Virus record (IMG/VR): IMGVR_UViG_3300002835_000311
Location: 1 to 48,318 of that record
Strand: one strand, 5' to 3'
DNA length: 48,318 nt
Source: a virus
The translations under genes and the position numbers were made by a program. This document shows positions 1 through 48,318 of this stretch, piece by piece; the stretch's first letter is position 1; each line of letters starts with the position of its first letter. A model generated the notes under the pieces. It searched no databases and had not been told where the DNA came from. It worked only from the letters and a program-made list of their open reading frames with translations.

Positions 1-75
1 ACGGAGCTGTTCCTTAAGATGGGTAAGAATGCTTCGGCAAATCGTCTTCGTGTGTCTTTGATGGGGGCGAATTAG
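1..75 (+). CDS. Possible 3' end of an upstream gene (partial)
   Basis: Frame 1 is open from the window edge for 24 codons and closes with TAG at 73-75, giving a basic C-terminus that ends RLRVSLMGAN. The fragment is too short to recognise. The open frame may be chance, because the stop lies inside the conserved 5' end of the tmRNA piece that begins at 63. If the gene is real, it overlaps the RNA gene by about 13 bases. Alternatively this stretch is part of a precursor RNA upstream of the tmRNA coding piece. Confidence 0.35.
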   Translation, partial: TELFLKMGKNASANRLRVSLMGAN

Positions 76-229
76 GCTCGACAAGCGTAGAATAGTGAAT
101 TGGAGATAACCGAGAGGCGACTGTCGTATACAGCGCAAATTCTAAATGCAAACGATAACTTTGCACCTCGTTTGGCTCTAGCAGCCTAACATGCGCCAGG
201 GGAGGGCGTGGAAACAGAACCTCCCCACC
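63..229 (+). ncRNA. ssrA: tmRNA coding piece (split, alphaproteobacterial type)
   Basis: Transfer-messenger RNA rescues stalled ribosomes by adding a degradation tag. The 5' end (GGGGGCG, 63-69) looks like a tmRNA acceptor-stem strand and is followed by the D-loop-like GGCTCGAC at 75-82. A hairpin (117-124 with 130-136, bulged A120) sits where pseudoknot 1 ends. It is separated from the resume codon GCA (148) by 11 bases, the same spacing I count in E. coli tmRNA. The tag frame is 148-189. A 7-bp G+C-rich hairpin (199-205 with 220-226) follows. There is no T-arm, no pseudoknots 2-4 and no acceptor CCA downstream, because a protein gene starts at 255. This fits the coding half of a two-piece tmRNA. 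The acceptor half is not visible in the window. The exact ends are estimates. Confidence 0.85.
148..189 (+). other. tmRNA tag reading frame
   Basis: GCA (148-150) to TAA (187-189) encodes ANDNFAPRLALAA, 13 residues. Seen: it starts ANDNFA and ends in a hydrophobic LALAA. Known: tags start AND and end in small or hydrophobic residues read by ClpXP, and the encoded Caulobacter tag, as I remember it, is also 13 residues and begins ANDNFA. Inference: tagged proteins would be recognised by the host SspB and ClpXP machinery. The middle (PRL) differs from the acidic residues usual there. Confidence 0.85.
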
Positions 230-254
230 TTAACACACAACACAGGAATATAAC

Positions 255-509
255 ATGTCAAAAACTCCCTACGAAATTCGCTTTGATCTTTTGGCAATGG
301 CCCAATCAATCATCACAGAAAATCTAATGAATGAACGCATTCGTCTAGAGAATGATTGGAATCTTGATCGTGAGAGGGCATCTATCGCCCTATCACAGAA
401 CAAGGAAGTTGAACTGCCTCCTTTCCCAAATGTACCAACCATTGATCCTAATCAGATCATTGAACTGGCGAAGAAACTAAATGAATTTGTATCAAAAACT
501 GGAGAATAA
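255..509 (+). CDS. Conserved small T4-superfamily protein, function unknown
   Basis: An 84-residue soluble protein with no signal peptide or membrane segment. It starts at ATG 255, 7 bases after AGGAA. The N-terminus (MSKTPYEIRFDLLAMAQ) and the helix-rich, charged layout resemble a small hypothetical protein common in cyanophage-type T4 relatives. That resemblance is from memory. A proline-rich turn near residues 54-64 separates two helical parts. It lies just after the tmRNA piece and 2 bases before the DUF992 gene, whose Shine-Dalgarno (GGAG) is inside its last codons, so the two are probably co-expressed. I cannot assign a function. Confidence 0.75.
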   Translation: MSKTPYEIRFDLLAMAQSIITENLMNERIRLENDWNLDRERASIALSQNKEVELPPFPNVPTIDPNQIIELAKKLNEFVSKTGE

Positions 510-511
510 TA

Positions 512-967
512 ATGATTAAGAGAACTATTGCTGCGGCTCTCATGGCCGTTGGACTAATGGCAGGCACCGCTCAGGCTGATGGTGTCAATCTAGGCACTCT
601 CACATGCCATCTTGATGGCGGACCAGGTCTTATCATCGGGTCTGTCAAGCACGGTGAATGTGTATTCACTCAGACTAACGGAAAGAAGAAGCACTATCGC
701 GCAACATTCTCGCGTCTTGGCGTTGATATTGGCGTGACTGGCAATCAGGCTCTTGTCTGGGCAGTCTTTGGCGTCGATGGTCGGTCAAACGGCGGACTCA
801 AGGGTGTCTACACTGGTGTTAATGCCGAAGCCTCTGTAGTCTTTGGTGTTGGCGTAAATGCTCTCATCGGTGGTCTGGAATCAGGTATTGTACTAAATCC
901 TGTGTCTGTTTCAGGTCAGACTGGGCTAAATGTAGCGGGTGGAGTTGCTACTCTCAGGTTGGAGTAA
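512..967 (+). CDS. Secreted DUF992-family protein
   Basis: A 151-residue protein with a clear Sec signal peptide (basic MIKR, hydrophobic core, probable cleavage after AQA at residue 22). The mature part reads as a glycine- and valine-rich beta protein. GTLTC near residue 28, a second Cys at 50 (likely a disulfide with Cys32), FGVDIG in the middle and GQTGLNVAGGVATL at the C-terminus match DUF992 as I remember it. That family is found mainly in Rhizobiales and their relatives, and its function is unknown. The protein is expected in the periplasm or outer envelope. It directly precedes the envelope cassette at 1003-3674. It looks host-derived, which argues for an alphaproteobacterial host and for a role in modifying the infected cell's envelope. 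Confidence 0.8.
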   Translation: MIKRTIAAALMAVGLMAGTAQADGVNLGTLTCHLDGGPGLIIGSVKHGECVFTQTNGKKKHYRATFSRLGVDIGVTGNQALVWAVFGVDGRSNGGLKGVYTGVNAEASVVFGVGVNALIGGLESGIVLNPVSVSGQTGLNVAGGVATLRLE

Positions 968-968
968 T

Positions 969-977
969 CACTAAATA
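969..977 (+). promoter_or_regulatory. Weak late-promoter-like motif before the envelope cassette
   Basis: CACTAAATA lies 25 bases before the ATG at 1003. It is one substitution away from the ATAAATA core of T4-type late promoters seen elsewhere in the window. A GAGGA Shine-Dalgarno follows at 992-996. The gap between 967 and 1003 is the only space in the cassette for a promoter. The call rests on the motif alone. Confidence 0.3.
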
Positions 978-1002
978 ATAAAAGCAACAAAGTGAGGACC
1001 GA

Positions 1003-1458
1003 ATGAGATTAGTTAAACCTTTTTATATCTGGTGGATTACAAACTTAGCTGTGGCAACTGGTGTATTCTGGGCATGGCACAGCGGTATTATCGCCAAGAT
1101 TTGGTATGATGATGTGACTATGATCACTTCGGTCCTCTCACTACTCTACGTAGTAACAACTGCTCTAATCGGCTACGTAGCATACACTAAAGATTTTGCC
1201 AGCAAGATTGTAGATGCCTGCTGGTTTCTCTCCGAGCAAATGTTAGCCCTTGGTATGTTAGGTACAGTTGTCGGCTTCATTTATTTGCTTTCATCTGGAA
1301 TCACATCCGCTTCTGTAACTGATCCTACAAGTCTAGCAACTCTTCTCGCAAACATGTCTGTTGGTCTAGGTATCGCTTTATATACGAATGCGGTTGGCAT
1401 TCTCGCAAGTCTTGTAACAAAGGGCTTGCTATATGCGGTAACATATGATGAGCCATAG
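1003..1458 (+). CDS. MotA/TolQ/ExbB-like proton-channel membrane protein
   Basis: A 151-residue integral membrane protein. Four hydrophobic segments are visible at about residues 8-28, 41-61, 80-99 and 112-142. The last two carry the hallmark of the MotA/TolQ/ExbB family: LGMLGTVVGF at 83-92, then ANMSVGLGIALYTNAVGI at 116-133. Known members form inner-membrane channels that use proton (or sodium) flow to drive a single-helix partner. The next gene overlaps by 14 bases and encodes such a partner, as in exbB-exbD and motA-motB pairs. The protein is shorter than typical ExbB or MotA and lacks a large cytoplasmic domain. It is distinct from Zorya ZorA, which has a long tail. The motor function is inferred. 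Confidence 0.75.
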   Translation: MRLVKPFYIWWITNLAVATGVFWAWHSGIIAKIWYDDVTMITSVLSLLYVVTTALIGYVAYTKDFASKIVDACWFLSEQMLALGMLGTVVGFIYLLSSGITSASVTDPTSLATLLANMSVGLGIALYTNAVGILASLVTKGLLYAVTYDEP

Positions 1459-2095
1459 AAAGTTTGATTTCCGTACCGCATACATCGACCTGCTTATCAA
1501 CCTGCTGACAGGCACGGTTGTTTTATTCATTCTTACTACCCTTCTCATCGCACCAATCACGAAGAACAGCGAAGGTATCAAGAAGAATGCTGACTATGTT
1601 CTATCTCTAGAATGGCCCAACGATATGGACTGCGATGTTGATATGTGGGTTCGTGATCCGCAGAACAACATCGTATCATACAAATTCCCAGAAGCGGGCT
1701 TGATGTATTTTGAGCGCGATGATATGGGCAAGCGTAGAAGCGTCTATCAGTTAGACGGAAAAGAAATCATAATTGATCCCGACAACAAAGAGTTCGTCAC
1801 TCTTCGCGGTACATTTCCTGGCGAATACGTATTAAACGTTCATGTGTATTCGTGTTTAAGGTCAACTCTGGCCACTTCTGCTGCACAACCAGGATCGCCA
1901 GTTAACGTTCCTATCATTGTAGAAATAATCAAAATCAATCCGTCTTATTATGTTGTGAAGCATATTGAGTTGACGATGGAAAGTATTTGGCAAGAAAAGA
2001 CGGTTGTTCGTTTCACAATGGATAGCAAAAAGAACATCATTCGATTCAAGAATGACTATGTTGGTATCAGAACAGGACAGAATAAATCGCCATGA
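1445..2095 (+). CDS. ExbD/MotB-like single-helix protein with periplasmic beta domain
   Basis: 216 residues. A short basic N-terminus is followed by one membrane helix (about 12-36) that begins AYIDLLINLLTG. The Asp near its start sits where ExbD, TolR and MotB keep the ion-carrying aspartate. Residues 50-130 read like a beta-sandwich of the YfaP/DUF2135 type (DVDMWVRDP, then GLMYFERDDMG, then FPGEYVLNVHVY). That match is moderate and from memory. I see no peptidoglycan-binding OmpA motif. The start is one of two consecutive ATGs (1445, 1448). The gene overlaps the channel gene before it and shares ATGA with the next gene, which suggests coupled translation and a fixed stoichiometry. Confidence 0.6.
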   Translation: MMSHRKFDFRTAYIDLLINLLTGTVVLFILTTLLIAPITKNSEGIKKNADYVLSLEWPNDMDCDVDMWVRDPQNNIVSYKFPEAGLMYFERDDMGKRRSVYQLDGKEIIIDPDNKEFVTLRGTFPGEYVLNVHVYSCLRSTLATSAAQPGSPVNVPIIVEIIKINPSYYVVKHIELTMESIWQEKTVVRFTMDSKKNIIRFKNDYVGIRTGQNKSP

Positions 2096-2670
2096 CACAA
2101 TACATCATATTATTGTTTGCTTTGTTTATTGCTTTGGTGATTGCAGCAGCATTTTATTTCAGAAGTAATTCTCTCAAGTTTCTTTCTATATTATTTGTGG
2201 TCGCTCTAGCCAACATGATATACTTCACGTTCGATGGAGTCAAAGGTTGGCCAGCAGAAGAAAAAGAAGAAGTCAAAGGCACACTTGCGTCTATTGTCAT
2301 AATCAATCCATCAGAGAACAGCGAAGGTGCAATCTATATCAGTCTGTTTCAGTCCGAATCGGGACACTGGTACGACTATGAATATCCAAGATACGCACCA
2401 AAAACATACTTTGTCGAATACTCAAATGATAGAGCAGCAGAGTTTGAGAAGGCAAAACAAGCACTAGTCGAAGGCAAAGAAGTTCGCATCAATAGAATAC
2501 CACCAAAGACTGCTGGCGGTGATATTCCTTCTGACGGTTCCGATAGCATTGTTGAGGTCATCGGAGACATCATAGAAAAGATTTTGCCAGCAATGAAAGA
2601 TACGTATAAGCCAAAAGTTCCAGATATGGAGATTATGCGTCCTACAACTCCTGAGAAAGGATCAGAATAA
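2092..2670 (+). CDS. Membrane protein of the envelope cassette, unknown family
   Basis: 192 residues. Two hydrophobic helices at about 4-22 and 28-48 form a hairpin, followed by a soluble domain of about 140 residues. That domain has an aromatic stretch (HWYDYEYPRY near residue 90) and a Pro-rich C-terminal tail ending PTTPEKGSE. I recognise no family. It overlaps the ExbD-like gene by ATGA and the protease gene by TAATG, so it belongs to the same translation-coupled unit. Its layout would suit a scaffold between the channel pair and the lipoprotein protease. That role is inferred only from position and topology. Confidence 0.6.
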   Translation: MTQYIILLFALFIALVIAAAFYFRSNSLKFLSILFVVALANMIYFTFDGVKGWPAEEKEEVKGTLASIVIINPSENSEGAIYISLFQSESGHWYDYEYPRYAPKTYFVEYSNDRAAEFEKAKQALVEGKEVRINRIPPKTAGGDIPSDGSDSIVEVIGDIIEKILPAMKDTYKPKVPDMEIMRPTTPEKGSE

Positions 2671-3674
2671 TGAAGTACATATTAACCGCGGTCTTTGCTA
2701 TGTTGTTGGCGGGTTGCAATCTGCCAAAATTGCCAGGTAGTCAAATGTCAACCACTCAGATTGTTGATAAGAATAGAGATGGTGTTGTTCTCATCGCAAA
2801 TGAACTAGAGGGTGACAAAGGCGGAATCGGCACAGGCTTTCTGATTCAAGACAACATGATTGTAACAAATCATCATGTAATCGAAGGCAACGGAAAGCTT
2901 TCAGTTTTTGCAGATGATTCCGAAAGAAAGTATGATGCTAAGGTGCTATACTCAGATGAAATAGCAGACTTGGCCATTGTTGCTCTAGAAGACTGGAATA
3001 CGTTCAAAGAGACAGAGACTCCTGAAATTCTATCGTTTGGTGATAGTGAAAAGATAGTTCCTGGTGACAAGGTAATCGTCATCGGTCATCCTTGGGGTCT
3101 AGCATGGACTGTGTCCGAAGGTATCATGTCAGCGAAGAACATTCGCATGGGTCAGAATCCAAAGTTCATGGATCAGATTGATGCTAAGATTTATCAAGGT
3201 AACTCAGGTGGTCCAACTTTCAACGACAAAGGGGAAGTTGTTTGTGTGAATGATATGATGCTGGCTAAAGAAGGCGGCTCATACGGCTTCTGTCTTCCAT
3301 CCAATTTTGTAAAGAAGGTACTTTACGATTTGGACAAGTTTGGTGAAGTAAGATGGCGCGCAATAAATGTATCTGTAAACTTGACAGACGACCGCTCTTC
3401 TGTTATACTCGCATCTGTTGAACCTAATGGAGCAGCCGACAAAGCAGGACTAAAAGAGGGTGATAAGTTGTTGGAAATCTACACACCAAACAATCATCCT
3501 AACGGAATTGAAATTTCAAATGCTGATGATTTGATTTCTGAGTTTGCTGTGATGAGAGGCGACGATGAAGATATTAAACTATTGATTGAGCGCAACGGAG
3601 AAAAGATGATGATTGATGTGAAGACAAACTATAAACTGTCCAAGGAATACACACCGGACATGGGCAAGAAGTAA
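2670..3674 (+). CDS. HtrA/DegP-like serine protease, predicted lipoprotein, with PDZ domain
   Basis: 334 residues. The N-terminus is a lipoprotein signal peptide with lipobox LAGC (Cys16). The trypsin-like domain has a full triad: His69 in TNHHV, Asp100 in DLAIVAL and Ser179 in GNSGGP. A PDZ-like domain spans roughly residues 235-320 (SVEPNGAADKAGLKEGDKLL). Host DegP/DegS proteases use this architecture for envelope quality control and regulated cleavage. Here the enzyme is probably lipid-anchored and periplasmic. It is the last gene of the cassette and gp33 follows 1 base later. Possible targets are host envelope proteins or the neighbouring cassette proteins. The substrate is unknown. Confidence 0.85.
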   Translation: MKYILTAVFAMLLAGCNLPKLPGSQMSTTQIVDKNRDGVVLIANELEGDKGGIGTGFLIQDNMIVTNHHVIEGNGKLSVFADDSERKYDAKVLYSDEIADLAIVALEDWNTFKETETPEILSFGDSEKIVPGDKVIVIGHPWGLAWTVSEGIMSAKNIRMGQNPKFMDQIDAKIYQGNSGGPTFNDKGEVVCVNDMMLAKEGGSYGFCLPSNFVKKVLYDLDKFGEVRWRAINVSVNLTDDRSSVILASVEPNGAADKAGLKEGDKLLEIYTPNNHPNGIEISNADDLISEFAVMRGDDEDIKLLIERNGEKMMIDVKTNYKLSKEYTPDMGKK

Positions 3675-3675
3675 T

Positions 3676-3903
3676 ATGCCCACAAAAGATGAAGTGAATA
3701 ACTTCTCCATCAGCATTGAGATGTTGGTGGAGAAAAAGAAGATGCCATATATGGATGCTATATTAATGCACTGCGAGAATACTGGATTGGAAGTCGAGAC
3801 TGCGGCTAAGTTAGTATCGACCGCACTCAAGGCTAAAATTCAGATTGAAGCAGAAGAACTCAACTTTTTACCAAAGTCAAACACAACCAAGTTACCATTT
3901 TGA
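3676..3903 (+). CDS. 33: gp33-like late-transcription coactivator
   Basis: A 75-residue helical, acidic protein. The pattern FSISIEMLVEKKKMPYMDAI..HCE..GLEVE..A..V...LK.KI..EA..LNFL matches the short gp33 of cyanophage-type T4 relatives. Known: T4 gp33 binds the RNA polymerase beta flap and, with the gp55 sigma factor and the gp45 clamp, activates late promoters. It ends in a basic, hydrophobic tail, plausibly the flap/clamp-binding end. The order 33-unknown-59-32 matches the T4 neighbourhood of 32, 59 and 33. The TATAAATA motifs at 11114 and 44065 are its expected targets. Confidence 0.75.
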   Translation: MPTKDEVNNFSISIEMLVEKKKMPYMDAILMHCENTGLEVETAAKLVSTALKAKIQIEAEELNFLPKSNTTKLPF

Positions 3904-3904
3904 T

Positions 3905-4624
3905 ATGATATACAATCTCAGTCCAATTTTAAATCTGTTAACACCAGAAAGACCTAACGCTGAAATCTGGCGTGAGAGAATCCAATCATTCTTTGCTAAC
4001 GAAGAATATGATGCCGATTTACAAGATGGGTATTATGATATTCTGATTAATAATACCTTGGAATTTGATTTCCTAATATATAAAGGAACAATAATAGATT
4101 CATATACTGGTCTGTTTTCTATGATTTCGCCTCATACTGTTTCGACACACTCATTTAACATGGCCAAGTTTATTTCTGATCACTATCAGCATTTCTTTAG
4201 TAAAAAGATTCTAACTGTATGTGCAGACTTTGGAATTTTAAACATTCAAGCGAAAATGTGCGGACTTAATATTGTCAGTTCTATTCAAAAAGAATATCTC
4301 AATGCAGGAACTGTTCTTGCTTGTATAGGTAACAACTGTCCTCCATATCCGATTAATAAGTTTGACTTTGATGAAGAAGATGTTATAATGATGTCGTGCG
4401 TTTTTCAAGACGAAGATTTGGCATATAAGAATTGGGAATTTATGCTAGACAAGAGACTAGATGGAAAAGAAGTGTTCTTTACTTCCAATACCTTTGAACA
4501 TCTTCGTAGATATGTAAATTATGATAAGATTGAATTGGTGATTGATCCTAGTAAAGTGTATCTACCAGATGATTATGCAGATTTAACTTACGGATATTCC
4601 AACAAGATATACAGACTAAAATGA
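3905..4624 (+). CDS. Unknown protein with possible degenerate methyltransferase-like fold
   Basis: 239 residues from ATG 3905. An in-frame ATG at 3845 would overlap gp33 by 59 bases and lacks support, so I chose 3905. The middle (KKILTVCADFGILNIQAKMCGL, then later EEDVIMMSCVFQDED) follows the order of a Rossmann-like methyltransferase, but the glycine-rich SAM loop is missing. It may be a degenerate relative or something else. It sits between gp33 and gp59, overlapping gp59 by ATGA, so it is probably expressed with replication and late-transcription genes. T4 has the small dsbA gene nearby, but this protein is unrelated in length and composition. Confidence 0.6.
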   Translation: MIYNLSPILNLLTPERPNAEIWRERIQSFFANEEYDADLQDGYYDILINNTLEFDFLIYKGTIIDSYTGLFSMISPHTVSTHSFNMAKFISDHYQHFFSKKILTVCADFGILNIQAKMCGLNIVSSIQKEYLNAGTVLACIGNNCPPYPINKFDFDEEDVIMMSCVFQDEDLAYKNWEFMLDKRLDGKEVFFTSNTFEHLRRYVNYDKIELVIDPSKVYLPDDYADLTYGYSNKIYRLK

Positions 4625-5211
4625 AACTCTCAGGGTACGAGACTTACTGTCTTTACCTAGCCTTGAAGAATCACTTTACTCTTGACAAATACGACTTCTT
4701 CAAGTATAATGGTAAAACGAAAAATGTCAGCAAGGAATCATTTCTGATTCGGAAAGACAGATTTCAGTTTGAGAAGTTGGCCAGAAAGTGTGATGATGTA
4801 AAGACGCACATGATAGTCAACTTCCTCGCAGATAGGGCATGGATTGGAGATATGCTGGATGATGATGCATTTGATGCTACCAAGCGTCATGTGAAAAGTG
4901 TCCAGTCCATGTCCTACAATTTTAAGAATGAATTGGAAAAGATAGAAGACTTGAAAGACCTATTCACTATGAGCGACACTGGTTATCCAAAGTTCATGGT
5001 AGAATACAACTTCGGCACTCTATCTCTGGAATCAATAATCATCCTTGATGCTTTTATCCAGTTCATTTCAAAGTTTGATGCTAAACTCGGCGACGATTAT
5101 CTCTGGTCTAAGTTTAGTTTCAAGGCACGGAAGTTTGCTCCGTTTCTGCTTCAAGACCTGGACAGAGAAAAGTTCAAACAAATTCTAAAAGAGAAACTAA
5201 ATAGTGCTTGA
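4621..5211 (+). CDS. 59: gp59 DNA helicase loader
   Basis: 196 residues. The N-terminus reads GYETYCLYLALKNHFT then DFFKYNGKT, then an RKDRFQFEKLARK segment. This follows T4 gp59 (VYKLYLMIKQHM, DVIKYNW, RRDKYFFQKLSEK), and so do NFLADRAWIGD and the later SLESIIILDAF. Known: gp59 binds fork DNA and gp32 and loads the gp41 helicase. The length is close to T4's 217 residues. The gp32 promoter overlaps its stop codon. The gene order gp59-gp32 mirrors their physical partnership. Confidence 0.9.
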   Translation: MKLSGYETYCLYLALKNHFTLDKYDFFKYNGKTKNVSKESFLIRKDRFQFEKLARKCDDVKTHMIVNFLADRAWIGDMLDDDAFDATKRHVKSVQSMSYNFKNELEKIEDLKDLFTMSDTGYPKFMVEYNFGTLSLESIIILDAFIQFISKFDAKLGDDYLWSKFSFKARKFAPFLLQDLDREKFKQILKEKLNSA

Positions 5212-5236
5212 CAGGGCGAGATTGTCCTGTTATTAT
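5208..5236 (+). promoter_or_regulatory. Sigma70-type promoter for gp32
   Basis: A perfect -35 box TTGACA (5208-5213), a 17-base spacer and the -10 box TATTAT (5231-5236) lie 44 bases before the gp32 start. The -35 box overlaps the gp59 stop codon. The quality of the match implies strong expression by unmodified host RNA polymerase, before or independent of late transcription. Confidence 0.8.
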
Positions 5237-5239
5237 ACA

Positions 5240-5279
5240 AAACATACAACGCAATACAACGCAATACGGAGAACATACA
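5240..5279 (+). promoter_or_regulatory. gp32 leader with short A-rich repeats
   Basis: The leader is built of near-repeats: TACAACGCAA twice in tandem (5245-5254, 5255-5264) and AACATACAA at both ends (5241-5249, 5272-5280). GGAGAA lies at 5268-5273. It is A-rich with no G-rich partner, so it should be unstructured. Known: T4 gp32 represses its own translation by coating an unstructured leader. These repeats would suit such an operator, by inference. Confidence 0.45.
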
Positions 5280-6209
5280 ATGTCAAATTTCGCATCCCTC
5301 AAGAAGTCTTCGGCTGATATCGGCCGTCTTACCAAGGAAATCGAGAAGATCAATGCACCATCGGAAGGTGGCAGCAAGGAAGATACTCGCTTCTGGCAGC
5401 CAGAGGTAGACAAGGCAGGCAATGGCTATGCAGTCATTCGCTTCCTTCCTGCATCTGCTGTAGACGGTGATGATGCACTCCCTTGGGTACGCATCTTCAA
5501 TCACGGTTTCCAGGGTCCTGGCGGTAAGTGGTATATCGAAAACTCGCTCACGACTATCGGGCAGAAGGATCCTGTGTCTGAGTATAACAGCGAACTCTGG
5601 AACTCTACCAGCGATGATAACTCGTCGCAGCGTAAGCAGGCCCGCGCACAGAAGCGCCGTCTTACTTACATCTCTAACATCATGGTGGTTACTGATCCGA
5701 AGAACCCTGAGAATGAGGGTAAGGTTTTCTTGTACAAGTTCGGCAAGAAGATTTTCGACAAGATCACTCTTGCTATGAATCCTCAGTATGAGGACGAGAA
5801 GCCGCTGAACCCGTTCGATTTCTGGAACGGTGCCAACTTCAAGATCAAGATCCGTCAGGTCGAGGGCTATCGCAACTACGATCTCTCTGGCTTTGATTCG
5901 CCATCACCGCTTCTTGATGGTGACGATGCTAAGTTGGAGAAGCTGTGGAAGTCTGAATACTCTCTCAAGGAGTTTTTGGATGCCAAGAACTTCAAGTCTT
6001 ATGATGACTTGAAGCGGAAGCTGAACGAGGTGCTTGGTATTACTGAGCAGGCTCAGTCTGCATCTGTGACTGGTCTTACTAGGTCAGCGGCCAAGTCTGA
6101 GCCATCGTTCGAAGCGTCCAAGCCGCGCAAGTCTGTTGAAGATACTGCACCTTGGAAGGACGAAGAAGACGAGGACTTGAACTACTTCAAGACTCTGGCT
6201 AACGAGTAG
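5280..6209 (+). CDS. 32: gp32 single-stranded DNA-binding protein
   Basis: 309 residues from ATG 5280; an in-frame upstream ATG at 5208 would lie on the promoter, so I reject it. The basic N-terminus (SLKKSSADIGRLTKEIEK) fits the cooperativity region. The core contains FWQPEVDKAGNGYAVIRFLP, HGFQGPGG and WYIENSL, typical of cyanophage-type gp32. The C-terminus is acidic (KDEEDEDLNYFKTLANE), like the T4 tail that recruits gp59 and other partners. There is no cysteine, so the T4 zinc-binding site (His-Cys3) is absent. The codons are richer in G+C than those of the neighbours, as expected for a very highly expressed gene. It has its own promoter and terminator. Confidence 0.95.
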   Translation: MSNFASLKKSSADIGRLTKEIEKINAPSEGGSKEDTRFWQPEVDKAGNGYAVIRFLPASAVDGDDALPWVRIFNHGFQGPGGKWYIENSLTTIGQKDPVSEYNSELWNSTSDDNSSQRKQARAQKRRLTYISNIMVVTDPKNPENEGKVFLYKFGKKIFDKITLAMNPQYEDEKPLNPFDFWNGANFKIKIRQVEGYRNYDLSGFDSPSPLLDGDDAKLEKLWKSEYSLKEFLDAKNFKSYDDLKRKLNEVLGITEQAQSASVTGLTRSAAKSEPSFEASKPRKSVEDTAPWKDEEDEDLNYFKTLANE

Positions 6210-6219
6210 TTTGCAGCGT

Positions 6220-6261
6220 GAGAGGGGCAAGGTTTCTCTCCTTTACTTGCTCCTCTCTTTT
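6220..6261 (+). terminator. Rho-independent terminator after gp32
   Basis: A 12-bp stem (6220-6231 with 6246-6257, one G-U pair) and a 14-base loop are followed by TTTT at 6258-6261. It lies 10 bases after the gp32 stop and between convergent genes. On the opposite strand no U-run follows the stem, so it mainly stops (+) transcripts. Confidence 0.85.
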
Positions 6262-8535
6262 CTATGATACTTTAGCCCGACTCCAACTACGACTTTCTCT
6301 TTCAGTGTTTTGATACTTGGCCTTATTCATCGCTCTTTGATATGATGGTGATGGATCATATGCTGTAGCATTGATTGATTCTCTCCACATATTATCAGTT
6401 TCTCTTTGAGGCGGCAACTCAACTTGCTTATTGAGTTTTGTTGGCTCAGGAGATGTTTGTGGTTCTTCTGCGTCTGTTGTGTTGACGGATGTGTTGTCTG
6501 ATAGTTGTTCTGCAACAATCTTTGTCTCAGGAGTAACCTGCATCATGCTCCCCTGCTTTATCAGTTTTTCATTCTCATTGACTTGTGCTACAGGATTACC
6601 AGTATTTGTTTCAACCAGAGTCAAATCTTCATTCAGGCCATAGACATTACCACCGAGTGCTTTTTGCGGAGTAGTTTCTGGCACTGTTGTTTGTTGTGCT
6701 TCTGCTAATTTTTTTTCTTGTTCTTTTTTTGCTATCCATTCTTTTAACGGGTCAATGCCAGATTCTAAATCTGATGCTCTCTGCGCGACACCTGCCGCAT
6801 GTGCTTCTTGTAGATATGCTGGCATATTACCCCACGTTGCTGCCGGAGCGTCAGGAGCATTTGGACCACCATAGTGAAATTTTGTAGGATCAACTTGACC
6901 ACCAGTTTTCATATAATTTGCGCCAACACCAGCACTTGGAGTAACTCTAGAAAAATTTCTGGTAAACTCTGCGATTATTGGGGCATGTTCTGGATTAGTT
7001 GCGCTAAGTGTTACTAGTTTGCCGCTTTCGTCAGTATATTGCAAAAATACATCCGCTGCTCCAGGTATACCTTCAATGTCTACGCTGTGTCTCCAAGATG
7101 AAGGATTACCAGATGCTTCCATAGCATCATGAATGTGTTCGTCTTGTCCTCCAGAAAATACTTTAAGTTTTAGACCGCTTTGTTCGGCAGCATACTCTAG
7201 TGCATTTCTGAGTTCTGGTTTAATTGGCAACTTTCTAAATCCAGCCTGTTCTTCAATCACTCTATCTGGTATATAATCTGATGAAGTAACAGACGGTTGC
7301 TCGTATATTTTTCTAGTAAAGTTATCTAATTCAGTTTTGTCCATGTTTTGAATAATCTGCTGTCTAGCAGATTCAATCTGATCAGGTGTAGCATTTTCAA
7401 GAATTAGTCCTGGAAAACTCTCATTTATTTCTTCAATTTGTGCATAGTAATCATCTCTCCTCTTCGCATGTTCGGCCGGATTGCGAAGACCGTATTGACC
7501 CGTCATATCCCAACGAATATAATTGTTGCCAAGAACTTCTGCTGCCTGTTCTTGAGTTACGTTAGGATTTTCCAAAAACTGTTTTTTTGTTCTATCATAT
7601 GCAGGATTATTTTCCATTTCAGATTTAGTAAATTGAGCCATAGCATCTAATGTTTTTTGACCTGGTATTATGTTACCATATTCGTCTAATGCGCCTTGTT
7701 GCTTCAAGTAATTCAATAAAGCAGGTCTTCTATCGCCTTGCCAGCTAAATGTTCCCACATTAACTTTGCCGTTGTTAGCGTCTATGTGACTGCCGAAAAT
7801 AATATTCTCTTTAAATCCGTTTTCTCTACCTACCTCAGCAGTTAGAGCCTTAGCCTGACTGTCTGTAAATCCTGCTGATATAAAGGAATCATATACCTGC
7901 TTTTGTACTTTTTGTGTGCCTTCTAATTCACCTGTGCCAGGAGCAACTTTACCAGCCATTCTTTTTAATACTTCTTCGTCGGTCAACTTGTATGCTTCTA
8001 CAGGCAACATTTGAATCAAACTCTTACCATTTTCATCTTGAACTCTTTGAAGTCCCATACTAGCCAATTCTGAATCGGTAGCACCTTTAAGAAAATCTAC
8101 TCTTTCATCACCTTCTAATATTGGACTTGCGCCAATTTGTTTGTAGATTCCATCTACATCAATACCTTTCTTTAGAAGTTTTTCTTTCATTTCTTCCGCA
8201 GACAATTTATTGCGGCCGGGACTAGCATTTGGATCTACGCCAGAAGGTCCATCATAATATGGATATGCAGCACCTTGCTGGCCGCCGCCTGTCTGATGAA
8301 ATTTACCACCAGAATCAAGATATCGGTTTGCAAGAATGAAATTGGAAATGTCTGGTAACTGTCTTCTATAGTAATCTGGAAATGCTAGAGCCATTTGAGA
8401 GGGCGTAAGTGCTGCCATCAATTCTTCTGCAAAAGAACTCATTCGTGCCGCTTTTACACGGTCGCCAACAGGTATCTTCATTAGACTTTGATAGTTTACT
8501 GTCAGACTTTCGCTGCTAATAGGATTTGTTGCCAT
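6262..8535 (-). CDS. Tail-associated lysin: tail-lysozyme domain plus peptidase-like domain
   Basis: 757 residues. Residues 210-365 fit the phage tail lysozyme family: VYDSFISAGFTDSQAKALTAE with a candidate catalytic Glu near 234-238, then GTFSWQGDRRPALLNYL and an NYIRWDMTGQYG segment. Residues 430-570 resemble an M15-type (D-Ala-D-Ala peptidase-like) domain: VFSGGQ, WRHSVD near 481-486, AADVFL near 493-498 and FHYGG near 553-557. The metal ligands are only guessed. The N-terminal 200 residues and the low-complexity Gln/Thr/Pro C-terminus are probably virion attachment parts. The expected role is local cell-wall digestion at DNA entry. It sits beside gp51 and gp26 hub genes on the (-) strand. 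The spike proteins at 14321-16476 lack a lysozyme domain, so this protein probably supplies it. Confidence 0.7.
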   Translation of the reverse strand: MATNPISSESLTVNYQSLMKIPVGDRVKAARMSSFAEELMAALTPSQMALAFPDYYRRQLPDISNFILANRYLDSGGKFHQTGGGQQGAAYPYYDGPSGVDPNASPGRNKLSAEEMKEKLLKKGIDVDGIYKQIGASPILEGDERVDFLKGATDSELASMGLQRVQDENGKSLIQMLPVEAYKLTDEEVLKRMAGKVAPGTGELEGTQKVQKQVYDSFISAGFTDSQAKALTAEVGRENGFKENIIFGSHIDANNGKVNVGTFSWQGDRRPALLNYLKQQGALDEYGNIIPGQKTLDAMAQFTKSEMENNPAYDRTKKQFLENPNVTQEQAAEVLGNNYIRWDMTGQYGLRNPAEHAKRRDDYYAQIEEINESFPGLILENATPDQIESARQQIIQNMDKTELDNFTRKIYEQPSVTSSDYIPDRVIEEQAGFRKLPIKPELRNALEYAAEQSGLKLKVFSGGQDEHIHDAMEASGNPSSWRHSVDIEGIPGAADVFLQYTDESGKLVTLSATNPEHAPIIAEFTRNFSRVTPSAGVGANYMKTGGQVDPTKFHYGGPNAPDAPAATWGNMPAYLQEAHAAGVAQRASDLESGIDPLKEWIAKKEQEKKLAEAQQTTVPETTPQKALGGNVYGLNEDLTLVETNTGNPVAQVNENEKLIKQGSMMQVTPETKIVAEQLSDNTSVNTTDAEEPQTSPEPTKLNKQVELPPQRETDNMWRESINATAYDPSPSYQRAMNKAKYQNTERESRSWSRAKVS

Positions 8536-8738
8536 TATCGTCTTTTCTTATATTTGGCCGCCGCTTCAAGGTCGCGCCTGTCTTGCTCTTGTTTTCTTAA
8601 ATGTTCCGTTAGCAAGTCAATATACACATACTTTTCCCATGGTATCATATTTTCAAGTTCGGTCAGCGAATACTTGTGATGCTGCATTAGGGCAAAGTTT
8701 ACCTTATAATGGTTCACTATAGTATCATGCCCGAACAT
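8535..8738 (-). CDS. 51: gp51-like baseplate hub assembly protein
   Basis: 67 residues from ATG 8738. The frame continues open upstream to 8801, inside gp26, but TAATG overlap with the gp26 stop marks the natural start. KYSLTELENMIPWEKYVYIDLL followed by a basic coiled C-terminus matches the small gp51-type protein next to gp26 in cyanophages. Known: T4 gp51 catalyses hub assembly and is not in the virion. The C-terminus is strongly basic (KYKKRR). The lysin gene follows, with its ATG 4 bases before this stop codon ends. Confidence 0.6.
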   Translation of the reverse strand: MFGHDTIVNHYKVNFALMQHHKYSLTELENMIPWEKYVYIDLLTEHLRKQEQDRRDLEAAAKYKKRR

Positions 8739-9460
8739 TATCGAAAAAAATTTACAAAGTCTTTGTACCTCACTGAATGCTCTTTTCCACACTTCGGGCA
8801 CTTGCCGTTGCCTGTAGCATAGAATGTTGGAAAGTCAGTAATGAACTCATCAAGTTTTTCAAATTGCTGCTGAGTCAAATTCTCTAGAAAATCTCTCAGT
8901 TCTTCCGGTGTAAAGTCTTTACTGCTGTAGTATTGTCCCTTACTGAATATTCTATCTATAGAGGCTGAGATAATCTTAATCTTATTTTCAATTACATCTT
9001 CTTTGCCGTCTATTAGTTTCATTATAGAATAAGTTGGATACTTCATCTTGAAAATCAGATTATCGTTGAACTTGATATCTAATCTAGATTTGTCGTTATT
9101 TACAACCTCAACATTTGATATGTCAATTTCAGCTTTAAATTTTCCTCCACATTTACTATTATCAACCATGTTCTGACAAATGAAATTTACCTCTATCTTT
9201 TCTCCTATAGACTTAGCCCTCAGGGCTATAAACAAATAGTCTATATCAAAAAACGGCAAAGCATCAACGTTTATGTCAGAGTCAATCAGGCAGTTGTTTA
9301 TGACCTGCTTTGTTGTGTTAATAATTTCTTGCGGATCATTGCTTTTTACGGCCATGAGCAGCAATTTTTCTTCTTTTACCAGAAACGGGCGGATCTTTAT
9401 CTCTTGTCCCGTTGACGGTATTTTCACATCATATATCGGCGTATCAATCTTAGGCAGCAT
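8738..9460 (-). CDS. 26: gp26-like baseplate hub subunit
   Basis: 240 residues. The N-terminus LPKIDTPIYDVKIPSTGQEIKIRPFLVKEEKLLLMA is diagnostic of the gp26/baseplate-hub family of T4-like phages. A Cys-x2-Cys-x2-His pattern (CPKCGKEH) near the C-terminus and an earlier CQNMVDNSKCGG could bind zinc, as in related hub proteins. A GAGGA Shine-Dalgarno precedes its ATG. It overlaps gp51 by one base. It acts in assembly of the central baseplate hub. Confidence 0.85.
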   Translation of the reverse strand: MLPKIDTPIYDVKIPSTGQEIKIRPFLVKEEKLLLMAVKSNDPQEIINTTKQVINNCLIDSDINVDALPFFDIDYLFIALRAKSIGEKIEVNFICQNMVDNSKCGGKFKAEIDISNVEVVNNDKSRLDIKFNDNLIFKMKYPTYSIMKLIDGKEDVIENKIKIISASIDRIFSKGQYYSSKDFTPEELRDFLENLTQQQFEKLDEFITDFPTFYATGNGKCPKCGKEHSVRYKDFVNFFR

Positions 9461-9470
9461 ATTATATTCC

Positions 9471-10163
9471 TCACTCTCTATTTGGAGTTGTTCCTCGCAT
9501 TATGTTAGTTCTTCCTTTTACAAGGTCTGGATTACTTGTAACAGCAGGATCATATCCAGCACGGCGCCACTTATGGTAAGTAAATGTCACAGCCAGTCTT
9601 TGAAATTGATCGTCAGCCCATGTAACTGGCTGCGGATTTATTAATGTAGGATAAGCGTTGTATAGCGTAATCCTGTATGTTTCTTTTGGTTTTCTATTAG
9701 CGCCAGGTTGATTTGGTCCTACAACTGCTTCGGCTGAATATTCAGCCAATTGCATTATCTCTATCGTTGTTTCGTAGTCCGATCTATAGCTAAAATCAAA
9801 ACTGTTTGTTGGATTAATCATTTCCATCCAGTCATCGAAGAACTGTCTTTCAAATGATTCCGAGCGACATAGAAAAGTCATTGTTGTGTCTTCATATTGA
9901 GTCTGATATGGCAATTTTTGATTTGGTCCATAGTAGCGAACATCAAGACTCAAGAATCCACGACCGGGCATCTCAGCGGCCTCACAGAGATAAGTGAAGT
10001 CTCTAAGAAAAGGTCCGTAATTAGCTTCTAGATGTAATTTAGCTGGTGCAATTCTTACAGCAAATCTAGCAGATTTGGCTAGACCGCCATACATCGAACT
10101 GACTGCCTTCATATCATTCATAGTAAGATTTGATAGCGGGTTTGTTACTGGTAAATTGGACAT
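9471..10163 (-). CDS. Tail-tube-fold baseplate protein (T4 gp19 family; gp54-like role possible)
   Basis: 230 residues. The segments RFAVRIAP, YLCEAAEMPGRGF, YYGPNQKLPYQTQYED, ERQFFDDWMEMIN and AYPTLINPQPVTWADDQFQRLAVTFTYHKWR follow the gp19-type tail-tube family order. The family covers tail tube gp19 and the tube-like baseplate proteins gp48 and gp54. Because this copy lies among hub genes rather than beside the sheath gene, a tube initiator or adaptor role is more likely than the main tube subunit. It starts 1 base after the stop of the previous gene in its operon (TAAAATG). The exact T4 equivalent is uncertain. Confidence 0.7.
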   Translation of the reverse strand: MSNLPVTNPLSNLTMNDMKAVSSMYGGLAKSARFAVRIAPAKLHLEANYGPFLRDFTYLCEAAEMPGRGFLSLDVRYYGPNQKLPYQTQYEDTTMTFLCRSESFERQFFDDWMEMINPTNSFDFSYRSDYETTIEIMQLAEYSAEAVVGPNQPGANRKPKETYRITLYNAYPTLINPQPVTWADDQFQRLAVTFTYHKWRRAGYDPAVTSNPDLVKGRTNIMRGTTPNRE

Positions 10164-10164
10164 T

Positions 10165-10668
10165 TTAGCCTTTTCTTATGAATAGTTCTAGGGATAGTTG
10201 TGCTGCTTTATCCCATTCTGTTGCTGGTATTTCTATAAATCTTGAGCGAACATGACCAAACAGATATCTTTTTACGGCTGGTGCCATAATAGAACTCACA
10301 CTTTTTGACGAACTAAGAAGATCGTATGATATTTGCAACCTAGTTTTTGGTGTATATTTTTTAGATGTTGCATATTCTTGGAGACGACCTAATAGACCGA
10401 TACGCGCATTTACATCCAAATAATGAATGTTTAATCCTAAGAATCCATCGTTGTATTGTTCTAGCGGAAATACCAGAGGATAAATGTCGTATATCGGTAG
10501 CTTATCTTTGGTCTTAGGATCATACTTGAAAAAGAACATTTTGCCCGTAACAGGTGTGCCTCTTTTCTGACCCTCTAATTGCATAAGTCTATTACGCATA
10601 GAAGAAGCACTTCTTGCTTTTTCTGTCATCCAGTCGAATAGTTCTTTTGATGTGTATTTTGTAGCCAT
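10165..10668 (-). CDS. Conserved T4-superfamily virion/baseplate protein
   Basis: 167 residues, soluble. The central KMFFFKYDPKTKDKLPIYDI followed by YPLVFPLE and GFLGLNIHYLD is a pattern I associate with a conserved protein encoded beside hub genes in cyanophage-type genomes. I know no function for it. Two aromatic, beta-rich halves are joined by a Ser-rich segment (SSSKSVSS near residue 124). It lies between gp4 and the tail-tube-fold gene in a tight (-) strand operon, so a virion or assembly role is likely. Confidence 0.6.
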   Translation of the reverse strand: MATKYTSKELFDWMTEKARSASSMRNRLMQLEGQKRGTPVTGKMFFFKYDPKTKDKLPIYDIYPLVFPLEQYNDGFLGLNIHYLDVNARIGLLGRLQEYATSKKYTPKTRLQISYDLLSSSKSVSSIMAPAVKRYLFGHVRSRFIEIPATEWDKAAQLSLELFIRKG

Positions 10669-10673
10669 AGAGA

Positions 10674-10681
10674 TATTTATT
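10674..10681 (-). promoter_or_regulatory. Late-promoter-like AATAAATA with very short spacing
   Basis: Read on the (-) strand, AATAAATA overlaps the gp4 stop codon and ends 5 bases before the ATG of the gene at 10668. At that spacing transcription would start at or near the start codon. The same 5-base spacing occurs before gp25 at 16495. No Shine-Dalgarno is visible. It may be chance in A/T-rich sequence. Confidence 0.35.
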
Positions 10682-11114
10682 TAATCCCCAGATGATCTTC
10701 CGTTAAGAGTTTGAATGTCCAACCACGATCCAGACAATATTCTTGAGCCGCTTTCCATTTGGCCTGATTTTTGCCCCATGTCATGACCTCAGTGATATAT
10801 TGCTTGGTAACTTTCTTCTTCTTGACTGGCTCTCTTGTTTCTTTTTTGGGCTTGACCTCTAAAATCATGGTCTGGACAACACCATCTTTTGTTGCTACTT
10901 TTACTACGAAATCAGGAAAATATCTGTGCATACGATTGTCTGTTGGACACACATAGGGTATAGCCAATTCCTCTGATCCCCACTCTAATATTGCGGGATT
11001 ATCATCTAAATACTTCATAACCCTGAGTTCCCATAACGAACGATAAACGATGTTCGTTGGGTTGCCTTTGTATTTCTTGGGATTTTTTGGTGAAAATTTA
11101 CCTTTATATGCCAT
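10677..11114 (-). CDS. 4: gp4 head completion protein (nuclease-like)
   Basis: 145 residues from ATG 11114; the frame is open further upstream but this N-terminus (MAYKGKFSPKNPKKYKGNP) matches T4 gp4 (MAYSGKWVPKNISKYRGDP). RSLWELRVMKYLDDNPAILEWGSEELAIPY, RYFPDF and ILEVKPKKET follow the T4 order. The E..D..E-x-K arrangement resembles a restriction-endonuclease/TnsA-type site. Known: gp4 (also called gp50/4) completes packaged heads before tail joining. It is the first gene of the (-) block, divergent from the (+) late block, with 32 bases between the starts. Confidence 0.9.
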   Translation of the reverse strand: MAYKGKFSPKNPKKYKGNPTNIVYRSLWELRVMKYLDDNPAILEWGSEELAIPYVCPTDNRMHRYFPDFVVKVATKDGVVQTMILEVKPKKETREPVKKKKVTKQYITEVMTWGKNQAKWKAAQEYCLDRGWTFKLLTEDHLGIK

Positions 11115-11121
11115 ATAAATA
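11114..11121 (+). promoter_or_regulatory. T4-type late promoter for the baseplate block
   Basis: An exact TATAAATA lies 25 bases before the ATG at 11147, with a GTAAGGA Shine-Dalgarno between. The layout (TATAAATATATA, then AACC, then AGGA, then ATG) is nearly the same as at 44065 before gp13. The promoter overlaps the gp4 start codon on the other strand. Confidence 0.8.
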
Positions 11122-11146
11122 TATAGAACAACCGTAAGGAAAGAAA

Positions 11147-12178
11147 ATGGCGCCGAGCGACAGACGACCAATACGACCAGACAGCGAAACAGGAAATTTT
11201 CCAGAACAAGCACCAAGAGAGTTGCCGAGTTGGGATGAATTACTAAATCTGAAAGTAGAAGACCCAACAGGTCTAGAACAGAGCATTTACGATTTTACTA
11301 GCAGAATTTTTCCTGAAGATTTGACTATGCAGGATAACTCTCATTATATGGTAATAAACATCAACGTCCCAGTATACTCAGAAAATTTTGGTGGTGGTAG
11401 TAGGTCTGCATATTCTTATAGAACCAACATACTTAGCAATGAATATTCAAAGGTCGACAATCTAAGATTTGGTAATATTTTGTCAGATGCTTCCGATGGA
11501 TTTGGAGCTGGTGATAGAGGTCAAAGAGAAGCGTTTTCTATTCCGAGATTTACAAGAAGAATTAAAGAATCAATAGCCTTGCACATGCCTAACGGCGGTC
11601 TAGTATATACCGAAGATAACAAATACGAGGAAGCATCTCTTACCGCAATGGGCGGTAGTCTTGTGTCTTCTCTAGCAAAAGGTATTTCAGATTCCTTGTC
11701 TGGTAAAGTTGCTACAATTTTTGATGTCGGTACCAATGTGGCAGGTCAAGTATTGAAAAACGGTTCTAAGATTGCCGGCTATCCTATCAATCCTCGTGTT
11801 GAAGTTCTATTTGCCACTCGTCCTCAGAGACAGTGGATGTTTGAATTATTCTTAGCACCGAGATCAGCATCGGAAGCACAGACAGTAAGAGAAATTATCA
11901 GAACACTTAGATATCATGCTGCTCCAGAATTAGACTTGGCAGGATTTGCTTTTGTTCCACCTGCTGAATTTGATATTACATTCTTTAGACAGGGTATAGA
12001 AAATCTGAATTTGCCGCGCATCAATACTTGCGTTCTAGAGAGAATTGATATTGACTATGCACCTCAGAGCGGCGCGTATTCTACATTTAGAGATGGTAGT
12101 CCAGTGGCTGTAAGATTGAGTCTTGGATTCAGAGAAATTGAAATTGTTCACAAGAGAAGAGTTCTGGAAGGATTCTAA
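11147..12178 (+). CDS. 48: gp48-like baseplate tail-tube cap
   Basis: 343 residues, close to T4 gp48 (364). The N-terminus is charged and extended. The C-terminal half (INPRVEVLFATRPQRQWMFELFLAPRS, later FVPPAEFDITF, then LPRINTCVLERIDIDYAP and FREIEIVHKRRV) follows the tube-adaptor pattern shared by gp48 and gp54. I favour gp48 from length and position at the head of the baseplate block, but gp54 is possible. It would sit on the hub and nucleate the tail tube. It abuts gp53 (TAATG overlap). Confidence 0.6.
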   Translation: MAPSDRRPIRPDSETGNFPEQAPRELPSWDELLNLKVEDPTGLEQSIYDFTSRIFPEDLTMQDNSHYMVININVPVYSENFGGGSRSAYSYRTNILSNEYSKVDNLRFGNILSDASDGFGAGDRGQREAFSIPRFTRRIKESIALHMPNGGLVYTEDNKYEEASLTAMGGSLVSSLAKGISDSLSGKVATIFDVGTNVAGQVLKNGSKIAGYPINPRVEVLFATRPQRQWMFELFLAPRSASEAQTVREIIRTLRYHAAPELDLAGFAFVPPAEFDITFFRQGIENLNLPRINTCVLERIDIDYAPQSGAYSTFRDGSPVAVRLSLGFREIEIVHKRRVLEGF

Positions 12179-13074
12179 TGTCAAATTTTCTTGATAAGTT
12201 TCCGCTAGTAAGATATACAGTAGACAAGTCTCTACTGTCTGAGCGCGATACGGTCACAAACATATTGTTTCGTGTCGGCATTATCAAAGAAGTAATGGAA
12301 ACAAACGTCGATTCATATCAATTTTATTCCGTCCGTGATGGCGATAGACCAGAAACTTTAGCCGACAGAATATATGGAACACCAGAAGCACACTGGGTTA
12401 TATTGTATGCTAATAACATTTATGACCCTTATTATGACTGGCCAATGGATGACAGAACATTTCAAAAATATATAATCAAAAAATATGGTTCTATAGAGTG
12501 GGCAAAAACAAATTATCATCACTATGAGAAAGTCATCACTAGAGAAAATCCATTGGCCCAAGTTGTTAATACGACCAGATTTGTAATAAACGACAAAAAA
12601 CTTACAGATGGAATACTCACACTTGATGCTGGTGCCACTAACTTTTCTCCAGGCGAAATTGCGTTTGTTGGTCCATCAAATGCTACAAATACATTTTCTG
12701 GAGAAGTAATTGCCTGGAATAGTTCTAACGGTCAAATCGTTTTAGCCAACACATCTGGACAGGCCAGTCTTTATCAATATTTGATAGGCAATTCTTCTTC
12801 GGCAAATGGTTCAATTCTCTCTATTGATTTACCTACTGAACCAATGGATGCGTACAATACTCTAACAGACACGACAGACTTTTCTACATACACTGTAGCA
12901 GGTAGAACCGTATTCGAAACGATTTCCAGAGATAGAGTAACGTATTACGACTATGAGGAAAAATTAAATGATGACAAGAGACTTATTAAAATAATCAGAC
13001 CAAGATATTACAATCAGTTGGTATCAGAACTAGAAAATCTTACAAATCAAAAAGTATTTCTTAGAAGACCTTAA
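12178..13074 (+). CDS. 53: gp53 baseplate wedge subunit
   Basis: 298 residues. Residues 49-110 (FYSVRDGDRPETLADRIYGTPEAHWVILYANNI and DWPMDD) carry the LysM-like segment typical of gp53 wedge proteins. The C-terminus (KRLIKIIRPRYYNQLVSELENL) is also conserved. T4 gp53 has 196 residues. The extra length comes from a beta-rich insert at about residues 155-225 (GEIAFVGP..., GEVIAWNSSNGQIVLANTSG) that recurs in gp8, gp14 and gp15 of this phage. Role: connects wedges into the baseplate ring. Confidence 0.9.
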   Translation: MSNFLDKFPLVRYTVDKSLLSERDTVTNILFRVGIIKEVMETNVDSYQFYSVRDGDRPETLADRIYGTPEAHWVILYANNIYDPYYDWPMDDRTFQKYIIKKYGSIEWAKTNYHHYEKVITRENPLAQVVNTTRFVINDKKLTDGILTLDAGATNFSPGEIAFVGPSNATNTFSGEVIAWNSSNGQIVLANTSGQASLYQYLIGNSSSANGSILSIDLPTEPMDAYNTLTDTTDFSTYTVAGRTVFETISRDRVTYYDYEEKLNDDKRLIKIIRPRYYNQLVSELENLTNQKVFLRRP

Positions 13075-13076
13075 TT

Positions 13077-14321
13077 ATGGAAACACCTAAACAAGTTGAT
13101 AGTCCAGAACTTCACGGTCTTACGACCACATCATTTGAGGTTTCTTTTGATGGAACCAATGATTATCTATTTCGTGATCTAAGTGCCAAAGAAATAACAA
13201 TGACAGAAAGTTTATTGACTCCAGGTCTGCAAACGTCAATGAAATTTCACAGTTTTATGCAGACTCCAATCATAAAGATTTTTGATAATTTTAAGTCTGC
13301 TGTGGCCAATATAAAAGTTATAAGACCCATTCTTAATGGCTTTAATATGCTAGACAGAATGGAAGCATCTACCAGAATATACAGATTAGAAAATAGAAAA
13401 CTTATCAACAATAATACAGAAGAATTTACACTGCAAGGTTGTGATGATACTCTATTAAATGATGCTAGAAATCTTGTTTCTAAATCTTGGAAGTGTGTAT
13501 CTCCGTCAGCAATAGTCAGCGAAATTTTAGGCACTTGTGTTAATGCAATCAATACGGATGTTGAAACTTCTGGTCCAGCAAGAGATTACATTGCTGAAAA
13601 TATACACCCATTTCAGGTAATTAATCAACAGGCTGACGTTGCTCTAGCTGGTGATGATCCGTCTTTTATACACTACATGACTTATGAGAACTTTAAGTCT
13701 GGTGATCCAAGAGGATTGCATCACTTTAGGTCTTTGCGTAGTTTGACAGCGCCAAATAATGGTGTTGCTCGGTTCTTCTTTCAAGAGACTGGCGTACATG
13801 CTGGTTATGGTCATCCAGAATCTATTCTCACACATTCTTTTCCTTGCGATTTTGATTATCTATCTGACATATTAAACGGCGTTGATTTAGATGGTTCTCA
13901 GATGGCATCTTTGGTCGTTGTAAATCCCATGCTGAAATCATATCACTTGCTTGGAAATAAAGCGAGAGGTTGCGGTATTGGTCGTGGTGAATATATGACA
14001 TCGTTTACCAATTTCAATTCAGCCAAGAGACAGGATTCGTGTAATACAGATGTAGAAAAGCACTTGCTGCTTCGTCAGGCCAGAATGAATTTACTTGAGC
14101 AAGACAAGATTGCTTTGAGATTGACAGTACCATGGAATCCAGTTCTACATGCAGGTCGAATGATTGAAGTTTATTTTATCAATAAAGAAACAGAAAAGTA
14201 CGAAAATTATGGTTCTGGTCTATATCTAATACATAGTTTAACACATACATTAAAAGCAGGTGGCTACGGCACAACTACAATGGATTGCGTAGCTGATACA
14301 GTTGGTGGAGGTATTGTTTAA
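13077..14321 (+). CDS. 27: gp27-like baseplate hub protein
   Basis: 414 residues. The pattern IHPFQVINQQADVAL, PSFIHYMTYENF, GLHHFRSL and the C-terminal PWNPVLHAGRMIEVYF is that of the central hub (gp27/gpD-like) in cyanophage-type T4 relatives. Known: gp27 forms a trimeric ring that links the spike to the tail tube. The gene overlaps the following spike-related gene by TAATG. The assignment rests on order and length as well as motifs, since gp27 is poorly conserved with T4. Confidence 0.75.
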   Translation: METPKQVDSPELHGLTTTSFEVSFDGTNDYLFRDLSAKEITMTESLLTPGLQTSMKFHSFMQTPIIKIFDNFKSAVANIKVIRPILNGFNMLDRMEASTRIYRLENRKLINNNTEEFTLQGCDDTLLNDARNLVSKSWKCVSPSAIVSEILGTCVNAINTDVETSGPARDYIAENIHPFQVINQQADVALAGDDPSFIHYMTYENFKSGDPRGLHHFRSLRSLTAPNNGVARFFFQETGVHAGYGHPESILTHSFPCDFDYLSDILNGVDLDGSQMASLVVVNPMLKSYHLLGNKARGCGIGRGEYMTSFTNFNSAKRQDSCNTDVEKHLLLRQARMNLLEQDKIALRLTVPWNPVLHAGRMIEVYFINKETEKYENYGSGLYLIHSLTHTLKAGGYGTTTMDCVADTVGGGIV

Positions 14322-15595
14322 TGGCTTATCCTAATCAAGGTAAATTGATATACGGAATCGTGTGTCAGGGAGGATACGGCGACACTGAGAACTTTGACCC
14401 AGAGTTGTCTGGTGGTGTAAAAGTTATCTTTCCTGAAATTGAGGGAACGGGCGTCGATGTAAGACACAAGGCTTGGAGCAGAAATGCTTCTCAGGGAACT
14501 CAGCATGGCGCAATTAATAATAATCCACCGCCAGAAAATGGTACAGCGGTTCTTTGCTATAAGTTCGAAGGTCAGGGTGGCACAAATCATCTCCAAATTA
14601 TGAGTGCATTACCTGATATTGCAGAAGAAAATGGTATTCCTGGCAATACAATGGGCGGTTGGGAAAATCCAGCATTGAAACTGGCCAGAAACTATGAAAT
14701 GCCTAATGTTAATAAACCGCCGGATGCAGGTAAGGGTGAAGCCGATACTAGACCACCAAAAGAAAAAGGTGCTTATAATACCAATATGACAAAAGGTATT
14801 ATTTCAACAGCATCTCTTGCTCCCTTGGTTGGAATGGTAATACCTCAGGTTACAAACGTATCGACAGCCACTCAAGCATTTTCTCAAATATTGACAAGCG
14901 ATTTATTAGGTCAATTACCTGGAATGAGCATGAGCATTGGTTCTTTAATGTCAAATATGCCTCAAGCATTAGTAAGCGAATTATATAAGAATATTCCTCC
15001 AGAAATTGGTAATGCATTAACTGCTATTTCTGGTCTAATGCAGACAATAGAGATAGCAGAGTCAGGAACATTTAATACCGCAACCAAAGTAAATCCAGCA
15101 ACATTTTTTGATACTGCGGCCAATCTTCTCTCGGGCGCGCGAGATATAGCAGGTCTAGTTGGAGCGTTTCAGCAATTGCAGTCTAATCCTTCTTTAGCTG
15201 GATTAGATAGTTTACCGCCCGTCAGTTTTACAATGACTGGTGGACCATTTGGTGATATTCCTATGTCTATTGATGCGACTGGCGCCATAACAAGTTTATT
15301 ACCTGAACCAGTGCAGAAACTAGCGGAAGCATTTTCTTCTCTTATGTCAAATGGATTACAGTTTCCTGGAGTATTTCCTGGCGCTAATATGTTTGGCGGA
15401 TCTTCTGGAGTATTAAATGAAATGTTTAATAGATTACCAACAGAAGAATTAACTAAGGCTGTGACTCAAATGCAAAAGAACGTTGCTCCTGGATTACCTT
15501 CGAGAGATAAAGTAAATAAAATGGCAGGTTTTGCAATGGGAGTAACAGGTGTTGTAAAGTTGGGTAGAAAAACAGCACTACAAGCGTTGAAGTAA
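14321..15595 (+). CDS. Spike-associated protein with N-terminal OB-fold-like domain (gp5 N-terminal counterpart)
   Basis: 424 residues. Residues 1-85 (KLIYGIVCQ, DPELSGGVKVIFPE, then GTAVLCYKFEG) match the OB-fold that starts T4 gp5 and VgrG spikes. The rest is hydrophobic, Gly/Ala/Met/Leu-rich and helical (for example MSMSIGSLMSNMPQALVSEL), without a lysozyme motif. Such a segment could be a channel-plugging or tape-like part delivered with the spike. It sits between gp27-like and the beta-helix gene, the place gp5 would occupy. Together these genes look like gp5 split into separate polypeptides. Confidence 0.6.
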   Translation: MAYPNQGKLIYGIVCQGGYGDTENFDPELSGGVKVIFPEIEGTGVDVRHKAWSRNASQGTQHGAINNNPPPENGTAVLCYKFEGQGGTNHLQIMSALPDIAEENGIPGNTMGGWENPALKLARNYEMPNVNKPPDAGKGEADTRPPKEKGAYNTNMTKGIISTASLAPLVGMVIPQVTNVSTATQAFSQILTSDLLGQLPGMSMSIGSLMSNMPQALVSELYKNIPPEIGNALTAISGLMQTIEIAESGTFNTATKVNPATFFDTAANLLSGARDIAGLVGAFQQLQSNPSLAGLDSLPPVSFTMTGGPFGDIPMSIDATGAITSLLPEPVQKLAEAFSSLMSNGLQFPGVFPGANMFGGSSGVLNEMFNRLPTEELTKAVTQMQKNVAPGLPSRDKVNKMAGFAMGVTGVVKLGRKTALQALK

Positions 15596-15606
15596 AAGGA
15601 TAAATT

Positions 15607-16476
15607 ATGGCAGACGATAGCGCAAGTTCTAAGACTAAAACTGAACCAAAGTGGGATGGTAAAAAAGACGCTAGATCATTATCTGGCGCATTAACTTATA
15701 ATAATTATACTTCTACCAGAACAAGATCCGGACATACTCTTACACTTGATGATAGTAAGGGCGCTGAAAGCATAACAGTACAACACCGTTCCGGTTCTAT
15801 GTTTCAGTGTTTGCCAGACGGTTCTATGCAATTTGTATCACATAATGGTCAATATACAGTGGTATTTGGTGAAAACAAAATGCTCATAACAGGTGTTCAT
15901 GATGTAACTGTAAAGGGCGATTGTTCACTGATGGTTGAGGGCGATTATAATGCAACTGTTCATGGTAATCATAATACAGTAGTTCATGGCGATATGAATA
16001 TTACAGCCAAGAATATGAATACGGTTGTTCGTGGTAACATGGACACATCTGCAAAGAACATGACAACCAAAATTGAAGGTTCTACAGAGATTACAACCGA
16101 GGGTGTAACAAATATTATCTCTGACGGTGGTCTATCTCTTTCATCGACTACAGAATCCGTATCTATTCTTGGTCAAGTAGACGTTGGTATTGGTGCATCA
16201 GGTAAGATCATGATAGATGCTGGTAGCACTATTGACGTTAAGTCTGAAGGCGCAATGAAAGCTGAGTCCACTGGCGGCAGCGTAGATATCAAGGCTTCTG
16301 GTGTAATGCGTCAGGAATCTGGCGGCAAGATGTCTATGAAAGCTGGTGGTATTATTGGAATGGACGGAAGCAATATATATCTTAATTCCGGATCTTCGGA
16401 GTCAGCAGACGGAGCAGAAGATATGGAAATTTCAATTCCACCGCCAAAGAATCCTAACGCTGGCGGCCCAAGATAA
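15607..16476 (+). CDS. Membrane-piercing spike with beta-helix (gp5 C-terminal/VgrG-like)
   Basis: 289 residues. After a charged N-terminus, residues 55-250 are a regular beta-helix with short repeats such as VEGDYNATVHGNHNTVVHGD and IEGSTEITTEGVTNI. This is the needle pattern of T4 gp5 C-terminus and VgrG spikes. The C-terminus is acidic, then Pro-rich (SIPPPKNPNAGGPR), possibly the docking site for a PAAR tip. No lysozyme domain is present. The function is mechanical piercing of the outer membrane under the hub. Confidence 0.85.
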   Translation: MADDSASSKTKTEPKWDGKKDARSLSGALTYNNYTSTRTRSGHTLTLDDSKGAESITVQHRSGSMFQCLPDGSMQFVSHNGQYTVVFGENKMLITGVHDVTVKGDCSLMVEGDYNATVHGNHNTVVHGDMNITAKNMNTVVRGNMDTSAKNMTTKIEGSTEITTEGVTNIISDGGLSLSSTTESVSILGQVDVGIGASGKIMIDAGSTIDVKSEGAMKAESTGGSVDIKASGVMRQESGGKMSMKAGGIIGMDGSNIYLNSGSSESADGAEDMEISIPPPKNPNAGGPR

Positions 16477-16481
16477 GGTAG

Positions 16482-16489
16482 CATAAATA
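16482..16489 (+). promoter_or_regulatory. Late-promoter-like CATAAATA immediately before gp25
   Basis: CATAAATA is one base from TATAAATA and ends 5 bases before the gp25 ATG (16495). There is no Shine-Dalgarno before that ATG. If used, the transcript would begin at about the start codon. Confidence 0.4.
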
Positions 16490-16494
16490 ATCAC

Positions 16495-16896
16495 ATGGTA
16501 AATACAGTCGCACGTAAAAAAGATTATGCAGATTTAGACCTCGATTTCATGCCACATCCGACAACAAAGGATGTCATGAAAAAAACAGGCATTGAGGCTA
16601 TCAAGAGGTCTGTTCGTAATCTAGTTTTGACTAATTTTTACGACAAGCCGTTTCAGCCATATATCGGCTCAAACGCATTAAAACTACTGTTTGATAATGC
16701 AACACCAATTACAGCCAATTTTCTAAACAATGCTATTCGCGAGGTTATTACCAATTTTGAACCTAGAGTCAAGATTGAAGATTTGAGAGTTAGTTTTGAT
16801 TATGACAATAATGGTTATAATGTAAAACTCTTTATAACGATACTAAACAGAAACGAACCCGCGACTATCAACTTATTCCTAGAGCGCATTAGATGA
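16495..16896 (+). CDS. 25: gp25 baseplate wedge subunit
   Basis: 133 residues, the same size as T4 gp25 (132). DLDLDFMPHP...DV....G..AIKRSVRNLVLTNFYDKPFQPYIGS fits the gp25/lysozyme-related wedge family, which has no enzyme activity. The C-terminus (YNVKLFITILNRNEPATINLFLERIR) is also typical. The gene overlaps gp6 by ATGA. Known: gp25 and gp6 are neighbours in the sheath-nucleating inner baseplate. The start at 16495 has no visible Shine-Dalgarno. Confidence 0.9.
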   Translation: MVNTVARKKDYADLDLDFMPHPTTKDVMKKTGIEAIKRSVRNLVLTNFYDKPFQPYIGSNALKLLFDNATPITANFLNNAIREVITNFEPRVKIEDLRVSFDYDNNGYNVKLFITILNRNEPATINLFLERIR

Positions 16897-18971
16897 GTAC
16901 ATCAAACACTTCACTAAGAATATCAGAACTTGATTTTGACTCAATCAAAACTAATCTGAAAAACTATCTTCGCAGTCAGTCTGAATTTCAAGACTTTGAC
17001 TTTGAAGGTTCTGGTATGTCAGTTCTCATTGACTTGCTGGCCTATAATACACACTATATGGGCTACTATCTCAATATGGTTGGTAACGAATCGTTCATGG
17101 ACACAGCCCAGTTGCGTGAATCCATGGTATCAATTGCTAAGTTGATGAATTATACACCAAGAAGCAGTCAAGGTGCGGAAACAAAGATTAACATTACAGT
17201 TACTCCTACTATTGGTTCAGAGGACACTACAGCACAAACTCTTACTCTAGACAAATATACAAGACTTCTAGGCGCTGACATTAGCGGTATTAACTATCCA
17301 TTTGTTACTCTTTATTCAAACACGGTTTCTAAAACAGCTGGTGCTTTTAATTTTGCTAATGTTGTTATCAGACAGGGTGAAGTAATTACTCGTCAGTTTG
17401 AAATGGATGCTCAAAATACTCGACGCCGTTTCAAGATTGCGTCTTCCAATGTAGATACATCTACTTTGATGGTTTCTGTACAGGAATCCAGAGCAAATAC
17501 TTATACCACTGTATATAATCAATATGACGATATTACTCTAGTTCAAGGTAATACAGCCGCATATTTCATAGAAGAAGATACCGACTCAAACTATGTGGTT
17601 CAGTTCGGTGATAATATCATCGGTAAGACTCCAAAGATTGGTTCTATTATCAACATCACTTATCTTGACAGTGTTGGTTCTGTAGCTAATGCCATTAACA
17701 GTTTCTCATTCATCGATAGAGTTGGTGGAAAATATAGCAGTGACGTTGTTGTCAGTTCTACGACTCCATCATATGGCGCAGCAGATAAGGAAACAATCGA
17801 ACAAATTCGTTTCCGCGCGCCATATCACTATACAGTACAAAATCGTGCAGTGACCAAGAATGATTATGAGACTATCATTACTAGAGATTTTCCTTATATT
17901 GATGCGGTCTCTTGCTGGGGCGGTGAAGATAATGATCCAGTCGTATATGGCAAGGTCTACCTGTCATTAAAGCCAAGAACAAACTACGTTCTGACAACTC
18001 TACAAAAAGAGCAGATCAAGGAAAATCTGATTCGTTCTAGAAATGTATTAACAATCATTCCAGAAATTATTGATCCTGATTATGAGTATATCACTATTAT
18101 TGGCAAAATTACGTATAATCCAAGCAAGACATCACGCACAGCAGATGAAATTCTAACTATTGTAAAAGCAGCAATATCAGATTATAATAATGCTGAACTA
18201 AAGAGATTTGATTCTGTTTTCCGTAAATCTAAGTTGCAGAGTTACATGGAAAATGCTGAACGTTCTATCACAGGATCAGACATTCAAATCTATCTACAAA
18301 AAAGACATATATTAACTCTTGGAACATCAGAAAACGTTCGTGTAAAGTTTAACGTTCCTCTTCGCAAAGGCGATTACGTCTCTAAGTTGTTTACATTTCC
18401 AGAAGCAAAAGTATACGATTTGACAAACATTCTTCGTAACGTTTATATCGAAGAAGTGCCAGAGTCGTTTACGGGTGTAGAAGAAATTGTCATAGAAAAT
18501 CCAGGAATAAACTATACATCTACACCCACAATTAGAATAAGTGGTGATGGTATCGGTGCAACAGCCACAGCCAAGATTGTGAACGGAAGAATATCAACAA
18601 TCACTGTGACAAACAGAGGTACAAACTACAGTCGCGCAACCGTATACATTGAAGGTGGTGGCGGTTCTGAGGCCACAGCAACGGCAATGCTAGAAGCTAG
18701 AACTGGAGTTCTACGCACATTCTATTATGAACAAAACGGCGAAAAGGTTATAATCAATCCAAATGCTGGAACTATTGATTACGATACAGGTGAAATTTTC
18801 TTGGAATCATTCAACGCTCAGTCATTAGTTGAGAACGATTTTTATCCTGCTGACGTTCTGACATTTAATATTCCGTCTCAAGGTGAAATCATCGCGCCTC
18901 TTCGCAATCGTATTATCAGTTATGACGAAGGTGATCCCTTTGCACTTCAACTTACAGTAGAAGCAGAATAA
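16893..18971 (+). CDS. 6: gp6 baseplate wedge subunit
   Basis: 692 residues; T4 gp6 has 660. The N-terminus (LDFDSIKTNLKNYLRSQSEFQDFDFEGSGMSVLIDLLAYNTHYMGYYLNM) and ESMVSIAKLMNYTPRS are diagnostic. The J-like core with APYHYTVQNRAVTKNDYE follows. Near residues 525-600 there is a Gly-rich module (ENPGINYTSTPTIRISGDGIGATATAKI, then NRGTNYSRATVYI) of a type repeated in the next genes. gp6 dimers form the inner ring that triggers sheath contraction. Confidence 0.95.
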   Translation: MSTSNTSLRISELDFDSIKTNLKNYLRSQSEFQDFDFEGSGMSVLIDLLAYNTHYMGYYLNMVGNESFMDTAQLRESMVSIAKLMNYTPRSSQGAETKINITVTPTIGSEDTTAQTLTLDKYTRLLGADISGINYPFVTLYSNTVSKTAGAFNFANVVIRQGEVITRQFEMDAQNTRRRFKIASSNVDTSTLMVSVQESRANTYTTVYNQYDDITLVQGNTAAYFIEEDTDSNYVVQFGDNIIGKTPKIGSIINITYLDSVGSVANAINSFSFIDRVGGKYSSDVVVSSTTPSYGAADKETIEQIRFRAPYHYTVQNRAVTKNDYETIITRDFPYIDAVSCWGGEDNDPVVYGKVYLSLKPRTNYVLTTLQKEQIKENLIRSRNVLTIIPEIIDPDYEYITIIGKITYNPSKTSRTADEILTIVKAAISDYNNAELKRFDSVFRKSKLQSYMENAERSITGSDIQIYLQKRHILTLGTSENVRVKFNVPLRKGDYVSKLFTFPEAKVYDLTNILRNVYIEEVPESFTGVEEIVIENPGINYTSTPTIRISGDGIGATATAKIVNGRISTITVTNRGTNYSRATVYIEGGGGSEATATAMLEARTGVLRTFYYEQNGEKVIINPNAGTIDYDTGEIFLESFNAQSLVENDFYPADVLTFNIPSQGEIIAPLRNRIISYDEGDPFALQLTVEAE

Positions 18972-21127
18972 TGGCAAATACGAACGTAGGCATCTCAAAC
19001 TTCGTATATTCTCAAGCGCCGTTCTTTGTTAGGAACGATCATCCTGCCTTTATCAAGTTTATTGAAGCATACTATCAATATCTTGAACAAGAAGGTAAAA
19101 CAATTGAGAGAGCCAAGGGTTTTCGTGAAGCACTGGATGTTGACCGCAATATTGACTTATACTCAGAGAAATTATACTCACAGTTTCTAAGTCTCATTCC
19201 AGAAGAAACTATTGCAGATAGAGACTTCATCATAAAGCATATCAAAGACTTTTATCGTGCTAGAGGCACAGAGAAGTCTATTGAGTTTCTTCTTGCTATT
19301 CTGTACGATCTAGAGACAGACTTTTATTATCCCAAGAGAGACATTCTCAAAGCATCTGATGGTAAGTGGTATCAGGAAAAATCACTTAAAGTTTATGATG
19401 TTCAGGTAAACAATACTGCGGATCCTGGAATATTTACAGCCAAGAACTTCGCTGGTCGTCAGATTAGAGGACTAACATCAAACGCCACAGCTACCGTAGA
19501 ATCCGTTGATGTGTACTATGAAAATGGCGTGATTGTTAAGGAACTAAAAGTTTCTAATCAGGTCAGAGACTTTAGTTCTGGTGAAAAGGTCTCGGCCTTT
19601 TTTGAAGAAGAAGGTCAGATTAAGTATATTTCAGCAAACGTGTTTTCTGGCATTATCGTTCGTGTAGACATTACCGAAAGAGGCAATAACTATTCTGTTG
19701 GCGATCAAGCTATCATCGAAAGCAATACTGGTACTGGCGGTATTATTGTTGTTTCTTCCACATCAAAAGCGGCAATCAAAACGATATCACCTACAGACGG
19801 CGGCGCTGGATTTCAAAACACAAATGTAGTTCTGATATCTAGTCCGACAGGAACTGGAGCAAACGCATACGTTTCTCTGATAAATGCTGATGAGTCCGTG
19901 CATCCAAACACATACAATATTGTCATATCTCTCATAAGTCGTGAAGCAAATACAGCTATCGGCAACGCTCTTTATTCCAATCTTGTCAATACGGTTTCGG
20001 ATCCAGCAAACAACTGGATCGGCAATTCTATGATTTATTTCCGCTATGCAAATACTGGACCAATTCAAAGAGTGGTCGTTCTGACAGGCGGCAATAATTA
20101 TTTGGCAGCGCCTACCATGACAGCGGCGGCCAACACAAGAGTCAAAAATCTTGGTATTCTTGGAAAAATGAGAATTGTTTCTCCTGGTAGCGGATACGCA
20201 GTAAACGACGAGATTGAAATAATCAACAGACCTTTTGCGACTATAGGTGCTGGTACAGGAGCAAGAGGATATGTAGCCACAGTTAACGGCACAGGTGCAA
20301 TTACCAGTGTGAAATTTAAAGCCGTATCAGGACATTACATAGGCGGTTCTGGTTATAATATGCTTGAATTGCCAACAGCTAATATTATCACAACGACAGG
20401 TGTTGGCGGAAATGTTACCGTTTCGGCCATCTTAGGCTTTGGTGAAACACTAACAAGCACCTCGGATGAAGTTGGTGCAATTCTAGAACTTTCGATTCTA
20501 TCTGGTGGTTCTGGATATGCAACTCCGCCCACAATCAATCTCAAATCAATTGGTTCTGGTACAGCCCAAGCTGTACCAACTATCGTTCAAGGCGTTTATA
20601 CTTATCCAGGCAGATATCTAAATGATGACGGTCATTTGAGCAGCTTTAACTTCCTACAAGACGGCAAGTATTATCATAACTATTCTTATGTCGTGAAAAT
20701 TAAGCAGGCTATCAATAACTACAGAAAAGCATTGAAAGACCTGGTCCATCCTGCTGGTATGAGTTTGTTCGGCGAATATACAACCGTGGATAACGGCGAG
20801 ACTATGAATGTTCAAGTGACTACAGCCAATGCCACAAAGAAGATTGTATATCAAATCGCACAATATGTTTCGAACGTTGTAAATATCAATACATCAGCCA
20901 ATACTATAACCAGCAACGTTAGAGTGATAAGATCAAACAATAGCATTTCTAACGGAGATATCATATACTTAGAATTCCAATCGGGAGATACTATAAATAT
21001 AGCGAACGGAATATTTGTGGCTTCTGGTGCTAACGGAAATGTGTTTGTAGTAACTCAGATTGCTAACACAAGAGTTTCTAACCTAGCTAATACTTCGGGT
21101 AACGTTTATTATGGAACAATACAATAG
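18971..21127 (+). CDS. Large baseplate wedge protein in the gp7 position
   Basis: 718 residues. The N-terminal 150 residues (APFFVRNDHPAFIKFIEAYYQYLEQEGKT, then IIKHIKDFYRARGTEKSIEFLL and FYYPKRDILKASDGKWYQEKSL) match a conserved T4-superfamily structural protein in this position. The rest consists mainly of Gly-rich beta modules with the pattern ITERGNNYSVGD, VSPGSGYAVND and LSGGSGYATPPTI. These cover about residues 225-530. gp7 is the usual wedge protein encoded after gp6, but sequence similarity to T4 gp7 is not visible, so no symbol is given. Confidence 0.65.
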   Translation: MANTNVGISNFVYSQAPFFVRNDHPAFIKFIEAYYQYLEQEGKTIERAKGFREALDVDRNIDLYSEKLYSQFLSLIPEETIADRDFIIKHIKDFYRARGTEKSIEFLLAILYDLETDFYYPKRDILKASDGKWYQEKSLKVYDVQVNNTADPGIFTAKNFAGRQIRGLTSNATATVESVDVYYENGVIVKELKVSNQVRDFSSGEKVSAFFEEEGQIKYISANVFSGIIVRVDITERGNNYSVGDQAIIESNTGTGGIIVVSSTSKAAIKTISPTDGGAGFQNTNVVLISSPTGTGANAYVSLINADESVHPNTYNIVISLISREANTAIGNALYSNLVNTVSDPANNWIGNSMIYFRYANTGPIQRVVVLTGGNNYLAAPTMTAAANTRVKNLGILGKMRIVSPGSGYAVNDEIEIINRPFATIGAGTGARGYVATVNGTGAITSVKFKAVSGHYIGGSGYNMLELPTANIITTTGVGGNVTVSAILGFGETLTSTSDEVGAILELSILSGGSGYATPPTINLKSIGSGTAQAVPTIVQGVYTYPGRYLNDDGHLSSFNFLQDGKYYHNYSYVVKIKQAINNYRKALKDLVHPAGMSLFGEYTTVDNGETMNVQVTTANATKKIVYQIAQYVSNVVNINTSANTITSNVRVIRSNNSISNGDIIYLEFQSGDTINIANGIFVASGANGNVFVVTQIANTRVSNLANTSGNVYYGTIQ

Positions 21128-21134
21128 GTAAAAA

Positions 21135-22475
21135 ATGACGGTTTCTGTTTATTCCAAAAATCTAAACATCTTTAACGCTGAACAGTTCAAAGAATCCGCG
21201 TCGGAAGTTGCAAATACTGGACTTTATTTTACGATTGGTAAAGTGGAATCTTGGGCAAATGATGCTGCTCCACCGCAGGCCAATAGTTCCGTGACTTCTC
21301 TATATGAAGTCTATCGCAATATGATAGGTGCCAAGCGCGTTACGGGCAACGATATGTATCACTGTATCCGTAGAATAGACTGGACTCAAGGCACAGTCTA
21401 TGACAGGTATGACCATTGCACATGTTCTCTAATACTATTTAATCCTAATACAGATTTCTATGTTGTCACATCAAACTGGGATGTGTACAAGTGTATTTCA
21501 AATAACAATGGCACACCATCACAAAACGTTCCTATTCAGAAAATTGCGACCGGAACAGTTCAGGAAGCAGACGGTTATATTTGGAAATATATGTATTCTA
21601 TCTCAACAGCCGAACAACTAAGATTTACCACATCTGAGTATATTCCAGTTAAAACTCTAGTGAATGATGATGGCTCATTACAATGGGACGTTCAAGATAA
21701 TGCCATCGATGGAGGTATAGAATATATTGATGTCGTTAATGGTGGTCAAGATTATGTTGACAACACCAAGATTTGGATTACAATTACGGGTGATGGCTCA
21801 GGAGCAAACGCATTTGCTAAGACAAATGCTATGACAAATAGAATTAATTCTATTGTAATCGACAGACCAGGAACAGGTTACACTTATGCTAACGTCATGG
21901 TTTATGATGATTCATCATATGGTGTAGGAGCAAGCCTAAGAGCAATAATAAGTCCTCCTGGTGGTCACGGTTCAGATGCATTACATGAATTGGGTGGAAG
22001 CAATCTAATGTTGAATGTAAGATTACGTTATGATGAAAACGGTAAATTGCCTATAACTAACGAATTTAGACAAGTTTCGTTGATAAGAGATCCTATCATT
22101 TATGGCACAACAAGAGTTGAGCAAAATACAGCATTCTCTCAATATACGATTGTCACACTGTCGGGTGTTGATGATGACAACTTTGCGGAAGACGAAATTG
22201 TGTATCAGGGTCTTGTTCTTGCCAACGCAACATTTACAGGCACAGTTGTAGACTGGAACGGTTCAAATCAATTGAAGTTGGCCAATACTAGAGGAACTTT
22301 ACAAGCAGCATCTCTAATAGGTTACGACACTGGAGCAACAGGAACGGTAACTCTTCCTGTAACTGTTCCAGAAGTTCAACCTCATTCTGGACAACTTTTA
22401 TATATAGATAATATACAACCAATTAGTAGGTCTTCCGATCAGATTGAAGATTTCAAAATAGTATTAAAGTTTTAG
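21135..22475 (+). CDS. 8: gp8 baseplate wedge subunit
   Basis: 446 residues; T4 gp8 has 334. TGLYFTIGKVESWANDAAPP, VYRNMIGAKRVTGNDMYHCIRRIDWTQGTVYDRYD and YIWKYMYSIS are typical gp8 segments. Two inserts explain the extra length. One is a Gly-rich module near residues 188-275 (VNGGQDYVDN, then RPGTGYTYANVMV). The other is a module near 350-410 (DEIVYQGL, GTVVDWNGSNQLKLANTRG) also present in gp53, gp14 and gp15. The role is outer wedge assembly with gp7 and gp10. Confidence 0.85.
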   Translation: MTVSVYSKNLNIFNAEQFKESASEVANTGLYFTIGKVESWANDAAPPQANSSVTSLYEVYRNMIGAKRVTGNDMYHCIRRIDWTQGTVYDRYDHCTCSLILFNPNTDFYVVTSNWDVYKCISNNNGTPSQNVPIQKIATGTVQEADGYIWKYMYSISTAEQLRFTTSEYIPVKTLVNDDGSLQWDVQDNAIDGGIEYIDVVNGGQDYVDNTKIWITITGDGSGANAFAKTNAMTNRINSIVIDRPGTGYTYANVMVYDDSSYGVGASLRAIISPPGGHGSDALHELGGSNLMLNVRLRYDENGKLPITNEFRQVSLIRDPIIYGTTRVEQNTAFSQYTIVTLSGVDDDNFAEDEIVYQGLVLANATFTGTVVDWNGSNQLKLANTRGTLQAASLIGYDTGATGTVTLPVTVPEVQPHSGQLLYIDNIQPISRSSDQIEDFKIVLKF

Positions 22476-22488
22476 GGCATAGATAAAA

Positions 22489-25400
22489 ATGGCAAAAGCA
22501 AACGTTGCAAACACGCTGGTAGTTCCGACAGAAACAACTGTGTTTCCATATTATGATGATTTTAACGAAGATAAGAATTTTCATCGCATTCTTTTCAGAC
22601 CTGGTTATGCAGTTCAGGCCCGCGAACTTACTCAGCTACAAACTATTTTACAAAATCAGATCGAAAGATTCGGTCGTCATATCTTCGAAAACGGTTCAAT
22701 GGTTATTGGAGGAGAACTATTTTATTCTCCTGAACCTTATGATACTATCAATTTAAGTCCTACTTTTGCTAACACTAACATAGACGTTACTCAATTTGAT
22801 AAAAAACTAATTGTATCTACTGATGCTGCAAATACTATTCAATTTAGAGTATTAAATGTTGAACAAAGAACAGATAGTCAACCACCTATACTTCATGGTA
22901 AGTATATTTCAGGAGATTATTTCTCAAATAATCAAACTTTCATAATTAAAGGTGAAGCAACTAAGGCAAACACCGCAGAATCAAACGTAAACTCTACAAG
23001 TGCTTTTGTGGGCATTAGAGACAGCATTTTCTTTTACAACGGTTATTTTATTAAAGTTCCATATCAGACAACGATTGTTGGCAAACACACAACCGTTGCT
23101 AATGCAAGAATAGGTTTAGAGTTAAGCGATTCTATTGTTACAGAACAATCAGATACCTCATTGCTTGATCCGGCCCAGGAATCTTTCAACTATCAGGCTC
23201 CAGGCGCAGCAAGATATAAGGCCGATCTAGTATTGTCCACTAGAAGTTTAGATAGTGAAGACGATTCAAAATTCATTGAGTTAGGTAGAGTTGAAGGCTT
23301 ATCACTTAGAAACGTAGTAAAGTATCCTATTTACTCCGAAATTGAAGAAGTCCTAGCACGTAGAACTTATGATGAGTCAGGAAACTATACTGTTAAACCT
23401 TTCAATCTAGTTATGTCCGAAGATAGATTTGATGCTGTAAATAACGTTGCTGCGGTTCTTTCTCCCGGCAAAGGATATGTTTATGGTTATGAAATTGAAA
23501 CTTATGGTCCAACTAGTGTCTCCATTAAGAAGGGTAGAACATTAAAATCCGTAGATGCATGGGACTTAAACATGAATTACGGAAATTATGTTATTGTAGA
23601 CGGACTGAAAGGTGTATTTGATACATCTGTGGCTGATGTTTTTGACATTCACTGCGTTTCAACTGCCGATGTCAACTATGATACCAGTGAAACATACAAC
23701 AGAAGTAAAATTGGTTATGGTCGTATCAAAGACTTAGAGTTTTTCTCTGGTGATGTAGATGTGGATGCTAGAAAGTATGAGTTCTATATTTTAGATACCA
23801 ACTTTATTAATATTTCATCAGACGTTGCAGCTACTTTAGGAACAAGTAATGTTATCCTGAGTTCAAATAACTTGTTAACAAGAATATCTGGCGCATATGA
23901 TGGAGCACTGTTAAGAATTACAAGTGGTCCAGGTGCAGGATATTCTTATAATATCGAATCATATAATGCTACAACAAATACATTTACATTAACAACAAAT
24001 TTCTTTGAAACTCCAACAAGCGATTCTAAAGCCGCAATTGAGTTTAATTTTGGTAGTGCTGATTCTTTTGTTAAGAAATATCCATATACTTCTGGAGCAA
24101 CATCAAATGCTTCCGCAAATATTACCACATTAAACAAGTCGGGTAGTATTTCTACTGGTTCAGCGTTTATCGGCGAAGCGTCTCTAAGCACTCTTCTTTT
24201 TGATTTACCCGACACATATATTGCTTATGGTGCTAATGGTATAACCAATGCTGTATATTCATACAGAAGAAAATACACAACTACGTTTACTGCTGGTGTA
24301 TCTACAGCCATTCAAGTGGACAATAATGAAAATTTCCTTGGTGCAACATCATCAAGCAATATTTCATCTACTATCATGAATAACTTCTTGGTTGTCTGCA
24401 CAGATAAAGGCGTAAGTGCTAGAGCAAACGGAGATATAATAAAGCCAACCGTAACAGTATCAGGATCACCAGAACAAGCAGTATTTGAAACTGGAAATAC
24501 AGATGTTAATGATACATTCTCAGCAACAATTTTCGCAAAAGTAGAATTTGATCCTGGTGTTGTTCCGAAGCAAAAAACATTACATCTAATGAAAAATGAT
24601 GTTGTTTCTAGCAATACTCCAGTTCAGTTATATAGTCCAACAACAGGATCAACTGCAAATGTATACTTGACAGACGGACAAGTCATCATATCTAATCCTT
24701 CTAGAGAGACTGGCGTTCGTGAAAGTTTATACATTTCCGATGTTACTGCCGTTAGAATTTATGATATGGGAGGACAAGATGTTGACGGATTAGAAGTTCC
24801 ACCAGCAGGAACATCTATAACTGCTTACACCGATGTCACAGACAGATTTGAACTTGATAGTGGTCAAAAAGACAATTTCTATGATCACGCATCTATCAGA
24901 TTGCGTCCAAACTATGCATCATGCCGTGGACCACTAATTGTTTGCTGTCGTTATTATGAACATTCAGCAATTTCTTCTGGCGGCGGCGGATACTTTTCTG
25001 TGGACTCATATCCTAATCTAGCTACGTCTATATACGAAAACGGTAAATACTTGGGCGATGGATATTCAATAATTCCACAATATGTTAAGACAGATGGAAC
25101 AGTTGTTGAACTAAGAGATTGTATTGACTTTAGACCAGTCCGTGAAAATGGAACAAACACTTCACCAAACTTTACATTACAGGGTGTAAAAATTCCTTTG
25201 CCGACTACAGATTTTGAACTAGATTATGAATATTATCTTGGTCGTAAAGATTTGATTGTTTTGGATAGAGGTGGAAAGTTCTTAGTTATTGAGGGCATAC
25301 CTAATAAGTATCCTCAAGAGCCGACTGCTCCAGCCACAGCAATGGTACTTTATTCTTTGAGTATTCCTCCATACACAGAATATCCAAGCAATGTTTCTGT

Positions 25401-25971
25401 TAAATACGTAGACAATAAACGTTACACAATGAGAGACATAGGTAAAATTGAAAAAAGAGTTGAAAATCTAGAATATTATGTCTCACTCAATACTTTGGAA
25501 AAGAATGCGTTAGACATTACTATTCCTGACGTTGATGGTCTAGACAGAACAAAATATGGTATATTTGTTGACAGCTTTACATCTCACGTTCTAGGTAATC
25601 CTTCTTTAACTGATTACTCTTGCGCTATGAATTTCCAAGAAGGATGGTTGCAAAATCAAACTGAGACTTTAGGAGTAACACTAAAAGCTAATAGTGATGC
25701 TCCAGGATGGACAGGATGTACAATTACAGCAAACAAAATTTTGTTGAACTACGATGAAACTTCTTTCCTTACACAGAATAGCGCAAGTAAGTTTGCTCCA
25801 CTGGCCGAGTTCTTGTATGCAAGTTTCCAAGGTAATATTATAATGAGTCCAGAATCAGATATATGGCATTCAACAACTCAAGCTCCAGATATTATAATAA
25901 CAGATGAGGGGCTTGGAAAACTTACCTTTGATAAAATATATCAGAGTATTGTAGACTCACAAAGTAGATAA
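22489..25971 (+). CDS. DUF4815-type virion structural protein (gp10-region)
   Basis: 1160 residues. The N-terminus PYYDDFNEDKNFHRILFRPGYAVQARELTQLQ followed by ILQNQIERFGRHIFENG is the signature of the DUF4815 family of cyanophage-type structural proteins. The protein is beta-rich throughout with aromatic repeats, no signal peptide and only weakly separated domains. An alpha-helical ending (YTMRDIGKIEKRVENLEYYVSLNTLEKNAL near residues 980-1010) looks like a trimeric coiled coil. It is likely a baseplate wedge or fibre-attachment protein taking the place of T4 gp9/gp10. Confidence 0.75.
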   Translation: MAKANVANTLVVPTETTVFPYYDDFNEDKNFHRILFRPGYAVQARELTQLQTILQNQIERFGRHIFENGSMVIGGELFYSPEPYDTINLSPTFANTNIDVTQFDKKLIVSTDAANTIQFRVLNVEQRTDSQPPILHGKYISGDYFSNNQTFIIKGEATKANTAESNVNSTSAFVGIRDSIFFYNGYFIKVPYQTTIVGKHTTVANARIGLELSDSIVTEQSDTSLLDPAQESFNYQAPGAARYKADLVLSTRSLDSEDDSKFIELGRVEGLSLRNVVKYPIYSEIEEVLARRTYDESGNYTVKPFNLVMSEDRFDAVNNVAAVLSPGKGYVYGYEIETYGPTSVSIKKGRTLKSVDAWDLNMNYGNYVIVDGLKGVFDTSVADVFDIHCVSTADVNYDTSETYNRSKIGYGRIKDLEFFSGDVDVDARKYEFYILDTNFINISSDVAATLGTSNVILSSNNLLTRISGAYDGALLRITSGPGAGYSYNIESYNATTNTFTLTTNFFETPTSDSKAAIEFNFGSADSFVKKYPYTSGATSNASANITTLNKSGSISTGSAFIGEASLSTLLFDLPDTYIAYGANGITNAVYSYRRKYTTTFTAGVSTAIQVDNNENFLGATSSSNISSTIMNNFLVVCTDKGVSARANGDIIKPTVTVSGSPEQAVFETGNTDVNDTFSATIFAKVEFDPGVVPKQKTLHLMKNDVVSSNTPVQLYSPTTGSTANVYLTDGQVIISNPSRETGVRESLYISDVTAVRIYDMGGQDVDGLEVPPAGTSITAYTDVTDRFELDSGQKDNFYDHASIRLRPNYASCRGPLIVCCRYYEHSAISSGGGGYFSVDSYPNLATSIYENGKYLGDGYSIIPQYVKTDGTVVELRDCIDFRPVRENGTNTSPNFTLQGVKIPLPTTDFELDYEYYLGRKDLIVLDRGGKFLVIEGIPNKYPQEPTAPATAMVLYSLSIPPYTEYPSNVSVKYVDNKRYTMRDIGKIEKRVENLEYYVSLNTLEKNALDITIPDVDGLDRTKYGIFVDSFTSHVLGNPSLTDYSCAMNFQEGWLQNQTETLGVTLKANSDAPGWTGCTITANKILLNYDETSFLTQNSASKFAPLAEFLYASFQGNIIMSPESDIWHSTTQAPDIIITDEGLGKLTFDKIYQSIVDSQSR

Positions 25972-25977
25972 TAAATA
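25970..25977 (+). promoter_or_regulatory. Late-promoter-like AATAAATA before 26000
   Basis: AATAAATA lies 22 bases upstream of the ATG at 26000, overlapping the previous stop codon region. The spacing resembles the TATAAATA promoters at 11114 and 44065. There is no strong Shine-Dalgarno (AAAAGG at 25983-25988 is the best candidate). Confidence 0.4.
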
Positions 25978-25999
25978 GTGTAAAAAGGTTTTTCTAAAA

Positions 26000-28900
26000 A
26001 TGGCAACAAGCAGCATCGTAACCTCAGCGTCAGCAAAAATTCCTAGAAGTGCGCCGCCAACTTCTTATCAAACGTTACAGGACAACGCTCAAACTGTAAC
26101 GAACACAACGACCGTTGATAAAACTGCAGGAAACATTTTGACGGGCGTTTCTATCATTCCTTATATGAGATCGATAGCAATTGACTTTCTTGGATATAGA
26201 TTGCGTCCAAATAGAGAAATTTGGTTTTACTTTGATGGAGTCGGTGTTAACAGATTCGTTCAGAGACCAAACATAATTGAGGTTAAATCTAGTAATACTG
26301 TATCCGATCTTAGAAGTGGCTCTCAAAAAGTTTTAAATATAGGTTCGGCTGCTGCAAGAATTTTGCATGTGGAAAGAGACCTTGATTCTGGAAATTCTAT
26401 TTTTTATGTTTCTGAATTTACTTCTCCAAGCGTTTTTGCGGAAAATGATACAGTTATTGTAAATATACCAGGAGGATATACAACTTCACTTTATAACTAC
26501 AGTCACTATTCTGGACTTGTACAAGCAAATACCACAAACACGGAAATTGTCATGTCATCTGACGCTAATGCAGCAACAGATGAATATTATCTAGGTAATA
26601 CAATAACAATTCTAAATGGAACTAACGCAGGACAATCTGCCGAAATTGTAAGTTATAACTGTTTGTCTAGAATTGCGTATGTTAATCCAGCCTTAAATAT
26701 AAATCCTAATGATGATCAACTTATCTACACAATTGGTGATTACAGATCATGGTATGCATCAAATAATCATCCTTCTTCTTACACAACATCAAGAGGAATG
26801 ATATCGGGCGTTCTTCATATTCCTGATCCTAACAAAAATCCAGATTCTAAATTTAAGACTGGCGATAAGATATTCAGAATTATAGACAATCCTGTTTTTG
26901 GACTAAACGATCCAAATCTAGGTGTTGGTAGAGATACAACAAGAGCAGAATATCGTTTTGTGGCTGACGGCCTAGATCAATCTATTGCACAAATTCTTAT
27001 ACGTAAAGATGATCCAGATGTGCCAGTACCTTCACCTACTCCAACAAGAAGTTTTACGCCAACACAAACAAAAACTTTACCGGTAACACCAATAACTCCT
27101 ACGCCAACTAAAACTAGTTCGAATCCTATTACGCCTACTAGAACAAATACGCCAGATCCTACGAATACTCCAACAAGAACTGTGGGTGTTGGTCCAGTGT
27201 CGCAGCCAACTCGGACACCAACTAAAGTACCGCCAGACACTTCGCCATTGCCAGTTACAAAGACGCCGGCTAAAACTCCGACTAAGACGCCGCCTAAAAC
27301 TCCGTCTAAGACGCCGCCTCAAGTATCAAAGAGTAATTCTAGAAAATGTACAGCCAAATATGTTACTCAATATCTAGGAAGAGGCGAGTGGACGAGAAGT
27401 TGTAGTTCATGTTGTCCATCTACTGGTTCATATGGATTAAGCACAGGTAGCGATCAGTATCCAGGACAACCAGATCAAAACGCAGGTTGCCAAGGAAGGA
27501 ATGATCCGATTGCACAAACGTTCTTTGTTTCAGGAAGAGACGCTCCCGACGGACTCTTTATATCTTCTGTTGACTTGTTCTTCAAGAATAAGGGCGAGTT
27601 ACTTCCTATAGAAGTCCAAATTAGACCAGTTCAAAATGGAATACCAAGAAACGATGTAATTATTCCTGGAGCTACGACTACGGTTGATATTGAAGACATA
27701 AATGTATCTAATTTTCCAAATACATCTAATTCTTTGACTGCAACTAGATTTACATTCCCAAGTCCTGTTTATCTAAACGCAGGATATGAATATGCTATTG
27801 TTGCTGTTACTGACGATTTTGGTTATGACTATTATTCAGCAGAATTGGGTGGAACTGTTATTGGAACTGATAGAAAAATATCTAAACAGCCACATCTTGG
27901 CACATTCCTTAAGTCTCAGATGAATGGTTCTGCGGCAGGCACGTGGACGCCATTAGCAAACGAAGACTTGATGTTTGTTTTGAATAAAGCACAGTTTACA
28001 TCAACATCAGGTACAGCGATATTTGATGAGGATAAGGTTGCGCTTTATAAAGAAATTTCATCAAACGTTGCTTATAATGCATTTGATGATTTGAAGGCCA
28101 ATACTTATTATGATGCTCTCCATTTAAGATCAGATGCAATTGAAATTAATAACACTAAACTTAGTTATTATTTCAAAGGTACATCAAATACAACTAAGGT
28201 ACTAGACACAACTTATACCAACTTTAATCCTGATAAGAGATTTGATCTGGAAGAAAGAAAGATTATATTTAATCCGCAACTGGAAAATAAATCCATGACT
28301 GTGCGTATTGATCTTTCTACCAAGAATCCGGACGTTTCTCCTGTAATCTATCACAATAGACAAAACATGATAACTATTGAGAACTTGATAAACGACACAG
28401 GATTGACTGCCGACAGATTTACAATTACAAGTCCTGGTGAAGAATACTATGATACTGCACCTCTTACTATCACAAGTAATGTAGGATATGGTGCTAATGG
28501 TTGGGCTATAGTTGATCCTGAAACAAGAAAAATATCTTCTATCTACATCGATAGTCCTGGTGTAGGATACGTTGATGATGTTGTCGTTACAGTTGGTGGT
28601 GAAAACGGAATTGGAGCAAATGTTAGCGTATCAACGGAAACTGGTTCATCTGGTGGTCCAGCTTTAGCTAGATACATCTCAAAGACAGTCACTCTGCTTG
28701 ATGGATTTGATGCGGGCGATTTGAGAATTTTCTTGACAGCCGTTAAACCGCCAGGATCAAATGTTAACGTATACTATAAGGTACGTAACGCTCTTGATCC
28801 GCAAAAGATTGAAGACCGCGATTGGGTACGCATGACTCAAAAGACAAGTCAGTACACGTTCTCGGTAAACAGACAACCTGTTGAATATGAGTATAGACCA

Positions 28901-29065
28901 TCTCTAACATCCAATAATATTACATATTCAACAGATACGACAACATACAAAACTTTCAATCAGTTTGCTATCAAGATAGTTCTGTCTTCTAGAAGCACTG
29001 TGGCAAATTCTATTCCTTATGTTCTAGACGTTCGTGCAACAGCCCTTCCAGAGGATGCATATTGA
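26000..29065 (+). CDS. Large tail/baseplate structural protein with PT-rich linker and Cys-rich insert
   Basis: 1021 residues. The N-terminus (SIIPYMRSIAIDFLGYRLRPNREIWFYFDGVGVN) resembles the second large structural protein paired with DUF4815 proteins in cyanophages. Residues about 342-441 are a Pro/Thr/Lys linker of TPT, TKTP and PPKTP repeats. A Cys-rich stretch (about 449-496, with CSSCC) follows. The part from about 500 (NDPIAQTFFVSGRDAPDGLFISSVDLFF) is again conserved structural sequence, so linker and Cys-rich stretch look inserted. A Gly-rich module recurs near 810-885. It could be a receptor-facing wedge or fibre base. The exact role is unknown. Confidence 0.7.
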   Translation: MATSSIVTSASAKIPRSAPPTSYQTLQDNAQTVTNTTTVDKTAGNILTGVSIIPYMRSIAIDFLGYRLRPNREIWFYFDGVGVNRFVQRPNIIEVKSSNTVSDLRSGSQKVLNIGSAAARILHVERDLDSGNSIFYVSEFTSPSVFAENDTVIVNIPGGYTTSLYNYSHYSGLVQANTTNTEIVMSSDANAATDEYYLGNTITILNGTNAGQSAEIVSYNCLSRIAYVNPALNINPNDDQLIYTIGDYRSWYASNNHPSSYTTSRGMISGVLHIPDPNKNPDSKFKTGDKIFRIIDNPVFGLNDPNLGVGRDTTRAEYRFVADGLDQSIAQILIRKDDPDVPVPSPTPTRSFTPTQTKTLPVTPITPTPTKTSSNPITPTRTNTPDPTNTPTRTVGVGPVSQPTRTPTKVPPDTSPLPVTKTPAKTPTKTPPKTPSKTPPQVSKSNSRKCTAKYVTQYLGRGEWTRSCSSCCPSTGSYGLSTGSDQYPGQPDQNAGCQGRNDPIAQTFFVSGRDAPDGLFISSVDLFFKNKGELLPIEVQIRPVQNGIPRNDVIIPGATTTVDIEDINVSNFPNTSNSLTATRFTFPSPVYLNAGYEYAIVAVTDDFGYDYYSAELGGTVIGTDRKISKQPHLGTFLKSQMNGSAAGTWTPLANEDLMFVLNKAQFTSTSGTAIFDEDKVALYKEISSNVAYNAFDDLKANTYYDALHLRSDAIEINNTKLSYYFKGTSNTTKVLDTTYTNFNPDKRFDLEERKIIFNPQLENKSMTVRIDLSTKNPDVSPVIYHNRQNMITIENLINDTGLTADRFTITSPGEEYYDTAPLTITSNVGYGANGWAIVDPETRKISSIYIDSPGVGYVDDVVVTVGGENGIGANVSVSTETGSSGGPALARYISKTVTLLDGFDAGDLRIFLTAVKPPGSNVNVYYKVRNALDPQKIEDRDWVRMTQKTSQYTFSVNRQPVEYEYRPSLTSNNITYSTDTTTYKTFNQFAIKIVLSSRSTVANSIPYVLDVRATALPEDAY
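27024..27322 (+). repeat. Pro/Thr linker-coding degenerate repeats
   Basis: About 300 bases of degenerate short repeats such as ACTAAGACGCCGCCTAAAAC and CCAACAAGAACT encode TPT, TKTP and PPKTPSKTPP units. It is the longest low-complexity stretch in the window outside the fibres. Repeats of this kind change length by slippage. It also creates long open frames on the other strand that are not genes. Confidence 0.8.
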
Positions 29066-29304
29066 TGGAAAATTTGGCTAAAGTAAAAGAACACGAAGAA
29101 CTTAGAAAAGACATGCATAATGGAGCAATTCTATTGTCTGACAGAAACATAGCAAATGAATATAGAAGTCGTAAGGCCATGATGAACAATGTGCGCGATG
29201 TTAGTGCTGAGATAAATAGTATAAAAGAAAAGCTATCTGATTTGGAATCAGTCAAAACAGATATGCAGGAAATAAAAGAACTCCTAAGAGGATTGGCAAA
29301 GTAA
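29065..29304 (+). CDS. Small coiled-coil protein between structural genes
   Basis: 79 residues from ATG 29065; a TTG one codon upstream is possible but TGATG overlap with the previous stop favours the ATG. The protein is charged and helical, with heptad-like spacing in residues 45-78 (INSIKEKLSDLESVKTDMQ, then EIKELLRGL). No family is recognised. It lies between a wedge/fibre-base protein and the first fibre, in a tight operon. It may be a chaperone or a small fibre-attachment coil. Both are guesses from position. Confidence 0.65.
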   Translation: MENLAKVKEHEELRKDMHNGAILLSDRNIANEYRSRKAMMNNVRDVSAEINSIKEKLSDLESVKTDMQEIKELLRGLAK

Positions 29305-29305
29305 A

Positions 29306-30589
29306 ATGGCACTAGCAAATGTCACACTAAACAACACATTTGATGAGTGGCGCAATCTCACAAATCAAGTAATTCATTTTGTCAATGATATAGATGGACA
29401 ACAACTTCTTGCTCTTGGTCCAACTTTAGCCAATACAGCTAGAGATGCTGCTAATAGTGCAACATTGTTAGCTAATGCTGGAATAATTCAGGCTAATACT
29501 GCTAGAGTCCATGCCAATGCTGCTCACGCATCTGCTAATGCCGGAATGCTACAGGCTAATACAGCTAGAGATCATGCTAATACAGCACATGCATCTGCCA
29601 ACGCAGGACTATTACAGGCTAACACAGCTAGAGATCATGCTAATGCAGCTTTCTTAGCGGCTAACAGCGGAACATCAACAACAAGTGCATTCGCTCAGGC
29701 CAATACAGCTAGAGATCAAGCTAATGCAGCATATTCCGCAGCAAATGCCGCAACTTCAACCTCTTCAATTCAGGCATTTATTCAAGCAAATACTGCTAGA
29801 GATCATGCCAATGCTTCATTTACAAAAGCCAATACAGGACTAGCAAACACTTCAGGAATCGCTTTTGCCGGAAACATGCAATTTCCAACAGGCAATTTGT
29901 CCATAGGCGAAGGCGACACTCAGGGCATTAGACTACATGTTAACAGTTGGATCGGCGTAGCTAACGTTTTCCCTCAAGTCGAAATTATGGGCGGTTCACA
30001 GTTCATACAGTTCAACTCTAATACAAGCGTTGGAGCTTGGAATGACTTGATGCTAGATAGAGATTTATCTATTATCTTTAGTAAAGGAACTTCTGATGAT
30101 GGTGCAAATCTTGTAATTGGACCATGGACAGACAGTTCGTTTGGTTATAAGCAAGACGGCGCAGGTCGTCATGGTTTCAATACATCAAATCCAAGACAAG
30201 TTCTAGACGCTAACGGTTCAGCCAATATTTCCGGTTCATTGCTTGTATGGAATACACGTTCCGATCAAGCAATGAATGTTGTTCCAACAGTAACGGCTTC
30301 TTTTGTTCAAGCCAACACAGCAAGAAATCAAGCAAATGATGCATATACAAGAGCAAATACTGGTGTAACTGTTATACAAACAGATGCGCTATCTGCAACA
30401 AGATACATTATATTTACAGATAAAACAACAGGAACACTTGCTAATGCTAATGTTGCTACGGCTCTGTCGTATAATCCATCTAGCGGGTCTCTAGTTGCAA
30501 CATCTTTAAAGTCTTCCGCTCTTTATGATAGTTCTGATAGACAGCTATTGATTAAAGATTCTACTGGAACTGTTGTGTGGGGTAACTAA
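29306..30589 (+). CDS. Tail fibre protein with ANTARDHANAA-type repeats
   Basis: 427 residues. The N-terminus (LNNTFDEWRNLTNQVIHFVNDIDG) is the kind seen in cyanophage-type fibre proteins. Residues 41-185 are 11- to 22-residue repeats based on QANTARDHANAAH and ASANAG, probably a long trimeric rod. A beta-rich head follows. The last 22 residues (LYDSSDRQLLIKDSTGTVVWGN) recur at the C-terminus of the fibre at 33217. No receptor-binding domain family is recognised. A role in host attachment is likely. Confidence 0.8.
   Translation: MALANVTLNNTFDEWRNLTNQVIHFVNDIDGQQLLALGPTLANTARDAANSATLLANAGIIQANTARVHANAAHASANAGMLQANTARDHANTAHASANAGLLQANTARDHANAAFLAANSGTSTTSAFAQANTARDQANAAYSAANAATSTSSIQAFIQANTARDHANASFTKANTGLANTSGIAFAGNMQFPTGNLSIGEGDTQGIRLHVNSWIGVANVFPQVEIMGGSQFIQFNSNTSVGAWNDLMLDRDLSIIFSKGTSDDGANLVIGPWTDSSFGYKQDGAGRHGFNTSNPRQVLDANGSANISGSLLVWNTRSDQAMNVVPTVTASFVQANTARNQANDAYTRANTGVTVIQTDALSATRYIIFTDKTTGTLANANVATALSYNPSSGSLVATSLKSSALYDSSDRQLLIKDSTGTVVWGN
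29426..29850 (+). repeat. Fibre rod repeats, copy 1
   Basis: Imperfect direct repeats such as CAGGCTAATACAGCTAGAGA followed by TCATGCTAATGC encode the QANTARDHANA units. The unit length is about 66 bases at the start (29480-29640), then irregular. Similar units recur in the fibres at 31168 and 33217, so unequal recombination between fibre genes is possible. Confidence 0.75.
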
Positions 30590-30590
30590 T

Positions 30591-30929
30591 ATGGCAGCAT
30601 ATGTAGAACTTATAATGGACCAAGGAGCATCGTTCAATAACGTCATCAATCTTACTGATGATTTGAGCAATGCGTCTTTGAATATCCTTGGTTATACAGT
30701 TCGCAGTCAAATGCGCCGTTCTTATTATTCAGCAAACGCGACGGCTAACATCACTTGTACTATTACTAATAGTTCAAATGGCGAAATTACCATGTCCGTG
30801 ACAGCGGCAAACACAACTCTAATAAAAGCGGGTCGTTATCTTTTTGACCTGGAAACTGTCGATACGAATGGAATTGTAAGTAGAGTGCTTGAAGGAATTA
30901 TCACAGTAACCCCTCAAATTACGAGATAA
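30591..30929 (+). CDS. Small beta-rich fibre-associated protein
   Basis: 112 residues from ATG 30591, right after the fibre stop codon; a GTG 18 bases earlier is not needed. The pattern LIMDQGASFNNVINLTDD, GYTVRSQMRRSY, GEITMSVTAANTTLIKAGRYLFDLE and VSRVLEGIITVTP fits a small all-beta protein common among T4-type fibre genes, resembling the N-terminal Ig-like modules of other fibre and baseplate proteins. It is probably a fibre accessory or a short decoration protein. Confidence 0.65.
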   Translation: MAAYVELIMDQGASFNNVINLTDDLSNASLNILGYTVRSQMRRSYYSANATANITCTITNSSNGEITMSVTAANTTLIKAGRYLFDLETVDTNGIVSRVLEGIITVTPQITR

Positions 30930-30932
30930 CCA

Positions 30933-31166
30933 ATGGGCACGAAAGTAATACTAAGGTCTACAACTCCAAATAGAGTTTCGATAAATAATCAGCAAAGGTC
31001 TACGGTCAGAACCGTGGCCGTTGCTTCTACACAAGTAGACAGACTATCTGAACTAACTGACGTTGATACCTCAGATGCCGATAACAATGAGGTGCTAGTA
31101 TATGATGAAACGCTAAATAAATATGTTATTAAAACTATACCAGCGGTAGACGGAGGAACGTTCTAA
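30933..31166 (+). CDS. Small fibre-associated protein ending DGGTF
   Basis: 77 residues. A basic N-terminal half (KVILRSTTPNRVSINNQQRS) is followed by LSELTDVDTSDADNNEVLVYDETLNKYV, a motif usual near the ends of cyanophage-type fibres. The C-terminus IPAVDGGTF shares its last five residues with the next fibre protein. It starts 3 bases after the previous gene. It may be a docking subunit that joins fibre segments, or a remnant of a longer fibre gene. No independent function is recognised. Confidence 0.6.
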   Translation: MGTKVILRSTTPNRVSINNQQRSTVRTVAVASTQVDRLSELTDVDTSDADNNEVLVYDETLNKYVIKTIPAVDGGTF

Positions 31167-31167
31167 A

Positions 31168-32775
31168 ATGTCAAATACAGTAATTCAGATAAAGAGAAGT
31201 ACGACAACTTCGACTCCTCCAAATGGCTCTCTTGTTTCTGGCGAACAGGCGTACTCTTACTCTTCCAATACATTGTTCATCGGTACACCAGACGGAACTG
31301 GTGTCATTGCTATCGGCGGTAAGTATTATCTAGACACAATTACCGCCGCATTTGCTCAAGCCAACGCCGCTTATAATACCGCCAACTCAGGTGCCGCAAT
31401 TGTTGGTGCATTTGGTCAAGCAAATACCGCTAGAGATCATGCTAACGCTGCTTTTGCCTCTGCTAACGCCGGTCAATCAACCGCCAACGCTTCCTTTGAT
31501 GTTGCCAACGCCGCTCTAGCTTCCGCTTCTGCTGGTCAATCAACGGCCAATGCATCTTATGCATTCTCTAATTCCGCACACTCTATTGCTAACTTGGCAT
31601 TTGTTCATGCTAACGCCGCTTATACAACTGCTAACGCTGCTCTTGCATCCGCCTCTGCTGGTCAAGCATCCGCTAACGCCGCTCTTGCTACTAGCAACGC
31701 TGCCTTTGAACAAGCAAACGCTGCTGCCCTTATCGCAAACACAAAGTTGGCCATTGCTGGTGGTACAATCACCGGTAATCTTTCCATCGTAGGCGGACTA
31801 ACCGTTTCCGGAAACACTTATGTAATCGACGGCGAAACACTTAAAGTTTCAGATCCTCTTATCTATCTGGCTGGCAATAACTACGTATCAGACATCGTAG
31901 ATATCGGTTTCATCGGCAACTATGTAAATGCCACAGGATCAAATGTTCACACTGGTTTGTATCGTGAACACGAAAACAAAGAATACTATCTATTCCAAGG
32001 TTATGATGCTGAGCCAATAAACAATCATATCGGTGCAATGTCAAATAATATGACATTGGCAGTATTGAATGCCGATATCAAAACAAGTAATCTAATTCTT
32101 GGTGGTGCCAACGCAATTCTAACGATTGGCGCTGCATTCAATCACGCTAACGCTGCTCATGCTTCTGCTAATGCTGGAATGGCAATCGGCAATGGTGCAT
32201 TCATTGTAGCCAATGCAGCATTTTTACATGCTAACGCTGCATATGCATTTGCAAATACTGTGTACTCAAGTTATGCATATCCTGCATACATTCAGTCTAT
32301 CGATGCATTCAATCAGGCCAATACTGCAAGAGTTCATGCTAATACTGCTCACGCGGCCGCGAACGCAGGAATGGCAATTGCAAACGCATCATACGCATTT
32401 GCTAACTCTGCTCATGCGATTGCAAACCTAGCTTTCACACATGCAAACGGCGCATATGCTCAAGCAAACTCTGCTTCTGCTCAGGCTGCTAATGCAGACT
32501 TCTTAACAACAGGTACAGTACCAACAGGAAGAATTTCTGGTTCATACACAGGAATCACAGGCGTCGGCACAATCTCTACTGGTACATGGCAGGGAAGCAA
32601 CATTGCAGTCGCTTACGGCGGTACAGGAAAAACAACATTCACAACAAATGGTATTCTGTATGGTGACGGAAGCAACGCACTCAAAGTAACCTCTGCTGGC
32701 ACAGAAGGTCAAGTGTTACAAGCGTCTGATACTGGTGTTCCTCAGTTCGGAATGCTAGATGGAGGAACTTTCTGA
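31168..32775 (+). CDS. Tail fibre protein ending DGGTF
   Basis: 535 residues. The N-terminus (TVIQIKRSTTTSTPPNGSLVSGEQAYSYSSNTLFIG) is the fibre-attachment type found in cyanophage-like fibres. Two runs of ANAA-type repeats (residues about 55-190 and 320-440) flank a conserved beta segment (201-321) that is duplicated in the fibre at 33217. Near the C-terminus, GTISTGTWQGSNIAVAYGGTGKTTF is a common phage fibre motif. The last residues are MLDGGTF. This is probably a rod with a globular part in the middle. Confidence 0.8.
   Translation: MSNTVIQIKRSTTTSTPPNGSLVSGEQAYSYSSNTLFIGTPDGTGVIAIGGKYYLDTITAAFAQANAAYNTANSGAAIVGAFGQANTARDHANAAFASANAGQSTANASFDVANAALASASAGQSTANASYAFSNSAHSIANLAFVHANAAYTTANAALASASAGQASANAALATSNAAFEQANAAALIANTKLAIAGGTITGNLSIVGGLTVSGNTYVIDGETLKVSDPLIYLAGNNYVSDIVDIGFIGNYVNATGSNVHTGLYREHENKEYYLFQGYDAEPINNHIGAMSNNMTLAVLNADIKTSNLILGGANAILTIGAAFNHANAAHASANAGMAIGNGAFIVANAAFLHANAAYAFANTVYSSYAYPAYIQSIDAFNQANTARVHANTAHAAANAGMAIANASYAFANSAHAIANLAFTHANGAYAQANSASAQAANADFLTTGTVPTGRISGSYTGITGVGTISTGTWQGSNIAVAYGGTGKTTFTTNGILYGDGSNALKVTSAGTEGQVLQASDTGVPQFGMLDGGTF
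31768..32130 (+). repeat. Fibre beta segment shared with the fibre at 33217 (copy A)
   Basis: This 363-base segment aligns without gaps with 34417-34779. The encoded proteins share most of their 121 residues (both contain NYVNATGSNVHTGLYREH and NNMTLAVLNADIKTSNLILG). The DNA differs at many third codon positions. Confidence 0.85.
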
Positions 32776-32794
32776 TAATTGAAAGGTATTTGTA

Positions 32795-33217
32795 ATGGAT
32801 CAGAACCACTTTATTAACACGTATATTGATGTAAGTATCAACAGTCTCTTAGAATATGTAAAAACAAATCTTCAATTACAGACTCAGGTTAAAGTTTCCG
32901 AGTCTGTAATTGGACATAAAGATCAAGTGATTGCTGACCTCACAAAACAGTTAAACGAAAACAAAACAGCCGAAGACTGGAAAACAAAATACGAAGCGGC
33001 TGAGGCTAACTATTCTGCTGCAATGGGCAAGTTGAATCATATGAACGTTCTTATGAATCAGATTGCAGATATGAAACAGCAAATTCTAACTAGAGACGCA
33101 AAGATTGCTCTCCTTGAACAAGAACTAGAGTCTACCAAAGACACCAAAAAAGTCATAAATACTAAAGTCAAGAAAAAAGACGAAACCAAATCAGAAAAGA
33201 CGTTAGATGACTTTTAA
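32795..33217 (+). CDS. Coiled-coil protein between fibre genes
   Basis: 140 residues with a long predicted coiled coil (about residues 35-118, with runs such as LTKQLNENKTAEDWKTKYEA and MKQQILTRDAKIALLEQELE) and a basic C-terminal tail ending DETKSEKTLDDF. A GAAAGG Shine-Dalgarno precedes the ATG by 9 bases. Similar small coiled-coil proteins sit among fibre genes in cyanophages. Fibre assembly or attachment is the likely role, inferred from position. It overlaps the next fibre by TAATG. Confidence 0.65.
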   Translation: MDQNHFINTYIDVSINSLLEYVKTNLQLQTQVKVSESVIGHKDQVIADLTKQLNENKTAEDWKTKYEAAEANYSAAMGKLNHMNVLMNQIADMKQQILTRDAKIALLEQELESTKDTKKVINTKVKKKDETKSEKTLDDF

Positions 33218-35673
33218 TGGCCAACACAGTAATTGCACTTAAAAAATCAGCAACACCTTCATCTGTTCCTGTAGACTTAGCTAACGGCGAGTTGGCCATC
33301 AACTATGCTGATGGCAAACTTTACTACAAAGCAGCCAATGGAACAATTGCATCAATTAGCGGAAATGAACCAAACTATTTCGGCACAGTAAATGCCAATA
33401 ACACACTGGTCGTTGCTGATACACCTGGCGATATTTTTACTATTGCTGCTGGAAAAAATATTGATATTGTTGGTGATGCAATCAACGATAAACTAACAGT
33501 CCGTCTTACAGATGATGTGGCAATTTCTGGTCTTCTTTCGGTAACAGCATCTAGTGGTGACGAAGGCGGTGAAATAAGACTTGCTAATGCAGTCACAAAC
33601 TCTCTTCTTGCTGGTCCCGTAAACATCGACATCTATCAAAATCAACTAAGATTTTTTGTGTCTGGCGGAGATGCAAGAGGCGCATTTATCAATCTAGCAT
33701 CAACATCAGCAGGTGTAGGCACAGACCTTTTGGCGGCAGCATCAGCCACAGATACAGTTGCCAGAGCAACAGCGGGTCAAGCATTTGATAAAGCAAATGC
33801 AGCACTTCCAAATGTGTCGGGTTCATGGTTTGATGGCACACTTACTGCAAGTCAAAATCTTGTAGCAGATAAAATCATCTCAACAAATAATGGAAATGGT
33901 GAAAACTTTAAAATTGGTGATGACGTTTGGATTGGCGATTTTAACGTTGCAAACTCTTTACGTATCAAAGGTCAACAAAACGCATCTATTGCGTATATCA
34001 ATTTTGGTATTGATGATACAAAAACTCTTGGTCGTGCAGGAACAGGTCCGCTTACGTATGATGGAAATACTGTATGGCACGCAGGTAACCACGGCACTGG
34101 AACAGGACTAGATGCAGACTTACTTGATGGTCAGCATGGATCATATTACGGTATTGCAAGTGATGTAACAGGTGCATTTACACAAGCCAATGCTGCCAGA
34201 ACACATGCCAATGCGGCTTTTTTGGCTGCTAACAATGCAGTAACGGATTTCAGTCCAGCATTTAATCAAGCTAATATTGCGTATGCTCATGCAAATGCAT
34301 CGTTTGGTCAGGCAAATATCGCTTACGCTCACGCCAATGCTGCTTTCTTATCATCAAATGCTGTAAATACATACTCAGATTTCACTTATGTCAAGTTGTC
34401 TGCTTCAAGTCAAACAATAACAAGTGATCTTGATATTGTTGGCAATCTAACTCTTTCCGGCAATACATTTTCTATTGATGCAACAAGATTAGAAGTAGAT
34501 GACCCACTACTATATCTTGCGGCAAATAATTACACTTCCGATATTGTTGACATTGGATTCATCGCAAACTATGTTAATGCGACAGGTTCAAATGTTCATA
34601 CTGGACTTTATCGTGAACATACAGATAAAGAATATTATCTGTTTCAAGGATATGATAAAGAACCTATAAACAATCACATTGGTGCTTTGTCAAACAATAT
34701 GACATTGGCGGTGCTGAATGCCGATATAAAGACAAGCAATCTGATTCTTGGTGGTGCAAATGCCATTGTAACAATTGGTCAAGCATTTAATACTGCAAAC
34801 GATGCTAATAGTACAGCAACAAATGCTTTACCTAATACATCTGGAATATCATTCAACGGTAATCTAAATTTTCCAACAGGTAATGTTGGTATTGGTATTG
34901 CTACACCCAACGTTGGTGCTAAACTACAGGTCTATAATACATCTGGAAATTCCGAACTTTGGATTACGGCTGACAACGGATACGATCCGACTCTACGTTT
35001 CACTGGCGAAGCAGGCGAAATCACGAACGAAGGATTTAGCATTCGTTATGATAACAGTGTAGGCGATACTTACTTTGAGAATAAGTTTGGTAGCGTTATA
35101 GCATATCACTTCTTGACATCTGCGGTTGAAGCTTTAACTATTCAATCTGACGGCAAAGTTGGTGTAGGCACAACAAGTCCTGGTTATATTCTTGATGTGA
35201 AGGGTGTTGCTAACGTTTCTTCGGCTTTACTTCTCAACGATATGAATGTTAAGCCAACAATTGAATCTTCTTTTGAACAGGCTAACACAGCTAGAGATTC
35301 TGCTAATAACGCACTAGCAAACGTAACGACAAGAGCCACATACTCAGGCAATCTCGACTTTACCGCAGGTGGAATCTCGTTTGGTTCTAGACTTTCTTCC
35401 GCATCAACCAATGTGATGAATCATATCGCTCTGTGGAGTACAACTTTTGGATTTAGTGTAACAGAACAAAATCTAAATGCAGTTGTACCTGCTGATGCAA
35501 ACTTATCGATCTTTACAGGTGCAACACAAAGAGCAAGAGTAAATTCTACAGGTATGTGGATTACAGGCGGTCTTAACACTAGTAGCATGGTTAAGTCTGC
35601 TGGTCTTTACGATAGTTCAAACAGACAGCTATTGATTAAGGACTCTACAGGAACAGTCGTGTGGGGCAACTAA
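33217..35673 (+). CDS. Large tail fibre protein ending TVVWGN
   Basis: 818 residues. The N-terminus (VIALKKSATPSSVPVDLANGELAINYADGKLYYKAANG) is a standard fibre-attachment domain. The middle holds a second fibre motif (NTVWHAGNHGTGTGLDADLLDGQHGSYY) familiar from phage fibres, ANAAF repeats and the 121-residue segment shared with the 31168 fibre. NVGIGIATPNVGAKLQVYNT and KVGVGTTSPGYILDVKG are beta-repeat units common in tail spikes. The last 22 residues match those of the 29306 fibre. This is likely the longest fibre and a candidate distal fibre. Confidence 0.8.
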   Translation: MANTVIALKKSATPSSVPVDLANGELAINYADGKLYYKAANGTIASISGNEPNYFGTVNANNTLVVADTPGDIFTIAAGKNIDIVGDAINDKLTVRLTDDVAISGLLSVTASSGDEGGEIRLANAVTNSLLAGPVNIDIYQNQLRFFVSGGDARGAFINLASTSAGVGTDLLAAASATDTVARATAGQAFDKANAALPNVSGSWFDGTLTASQNLVADKIISTNNGNGENFKIGDDVWIGDFNVANSLRIKGQQNASIAYINFGIDDTKTLGRAGTGPLTYDGNTVWHAGNHGTGTGLDADLLDGQHGSYYGIASDVTGAFTQANAARTHANAAFLAANNAVTDFSPAFNQANIAYAHANASFGQANIAYAHANAAFLSSNAVNTYSDFTYVKLSASSQTITSDLDIVGNLTLSGNTFSIDATRLEVDDPLLYLAANNYTSDIVDIGFIANYVNATGSNVHTGLYREHTDKEYYLFQGYDKEPINNHIGALSNNMTLAVLNADIKTSNLILGGANAIVTIGQAFNTANDANSTATNALPNTSGISFNGNLNFPTGNVGIGIATPNVGAKLQVYNTSGNSELWITADNGYDPTLRFTGEAGEITNEGFSIRYDNSVGDTYFENKFGSVIAYHFLTSAVEALTIQSDGKVGVGTTSPGYILDVKGVANVSSALLLNDMNVKPTIESSFEQANTARDSANNALANVTTRATYSGNLDFTAGGISFGSRLSSASTNVMNHIALWSTTFGFSVTEQNLNAVVPADANLSIFTGATQRARVNSTGMWITGGLNTSSMVKSAGLYDSSNRQLLIKDSTGTVVWGN
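34417..34779 (+). repeat. Fibre beta segment shared with the fibre at 31168 (copy B)
   Basis: The second copy of the segment at 31768-32130, equal in length and in the same codon frame. Both contain SDIVDIGFI, KEYYLFQGYD and EPINNHIGA. Synonymous differences dominate, which indicates an old duplication kept under protein-level selection. Confidence 0.85.
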
Positions 35674-35703
35674 ATATGAAACATAGATTAAAGTAAATGG
35701 AAA

Positions 35704-37128
35704 ATGGCGCATAATTTAGTTTATTTTGACTCATCAACAAATACGATACAAAAGTTTTCCAACGCACAACTGGACGATCTGGCCGAGCGCGTTCTTCGTG
35801 TCATGGCGGCAGGCACGTATACAGGTACAATTACAGTAGGCACTACAGCATCTATTGGTACATTTGCGGATACTGCACTAGTCGATACTGCGGGCGGAAC
35901 AAATACAACAACAGTAACAAACACCTATACACTTTCACAAGTTGCAACAGCCACACTAGGCGCAACTAGTGATCCGCCAATGTATGTTGGACTAGATACA
36001 ACAAGTCCTACACAAACTGTTCTTCAAGAAAATCTTACGACAAAAGAACAGCTGGCCGATGAAATTATTGCAAGAATGGTGGCCAGTACTGGCGGAACAA
36101 ATGCATATTACCTAGCAACTTCTGCTCCAGCAGACGGTGCCACATGGGTATCTCGCGGCACACTTCTTGATACTAAGACAAATCTTACCGTTACAGTAAC
36201 AGATTACAAGTTATGGCAAAGGACAACATCTGGCGCAAGTATTACCAACAGAGATCCTGTCAAACTATCTTCCGGTAATATACAAAGTTTTTCTACCGCT
36301 GAAATCAATGCACTTATAAAAACGATTGAAGAGCGCATCGTTGCAACAGGCATTGGCACATATGCTCTACAAGCATCTGCTCCTGCAACAGGTACATGGA
36401 CAAATGTAGGCACTGTTGTTGATACTAGAGAAGATATTACAACGTCTAACTTTACTGGAACAGACTCTTATGTTAATGAGGATGCAATTGCCTATACCTC
36501 AACATATGTTGGTACTAGAAATTATATAGGCGATGATGTAGCTACATATGTTACAACTTATTCCGGACCAGCCTCATATCTTGGACCAACTACGTATCTT
36601 GGACCCAGTACTTATAATAATGCTGATGTAACGACTTATACTGATTCTAATGCAACAAGTTTCAATCTATCATATCAAAATAATTATGTTGCCGACTATG
36701 AAGGCGGTAATTATGCCGGCGGTCCTTTTCCTTTTGGACAAGTCGGACCTTTTCCAACTCCTCAAGGCGGTTCTATTCCATACTCAGGTGATAGAACATA
36801 CACTTTTCCATTTACTAATCCTTATTTTGGTAATTATCAAGCAACTTATTTGGGTCCAGCGAATTATTTGGGTCCGGCAGATTACATTAACGAAAATGCA
36901 ATATCTTATACTAACGAAAATGCAATATCTTTTACTAACGTAGACGCTATTAATTTCAATACAACATATCTAGGTCCAATAGGTTTTACAACGGCGTTTA
37001 CTTCGTTTGATGGTAGCAACTATTCTGGCCCAATAACGTATGTCGGTACTGTTTCATATGAAGGAACTAGAGTTGCGCCTACCACAAGCACAATCAGTAC
37101 CAGAACTTTATGGAGAAGAATTGCTTGA
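35704..37128 (+). CDS. Tyrosine-rich structural protein with YLGP repeats
   Basis: 474 residues. The N-terminal half has two repeats of a segment built on AEIIARMVASTGGTNAYYLATSAP and IEERIVATGIGTYALQASAPATGTW. Residues 250-460 are Tyr/Asn/Gly/Pro-rich with units YLGPTTYLGPSTY, YLGPANYLGPADY and NENAISYTNENAISF. Cyanophage genomes carry proteins with similar Tyr-Gly repeats of unknown function. It follows the fibre genes and has a basic C-terminus (TRTLWRRIA). The repeats suggest an extended virion appendage or head/tail decoration. Confidence 0.6.
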   Translation: MAHNLVYFDSSTNTIQKFSNAQLDDLAERVLRVMAAGTYTGTITVGTTASIGTFADTALVDTAGGTNTTTVTNTYTLSQVATATLGATSDPPMYVGLDTTSPTQTVLQENLTTKEQLADEIIARMVASTGGTNAYYLATSAPADGATWVSRGTLLDTKTNLTVTVTDYKLWQRTTSGASITNRDPVKLSSGNIQSFSTAEINALIKTIEERIVATGIGTYALQASAPATGTWTNVGTVVDTREDITTSNFTGTDSYVNEDAIAYTSTYVGTRNYIGDDVATYVTTYSGPASYLGPTTYLGPSTYNNADVTTYTDSNATSFNLSYQNNYVADYEGGNYAGGPFPFGQVGPFPTPQGGSIPYSGDRTYTFPFTNPYFGNYQATYLGPANYLGPADYINENAISYTNENAISFTNVDAINFNTTYLGPIGFTTAFTSFDGSNYSGPITYVGTVSYEGTRVAPTTSTISTRTLWRRIA

Positions 37129-37787
37129 CGTTTCCTAAATTTATAGACTCTTATATGATTGTTATAAAAGACAATGAAGCATCTGAGTATTATGCCAACT
37201 ATTGTATGAAAAGTTGGGAAAATTATGGTATAGATGTTAAGAAGTTTAATGCGATTGTTCCTAAAGATTTACCAAATCTAGATCACATAAAATGGCATCC
37301 ATATTCGACACAGATAAAATATACAAATTTGAATATTCAAGCTGAAATAACAGACACCGAAAAATCGTGTTTTTATAGTCATTATATGATTTGGAAAATA
37401 TGTATTAAAAAAAATTTACCTGTTTTAGTATTAGAGCACGATTCATATCTAATTCATCCAGAAAATCTTTGGCTTGATATGAATTATGGAATAATTTTCT
37501 ATGATAAAGCGTCAACTGGAGCCTATGTTATATTTCCTTGGTATGCAAAAATTATCGTAGAGTATATGAAGACAACAATGGTAGGTTGCGGCCCATATGC
37601 ATTTCTAGAAAAATGTGCCGTAGAAAACAATATGATTAATATGCATGTTAATCAAAAACATAAAAAGTACAAAGCTGCGGCAGATCAAGTTATGTCTGAA
37701 AAATATGGAAGCACAATAGAACATTATTGCACATCAAATCCAGAACTATTTGATTCTGATAGATTCCATAAGTTTATAAAAATATGA
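37110..37787 (+). CDS. Glycosyltransferase family 25-like protein
   Basis: 225 residues. The pattern DSYMIVIKDNEASEYYANYCMKSW at the N-terminus, then SCFYSHYMIWKICIKKNLPVLVLEHDSYL with an acidic EHD in place of the usual ED-D, fits the LPS-type GT25 fold. The ATG at 37110 overlaps the preceding gene by 19 bases. A later ATG (37155) is possible and would remove 15 residues, some of which look conserved. It begins an enzyme island and is more AT-rich than the structural genes. It probably transfers a sugar to a lipid, protein or surface glycan. Confidence 0.6.
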   Translation: MEKNCLTFPKFIDSYMIVIKDNEASEYYANYCMKSWENYGIDVKKFNAIVPKDLPNLDHIKWHPYSTQIKYTNLNIQAEITDTEKSCFYSHYMIWKICIKKNLPVLVLEHDSYLIHPENLWLDMNYGIIFYDKASTGAYVIFPWYAKIIVEYMKTTMVGCGPYAFLEKCAVENNMINMHVNQKHKKYKAAADQVMSEKYGSTIEHYCTSNPELFDSDRFHKFIKI

Positions 37788-38497
37788 TATTTAATAACAC
37801 AAAACACTTTGATACTTTGCCTCTTTCTGATTTTGAATTGAAAGAATATCTTAATTACAATCCTGTACATAATGAATACACTAGAAGACAGAATTTTCCA
37901 GAAAGAAATCCTAACGAAACTGATAGGGCCGGATGGAGAGGATATGATAGAGTATACACTCAATATTTCAAAAGCATAAAAAAAGACAAATTAAACTTTC
38001 TAGAAATAGGCATAAAAGAAGGATATGGTATCTATGCCTGGCAAAAATATTTCGAGAATGCAACTATTTATGGTATTGACAATGATTGGAATCCTTCTAT
38101 AATACAACAACGAGATAATATAAAACGGAAACATTCTCTTTTTAGAAAAGCCAGACTATACAACTTAGATAGTACAAGAGAAGATAACTGGTTACAATTT
38201 TATGGAAAAAAATTTGATGTCATAATAGATGACGGAGATCATAACCCAAAGTCTCAGATTGAAACATTCAAATGTGCTTGGAAATATCTAAAAAATAACG
38301 GATTATATTTTATTGAAGATATTGGTCATAGATATGGAGAAGATAAATTAATAGAATTGTCTAACGTCATTGAATCGATGAAAAATGAATTCCGTGATAT
38401 CAAAATATATAATCACGATAACTCTGGACTAAAACGAACACTAAAAAATAAAGATGTTTCGACCCTTGAGTATATCGTGTCTATCAGGAAAAAATAA
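37784..38497 (+). CDS. SAM-dependent methyltransferase (class I, TylF/MycF-like)
   Basis: 237 residues. LNFLEIGIKEGYGIYAWQKYF (motif I), then ATIYGIDND, then FDVIIDDGDHNPKSQIETF and NGLYFIEDIG follow the order of class I methyltransferases. The IDDGDH segment is typical of sugar O-methyltransferases such as TylF and MycF, in which the acidic residues bind a metal. The gene overlaps the previous one by ATGA. The substrate is likely a sugar hydroxyl, by analogy. Confidence 0.75.
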   Translation: MIFNNTKHFDTLPLSDFELKEYLNYNPVHNEYTRRQNFPERNPNETDRAGWRGYDRVYTQYFKSIKKDKLNFLEIGIKEGYGIYAWQKYFENATIYGIDNDWNPSIIQQRDNIKRKHSLFRKARLYNLDSTREDNWLQFYGKKFDVIIDDGDHNPKSQIETFKCAWKYLKNNGLYFIEDIGHRYGEDKLIELSNVIESMKNEFRDIKIYNHDNSGLKRTLKNKDVSTLEYIVSIRKK

Positions 38498-38498
38498 A

Positions 38499-39020
38499 AT
38501 GATAGACTTTGATGCGGAATATGTTAGATTTCATAAACTACCTTGGAAGTTTGATGGTCATTCTACATATGAATTTAGAAACTTGATTTACAATATCATT
38601 AAACGAACTAGAAGCAAAACTATTTTGGATTACGGCAGCGGTAAAGGTATACAATATAGCAAACAAAAATTAGATATATATTGGGGTATAGAAGTAGAGT
38701 GTTACGATCCATATTATGAACCTTATAACATATTGCCAAATAAAGAATTTGATGGTGTAATATGTGTAGAGGTTTTAGAACACGTTCCGGAAAAAAAACT
38801 TGAACTTGTATTTGCAAACATATTCAGTAAGGCTAAAAAATTTGTGTTCTTCACTATTTGTATGATAACTGGTGGAACTTTTTTCACAACTGGCGAAAAC
38901 GTCCATGTAACCATACAGTCTAAAGATTGGTGGTTAGAAAAAATAAAAAAGTACAACGTAAATAAGATACCTATTGATGTCGTATTTACAGGCAATAAAT
39001 ATGAGATTGTAAAAATATAA
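38499..39020 (+). CDS. SAM-dependent methyltransferase-like protein
   Basis: 173 residues from ATG 38499; an upstream start inside the preceding gene (38454) has no support. TILDYGSGKGIQYSK is motif I, and FDGVICVEVLEHVPEKKLELVFANI is the signature of UbiE/type-11-like methyltransferases. Between the motifs the usual acidic strand 2 is replaced by GIEVECYDPYYEPY. It ends IVKI after a hydrophobic FFTICM stretch. This is the second methyltransferase in the island, with a different fold subgroup from the one at 37784. Confidence 0.7.
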   Translation: MIDFDAEYVRFHKLPWKFDGHSTYEFRNLIYNIIKRTRSKTILDYGSGKGIQYSKQKLDIYWGIEVECYDPYYEPYNILPNKEFDGVICVEVLEHVPEKKLELVFANIFSKAKKFVFFTICMITGGTFFTTGENVHVTIQSKDWWLEKIKKYNVNKIPIDVVFTGNKYEIVKI

Positions 39021-39047
39021 CAGAAACAACTATTGACGGGTAAAAAA

Positions 39048-39563
39048 ATGACTACGTATCCAATTATTAAGAACCCAGAGTTTATTGATTTAGAAAAAAC
39101 TCGGGTAAAAATGATTCTAGAAGATGAAAACGGCAAAGAAACTGTAGCAGAATTTAAAGTTCCAGAAAATAGACAATCTGGGATAAATGAGTTTTGGGAT
39201 AGAATAGTTGCAGAACATGATGTAGAGGCCATGCGTCGAAGAAGAAACAATATTGAAACTATGAAGATTCAAGAAGCAGAAAGACTTGAAAAAAAGAAAA
39301 GAGCCTCAATTGAAAATGAGTTGCTTCGTCGCTTGTTTGACCAGAAACTATATTACTTCAATCTTCCTTTTGTTGATGAGTTAACAGACGAAGAAAAAGC
39401 TTCTATCAGAAGAGCGCCAAACGAAACTCTTTTGCAAATTGCGGCAAGCACAGTATTCATGTCTTACATGCAAAGAACTGGCAAAACCATAACAACAATT
39501 TTTGATGAAATTGAAGACAAAGAGTTTGAAGATGCAACTAGTTCAACAGATAATAATGCATGA
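39048..39563 (+). CDS. Conserved helical T4-superfamily protein
   Basis: 171 residues from ATG 39048; the frame extends to a TTG at 39033 but lacks support there. A short beta N-terminus (TTYPIIKNPEFIDLEKTRVKMILED) is followed by a long helix rich in Arg/Glu/Lys (VEAMRRRRNNIETMKIQEAE) and a globular end (LTDEEKASIRRAPNETLLQIA). It resembles a conserved protein near the neck genes of cyanophage-type T4 relatives. I do not know its function. Its presence inside the enzyme island suggests the island was built around a core gene. Confidence 0.65.
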   Translation: MTTYPIIKNPEFIDLEKTRVKMILEDENGKETVAEFKVPENRQSGINEFWDRIVAEHDVEAMRRRRNNIETMKIQEAERLEKKKRASIENELLRRLFDQKLYYFNLPFVDELTDEEKASIRRAPNETLLQIAASTVFMSYMQRTGKTITTIFDEIEDKEFEDATSSTDNNA

Positions 39564-40390
39564 AAATTTACTATAACAATAATGTATTAAGCGATAATGG
39601 ATTTATTTATGTAGCGTCAAACAATAGACTATACTACGAACTTGCGTTATTATCTTGTGAATCATTAAAAAGCTTTTCGCCTAAAACACATGTGACATTG
39701 TTTACTCATGAGAAGTTTTGTGATGATCGTTGCAAAATCTTTGATAATGTGATTGTTGAAATTCCAATTCACGTTAGAACTAAGATGTGGGCAATGGCAA
39801 GAACGCCATACAAGAGAACAGTATATAATGATTGCGACTCATTAATTCGTCATAGAGATGTTTCCAAGATATTTAATTTTTTGGATAATTGTGATCTGTT
39901 TTGTGGAAGTAATCTTCTTTATACCGTAGGCAGTATCAAATGGACTTACATAGATAAAGCTAGAAAACATATTCCAAAGTATCATGGTTCTATGTGGGGA
40001 TATCACAAAACAGATTTGAATATAGATTTCATGCAGACTTGGTTTGACGATTATGTTAAGCAGATAACAACTCCATGGCCACATTCAGCCACTCACTATC
40101 AAGAATGGCAGCAGTTTGATATGTTTACACTGTGGAGAATGACATGCGGATTATTTGAAGAGTATAGACGATTTGACAAACTGAAGATCGATATCTTATC
40201 TAGAAGATGGAATACAACATCACAAGATTTACGTGAAGATTTAGATGGATCTCCAGTTATTACACAGATCGACAAAGGTACTTGGAGAAAAATGGGAAAT
40301 GCATGGAAGATTATTGAGAAAGGCATAAACGATGAAAAGCATCGAATTGAAAAACCCTCGCCTGGAAAAACTACTCTCACGTACAACTGA
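39560..40390 (+). CDS. Nucleotide-sugar glycosyltransferase (GT-A fold)
   Basis: 276 residues. FIYVASNNRLYYELALLSCESLKSFSPKTHVTLFT at the start and YNDCDSLIRH at residues 89-97 show the Rossmann strand and the DxD motif (Asp91-Cys-Asp93) of GT-A enzymes. HGSMWGYHKTD and EWQQFDMFTLWR resemble acceptor-side segments of GT8-like enzymes. It overlaps the previous gene by ATGA, and the next gene overlaps its end by 59 bases. No transmembrane segment is seen, so it acts in the cytoplasm. Confidence 0.65.
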   Translation: MKIYYNNNVLSDNGFIYVASNNRLYYELALLSCESLKSFSPKTHVTLFTHEKFCDDRCKIFDNVIVEIPIHVRTKMWAMARTPYKRTVYNDCDSLIRHRDVSKIFNFLDNCDLFCGSNLLYTVGSIKWTYIDKARKHIPKYHGSMWGYHKTDLNIDFMQTWFDDYVKQITTPWPHSATHYQEWQQFDMFTLWRMTCGLFEEYRRFDKLKIDILSRRWNTTSQDLREDLDGSPVITQIDKGTWRKMGNAWKIIEKGINDEKHRIEKPSPGKTTLTYN

Positions 40391-41009
40391 GTTGTTTTAC
40401 AGCGATGATATTAAGAGTCTGATGAATAAATGTCGAGATAGGGTCGATAATTTAATTACAGATTGTCATCCAACATCAGAAGAATATCTACTCAAAGCAT
40501 TCAAACTTAAACTTTCAGACTATAGATATCCTAGAGCATGTAGAGGATGCACCATAGAAACAATCTTACAGGGCATTGATCCTAACAGTGTTACAGCAAA
40601 CGAAATAAAAAAAACAACAAAAAGATTGGGTAGAACTTTAGGCACTGAGAGAGAAGCGTTATCGATGTACTATCCTGAAGATGGCTTTATTGGATGGCAT
40701 CATAATGGAAATGCTCCTGGATATAATCTTTTAGTATCTTATAGTCTAGATGGTGATGGAGGTTTTAGTTATTGGGATTATAAAACAAAATCTGTTAAAA
40801 CAATTTTTGACAGACCTGGTTGGAACGTAAAAGTTGGATACTATCCAGATCAAAGAAAAGAACCTGAGCGTGTATATTGGCATATGGCAAAAACAAAAAG
40901 AGTTAGGGTCTCTGTTGCTTGGATAATTGATCAAAAAGAAATGTGGAAAAACATGATTGATGAAATTACTGGCGGCGATTATGATCATGATGATATTCTC
41001 AGCCAGTAA
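40332..41009 (+). CDS. 2-oxoglutarate/Fe(II) oxygenase-like protein with HxN
   Basis: 225 residues. SMYYPEDGFIGWHHNGNAPGYN, GGFSYWDY and the C-terminal VYWHMAKTKRVRVSVAW match a cyanophage branch of the 2OG oxygenase superfamily. The two His are present (near 123 and 184), as is a distal Arg, but the aspartate expected two residues after the first His is Asn125. It could be inactive, altered in metal binding or active with other ligands. GAAAGG lies before the ATG, supporting the start despite the 59-base overlap with the preceding gene. Confidence 0.6.
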   Translation: MKSIELKNPRLEKLLSRTTELFYSDDIKSLMNKCRDRVDNLITDCHPTSEEYLLKAFKLKLSDYRYPRACRGCTIETILQGIDPNSVTANEIKKTTKRLGRTLGTEREALSMYYPEDGFIGWHHNGNAPGYNLLVSYSLDGDGGFSYWDYKTKSVKTIFDRPGWNVKVGYYPDQRKEPERVYWHMAKTKRVRVSVAWIIDQKEMWKNMIDEITGGDYDHDDILSQ

Positions 41010-41806
41010 TGTTTGAAGTTAAGTGGGGAACAGGTGTTGGATATGGCGACTTTGTTACTGGTCTAGGATATGCACACGGATCAGCAATCAAGTATGAGAC
41101 GCCAGTTCATATAGAGTTTCATTGGAATCACTCTAAAGAACATATGTTCTCACCGCTTGATCCAGAAACGATAGTTGAGCGGTGTGATTACATTTACAGC
41201 ATTATGAGTAAACTTCCTCAGGTATCAGTAAGTCATCAATTCAACGCAAATCCTAATTTTCGTTTCTATAATCAATTAGATGAGTTTAATCCTATGCACG
41301 GACTCTGGTATACAGACATGCCAGATCAAACTAAGAAGAAGCACGTAGCGATATGGACAACAGACTTCAACATTTCTTTTCCTGGTCATTGGAAAGATCC
41401 AGTCAATAAAAGATGGAATGATATCAGGGCAAAACTTTCCGATTATGTTGTAGAAGAAATAACGTATAGAACACCTGTAAAAGAAGCAATAGAAATTATC
41501 AATAAATGTGAGTTCGGTATTGGCTACGATGGTCTTGCACACCAGTTGTTTAAGTTTATGTGGAAACCGCTGTTTGTATTCTGTGACCGAAAATGGCTGA
41601 ACAATATTCTTGTGCCGCAGGCTATTCTCTTGTCTAATGCTGACGAGTTCATAGATAATAGAGTAGACACTTTGCTAGTAGATGCAAAAGCAAAAGTAGA
41701 TTTGATTAGATTAAAGCATCAAAAATATCTCAGTGAAAAGATGAAAGCAGATGAGCATCCCCTATTCAATACCTTTATCTATAGACAGAGCAGTAATAGA
41801 AGTTAA
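41009..41806 (+). CDS. Possible GT-B/heptosyltransferase-like enzyme
   Basis: 265 residues. The N-terminus (VKWGTGVGYGDFVTGLGYAHG) resembles the first glycine-rich loop of GT-B glycosyltransferases (GDFV..LGYA). Near residues 165-190, EAIEIINKCEFGIGYDGLAHQLFKFMWKPLFVF resembles the GT9-type nucleotide-binding segment (S-D-G-hydrophobic-H). Identity is weak in between. The next gene overlaps it by 56 bases. The assignment is tentative, but the island context of sugar enzymes supports it. Confidence 0.45.
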   Translation: MFEVKWGTGVGYGDFVTGLGYAHGSAIKYETPVHIEFHWNHSKEHMFSPLDPETIVERCDYIYSIMSKLPQVSVSHQFNANPNFRFYNQLDEFNPMHGLWYTDMPDQTKKKHVAIWTTDFNISFPGHWKDPVNKRWNDIRAKLSDYVVEEITYRTPVKEAIEIINKCEFGIGYDGLAHQLFKFMWKPLFVFCDRKWLNNILVPQAILLSNADEFIDNRVDTLLVDAKAKVDLIRLKHQKYLSEKMKADEHPLFNTFIYRQSSNRS

Positions 41807-42731
41807 CGGCGGCTGTAACTATACTTGTGCCATGTGTCCGCAAACATCTGGTCGCGGTAAAGATTGGCTCAAGAAAATGTCTCTTGTTGACTTTGAGCGA
41901 GTCGTGGCCGAGTGTGCTGAATACGGACTCAATGTTGTCAATCTGGAAGGATCAGGCGAACCCACACTAAACGCCAATCTTCCAGATTATATTCGGATCG
42001 TTCGCAAGTATAATGCAAAGCCATTTATCTATACTAATGGATATAATCTGCGCGGCAACTTTATGAAGAAGTGCGTAGATGCTGGTCTTGCTCTTGCTCG
42101 GTTCTCTATCATTGGATACAATCGTGAAAAGTATAAAGAGTGGATGGCCAGAGATGCATTCGATTTGCTTCTCAAAAATGCAACCGAGATGCAAAGATAT
42201 GTTGAAGGCACAGAAGCGGAAACAATCGTTGCTTCTTATCATTTAATTCTAGACAATGACAATATTGATTATGAAGTAGAGCAGTATCGCAAGAACTTTA
42301 TTGAGCCGGCAAGCACATATGCTGAGATATGGAAAATGCATAACTGGTCAGGTGTATATGATCCAGATTATAAACGAAAGGGTCAGAAGAGGACTTGTGG
42401 TCGACCTTTCTCACCAGATTTAACCGTAAGAGCAGGCGGAACAAATGGTACTAAGTTGTCCATTGCTCCTTGCTGTCAGACTTTAGGTAGAGATGGTGAA
42501 GCAGACTTAGGATCGATTGATAATCAATCTATTGAAAGCGTATGGAATGGTGAGAGATATAGATGGCTTCGTCAGATGCATACCGAAAAGAGATTTGATG
42601 AAGTGCCATTCTGCAAAGACTGTGATTTTCTCTATGAAGACAACGAAGTTCTAGTGTGGAAAAATAACGACTTGGTGCATATCAATAAGATGAAGGGTAC
42701 CAACTTTAACCTGAAAGATTACAAAAGATGA
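41751..42731 (+). CDS. Radical SAM enzyme with SPASM-like C-terminus
   Basis: 326 residues. CNYTCAMC at 22-29 is the radical SAM iron-sulfur motif (CX3CX2C). GSGEPTLN and FIYTNGY fit the barrel. The C-terminus has CGRPF, CCQTLGRDGEADLGSI, SIESVWNGERYR and CKDCD, a SPASM-type second cluster region. Known members modify peptides, tRNA or sugars. The gene lies in a set of sugar enzymes and next to oxygenases, so a modified glycan or peptide is likely. The start overlaps the upstream gene by 56 bases. Confidence 0.75.
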   Translation: MSIPYSIPLSIDRAVIEVNGGCNYTCAMCPQTSGRGKDWLKKMSLVDFERVVAECAEYGLNVVNLEGSGEPTLNANLPDYIRIVRKYNAKPFIYTNGYNLRGNFMKKCVDAGLALARFSIIGYNREKYKEWMARDAFDLLLKNATEMQRYVEGTEAETIVASYHLILDNDNIDYEVEQYRKNFIEPASTYAEIWKMHNWSGVYDPDYKRKGQKRTCGRPFSPDLTVRAGGTNGTKLSIAPCCQTLGRDGEADLGSIDNQSIESVWNGERYRWLRQMHTEKRFDEVPFCKDCDFLYEDNEVLVWKNNDLVHINKMKGTNFNLKDYKR

Positions 42732-42776
42732 GAGTAGTTCAAGCATAATAGATCAGAACATAATTATTATCAAACG

Positions 42777-43457
42777 TTAAAAAACTTTATACCACTCAAA
42801 AGTTAAAGTTTTTTTATTTTGATCAGGTTTTATTATTCTTTTTTTAACAAGATTTATAAGTTTTTTATTTATGTTTTTATCATTTGGTGATGTAATATTC
42901 AATGACATACTTGAACCTCTTATAAACTTTGCGTGAAGTCCATGGAGTATTTGTTCTTTACCAAAATGACTCAGTTGTTTTCTATACTCTCTGTCTCCTG
43001 TTCTAATTCCAATAAGTTCTTCATCGTAACCTCCCGCTTTCCAAAAGTGATTACGATGTACAAGAAACTCATTGACAGATGGATGAACTGTTTCTGGATT
43101 ATCGTAATCTGAAAACATTTCAAAAAGATAAAGTGTGTTTTCTCTAAGTTTTTTCATTTTGATAGTATCGACGGCAAACTTAGGATCAACAATCAATCTA
43201 TCAACATCAAATAAAATTGTCCAGTCAGTCGAAGTTTCCCTCATAATGAGATTTCTACATCCATGACTATTGAAGCCGTAGTCTATAGGAACACGATACA
43301 GTCTTATCTTATCTTTCGATTTAAGATATTTTTCTGCTGGAATAGATGATCCGTCATCTATTACAATAATCTCATCAAAATAGTTTATATGATGATCAAT
43401 AAACTTTTCAAGTATATCTGGACAATTGTAATACGTTGTTCCTAGAGTAAGTTTCAT
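42777..43457 (-). CDS. Family 2 glycosyltransferase
   Basis: 226 residues. IIVIDDGSS at 30-38 is the nucleotide-sugar strand, LFDVDRLI (Asp84-Val-Asp86) is the DxD motif, and GGYDEELIG is the acceptor/GGYDE segment of GT2 enzymes. The C-terminus is basic (KKLINLVKKRIIKPDQNKKT). It is on the (-) strand, overlapping the oxygenase at 43454 by a few bases, and converges on the radical SAM gene 45 bases away. I see no terminator in that gap. Confidence 0.75.
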   Translation of the reverse strand: MKLTLGTTYYNCPDILEKFIDHHINYFDEIIVIDDGSSIPAEKYLKSKDKIRLYRVPIDYGFNSHGCRNLIMRETSTDWTILFDVDRLIVDPKFAVDTIKMKKLRENTLYLFEMFSDYDNPETVHPSVNEFLVHRNHFWKAGGYDEELIGIRTGDREYRKQLSHFGKEQILHGLHAKFIRGSSMSLNITSPNDKNINKKLINLVKKRIIKPDQNKKTLTFEWYKVF

Positions 43458-44044
43458 TTCATTGATTGTATTTCAGGCATAGTCAGATGCGACCAGACAA
43501 CTATGGCCTCTCTTGAACCTCTAGTGACTTCATCTACTCTGTGTCTAATAAAAGACGGGAAAACAATCCAAGAGCCTTTTTCTCTACCCAGACTCATAGT
43601 TTTATCTTCGGTAAGTTTTAGAGTCAAGTTTCCGCCATCATATTCATTTGGATCACTCAAGTTCATCGAAAATGTTAATCCTCGAGTTTTTATTTCACCA
43701 GGTCTCATGCCCAAAATGTCTTGATGCCAATCAAATTTGCCGCCCAACGGATAGTGAACAAACTGTACTTCTGATATGTGGGCAACGTCTAGTTTTTTGC
43801 CCGCAAATTCTTGGATTATAAGAGACTGAATGATGTTGAAAGTTCTATGGGCTTCTTGCGGTGCTGGAAAATATATGTTAGATTTTCTAAAGTTTTCATC
43901 TTTGTACTTTATTAATTCCTTTTTTTTATTGACAGCACCAAGTGAGGCAGCAAATGCATTTTTCTTATATTTTTCACTTTCTTTTAGAACTATAGATAGT
44001 TCTTTATTGGACAATTTACCAAATTTTACATAATCTTCAATCAT
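43454..44044 (-). CDS. 2OG-Fe(II) oxygenase, prolyl-4-hydroxylase type
   Basis: 196 residues. WHQD supplies His107 and Asp109, and FIRHRVDEVTRGSR supplies the distal His168 and the 2OG-binding Arg178. LSDPNEYDGGNLTL and GSWIVFPSF fit the double-stranded beta-helix of PKHD/PiuC-type hydroxylases. This differs from the 40332 protein in having the complete metal triad. It is first in a two-gene (-) operon with a family 2 glycosyltransferase. Together they could hydroxylate then glycosylate a protein, by inference. Confidence 0.8.
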   Translation of the reverse strand: MIEDYVKFGKLSNKELSIVLKESEKYKKNAFAASLGAVNKKKELIKYKDENFRKSNIYFPAPQEAHRTFNIIQSLIIQEFAGKKLDVAHISEVQFVHYPLGGKFDWHQDILGMRPGEIKTRGLTFSMNLSDPNEYDGGNLTLKLTEDKTMSLGREKGSWIVFPSFIRHRVDEVTRGSREAIVVWSHLTMPEIQSMK

Positions 44045-44064
44045 TTTTTACTCCACACGAATAT

Positions 44065-44072
44065 TATAAATA
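44065..44072 (+). promoter_or_regulatory. T4-type late promoter for gp13-gp17
   Basis: An exact TATAAATA lies 28 bases before the gp13 ATG (44101), followed by AACCTATAGGAAG. The same arrangement as at 11114 marks it as a true late promoter. It lies in the gap between the divergent oxygenase and gp13 starts. Confidence 0.8.
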
Positions 44073-44100
44073 TATATGCAAACCTATAGGAAGATAATAA

Positions 44101-44841
44101 ATGGCAGTTCCAGCATCCAGAGAGCAATTAAAAGATTGGTGTTTGCGTCAATTGGGTCATCCGGTCATCGAAATCAACGTGGATGACGACCAGGTGGAAG
44201 ACCGTATTGACGAAGCTTTTCAGTATATCCAGCAGTTCCACTTTGATGGTGTAGAACGTTGGTATCTAAAGCACCAGTTTACCCAAGAAAATATAGACAA
44301 CGGTTGGATTCCTATCACAGACAACATCATTGGCGTCACTCGTATCTTTCCTATTTCCTCGTCAAATGCCACTATCAATATGTTCGACCTGCGCTATCAG
44401 TTGCGTCTCCATGAACTTTATGACTTTACAAGCACATCCTACGTGAACTATGCTCTAACCATGCAGCACATTCGTACTCTGGACATGCTGTTCTCTGGTG
44501 AGACTCCAGTACGTTTTAACCGCCATACCGATAAATTGTATATTGATATGAACTGGGCAACGATTTCTGCTGGTGAATGGGCAGTCATCGAAGGTTGGAT
44601 CATCATCGATCCTGACACATATCCGCAGATTTACAACGACCGTATGCTCAAGAAACTGGCCACAGCATATATCAAGCGCCAGTGGGGTAACAACTTAAAG
44701 AAGTATCAGGGTATGCAGCTACCAGGCGGTATCATGATGAATGGTCAACAGATATATGAAGAGGCTGCGGCAGAGATAACAGAACTAGAACAGTTGATTC
44801 GTGATACATTCGAAGAACCACCACAGTTTCTTGTAGGATAA
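44101..44841 (+). CDS. 13: gp13 neck protein
   Basis: 246 residues. MAVPASREQLKDWCLRQLGHPVIEINVDDDQVEDRIDEAFQYI is diagnostic of gp13, and the YVNYALTMQHIRTLDMLF and WGNNLKKYQGMQLPGG segments continue the family pattern. Known: gp13 with gp14 forms the neck that closes the packaged head and joins the tail. Tight spacing to gp14 (one base) shows co-transcription. The length is lower than T4's 309 but typical for cyanophage-type gp13. Confidence 0.95.
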   Translation: MAVPASREQLKDWCLRQLGHPVIEINVDDDQVEDRIDEAFQYIQQFHFDGVERWYLKHQFTQENIDNGWIPITDNIIGVTRIFPISSSNATINMFDLRYQLRLHELYDFTSTSYVNYALTMQHIRTLDMLFSGETPVRFNRHTDKLYIDMNWATISAGEWAVIEGWIIIDPDTYPQIYNDRMLKKLATAYIKRQWGNNLKKYQGMQLPGGIMMNGQQIYEEAAAEITELEQLIRDTFEEPPQFLVG

Positions 44842-44842
44842 A

Positions 44843-45715
44843 ATGGCAACGTCCGTATATTTCAACAACTATTCAGTCGGCGTTATTAACGAACAGAGAC
44901 TATTGGAAGATTTGATTGTCGAGTCTATCCAGATAATGGGTCATGACTGCTTCTACATTCCGCGTGATTCCTATAACGGCGATGATGAGATATATGGCGA
45001 AACTATAAATGCCAGATTTACTCGCGCATATTCGATGGAAGTCTATCTTGCTAACGTAGAAGGCTACGAAGGCGATGGCGACTTCTTCTCCAAGTTCGGT
45101 CTAGAGATTCGAGATACTTCCAACTTTGTCGTTTCAACTCGCACATTTAACAAATATGTGCCCACAAATATTGCTGATAGACCGCGCGAAGGCGACTTGC
45201 TTTACGTTCCGGTTATGCGTAAGATATTTGAAATCAAGTTCGTTGAAGAAGAACTAAACTTCTTCTCAATCGGCAAACGTAATCCATACATGTACGAACT
45301 GCGCTGCGAACTGTTCCGCTTCTCTGATGAAAACTTTGACACTGGAGTGGAAGAAATTGATGATGTTGAGAAAGATGCATCATATACTATACAGTTAAAT
45401 CTTGGCACAGGTTCTGGCAACTATCTATCTGGAGAACTTGTTTATCAAGGTTCTAATGTATCAACATCGAATACAAAAGCAATAGTAACAGAGTTTGATC
45501 CAATATCAAAAGTTCTAACACTACACAATATTGTAGGTACATTTGCTACAGCCACAAATCTAAGAGGCAATACATCTAATGCTCTCTATGTTGTAACATC
45601 TACAGATATTCTTGGTGATTATACATTCTATGATGACTACGACAACAAAGAAATACAGACTGAGGCCGCGTTGTTTATAGACCTATCAGAAATCAATCCA
45701 TTTGGAATGCCATAA
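44843..45715 (+). CDS. 14: gp14 neck protein
   Basis: 290 residues. VYFNNYSVGVINEQRLLEDLIVESIQIMGHDCFYIPRD and VEGYEGDGDFFSKFGLEI are the conserved gp14 segments, with YMYELRCELFRFSDENFDTG in the middle. Residues about 195-260 (GELVYQGSNV, LTLHNIVGTFATATNL) form the recurring insert also found in gp53, gp8 and gp15. It ends with TAATG overlap into gp15. Role: hexameric neck collar with gp13. Confidence 0.95.
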   Translation: MATSVYFNNYSVGVINEQRLLEDLIVESIQIMGHDCFYIPRDSYNGDDEIYGETINARFTRAYSMEVYLANVEGYEGDGDFFSKFGLEIRDTSNFVVSTRTFNKYVPTNIADRPREGDLLYVPVMRKIFEIKFVEEELNFFSIGKRNPYMYELRCELFRFSDENFDTGVEEIDDVEKDASYTIQLNLGTGSGNYLSGELVYQGSNVSTSNTKAIVTEFDPISKVLTLHNIVGTFATATNLRGNTSNALYVVTSTDILGDYTFYDDYDNKEIQTEAALFIDLSEINPFGMP

Positions 45716-46722
45716 TGTTCGGAACACATTTCTATCATAAACTAACAAGAAAATATGTTGTGCTTTTTGGTACAATGTTCAATAACATCACACTGGTAAA
45801 AACAAACAAGGATACTGGTGCAGAGATTGAACGCATGAAAGTGCCTATCACATATGCGCCAAAAGAAAAGTATGTGTCTCGCCTTCGTGCTGATCCAGAC
45901 TTACAGAGACAAATTCAAGTAAGACTTCCAAGACTTTCTTTTGAATTAACTGGAATAGCCTATGACGCAACAAGAAAGCAAAACTCACTATTAAAGATGG
46001 CTAAAGGTAATTCTAGTACATCAGCTAAGTCATCTTATATGGCTGTTCCGTATGATTTGACGTTTGAACTCAATTTGTATGCTAGAAATATTGATGACGG
46101 CACACAAATTATAGAACAAATTTTGCCGTATTTCAATCCAGACTATACAGCCACAATTGATCCTGTTTCATCTCTTGGTGTTCTCAAAGATGTGCCTATC
46201 ATTCTTAACACAGTTACAAACAACATAGAACATGAAGGCAACTTTGATGCTGTAAGATTTGTAACATGGACTCTTACATTTACGATGAAGGCACATTTCT
46301 ATGGACCAGTAACAAATCCAAAGATTATCCGCAAGGTCATCGCAAACATATTCAACGATCCATCCTTGAAAGCAGGTTATGTCACGCGCATGAATCTTGT
46401 TTCTGGAAATAGCGGAACATTTCAGCAAGAAGATATTGCTTATCAAGGTAGCAGTTATGAGAGTGCGAATGCTTATGGAGTCATATTGAGTTGGACAGCA
46501 AATACTGGAAAACTTGCATTGGGCGCAGTTCAAGGACAATTCAAGATAGACAATACTATTCGCGCACTATCATCTAATGCTAGATATCAGATAGATAGTT
46601 TTGACATATCACCGTTGAAGCTGTCTAAGATTACAATTGAACCTGATCCAATCACTGCTCAACCAGGAGACGATTATGGATATGATGTGCAAATTGAGGA
46701 ATGGCCAGAAATAAATGAGTAA
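45715..46722 (+). CDS. 15: gp15 tail completion/sheath terminator
   Basis: 335 residues; T4 gp15 has 272. FGTHFYHKLTRKYVVLFGTMFNNI and MKVPITYAPKEKYVSRLRADP are typical of the family. Residues about 236-305 (EEDIAYQGSSYESANAYGVILSWTANTGKLALG style) hold the recurring insert. The remaining core is the tail-terminator fold. It binds the sheath end and the head neck. The gene overlaps gp16 by 8 bases. Confidence 0.9.
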   Translation: MFGTHFYHKLTRKYVVLFGTMFNNITLVKTNKDTGAEIERMKVPITYAPKEKYVSRLRADPDLQRQIQVRLPRLSFELTGIAYDATRKQNSLLKMAKGNSSTSAKSSYMAVPYDLTFELNLYARNIDDGTQIIEQILPYFNPDYTATIDPVSSLGVLKDVPIILNTVTNNIEHEGNFDAVRFVTWTLTFTMKAHFYGPVTNPKIIRKVIANIFNDPSLKAGYVTRMNLVSGNSGTFQQEDIAYQGSSYESANAYGVILSWTANTGKLALGAVQGQFKIDNTIRALSSNARYQIDSFDISPLKLSKITIEPDPITAQPGDDYGYDVQIEEWPEINE

Positions 46723-47146
46723 AACACATAATGCATTAAGTGACGCTCTTGGTATAGAAAATGCTGTAGAGATTATACCGCCTAAGAAAGAACAGGAAGT
46801 TATAGTCAATACTCCACACGAACCAAATGATGCGGATGCAGATTACAATCTTTCTCGCAGAACTTTCCGTGACTTGATAAACAAAGGTAATCAAGCGATG
46901 GAAAGTTTGACTGATTTGGCCAAAGAGTCAGAATCTCCACGCGCATACGAAGTTCTAGCCACGATGATGAAGACTATCGCAGATACGACAAAAGACTTAT
47001 ATGATTTGCAAAAGAAAACAAAAGACCTAAAAGATAATGGCAAGAAAGAAGAAACGACTGTAACAGTAGAAAAGGCAGTCTTTGTTGGCAGCACAGCCGA
47101 ATTGCTTCAACGAGTAAAAGAAGAGAAGAAAAATGAAAACCTTTAA
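46715..47146 (+). CDS. 16: gp16 small terminase subunit
   Basis: 143 residues. DADYNLSRRTFRDLINKGNQAMESLTDLAKESESPRAYEVLATMMKTI is the conserved core of T4-type small terminases, with a helical, lysine-rich C-terminus. Known: gp16 recognises DNA ends and stimulates gp17. It overlaps gp15 and the next small gene by 14 bases. Position just before gp17 fits. Confidence 0.9.
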   Translation: MSKTHNALSDALGIENAVEIIPPKKEQEVIVNTPHEPNDADADYNLSRRTFRDLINKGNQAMESLTDLAKESESPRAYEVLATMMKTIADTTKDLYDLQKKTKDLKDNGKKEETTVTVEKAVFVGSTAELLQRVKEEKKNENL

Positions 47147-47660
47147 ACAGTATATGATAGAAAGTTCTTCACTATCACAGTGGAAAAATACAGAACCAGC
47201 CAAGTATGCAAGTCATCTTCAAAAGTTTTTTGGTAAGCCAGATGAATTGACTGCTAATAGAGCGGTATGGTATGATGTTGATGGTTTCAAAAGAGTTGAA
47301 GTTCTAGATGAGTTTATTCTACACTCTTCTCCTGTTCCACACTATGATTATGTCTATTCTTATGTTGACTTAAAAGTTCCGCACGAATTGTCAAACGCAC
47401 TAGCAGATAGCAGCGAAAGCATATTACTTGACCATCTTAAAAGCGAAGTCGGAGCAAGATGTGCCAGTCTAAGTGCAAATGCTGTTACGATACAGTATGT
47501 CTTAGATGTGGTTGAAGGTAATGTTAAGCCAAGCAAAGAAGAATATGAAAAGCGCATCAAGTCAATGAAGGCTATGTTTAAAAGAGGCGAAAGATATGAA
47601 CTTGACTGGTGGCCAGATGTGACGGGTGATACCGATCCAAAGAATCCTTATTACAAATGA
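47133..47660 (+). CDS. Small protein between terminase genes with capsid-targeting-like N-terminus
   Basis: 175 residues. The N-terminus MKTFKQYMIE parallels T4's capsid-targeting sequence MKTYQEFIAE, residue for residue in spacing (Phe4/Tyr4, Tyr7/Phe7, Glu10/Glu10). The rest is a compact domain with DVDGFKRVEVLDEFILHSSP, VPHELSNAL and DWWPDVTGDTDPKNP. I do not recognise it. Such a leader would direct the protein into the head and be removed by prohead protease. It sits between gp16 and gp17, overlapping both. A packaged or injected protein is one possibility; a packaging cofactor is another. Confidence 0.6.
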   Translation: MKTFKQYMIESSSLSQWKNTEPAKYASHLQKFFGKPDELTANRAVWYDVDGFKRVEVLDEFILHSSPVPHYDYVYSYVDLKVPHELSNALADSSESILLDHLKSEVGARCASLSANAVTIQYVLDVVEGNVKPSKEEYEKRIKSMKAMFKRGERYELDWWPDVTGDTDPKNPYYK

Positions 47661-48318
47661 ATAAAGGTTACAATAATAACCCAAACTTACCCAAAGAAGA
47701 CTACAAGCACGCCTTTACTCAGCATGAAATAGATGAGTTCATAAAGTGTGCTGCTGATCCTGTGTATTTTGCCTGCACTTATATGCGTATCATCAACGTG
47801 GATCATGGTCTTATGCCATTTGAGATGTGGGATTTCCAAAAAGAAATGCTCACGACTTTCCATGAAAATCGATTTTCTATCTGTAAGTTGCCGCGTCAGG
47901 TTGGCAAGACTACCACATCTGTTGCATATTTGCTACACTATATTCTATTCAATCAAAACGTTAACATAGCAATTCTGGCTAACAAGTCTTCTACAGCCCG
48001 CGAAATCATGGGTCGTCTACAGTTAGCCTTTGAATACTTACCGCGCTTTCTCCAACAAGGCGTCAAAGAATGGAACAAAGGTTCAATTGAACTGGCCAAC
48101 GGGTCCAGAGCAGTTGCAGATTCAACTTCTGGCTCATCTGTTCGTGGTAGGTCTTTTAACATAATCTTCCTTGATGAGTTCGCGTTCGTTCCAAACAACA
48201 TTGCCGAACAGTTCTTCATGTCTACCTATCCTACGATTTCTTCTGGTCAGACAACAAAGGTTATTATCGTTTCTACACCAAACGGTCTAAATCTGTTCTA
48301 TCGTATGTGGGAAGATGC
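47657..48318 (+). CDS. 17: gp17 large terminase (5' part, runs off the window)
   Basis: 220 codons plus two bases visible. It starts by ATGA overlap with the previous gene. PRQVGKTTT at 79-87 is Walker A (Lys84, Thr85), IIFLDEFAFV at 169-178 is Walker B with catalytic Glu174, and STPNG at 206-210 is the coupling motif. All fit T4 gp17. Known: this is the ATP-driven packaging motor with a C-terminal nuclease, which lies outside the window. The N-terminal 60 residues are shorter than in T4. Confidence 0.95.
   Translation, partial: MNKGYNNNPNLPKEDYKHAFTQHEIDEFIKCAADPVYFACTYMRIINVDHGLMPFEMWDFQKEMLTTFHENRFSICKLPRQVGKTTTSVAYLLHYILFNQNVNIAILANKSSTAREIMGRLQLAFEYLPRFLQQGVKEWNKGSIELANGSRAVADSTSGSSVRGRSFNIIFLDEFAFVPNNIAEQFFMSTYPTISSGQTTKVIIVSTPNGLNLFYRMWED

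Follow-up and report, generated by a model that had tools for sequence, protein, structure and literature searches.

A tmRNA coding piece at the end of a T4-like phage contig almost certainly belongs to an ordinary permuted ssrA gene, in which the IVS may serve as a dock for mobile genes

The left end of one viral record presents what appears to be half of a gene, namely, the coding piece of a tmRNA, and this raises the question of whether the phage carries a coding-only RNA or whether the other half lies beyond the end of the DNA. The stretch analyzed here (the window) is a whole linear IMG/VR record of 48,318 bases, and its first base falls inside the ssrA gene. Records classed as linear in IMG/VR are often fragments, and no terminal overlap between the right and left ends of the window was found. 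The initial annotation had placed a tmRNA coding piece at 63-229, and both its coordinates and its parts were correct as judged by cmscan, with two Rfam models above their cut-offs. There was one tmRNA match only in the window, to RF01849 at positions 1-229 (54.4 bits versus a cut-off of 50; E = 1.9e-12) and to RF04321 at positions 1-189 (65.5 bits versus a cut-off of 47; E = 1.7e-10), each carrying the 5'-truncated flag. The RF01849 search of the whole genome that had been suggested as a check gave no match, and ARAGORN made no tmRNA call on the window, both as expected with a truncated gene.

All of the features of this RNA lie on the plus strand. Positions 1-62 were recognized as the 3' 62 nt of a 69-nt intervening sequence (IVS) from the identical sequence in two contigs, L009 and L032, that hold the IVS in full. 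The coding piece starts at 63-69 with GGGGGCG, the 5' strand of the acceptor stem, followed by a D-loop-like region (AATTAGGCTCGAC, 70-82, placed by the Rfam model alignment) and by the P2 strand GATAAC (105-110). By direct reading, the tag frame ANDNFAPRLALAA runs from GCA to GCC at 148-186 and is followed by the stop codon TAA at 187-189, and ARAGORN gave the same tag in intact relatives. This frame (148-189 with its stop) is short and has a hydrophobic ...ALAA end before the TAA, as in permuted tmRNA. The coding piece closes with a G+C-rich 3'-terminal hairpin at 199-226 (GGGGAGG...CCTCCCC, 199-205 pairing with 220-226), which is supported by the sequence, the fold, and the end of the RF01849 match. 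The GGGGGCG strand, the tag, and the single hairpin before an open reading frame (ORF) at 255, as initially noted, were all confirmed. The ORF itself (255-509, plus strand, 84 amino acids [aa]) lies outside the RNA, adjoins ssrA in relatives too, and had no Pfam match above the cut-off and no PHROG match.

The remark that no acceptor piece was in view proved true of the window, in which neither cmscan nor a scan of both strands revealed a second acceptor piece (a T-arm, 7-mer, and CCA able to pair with GGGGGCG). The acceptor piece is missing because the record begins inside the gene, 7 nt past the CCA. Viral contigs were scanned with a tag-region pattern, which yielded 32 loci. L009 aligned from window base 1 over 1,744 nt at 99.94% and L032 aligned from the same base over 5,561 nt at 99.98%, and both contigs then continued upstream into TTGGAC-GCGGG-TGCGATT-CCCGC-CGCCTCC-ACCA, that is, a T-arm, an acceptor strand, and CCA. 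Thus, the first of two alternatives offered by the initial annotation, an acceptor piece of the phage's own upstream of position 1, was seen directly. The CCA stops 7 nt short of window position 1, placing the contig start inside the 69-nt IVS; the window DNA lacks the acceptor piece and the first 7 nt of the IVS (AAGACAC), which are known from these near-identical contigs. The CGCCTCC of L009 and L032 forms 7 of 7 pairs (one of them G-U) with GGGGGCG, and GTTATC of the acceptor piece pairs with GATAAC in P2. The untruncated gene of L032 scored 135.3 bits with RF04321 and 101.5 bits with RF01849, and intact relatives were called by ARAGORN as permuted tmRNA genes. In the precursor fold, a 13-bp helix closes the IVS; its 3' strand, TTCGTGTGTCTTT, is at 46-58 on the plus strand and is also supported by the statistics of IVS-end helices given below, and its partner strand, AAGACACACGGAG, ends at window positions 1-6.

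Positions 63-229 are thus almost certainly the coding piece of an ordinary permuted two-piece ssrA gene that is complete in a T4-like myophage and was truncated here by the contig end. The phage type was read from baseplate wedge proteins; by the gp6-like protein (37% identity), the nearest phages included HTVC008M of Pelagibacter and the Methylophilales phage Melnitz. No nucleotide relatives of window positions 1-1500 were found among named phages. The gene order would be an acceptor piece (T-arm, CGCCTCC-ACCA), a 69-nt IVS, and the coding piece. A single precursor would be transcribed, from which tRNA-processing enzymes would excise the IVS, as in alphaproteobacterial two-piece tmRNA, and the acceptor and coding RNAs would then be held together by the acceptor stem and P2. 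With the acceptor charged with alanine and with the help of SmpB, presumably that of the host (no SmpB gene was found within the 48,318-base fragment), the RNA would rescue stalled ribosomes and append the ...ALAA tag. The gene structure and the conserved pairing were read directly from the DNA; expression, processing, charging, and rescue by the phage tmRNA are proposed by analogy with the mechanism in the Melnitz literature, which comprises a precursor, IVS removal, two base-paired RNAs, and trans-translation (PMC9004378).

Indeed, a phage two-piece tmRNA has already been described in Melnitz (MZ577097), a T4-like phage carrying a permuted ssrA gene of the alphaproteobacterial type, and 53 unique two-piece tmRNA structures have been counted among phage genomes (PMC9004378). 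As in the gene studied here, an acceptor piece with CGCCTCCACCA is followed by an IVS and then by a GGGGGCG coding piece with an ANDN tag. Judged by the baseplate wedge protein, Melnitz is distantly related; its tag differs, its IVS is 142 nt long and contains an ORF, and the ORF downstream of its ssrA gene has no detectable similarity to window positions 255-509. The part order, the acceptor stem, the P2 pairing, and the conserved TGCAAACGANAAC at the start of the tag region are likewise shared with alphaproteobacterial permuted tmRNA (RF01849/RF04321; PMC11915505), from which the present gene differs in being phage borne and in that the IVS of its phage relatives is exchanged and may hold HNH genes or small ORFs.

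The locus set was widened by a broader pattern scan and a protein-neighbor scan. Among the matches listed, at least 131 distinct acceptor-IVS-coding genes were parsed automatically, and the acceptor-stem 7-mers were paired at 7 of 7 positions in 131 of 131 genes, candidate acceptors for this set having needed at least 6 of 7 pairs. Seventeen stem combinations were represented among these listed matches, many of them compensated, including CGCCTCC/GGGGGCG, CACCTCC/GGGGGTG, CAGCTCC/GGGGCTG, and CATCTCC/GGGGATG. P2 pairing averaged 6.52 bp with a gene's own acceptor versus 6.07 bp with swapped acceptors (standard deviation of the swaps, 0.06), a contrast inflated by sequence relatedness, and compensated variants of P2 were seen (GTTATC/GATAAC, TATTATC/GATAATA, and TGATTC/GAATCA). 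The two-strand binding energy predicted for the window's pair was not separated from that of shuffled acceptors (28/100); since binding energy does not discriminate, the evidence for half-to-half pairing is comparative. A first regular expression had left many loci without an acceptor, and those with enough upstream DNA were settled by ARAGORN, by a less stringent scan, or by inspection of the printed DNA. Acceptors that the parser had missed were shown by ARAGORN in L041, L042, and L160 and by the printed DNA in L132 and L150, some of the other unmatched loci were cut by the contig or locus end, and L194 and L204 resembled one-piece (standard) tmRNAs.

The second alternative in the initial annotation was a coding-only phage RNA that pairs in trans with the acceptor RNA of the host and so reprograms host ribosome rescue. 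A window that holds no acceptor piece is what such an RNA would predict, but an acceptor lies 7 nt upstream in near-identical contigs, and P2 pairs better with its own than with swapped acceptor pieces. Moreover, among the matches listed, every viral coding piece with sufficient upstream DNA has an acceptor. Because L009 and L032 have a normal acceptor piece just upstream, the coding-only branch was rejected; it would now require that this particular genome had lost its acceptor piece, which we regard as most improbable. Two pattern scans of the genome collection for the phage tag, sought there as a host tag, gave no match. Rejecting the coding-only branch removes a false lead, as a coding-only tmRNA would be a new kind of host takeover, whereas here the missing half is a contig-end artefact. 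We also considered whether the locus might be a degenerate remnant, for example one left behind when a phage integrated into a host ssrA gene or excised from it imprecisely. Fragments of ssrA are indeed known in prophages (PMC9004378), but in the sister contigs the gene and its tag are intact, changes in the stem are compensated, and the neighbor gene is the same, and the relatives are T4-like phages, many of them carrying the gene, so that a remnant appears very unlikely.

With the locus read as an ordinary permuted ssrA gene cut by the contig end, the finding itself is ordinary, and the only part of real interest is a side result that concerns the IVS. The content of the IVS, that of the window included, swaps between phages as a unit and independently of its flanks. 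The window-type 69-nt IVS, whole in L009, was 100% identical in L018, although the acceptor piece was 69% and the coding piece 80% identical, and L036 and L038 also have it. When L018 was compared with L024, L045, and L047, the flanks were 98 to 100% identical and the IVS just 53%. Shared stretches of this kind may be the cause of contigs ending at the ssrA locus, where assembly breaks occasionally occur. At the IVS ends, a helix that extends the acceptor stem had a mean length of 8.7 bp in 119 unique IVSs versus 3.2 bp in shuffles. In a separate pair, L015 and L016, the tmRNA halves were identical and the IVSs were 73 and 28 nt long, the 45-nt gap being either a true deletion or a hairpin assembly artefact.

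HNH genes were present in five distinct IVS cassettes, those of L004 (104 aa; also in L006, L023, and L112-L115), L008 (151 aa; also in L233), L013 (142 aa), L043 (144 aa; also in L044), and L234 (154 aa; L234-L238). The L004-type protein matched PHROG HNH endonucleases at 90.5 bits, and the L013-type protein matched a PHROG homing endonuclease at 45.7 bits; with Pfam HNH (cut-off, 21.4), L013 and L043 were above the cut-off and the other three were below it (21.1, 17.5, and 21.0 bits). Between L008 and L005, a relative with an IVS only, the flanks were about 95 to 96% identical (150 nt per side), and the difference was concentrated from the acceptor strand to just past the 5' strand. In all five cassettes, the acceptor stem was altered on both strands compared to the commonest version, yet 7 of 7 positions were paired. 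The CGCCTCC stem occurred in 0 of 5 HNH cassettes versus 76 of 126 other genes (Fisher P = 0.012) and, within the ANDNFAPR group, in 0 of 4 versus 17 of 21 (P = 0.006), both comparisons being limited by the few cassettes and by common descent. In a 2025 survey of 97,179 tmRNA sequences, a tRNA-Ala and a repetitive element are mentioned within permuted IVSs, and homing genes are mentioned only in T-loop group I introns (PMC11915505). Our searches of the open-access literature turned up neither HNH genes reported within the IVS of a permuted tmRNA nor a published description of wholesale IVS exchange with HNH cassettes.

Small ORFs are present in other IVSs, and for several of these ORFs dN is much lower than dS (dN/dS of 0.05/0.25 for L186/L195, 0.39/1.75 for L133/L158, 0.18/1.04 for L217/L169, and 0.16/1.04 for L178/L185). 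A Shine-Dalgarno-like match was present in 22 of 38 small IVS ORFs, a fraction biased upward because the choice of start favored such matches. Taken jointly, these observations tentatively suggest, at slightly less than even likelihood in our judgment, that the IVS of phage two-piece tmRNA genes, including that of the window, is an exchangeable cassette and a dock for mobile HNH genes and other small cargo genes. Since ordinary tRNA processing would remove the IVS, it could work like an "intron" that needs no splicing and gives shelter to a homing gene. Under this hypothetical homing mechanism, an HNH cassette would bring both altered strands of the stem, so that its own nuclease could spare the occupied allele, guarded by the altered but paired stem, while the tmRNA stays functional. 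The excised piece of split tmRNA genes would then be an overlooked niche for mobile genes in environmental T4-like phages, and this niche may explain the occasional assembly breaks noted above.

Some further features of individual IVSs were observed. In L161, L168, L175, and L203, the IVS is just 10 to 12 nt long, near a simple loop linking the halves. Small IVS ORFs also occur in L166, L191, L119, L120, and others. The product of the L186 IVS ORF is similar to membrane proteins of the DUF2061 type (22.3 bits versus a cut-off of 23.1), and L195 has a closely related ORF. Finally, in the record of the cultured phage Melnitz (MZ577097), the IVS (L243:6099 onward) contains an unannotated ORF, MFKWLSKTRLVV..., that has a GGAG resembling a Shine-Dalgarno sequence.
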